From Deltaproteobacteria bacterium (GTDB taxonomy: Bacteria > Desulfobacterota > DSM-4660 > Desulfatiglandales > HGW-15): DNA of 11,017 nt. A program made the translations under genes and the position numbers. How positions within the stretch are numbered: position 1 is the first letter of the stretch; every line of letters begins with the position of its first letter. Positions 1 to 11,017 of this stretch are shown here, piece by piece. A model generated the notes under the pieces. It did not search any database and had not been told where the DNA came from. It worked only from the letters and a program-made list of their open reading frames with translations. The stretch is taken from NCBI GenBank assembly GCA_016926135.1, contig JAFGPH010000138.1, forward strand, positions 1 to 11,017, read 5' to 3'.

Positions 1-902
1 AGTTTGGTGTACTTCCCGCACATGGCCACGGTGATCTCCCTTTCCGGACTGCGGATGTTGTCGATCAGTTCCTTCCATCTCCTCAGATCAGGGGGGCTGT
101 AAATGTTCAGCTTCTTGTGGAGGATCTCGGAGAGGCCCTCGCTTTCAAAGATGAGGGGGATCTCATAGATATCCTCCACGTCCAGACCGGTAATCACGGC
201 GTCGGGTTCCACGTCGCAGAAGCTCGAGATCTTGGCCTTGATCTCCCGGGTGAGGAACTGGGAACACCGGCCTATGATCACGTCGGGAAAGATGCCTCGC
301 TGTTTGAGAAGATTCACGCTCTGCTGGGTAGGTTTGGATTTCTGCTCGTTGACGCCATAGGGGATGGGAACATAGGTCAGATGAACGTAGATGATGTTGT
401 CCCTGCCCACATCCTCTCTCATCTGCCTCATGGCTTCCAGGAAAAGCTCGTTCTCGATATCTCCCACCGTACCGCCGATCTCGACGATGACCAGATCGGC
501 CGACTCGCTGCGGGTCACTTCGAAGATGTGGTTCTTGATCACGTCCGTCACGTGAGGGATATACTGCACGGTCTTGCCCAGGTAGTCTCCCCTTCTCTCT
601 TTCTGTCTCACCATGTCGAACACCTTCCCCATGGTGAGATTCCAGTGCGATTTGCAGTTGACACCCAGGAAACGTTCATAGTGACCGAAATCCATATCCA
701 CTTCACCGCCGTCGTCCAGGACAAAAACCTCACCGTGCTCGAAGGGATTCATGGTGCCGGGATCCACGTTGAGATAGCCGTCACACTTGATGGGAATGAT
801 CTTGAGCCGTGAAGAGAGCAGATGCCCCATGGAGGCGGCCGCTATCCCTTTACCCAGTCCGGAGAGCACTCCACCTGTCACAATGACGTATTTGGCAGCC
901 AT
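1..902 (-). CDS. pyrG: CTP synthase, N-terminal part (cut by window start)
   Basis: Makes CTP from UTP, ATP and glutamine, the last step of pyrimidine nucleotide synthesis, in the cytoplasm. Only the first 300 residues are in the window, which is the amidoligase (synthetase) domain. The C-terminal glutaminase domain would lie beyond position 1; complete family members have about 540 residues. Visible motifs are MAAKYVIVTGG at the start, the nucleotide loop SGLGKGI (14-20), DPGTMNP (47-53), HGEVFV (56-61), GHYERF (73-78), KERRGDYLG (101-109), EIGGTVGDIE (141-150) and SKPTQQSV. The sequence is not the textbook type: KCDGYLN replaces the usual KxDPYxN, and DDGGEVDMDFG replaces the usual DGAETDLDLG. 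The start is fixed by family homology and by an AAGAGGG ribosome site about 8 nt upstream. It is divergent from der. The family is certain; the origin of the variant motifs is unknown. Confidence 0.95.
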   Translation of the reverse strand, partial: MAAKYVIVTGGVLSGLGKGIAAASMGHLLSSRLKIIPIKCDGYLNVDPGTMNPFEHGEVFVLDDGGEVDMDFGHYERFLGVNCKSHWNLTMGKVFDMVRQKERRGDYLGKTVQYIPHVTDVIKNHIFEVTRSESADLVIVEIGGTVGDIENELFLEAMRQMREDVGRDNIIYVHLTYVPIPYGVNEQKSKPTQQSVNLLKQRGIFPDVIIGRCSQFLTREIKAKISSFCDVEPDAVITGLDVEDIYEIPLIFESEGLSEILHKKLNIYSPPDLRRWKELIDNIRSPEREITVAMCGKYTK

Positions 903-977
903 GACCGAACCCTCTTCTTGACGTGAAAACCAAAGACCCGGCATACAACATAGCGTAGACTTTCTGGAAATGAGCAC

Positions 978-1006
978 AATATATAGCTTTTTAAGAAAAG
1001 GAGCAA
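978..1006 (-). promoter_or_regulatory. Putative sigma-70 promoter of pyrG
   Basis: On the minus strand, TTGCTC (-35) and TATATT (-10) are separated by exactly 17 nt in an A/T-rich patch within GC-rich DNA. This would give a leader of about 70 nt before the pyrG ATG. No attenuator-like hairpin with a T tract was seen in that leader. This is a pattern match only. Confidence 0.4.
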
Positions 1007-1089
1007 GTGAAAAAGCCGGTGCGGCGCATATGGGCTTCTCAGCGAGCCGTTGCTCATCTGCGGGACGTCTCCCGGTGAGCGGTCCTTCC

Positions 1090-1118
1090 TTGACCCCGTC
1101 CGGAAGACAGGCTACATT
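1090..1118 (+). promoter_or_regulatory. Putative sigma-70 promoter of der
   Basis: TTGACC (-35, one mismatch to TTGACA) and TACATT (-10) are separated by 17 nt. Transcription would start near 1125, about 40 nt before the der ATG. The position and spacing fit well, but there is no experimental support. Confidence 0.45.
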
Positions 1119-1163
1119 GACCCATTCCAGAGGGGTGCACCGGGGTTCTTAGAAAAGAGAATC

Positions 1164-2471
1164 ATGGCAGCCGTCATAGCCATTGTGGGTCGTCCGAACG
1201 TGGGCAAGTCGACCCTGTTCAACCGCCTGTCCAGGTCAAGGGATGCCCTTGTGGATGACCGGCCGGGTGTCACGAGGGATCGTCTCTATGCGGTGGTCAA
1301 CTGGGGGGAAGTGCGGTTGACCGTCATCGACACAGGGGGATTCGACCGGTCTGAGGAAGATCTGCTCACAGGCATGGTGAGGGGCCAGGTCGTGAAGGCC
1401 GTGGAGGAGTCGGACAGGATCGTCTTTGTGGCGGACGGCAGGGAAGGGATCATGCCCGGCGATCTGGAGATGGCCGATCTTCTTCGCCGCACGGGCAAGG
1501 AGGTTTACCTCGCCGTCAACAAAATCGACGGGCCTGAGCTCGATCCCCATGTCTCAGAGTTCTATGCCCTGGGAATACCGCGTGTCTATCCCCTTTCGGC
1601 GGCCCACGGGTACGGCCTGAGAACCCTGATGGATGATCTCACTGCGGACCTGCCCGCCGAGACGGCAGACGAGGGGCCGGAGTACCGTGTCAGGGTCGCC
1701 GTCCTGGGGAGGCCCAATGTGGGCAAGTCCTCTCTCATCAACCGGGTTCTGGGCGTGGACCGTCTCCTGGTGAGCGAGATCCCCGGGACCACGCGGGATG
1801 CCGTGGACATTCTCTGCACCCGCAAAGACAGGGAATACCTTTTCATCGACACGGCCGGAATCCGCAGAAAGGGGCGGGTGAGGGAGAAGATCGACAAGTT
1901 CTCCACCGTCAAGGCCCTCAGGAGTCTCGACCGGTGTCATGTGGCCGTGGTGGTCATGGATGCCTCCTCCGCGGTGGCGGATCAGGATGCCCGCATCTGC
2001 GGGTACGCCTTCGAGCGGGGCAGGGCCACCCTCCTGGTGGTCAACAAATGGGACCTCGTCAAGAACGACCCGGACACCAAGAGGACCCTGGAGGACTCCT
2101 TTGAAAGGCACCTGAAGTTTTTCCCCTTTGCCCCCAGACTCCATGTCTCCGCACTCACCGGCCAGGGAGTGGGCAAGATCTTCGACAGAATCGAGGTTCT
2201 CTACGGCCAGTTCTCTCGAAGGATCGGCACGGGAGAGGTGAACCGGGCCTTAGAGGAGATGGTCCACCGAAACCCGCCGCCCAAAACGGGGCGTGGAGGT
2301 TTCAAGCTTTTCTACGCCACCCAGACCGCCATCAGGCCTCCCACATTTGTGATCTTTGTGAACAGGCCAGAGAGTGTGCACTTCTCCTACCAGCGTTTCC
2401 TCACCAATCAGTTGCGAGAGCAACTGGGCCTGGACCTCACGCCCATCAGGGTCATTTTCAGGAAGAAATGA
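1164..2471 (+). CDS. der: Ribosome assembly GTPase Der (EngA)
   Basis: Essential tandem GTPase that acts in late assembly of the 50S ribosomal subunit. The 435-residue product has the full three-domain layout. GTPase domain 1 has P-loop GRPNVGKS (9-16), DTGG (56-59) and NKID (119-122). GTPase domain 2 has GRPNVGKS (182-189), DTAG (229-232) and NKWD (294-297). A basic KH-like C-terminal domain runs from about 355 to 435 and ends in RVIFRKK. The length is within the family range. The ATG at 1164 was chosen over an in-frame ATG at 1050 because Der proteins begin a few residues before IAIVGRPNVGKS; the extra 38 residues would be unlike the family. The ribosome site upstream is weak (AAGAGA). Its stop lies 3 bp from the stop of the convergent MotB-like gene, with no room for a separate terminator. 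Confidence 0.97.
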   Translation: MAAVIAIVGRPNVGKSTLFNRLSRSRDALVDDRPGVTRDRLYAVVNWGEVRLTVIDTGGFDRSEEDLLTGMVRGQVVKAVEESDRIVFVADGREGIMPGDLEMADLLRRTGKEVYLAVNKIDGPELDPHVSEFYALGIPRVYPLSAAHGYGLRTLMDDLTADLPAETADEGPEYRVRVAVLGRPNVGKSSLINRVLGVDRLLVSEIPGTTRDAVDILCTRKDREYLFIDTAGIRRKGRVREKIDKFSTVKALRSLDRCHVAVVVMDASSAVADQDARICGYAFERGRATLLVVNKWDLVKNDPDTKRTLEDSFERHLKFFPFAPRLHVSALTGQGVGKIFDRIEVLYGQFSRRIGTGEVNRALEEMVHRNPPPKTGRGGFKLFYATQTAIRPPTFVIFVNRPESVHFSYQRFLTNQLREQLGLDLTPIRVIFRKK

Positions 2472-2474
2472 GAG

Positions 2475-3215
2475 TTAAAAATACTTCTGGCTCTTGAAGA
2501 TGATCTCCACCCGCCGATTCCTGGCCCTTCCCTCGGGGCTCTGGTTGGTGTCTGCCGGATGGGCGTCTCCGTAACCCGCAAGGGCAATGGAAAGGGGGGA
2601 AATGCTTTCCTGTTTGACGAAGTACTCCATCAGGTTGAAGGCCCTCGCCAGGGAGAGATCTTCATTGGAGGGATACGTGCCGCTGCGGATGGGGATGTTG
2701 TCCGTGTGCCCGTCGATGTAAACCTGATAGTCTGAGTTCCGCATGAAGCTGCCGATCCTTTGCAGGATGGGGATCATCTCATCGCTGATATCCGCACCCC
2801 CCGGGGCAAAGAGGAGCTGATGGCCGAAGACCAGTTTGAAGCCCCCCTTGAAGTTCTCCACGATCAGCGACGCTCCCGTCTCTTGAAAGGTTTTGTCCTC
2901 CTTGGGCGAGACAATTTCGTCCGGATCGTCCTCCGCCCTCTTGACCACCAGGGCATCCTTGAGCTTCTCGTAAAGACTCTCGATGAGAACCTCCTTGGGC
3001 CTGTAAATCTCGCCGTACTCCTTGAAGTGGAGGATTCCGCAACTGGCGGTGAAATTGTGGAACATGCTCTTGAAGGTCTTGTCGTCCATGGTGGACATGG
3101 AAAGAAGGAGCACGAAGAAGGTGAGGAGCAGGGTGGAGAGGTCCGAAAAGGTCACCAGCCAGCCCGCCCCCCTGGCATCTTTCTCTTCTTTGGGCCTGTA
3201 CGGATTAGGAGCCAT
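2475..3215 (-). CDS. MotB/OmpA-family stator-like protein (canonical copy)
   Basis: A MotB-type protein: one N-terminal membrane helix followed by a periplasmic OmpA-like peptidoglycan-binding domain. In flagellar stators such proteins pair with MotA and conduct ions through an aspartate in the helix. Here the helix spans about residues 19-40 (WLVTFSDLSTLLLTFFVLLL) with Asp25 in the expected place. The C-terminal domain keeps the key motifs: DGHTDNIPI (168-176), NEDLSLARA (184-192), GYGDAHP (214-220) and NRRVEIIF (233-240). The 246-residue length is normal for MotB. The ATG follows a GGAGG site 5 nt upstream and lies inside the 3' end of the preceding MotB-like gene, an 11-bp overlap that implies translational coupling. 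No motA is adjacent, so its partner and process (flagellar rotation, gliding or another energised envelope system) are not settled by this window. Confidence 0.88.
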   Translation of the reverse strand: MAPNPYRPKEEKDARGAGWLVTFSDLSTLLLTFFVLLLSMSTMDDKTFKSMFHNFTASCGILHFKEYGEIYRPKEVLIESLYEKLKDALVVKRAEDDPDEIVSPKEDKTFQETGASLIVENFKGGFKLVFGHQLLFAPGGADISDEMIPILQRIGSFMRNSDYQVYIDGHTDNIPIRSGTYPSNEDLSLARAFNLMEYFVKQESISPLSIALAGYGDAHPADTNQSPEGRARNRRVEIIFKSQKYF

Positions 3216-3996
3216 GTTCCCCTCCGGGCACCTTAAAAAGGAAACCCTTGAAATCCAGGAAGGAGTCCCTCCAGGGCCTGCTCAACCTGTAAGGGACGCG
3301 CTCGCGGTAGTCCAGGATAATCTCCACCTGCCGGTTGGCTTCATGTGTCTCCTTCAACGTTCCCTTTTTCGCGGCATTTGTGCCAAAGCCGTGTGCCACG
3401 ATTCGCTCGGCCGGGATTTCACCCTTCCCGGAAAAAAAGCGGAATACGCTGAAGGCCCTCCCGGCAGAGAGCATCATGGAAGTTGTCAGGCGGTCCTCGT
3501 CAGAAACCATCTCTGAAGAGGCCACGTACCCGCGCAGCTCGATTCTGGAGGGGCTCTCCTTCAGGGCCTCCCTCAGTTCAGAGAGAAACCCCAGGCGATC
3601 CTCCTCGATCCGGCTTGACCCCGGCTTGAAGAGAACGCGGTCGCTCAGGCTGATGATGATCCGTTCATCTTCCTTGATGATGGTCATGTCTTGTTGCATG
3701 GCGTTCTTCAACTCGATGTTCCTCATCATCTCGAAGTCCACCTCCTCCTTCCTCATGGGGGCCCCGCCAACGGTGACGTTCAGGCCTTTGGGCGAGCCGA
3801 TGATGGAATGGGCTCCCGGTTTGAAGCCGAAGGCGCCGGTAACCGAATTCAAGGCCACCAGGCGTTTCTCTTCGGTGATCACCGCCATGCTGAGGAGGAG
3901 GACGAAGAAGGTGAGGAGAAGGGTCATCAGGTCCGTGTAGGTGGTCATCCACGCATTCACGTTCCTCTTCGTTTCGGGTTTCTTTTCGACGCCCAT
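3205..3996 (-). CDS. MotB-like protein with degenerate OmpA motif
   Basis: First gene of a tandem MotB-like pair. The 263-residue product has a short cytoplasmic N-terminus and a membrane helix at about 16-37 (WMTTYTDLMTLLLTFFVLLL) with Asp22 at the ion-coupling position. Its periplasmic region has the spacing of an OmpA/MotB domain: IIISLSDRVLFKPGSSRI (114-131), RIELRGYVAS (152-161), SAGRAFSV (178-185), GFGTNAA and NRQVEIIL (222-229). The signature GHTD is replaced by GYVA (157-160), so the aspartate normally involved in binding peptidoglycan is missing. A basic tail of about 30 residues follows the domain. The start has a strong GGAGGT site 6 nt upstream. The stop overlaps the next gene by 11 bp. 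A plausible role is as the non-anchoring half of a mixed MotB pair, but this is inference. Confidence 0.85.
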   Translation of the reverse strand: MGVEKKPETKRNVNAWMTTYTDLMTLLLTFFVLLLSMAVITEEKRLVALNSVTGAFGFKPGAHSIIGSPKGLNVTVGGAPMRKEEVDFEMMRNIELKNAMQQDMTIIKEDERIIISLSDRVLFKPGSSRIEEDRLGFLSELREALKESPSRIELRGYVASSEMVSDEDRLTTSMMLSAGRAFSVFRFFSGKGEIPAERIVAHGFGTNAAKKGTLKETHEANRQVEIILDYRERVPYRLSRPWRDSFLDFKGFLFKVPGGEHGS

Positions 3997-4059
3997 CCAA
4001 TGACCTCCACCGCATTCACGTCAATACCTTGGCACACTACACCCCGGACCCACCTGGCC

Positions 4060-4247
4060 GGTCTCCGACGCCGGCCCCACAACAGCCCGATTTTCCCAAG
4101 GAAGGGGGCAGGACGCTCCCGAATCCCGGGAAAAGAGCGCACCAGCCAACCCCTACATCGAGCAAATCCTGTGCCAATCGCGACGGCTTCGATATTACGG
4201 GGCGGTAAACCGCAGGGGATGAAGATCAGTTGCGGCGCTGAGAGACC
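4060..4247. ncRNA. Candidate structured RNA element, copy 1
   Basis: Fills most of the 327-bp gap between the MotB-like pair and the amidohydrolase gene. Reading the plus strand, GGTCTC (4060-4065) can pair with GAGACC (4242-4247), and CGCCG (4069-4073) with CGGCG (4233-4237), closing about 160 nt. An internal TCCCG/CGGGA hairpin (4117-4131) sits near the middle, and CGCTC/GAGCG (4114-4118 with 4135-4139) gives an alternative. The 3' part (4188-4245) is the 58-nt block shared with copy 2. No ORF here resembles a known protein. The transcribed strand is not established. It could also be an untranscribed repetitive element. Confidence 0.45.
4188..4245. repeat. 58-nt intergenic repeat, copy 1
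   Basis: Matches 10960-11017 at 50 of 58 positions without gaps. The shared core includes TTCGATA, TACGGGGCGGTAA, AAGAT, AGTTGCGG and CTGAGAGA. Neither copy is coding, so this is repeated noncoding DNA rather than a protein paralogue. Confidence 0.9.
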
Positions 4248-4321
4248 ACCCCCCGAGGCCCTCCTGATTCAAAAACGCGATCGTTGAGAGGGCACTGGGG
4301 GTGGTCGTCCAGCCCGCAACT
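4228..4321. repeat. Long imperfect hairpin next to the amidohydrolase stop codon
   Basis: The arms 4228-4253 and 4297-4321 pair over about 22 bp in three runs: AGTTGCGG with CCGCAACT, GCTG with CAGC, and GACCACCCCC with GGGGGTGGTC. The loop is about 43 nt. The hairpin begins 2 bp beyond the amidohydrolase stop codon. Neither strand has a T tract after the stem, so a simple intrinsic terminator is not supported. The left arm belongs to the 58-nt repeat and the right arm contains the 22-nt repeat, so the structure competes with the long-range stem of copy 1. Confidence 0.75.
4299..4320. repeat. 22-nt repeat, copy 1
   Basis: Identical to 10828-10849 at 21 of 22 positions (core GGTGGTCGTCCAG, then CCGCAAC). 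Here it lies after the 58-nt block, at the edge of the amidohydrolase gene. In copy 2 it lies before the 58-nt block. This suggests either a tandem or truncated arrangement at this locus or a modular element. Confidence 0.85.
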
Positions 4322-4323
4322 CA

Positions 4324-5169
4324 CTACGTCAAGCCCAGCAGGAGGGCCGCGTTCTCCCCTTTGATTTTTTTCACGGCCTCCTCCGGGATGCGGGCATCCT
4401 CCATTTCCTGGAAATACCGGCCCGGCTTCAGCAGGGGGTAGTCGGAGCCGAAGAGGATCCTCTCATACCCGATGATCTCGCCCGCGATCCTGTAGATGTC
4501 CGGCGTGTAGAGGTATGGGGACGCGGCCGTGTCGAACCACGTGTTGCGGAGCACTTCCCTGACTTCTTTCTTCATGAGGGCGTAAAAGAAGAGACCTCCC
4601 CCCCAGTGGGCCAGCACAAAACGATTGGCAGGCCTTTCCTTCACCAGCTCGTAGAATTCACTGAGTGGGGTAGTGGTCTTTCCCGGGTAGGCATGCCCGA
4701 CCGGCTCGTTGGCGTGCAGGAGAACAGGCACATCGAAACGCAGGCAGAGATCCGCCAATTCCCTGAGCGGCCCCCCCCTCGGCACGGCAGAGGCATCCCC
4801 GTGATAGAGGGCAAGTTCACCCACTCCCGAGAGGCCCGCATCCAGGCACCTTTCGGCCTCCTTCAACGCCCGGTTGGAGAGGGGTGAAAAGGTGCAGAAG
4901 CCTGTAAGCCTGTGTGGATATTTCTGCACGGATTCGATGACGTAATCGTTGTGCCTGCGAAGGTGATCCTCCTTTTCCCACGGAAAGCCGAAGACCACGG
5001 AGCGTTCGATTTCCTCCTCGTCCATTGTCCTCAGGAGTTCTTCTGTTCCTGCCATCCTGGAATCGGGGGATCCGTAGAGGAGTTCAAAGGCCGGTTCTCC
5101 GGAAAAGAGAAGCCCTCTATCCCCTACGAAAGCAGGGGGGAAAATATGGGTATGAAAATCGACAATCAT
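4324..5169 (-). CDS. Amidohydrolase family protein (ACMSD-like, metal-dependent)
   Basis: A 281-residue TIM-barrel hydrolase or decarboxylase of the Amidohydrolase_2 (ACMSD-related) group. The metal-site pattern is visible: FHTHIFP at the N-terminus (His6 and His8), GVGE (Glu118), LLHANEP (His152), LAHWGGG (His188) and LFGSDYP (Asp243). Length and motif spacing fit a complete protein. There is no signal peptide, so it is probably cytoplasmic. The substrate cannot be read from the sequence; members of the group decarboxylate or hydrolyse small carboxylates, and many remain uncharacterised. It is the second gene of an operon: its ATG overlaps the stop of the upstream thioredoxin gene (ATGA), implying coupled translation, since no good ribosome site of its own is seen. 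The gene ends directly against a long hairpin from the repeat element. Confidence 0.85.
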   Translation of the reverse strand: MIVDFHTHIFPPAFVGDRGLLFSGEPAFELLYGSPDSRMAGTEELLRTMDEEEIERSVVFGFPWEKEDHLRRHNDYVIESVQKYPHRLTGFCTFSPLSNRALKEAERCLDAGLSGVGELALYHGDASAVPRGGPLRELADLCLRFDVPVLLHANEPVGHAYPGKTTTPLSEFYELVKERPANRFVLAHWGGGLFFYALMKKEVREVLRNTWFDTAASPYLYTPDIYRIAGEIIGYERILFGSDYPLLKPGRYFQEMEDARIPEEAVKKIKGENAALLLGLT

Positions 5170-5687
5170 CCGAGAAGCTTCTTGATGAAGGTCTCCACCC
5201 TGCCGGGCATGAAGCCCACGATTTTCTCCACGATCCTGCCGTCCCTGTTGACGAATACCATGGTAGGTATGGCCATGCCCTCGGCCCCGGCGTAAGCTCG
5301 CACCATGCTTTCGGTCCCCCTCAGGACCGGGTACTCGATCCGGTATTTTTCCATGAAGGCAACCAGGGACGGGTTGTCCACCCGCCGGGGATCGTCCAGG
5401 GAGATCCCTAGGACCACGAGACCCTGATCCCTGTATTTCCTGTGGAGTTCGACCAGTTCAGGGATGGATTGGAGGCACGGAGGGCACCAGGTGGCCCAGA
5501 AGTCGATCAGGACATACCGCCCTCTCAGATCCTGAAGGACGACTCGCTTTCCGGAGACGTCTTCCAGGGCGAAGTCGGGTGCGGTAGCCCCTTCCTTCTC
5601 CTTGGAGGTACAGCCATGAAAGAGGATCAGCACCAGGAAAAGGGTAAAGACCATGGCCCCGCCAAGCAAACGCAAATGGAATCGCAT
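5166..5687 (-). CDS. TlpA-like thioredoxin-fold protein, membrane-anchored
   Basis: An exported thiol-disulfide oxidoreductase of the TlpA/ResA type, which usually reduces disulfides in the periplasm, for example during cytochrome c maturation. The 173-residue product starts with a basic stretch and a hydrophobic segment (about 8-25). Next come LFHGC (22-26), which resembles a lipobox but has His at the -2 position, and APDFALEDVSGK (36-47). The active site WATWCPPC follows (64-71, Cys68 and Cys71), with GMAIPT carrying the cis-proline (Pro141). It is either a lipoprotein through Cys26 or an N-terminally anchored membrane protein. The start is supported by an AAGGAG site 5 nt upstream. It is the first gene of an operon with the amidohydrolase and has no cytochrome genes nearby, so the client proteins are unknown. 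Confidence 0.9.
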   Translation of the reverse strand: MRFHLRLLGGAMVFTLFLVLILFHGCTSKEKEGATAPDFALEDVSGKRVVLQDLRGRYVLIDFWATWCPPCLQSIPELVELHRKYRDQGLVVLGISLDDPRRVDNPSLVAFMEKYRIEYPVLRGTESMVRAYAGAEGMAIPTMVFVNRDGRIVEKIVGFMPGRVETFIKKLLG

Positions 5688-5710
5688 CGGTTCTCCTTCG
5701 AGGAAAAGGG

Positions 5711-5739
5711 TTTTCTTATTTAAAGCGCGGCCCTATAAT
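5711..5739 (+). promoter_or_regulatory. Putative promoter of the MEMO operon
   Basis: A perfect TATAAT (5734-5739) lies 17 nt after the weak -35 TTTTCT (5711-5716). The leader would be about 105 nt to the ATG at 5852. It overlaps the opposing promoter for the thioredoxin operon, so the two may interfere or share a regulator. Confidence 0.45.
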
Positions 5740-5746
5740 TAGGCAA
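5718..5746 (-). promoter_or_regulatory. Putative promoter of the thioredoxin-amidohydrolase operon
   Basis: On the minus strand, TTGCCT (5746-5741) and TTAAAT (5723-5718) are 17 nt apart, about 30 nt upstream of the thioredoxin ATG. Each hexamer matches four of six consensus bases. This A/T-rich patch overlaps the plus-strand promoter. Confidence 0.35.
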
Positions 5747-5851
5747 GGATTTTCGGACCATGCCTGTTGCGGGAGGGGGCCGAAACAGGAACCTTGCCGC
5801 AGCAGAAGGCTCGGCAGTGATATGTTCTCAAACATAAGGGTGGGAGGAGTC

Positions 5852-6781
5852 ATGGTCAAGGGCGCGTGGGTTTTTACGGTCTTCCTGTCTTTCTTTCTCT
5901 CCTGCGGCGACCGGCCATGGCCCGAGGCGGCCGAACGCGACCCTGGCACAAAGGGTATCCGGGAGTCCATCCTGGCCGGCACATGGTATCCGGGAAACGG
6001 GAACGAACTGCGGCGGACCATCCAGGGATATCTTTCCCGGGTCAAGGCACCCAGGCCTGAAGGGGATCTGCGGGGCATCATCGTGCCCCATGCAGGATAC
6101 ATGTACTCCGGACAGGTGGCGGCCCATGCCTACCATCTCCTTCAGGGAGCGGGGTTCACCCGGATGGTCCTGATCGGCCCGAGTCACAGGCACAGGTTCA
6201 GAGGGGTCTCGGCAGACCTTCACCAGGGCTACAGGACGCCTCTGGGCACGATTCCCGTGGACCTGGACTTTGCCCGAAAACTCCTCCATGCGGAGGGCGC
6301 CCGCGTGCGGTCCGTGCCGGAGGCCCACAGCCGTGAACACTCCCTGGAGATCCAGGTCCCTTTCCTCCAGGTGGTGCTGAAGGATTTCCATATCGTCCCC
6401 CTTGTCATGGGGGAACAGGACTTCGAGACCTGCTCCGCACTGGCCGCAGTCCTGGGTCGCCTCCTTCAGGGGGACACGAAGACCCTGCTCCTGGCCAGTA
6501 CGGACCTCTCCCATTTCCACGGGGACACCGAGGCCAAGAACCTGGACCTGGAGTTCATCCGGAATGTTCGGGAGTATGATCCACAGGGACTAGCCGACTC
6601 CCTGTTCAAAGGGGCCTGCGAGGCCTGCGGGGGAGGTCCGACCATTGCGACCATGATCGCCGCCCGTGCCCTCGGCGCCGACCGGGCGGAGATCCTCCAG
6701 TATGCCACGTCCGGTGGCGTCACCGGGAATCGGACCGAGGTGGTGGGATATCTGTCGGCAGCCCTGATGAAGGGAAAGTGA
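5852..6781 (+). CDS. MEMO-family protein (AmmeMemoRadiSam protein B-like), exported
   Basis: Belongs to the MEMO1/extradiol-dioxygenase-like family, called AmmeMemoRadiSam system protein B in bacteria; its enzymatic role is unresolved. Counting from the ATG at 5852, the 309-residue product has PHAGYMYSG (79-87), GPSHRHRF (109-116), EHSLEIQVPFL (162-172), STDLSHFH (216-223), ACGGGPTIA (258-266) and YATSGGVTGNRTEVVGY (284-300). These cover the His and Cys positions that form the metal-like site in the family. An N-terminal hydrophobic stretch ends in FLSCGD (15-20), suggesting export and perhaps lipid attachment at Cys18, which is unusual for a family generally regarded as cytoplasmic. A start at 5822 is possible, but GGAGG lies 5 nt before 5852. 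The AMMECR1 and radical-SAM partners are absent. The stop overlaps or abuts the next gene. Confidence 0.87.
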   Translation: MVKGAWVFTVFLSFFLSCGDRPWPEAAERDPGTKGIRESILAGTWYPGNGNELRRTIQGYLSRVKAPRPEGDLRGIIVPHAGYMYSGQVAAHAYHLLQGAGFTRMVLIGPSHRHRFRGVSADLHQGYRTPLGTIPVDLDFARKLLHAEGARVRSVPEAHSREHSLEIQVPFLQVVLKDFHIVPLVMGEQDFETCSALAAVLGRLLQGDTKTLLLASTDLSHFHGDTEAKNLDLEFIRNVREYDPQGLADSLFKGACEACGGGPTIATMIAARALGADRAEILQYATSGGVTGNRTEVVGYLSAALMKGK

Positions 6782-6792
6782 CGGAGGAAGAC

Positions 6793-8658
6793 ATGGAGAA
6801 ACAGTACCCCGAGAAATTCCAGTCTGAGGAGAGAATCTTCAGCAAGATCCACCGGGGGGACAGGATCTTCATTGGAACAGGGTGCGGAGAGCCCCAGTAT
6901 CTCGTGAAGGCGCTCATCGAGTATGTCTCCTCCCATCCAAAGGCGGTTCTGGACGCAGAGGTCTTTCACGTCTGGAGCCTGGGGGTCGCGCCTTACGCGG
7001 ACGAGAAATTCGTGGACAACTTCAGGCACAACTCCTTCTTTATCGGGACGAACACGCGTAATCCCGTGAACGAAGGTCTTGCCGACTACACGCCCATCGC
7101 CCTCTCGGCGGTGCCGGATCTCTTCCGGAGAAAGGTCGTGCCCGTGGATGTGGCCCTCGTCCAGACCTCTCCGCCGGATCAGAACGGGTACATGAGCCTG
7201 GGGGTCAGCGTGGACATCACCAAGGCCGCGGTCGAAAACGCCTCCCTGGTCATTGCCCAGGTCAACACCCGTATGCCGAGGGTCCACGGAGAGACCTTCG
7301 TGAACATCAGGGACGTGGATTATGTGATCCCCCATGACGAGCCCCTGCTGGAATACGAAAGGGCACTGCCGGATGAACTGGCCCAGCGCATCGGCAGGCA
7401 CGTGGCACGCATCGTGGAGGACGGGGATACCATCCAGGTAGGCTACGGCAGCATTCCCAATGCCATCCTGGCCAACCTAAAGGGGAAGAAGCACCTGGGG
7501 GTCCACACCGAGCTGCTCACGGACGGCATGGTGGAACTCATGAAGTCGGGTGTTGCGGACAACAGCAACAAGAGCATCAACCGGGGAAAGACGGTGGCCA
7601 CCTTCTGCATGGGCAGGAAGTCCACCTATGAGTACATCGACGACAACCCGGGCGTCGAATTCAGGTCCGTGGATTACACCAACAATCCCCTGGTCATTGC
7701 CCAACATATGCGCATGGTCGCCATCAACAGCTGTCTCCAGATCGACCTCACGGGTCAGGCCACGGCCGAGTCCATCGGCAAGAGGTTCTACAGCGGGGTC
7801 GGGGGCCAGACCGATTTCATGCGGGGCACGGTCCTCTCACCCGGAGGAAAGACCATCCTGGTCATCCTCTCCACAGCCAAGGGGGGGGAGGTGTCCAGAA
7901 TCGTCCCCTTCCTCTACGAGGGTGCGGGGGTCACCCTGGGCCGCAGCGACGTCCACTATGTGGTCTCCGAATACGGCATTGCCTACCTCCACGGGAAGAG
8001 CATCCGGGAACGGGCCATGGAATTGATCGCCATAGCCCATCCCAAGTTCAGACCCTGGCTCATCGAGGAGGCCAAGCGGCAGAACCTGATCTACAGGGAT
8101 CAGAAATTCATCCCCGGCGACAAGGGGGAATACCCGGAACAATATGAGACCTACAGAACCACCAAAGAGGGGACGGAGATCTTTCTGCGACCCCTCAGGA
8201 TCAGTGACGAGCCCTTGCTGAAAAATTTCTTCTACGATTTGTCGGACAAGAGCATGTACCGGCGGTTCATCTCACCCAAGAAGGGAATGCCCCACCAGGA
8301 ATTGCAGGACTACGTGGTCATCGATTACTCCAAAGGCATGGCCATCGTCGCCACCATCCCGAAGGAAGGCCGGGAGAGGGTGGTGGGTTTGGCCCAGTAC
8401 GGCATCAGCCAGGAAACACACATGGCCGAGGTGGCCTTTATCGTGGCCGACGACTTCCAGAACAAGGGGGTCGGCAGCGAGCTGCTTGCCTACATGACCT
8501 ACCTGGCCAAGAAACAGGGCCTCCTGGGTTTCACGGCAGAGGTGCTCATGGAGAACAGGCCCATGCTCCACGTCTTTAACAAGATGGGATTCGACATGCA
8601 GAGAAGCGGGGAGGGCGGGGTCTATGAACTGAGGATGCTCTTCAAGGAAACGCACTGA
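6793..8658 (+). CDS. Acetyl-CoA hydrolase/CoA-transferase fused to GNAT domain
   Basis: A two-domain protein of 621 residues from the ATG at 6793. Residues 1 to about 440 are an acetyl-CoA hydrolase/4-hydroxybutyrate CoA-transferase family domain, with GYGSIPNAI (218-226), VHTELLTDG (237-245, Glu240 the likely catalytic residue that forms the CoA thioester), GVGGQTDF (335-342) and VSEYGIAYLHGKS (391-403). Residues about 463-617 are a GNAT acyltransferase domain (IFLRPLRISDE, then the acetyl-CoA loop QNKGVGSELL, 556-565). The first domain probably moves CoA between acetyl-CoA and a short carboxylate, or hydrolyses it; the second may acetylate a protein or use the same acyl-CoA. A GTG start at 6778 would overlap the MEMO gene, but the GGAGGA site at 6782-6787 fits the ATG at 6793. 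It is co-transcribed with the MEMO gene. Confidence 0.92.
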   Translation: MEKQYPEKFQSEERIFSKIHRGDRIFIGTGCGEPQYLVKALIEYVSSHPKAVLDAEVFHVWSLGVAPYADEKFVDNFRHNSFFIGTNTRNPVNEGLADYTPIALSAVPDLFRRKVVPVDVALVQTSPPDQNGYMSLGVSVDITKAAVENASLVIAQVNTRMPRVHGETFVNIRDVDYVIPHDEPLLEYERALPDELAQRIGRHVARIVEDGDTIQVGYGSIPNAILANLKGKKHLGVHTELLTDGMVELMKSGVADNSNKSINRGKTVATFCMGRKSTYEYIDDNPGVEFRSVDYTNNPLVIAQHMRMVAINSCLQIDLTGQATAESIGKRFYSGVGGQTDFMRGTVLSPGGKTILVILSTAKGGEVSRIVPFLYEGAGVTLGRSDVHYVVSEYGIAYLHGKSIRERAMELIAIAHPKFRPWLIEEAKRQNLIYRDQKFIPGDKGEYPEQYETYRTTKEGTEIFLRPLRISDEPLLKNFFYDLSDKSMYRRFISPKKGMPHQELQDYVVIDYSKGMAIVATIPKEGRERVVGLAQYGISQETHMAEVAFIVADDFQNKGVGSELLAYMTYLAKKQGLLGFTAEVLMENRPMLHVFNKMGFDMQRSGEGGVYELRMLFKETH

Positions 8659-8967
8659 GGAATGCAAGGGAAAGCTCAAAGGTGAAAGGGGTTCTTTGGG
8701 AACACGGTTTTTCGAATGGGTTCCGTCAAGAACCTGACGCCTTCCCATTTCATTGATCCGGAATCCAAGGCCAATCAAAAGACCTAATTACAGGTCCTTA
8801 TCTCATTTCTGCCAGCCCAAACCCCGACCTCCAATCCAGTCCCGCATTTGGCATGATAATTGAAGAACCTAGGGCAGGGTAAATCTCAGCGACAGACACC
8901 CCTGGTTGGCTGGCCATCGGCCCAGTGAAAATGCGGGCAAGGGGCCGGGGGGTCTTGATGGTGAAAC
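8659..8967. other. 309-bp intergenic region before the sigma-54 activator
   Basis: No credible gene. It holds an imperfect hairpin at 8692-8732 (TTCTT/AAGAA and GGAAC/GTTCC around a 16-nt loop, no T tract), a short dyad GACCT/AGGTC at 8781-8796, and the sigma-54-like site listed separately. The hairpin could help end the acetyl-CoA operon transcript; the evidence for that is weak. Confidence 0.5.
8849..8864 (+). promoter_or_regulatory. Sigma-54-like promoter site upstream of the activator gene
   Basis: TGGCATGATAATTGAA matches the sigma-54 pattern TGGCAC-N5-TTGC in spacing (GG, 10 nt, then the -12 element). However, the -12 dinucleotide is GA instead of the nearly invariant GC. It lies about 100 nt before the start of a sigma-54 activator gene, so autoregulation is conceivable. 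The mismatch keeps confidence low. Confidence 0.3.
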
Positions 8968-10761
8968 ATGCAGTCCAATCTCCTGGATTATTCGCCCATC
9001 CCCCAGTTCGTCCTCGGACCGGACCACAGGGTTATCCGCTGGAATCACGCCTGCGAGGCGCTCACAGGATACAAGGCCGGGGATATGATCGGAACGGACT
9101 TCCAGTGGAGACCCTTTTACGAGAGCAAACGGCCGGTGCTGGCCGACCTGGTGCTCGACGGCGACTACGAGGGATTCCTCGATCTCTACGGACTGAAGTC
9201 GGGATCGGAATCCGAACTCCTGCCCCATGCGTGGGAGGCCAGGGACTTTTTCTCAAACCTTGGCGGCAGGCCCAGGCATGTCTCCCTCCTTGCTGCCCCT
9301 GTGCGGGACGTTGAGGGGCATTCGATCGGCGCCCTGGAGACCATCCAGGACATCACCGTTCAGGTTCAATTCGAAAGCGACCTGATGCAGTCGGAGCGGC
9401 GTTACCGGATCCTGGCGGAGCACGTGGCGGACGGCGTAACGGTCGTCCAGGGGAGGAGAATGGTCTTCGTCAACCAGGCCTTTGCCACCCTCCTGGGATA
9501 CGAGGCGCCTGCCGAGCTGATGGAAAAGGATGCAGAGGGATTGATCTGCCCGGAATTCAGGGACCAATTCAGGAAGACCCTCCGGATCCTCGAAGGCGGG
9601 ATCTCCCTGAGGGTCCAATGGTCCTGGCCCTGCAAGACAAGAAAGGGAAACGAGGTCTGGCTGGAAACCTACCAGAACGGGTTTGAATGGGACGGTGGCC
9701 CTGCAGTCCTCATCACCACGCGGGACATCACGGAGAGGATGGTTCAGGAAAGGGCACTCCAGGCCGAGACCGAGCACCTCAAAAATGAGAATAGAAGGTT
9801 GAGATCGTCCATCCAGGAGCGCTACAGATTCGGGGAGATCATCGGAAAGAGCCAGCCCATGCAGGAGGTCTATGAACGGATCCTCCAGTCCGCATCCACC
9901 GACGCCGGGGTCATCATCCATGGGGAGTCCGGCACAGGCAAAGAACTTGTGGCCCAGGCCATCCACAACGAGAGCGCCCGCCGCGGCAGGCCTTTTATGC
10001 CCGTGAACTGCGGCGGAATTCCCGTGACCCTCATGGAAAGCGAGTTCTTCGGGTACAGGCGGGGGGCCTTCACCGGCGCCCATGCGGACAAGCAGGGCTA
10101 CTTCGACCTGGCAAACGGCGGCACCCTATTCCTCGACGAGGTGGCGGAACTGGACCCCGCCATGCAGGCAAAGCTCCTCAGGGCCATCGAGACGCGGGCC
10201 TACATGCCCGTCGGCGGAAGAGAACTGAAAAAGTCCGACTTCCGCATCATTGCAGCCACCCACAAGGATCTCCCTCAATTGCTGGAAATGGGCATCATGA
10301 GGGAAGACTTCTTTTACAGGATCCACATTATCCCCATTTCCGTCCCTCCCCTGAGAGAGAGGAAAGAGGACATCCCCTTGCTCGTGGAGCATTTCCTCCG
10401 GTCTCTCGGAAGGGACGGGGCTGCCCTCCGCATCCCTTCGAGAGTATTGGATCGCCTCATGGAACACGACTGGCCCGGGAACGTGCGGGAACTCCAAAAC
10501 GTGCTGCAACGATACCTTACCGTGAGGGAAGTCCATTTCCCCGCAGGGTCCGGATCGCCTTCGAGACGGCCCGAATTCCCCGATCGTGCATCCGGGCAGG
10601 ACACGGATGGGGAACTCAGGACCTCCATAGACGGCTATGAAAAGAGCCTTATCATGAAAGCCCTCCAGAAAAACCACTGGCACAAGGCAAAGGCAGCCAC
10701 CTCGCTCGGCATTTCCCGCAGGACCCTTTTCAGGAAACTCAGACAGCTTGAGCTGGCCTGA
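8968..10761 (+). CDS. PAS-PAS sigma-54-dependent transcriptional activator
   Basis: A 597-residue NtrC-type enhancer-binding protein without a receiver domain. Two PAS sensor domains occupy about residues 1-132 (FVLGPDHRVIRWNHACEALTGY) and 144-258 (MVFVNQAFATLLGYE; ending TTRDITER). A coiled-coil linker follows at about 258-285. The AAA+ domain is complete, with Walker A GESGTGKE (319-326), the sigma-54 contact loop GAFTGA (366-371), Walker B GGTLFLDE (384-391), REDFFYRIH (445-453) and WPGNVRELQN (502-511). A Fis-type helix-turn-helix closes the protein (about 572-594, AKAATSLGISRRTLFRKLRQ). It should bind enhancer DNA and use ATP to open sigma-54 promoters in response to a signal sensed by PAS. 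A stop codon lies one codon upstream of the ATG, so the start cannot be earlier; its ribosome site (GGTGA) is weak. Its target genes are not evident. Confidence 0.95.
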   Translation: MQSNLLDYSPIPQFVLGPDHRVIRWNHACEALTGYKAGDMIGTDFQWRPFYESKRPVLADLVLDGDYEGFLDLYGLKSGSESELLPHAWEARDFFSNLGGRPRHVSLLAAPVRDVEGHSIGALETIQDITVQVQFESDLMQSERRYRILAEHVADGVTVVQGRRMVFVNQAFATLLGYEAPAELMEKDAEGLICPEFRDQFRKTLRILEGGISLRVQWSWPCKTRKGNEVWLETYQNGFEWDGGPAVLITTRDITERMVQERALQAETEHLKNENRRLRSSIQERYRFGEIIGKSQPMQEVYERILQSASTDAGVIIHGESGTGKELVAQAIHNESARRGRPFMPVNCGGIPVTLMESEFFGYRRGAFTGAHADKQGYFDLANGGTLFLDEVAELDPAMQAKLLRAIETRAYMPVGGRELKKSDFRIIAATHKDLPQLLEMGIMREDFFYRIHIIPISVPPLRERKEDIPLLVEHFLRSLGRDGAALRIPSRVLDRLMEHDWPGNVRELQNVLQRYLTVREVHFPAGSGSPSRRPEFPDRASGQDTDGELRTSIDGYEKSLIMKALQKNHWHKAKAATSLGISRRTLFRKLRQLELA

Positions 10762-10827
10762 GTCATAAATGCCATGACGTATTCTGTAGCCATGAATGAA
10801 ACCATCCACGGTGGAAGGGCCGGCGGC

Positions 10828-10849
10828 GGGTGGTCGTCCAGACCGCAAC
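10828..10849. repeat. 22-nt repeat, copy 2
   Basis: 21 of 22 positions match 4299-4320. Its 3' half, ACCGCAAC (10842-10849), is the exact complement of GTTGCGGT (11001-11008) in the 58-nt repeat downstream. Confidence 0.85.
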
Positions 10850-10959
10850 GGTTTCTCCGATGCGTATAAGACGGGACCCGGATTCTGCATTTTCCACAAG
10901 CAGCCCCAGGCTGCGACACCCGAAACGGGGTACAGCCCTGTCCCTGCAACGGTAGGAAT

Positions 10960-11017
10960 TTCGATACTACGGGGCGGTAACCGGCAGAGGATAAAGATGA
11001 GTTGCGGTCCTGAGAGA
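10960..11017. repeat. 58-nt intergenic repeat, copy 2
   Basis: Matches 4188-4245 at 50 of 58 positions and is cut by the window end while still matching, so the repeat probably extends further. Confidence 0.9.

Follow-up and report, generated by a model that had tools for sequence, protein, structure and literature searches.

A short non-coding repeat with ends able to pair with one another occupies two sites on the contig studied here, and a related copy lies on another metagenome contig. The window, meaning the whole 11,017-nucleotide stretch of DNA that was analysed, holds copy 1 at 4056-4252 and copy 2 from 10828 to about 11024, the latter right end being extrapolated beyond the last letter. 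We tentatively read the repeat as a DNA element of about 197 bp that is non-coding and non-autonomous, MITE-like and bounded by imperfect terminal inverted repeats (R1 and R2), a reading that we regard as close to an even call and that competes chiefly with a transcribed structured RNA. The parts of the repeat are arranged as follows.

4056-4077, plus strand: R1 arm of copy 1, diverged (11/18 identity in register to 10828-10845; 14/18 columns paired with R2)
4188-4245, plus strand: conserved 58-nt block of copy 1 (50/58 identity to 10960-11017)
4229-4252, plus strand: R2 arm of copy 1, partner of the upstream R1 or, far more strongly, of the downstream R1'
4299-4320, plus strand: R1', an extra R1-like arm 3' of copy 1 (21/22 identity to 10828-10849)
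4229-4320, no strand assigned: R2-R1' hairpin with a 46-nt loop, judged by the stability of the 4186-4330 fold
10828-10849, plus strand: R1 arm of copy 2 and left end of the element, with a 9-bp run paired to R2
10850-10959, plus strand: non-coding body of copy 2, not clearly alignable to copy 1 (plus frame of 10844-10993 similar to the catalogue protein P0125)
10960-11017, plus strand: conserved 58-nt block of copy 2, of which 11001-11017 is the R2 arm, truncated by the window end

Copy 2 begins 67 nt beyond the stop of its upstream gene and is cut off at the window end, apparently also the contig end, a circumstance that the initial annotation had missed. The G+C content is 62.9% in copy 1, 57.9% in copy 2 and 58.4% in the window.

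Two features on which that annotation had based its proposal, a shared block and a long-range stem, are both real. The block aligns without gaps at 50 of 58 positions, and the local alignment of the two intergenic regions scores 93, whereas 300 first-order Markov randomisations reach at most 52. The stem has an identical span of 168 nt in both copies; C4069 and G10841, G4237 and C11009, and the block are all separated by one common offset, 6772, and since this single offset holds for both stem arms and for the block, the correspondence of the copies is positional. The individual pairs are present as they had been described, two adjacent ones being changed on both sides (C-G to G-C and G-C to A-T), and copy 1 forms each of the five claimed pairs, a result equalled by 25 of 5000 shuffles of 3997-4187 and by none of 164 slides. 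Over the whole stem, copy 1 pairs 14 of 18 columns (2/5000 shuffles and 0/164 slides do as well) and copy 2 pairs 13 of the 16 columns it holds with R2 cut, though the 18 columns and their one bulge were chosen with both copies in view, which flatters figures of this kind; over the nine-pair run of copy 2 alone, copy 1 pairs 6/9, as do 718 of 5000 shuffles. Three columns are paired in copy 2 only, two in copy 1 only and one in neither, and a single one-sided change turns C4065-G4242 of copy 1 into T-G in copy 2. The R1 arms themselves are 11/18 identical in register (4056-4073 in copy 1), matched by 1 of 234 slides.

By itself, the strength of the R1/R2 duplex is not striking. With three different R2 stretches, the duplex of the whole copy 1 stem, scored regardless of register, is matched in strength by 38, 34 and 131 of 500 shuffles, and with a stretch trimmed to the stem by 1/500. 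With R2 cut at 4245, the copy 1 duplex is equalled by 357 and 381 of 500 shuffles and its longest run, 5 bp, is attained in 288 of 300; a gapped, register-free alignment of R1 to the upstream stretch of copy 1 likewise stays at chance level. These chance-level results come from tests that cut R2 short or ignored register, and the suggestion that copy 1 lacks an upstream arm, making the claimed correspondence arbitrary, was rejected by the register test. In copy 2, the 9-bp run between R1 and R2 recurs in 5/300 shuffles and the duplex energy in 72/500, and within its upstream stretch the best match to the reverse complement of copy 1 R2 is R1 itself (10828-10849; 1/500 shuffles as good).

Between these conserved ends the two bodies are dissimilar. 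Compared in register (4074-4187 against 10846-10959), they share 22 of 114 positions, under the mean of the other slides (30.7), and they are nevertheless equal in length between stem and block despite having no recognisable in-register similarity. Gapped alignment shows weak similarity between the bodies (equalled in 31, 96 and 64 of 500 shuffles), and that of the whole upstream stretches is no better (122/500). The CCCG/CGGG hairpin that had been described in the middle of each copy is indeed present in both, but the two are not equivalent, lying 70 and 41 nt before the block, and the pattern arises by chance in 64 and 40 of 1000 shuffles.

A second left arm, overlooked at first reading, lies 46 nt 3' of the R2 arm of copy 1. 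This R1' (4299-4320) is identical at 21 of 22 positions to the R1 of copy 2, with 0/500 shuffles aligning as well, and its duplex with 4226-4254 reaches -45.9 kcal/mol, again unequalled in 500 shuffles. The fold of 4186-4330 has an energy of -70.0 kcal/mol (z -5.2; 0/200 shuffles as stable). When R1' is included in the predicted fold, R2 pairs with it (21.53 expected pairs) and the upstream R1-R2 stem falls to 0.00. The amidohydrolase gene on the minus strand ends at 4324, leaving a 3-nt gap to R1'. We note as a separate observation that so stable a hairpin (4229-4320), 3 nt past the end of that gene, might affect the 3' end of its mRNA.

The related copy came from a protein catalogue. Alignment of the plus-frame translations of both copies gave 40 candidates and one match, P0125 (E 2.4e-14), a 79-residue and apparently spurious open reading frame on a 3971-nt JGI contig; the minus frame gave 29 candidates, none at E 10. 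P0125 shares 41 of 50 residues with the translated plus frame of copy 2 (10844-10993) and resembles copy 1 near the block only; its DNA, as deduced from its residues, could agree with copy 2 at between 78 and 139 of 150 positions, depending on codon choice. Its peptide VVSQGRN would fit an R1 arm with full complementarity to R2, P0125 being known through its translation. The first 24 residues show no similarity to the flank of copy 2 (282 and 495 of 500 shuffles as good), whereas the body, used as a control for this comparison, gives 0/200. P0125 is either another site of the repeat or a related organism's copy of the same site with a diverged flank.

Further copies and known families were sought in several collections. 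Elsewhere in the window, beyond 4050-4323 and 10820-11017, the best matches of five queries, each run on both strands, stayed within the range of 30 shuffled queries. One exact pattern found three matches in the GTDB collection, in unrelated organisms and with flanks unlike the element, which we attribute to chance; such a pattern would miss diverged copies. Among plasmids and phages, the DNA search returned short matches only (E 0.07 or worse) and the P0125 query none. In viral contigs, four patterns, the exact R1 and R2 patterns among them, had no matches, nor did one degenerate body pattern, and two protein-guided scans yielded 53 and 13 pattern stretches, none of them confirmed. Rfam gave no match in the whole window at the gathering score; permissive runs gave one weak match over 3980-4400 (14.6 bits against a cut-off of 40) and one over 10760-11017 (14 bits against 46.7). 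Pfam, at E 1e-5, had no match for P0123 or P0125.

We prefer the MITE-like reading, with some reserve, because ends that match and change jointly are to be expected of terminal inverted repeats no less than of an RNA stem, and because a surplus end such as R1' is in keeping with mobility. On this reading, a transposase supplied from another locus would recognise both arms and carry the element to intergenic positions; R1 and R2 would change together, both having to fit the same protein, the block beside R2 would be a subterminal site, the bodies would be cargo-free filler differing by subfamily (copy 1 as against copy 2 and P0125), and R1' would be the beginning of a second, truncated element. 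The mobility, the transposase, the right end of copy 2 and the origin of R1' are points that we infer. In favour of this reading, the inverted repeats are in register in both copies while remaining imperfect, conserved ends surround dissimilar bodies, and R1' appears to repeat an end without a body, by analogy with truncated elements. P0125 carries the body and block of copy 2 behind a dissimilar upstream peptide, and the repeat is short and non-coding, with no Pfam match and with changes in all three codon positions. The end of copy 2 at an apparent contig end also resembles what assembly-breaking repeats would produce.

Other observations weigh against the MITE-like reading. The DNA copies number only two, and P0125 could represent the copy 2 locus of a related organism whose flank has diverged, in which event dispersal would be less well supported. 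Inspection by eye for a target-site duplication at 4056/4252 or 4060/4247, between which the ends of copy 1 are uncertain, found no matching flanks, copy 2 being cut, and the search of viral contigs with the exact R1 and R2 patterns found no transposase or parent IS. The copies are not A+T-rich, whereas MITEs are described as typically so (PMC10969869, PMC2229807), with YPAL/RU-2 described as an exception (PMC2229807).

Described families show both likenesses to the repeat and differences from it. QMITE2 of Coxiella burnetii has terminal inverted repeats of 23-29 bp around a core of 113-145 bp (PMC10969869); like such bacterial MITEs, our repeat has inverted end repeats (22-25 bp here), a total length of about 200 bp, no gene found and more than one site, but unlike them it has imperfect arms, is not A+T-rich and comes with no direct repeats or parent IS found. 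The Correia/NEMIS elements of Neisseria, with 24-bp terminal inverted repeats and a length of about 107 or 155 bp, are similarly short, intergenic and bounded by inverted repeats of about 24 bp; the TA termini listed for them are absent from the arm ends here (PMC2229807). The long stem-loop arm of the Caulobacter CIR repeats recalls the R2-R1' hairpin of copy 1, but the CIR models consist of two separate arms and a linker (PMC2229807). An integron attC site, for which the consensus boxes are RYYYAAC/GTTRRRY, was considered and rejected by eye, the repeat having CCGCAAC/GTTGCGG and no visible pairing of inner boxes.

The strongest competitor, which we consider perhaps half as probable as the MITE-like element, is the one originally proposed: a structured RNA, transcribed over about 197 nt, with R1/R2 as its closing stem and a conserved block at its 3' side; the R1' of copy 1 could then compete for R2 as a possible switch or disruption. 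Such an RNA would account for a stem that stays in register through two double-sided changes and a single one-sided one (C-G to T-G), for a block better conserved than the body, and for the presence of the R1-R2 stem in the isolated fold of copy 1 (14.61 expected pairs). It fits less well with the whole-element folds, which are no more stable than shuffles on the plus strand (z -0.31 and -0.67) or the minus strand (z +0.40 and -0.40), the folds of copy 2 lacking its last few bases at the window end; only the R2-R1' region of copy 1 folds above shuffle stability. The R1-R2 stem of copy 2, with R2 cut, is weakly predicted (1.93 expected pairs), pairs are broken in three columns in copy 1, two in copy 2 and one in both, the middle hairpins do not correspond, and Rfam offers no family at the gathering score. 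The initial annotation had suggested that selection acts on RNA or single-stranded DNA structure in a multicopy element. Its multicopy, non-coding character and the kept end pairing stand, but the pairing need not act in RNA: terminal inverted repeats of a DNA element would give the same pattern, double-sided changes in the end stem being equally expected of them, and a covariation test would require more than two DNA copies.

A palindromic intergenic repeat of the REP/BIME or CIR kind, in which the block-R2-loop-R1' hairpin of copy 1 would be the working part, with mRNA 3' ends as its target, seems to us unlikely. The position and stability (z -5.2) of that hairpin just past the amidohydrolase gene speak for it, as do the much closer resemblance of R1' to the R1 of copy 2 than of the upstream arm of copy 1 to it (21/22 against 11/18) and the placement of copy 2 R1 67 nt after a stop. 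Against it, no R2-like stretch was detected before copy 2 R1 in 10600-10827 (372, 444 and 354 of 500 shuffles as good), in P0125 an R1-like stretch precedes a body like that of copy 2, the upstream R1 is present in copy 1 too, and on reading the sequence no T-run follows the hairpin on the minus strand. Slightly less probable still is a new family of repeated structured RNAs in an unplaced deltaproteobacterial lineage, with a 58-nt 3' block, a compensated closing stem of fixed span, interchangeable bodies and, at some loci, a second left arm able to switch the block to a local hairpin. Finally, a coding sequence, decayed or real, is highly improbable: an open plus frame does run through copy 2 and P0125 was called as an open reading frame, but the starts lie in dissimilar flanks, the eight block differences fall on all codon positions (4, 3 and 1), the window copies differ in body and a Pfam match is absent.

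Pfam, applied to ten window proteins, identified a CTP synthase N-terminus, an EngA/Der GTPase, two MotB-plug/OmpA proteins, the amidohydrolase, a thioredoxin-like protein, Memo and an acetyl-CoA hydrolase-GNAT fusion, and found no MotA domain among the ten. The MotB-plug and OmpA domains occur together in each of two adjacent, slightly overlapping genes (2475-3996), and the fusion is a single open reading frame (6778-8658) joining an acetyl-CoA hydrolase/transferase to a GNAT acetyltransferase domain. After it comes a sigma-54 activator; among its best 120 of 7998 matches, the named relatives, at 47-57% identity, are Deltaproteobacteria, Candidatus Desulfacyla, Desulfobacteraceae and Syntrophaceae, and the nearest of those 120 is a JGI protein at 83%. 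Positions 883-912, 30 nt at the beginning of the CTP synthase gene, match 10774-10803, after the sigma-54 gene, at 80%, possibly by chance.

These results indicate that preserved pairing of the ends, double-sided changes included, is not enough to tell a stem in RNA from the terminal inverted repeats of a DNA element. The predictions of the two readings diverge: an RNA would show covariation within the body, and a DNA element would leave empty sites and have a transposase. Spurious open reading frames in protein catalogues can expose further copies of a non-coding repeat, and the present analysis records a family of small elements in a lineage that has been poorly sampled.
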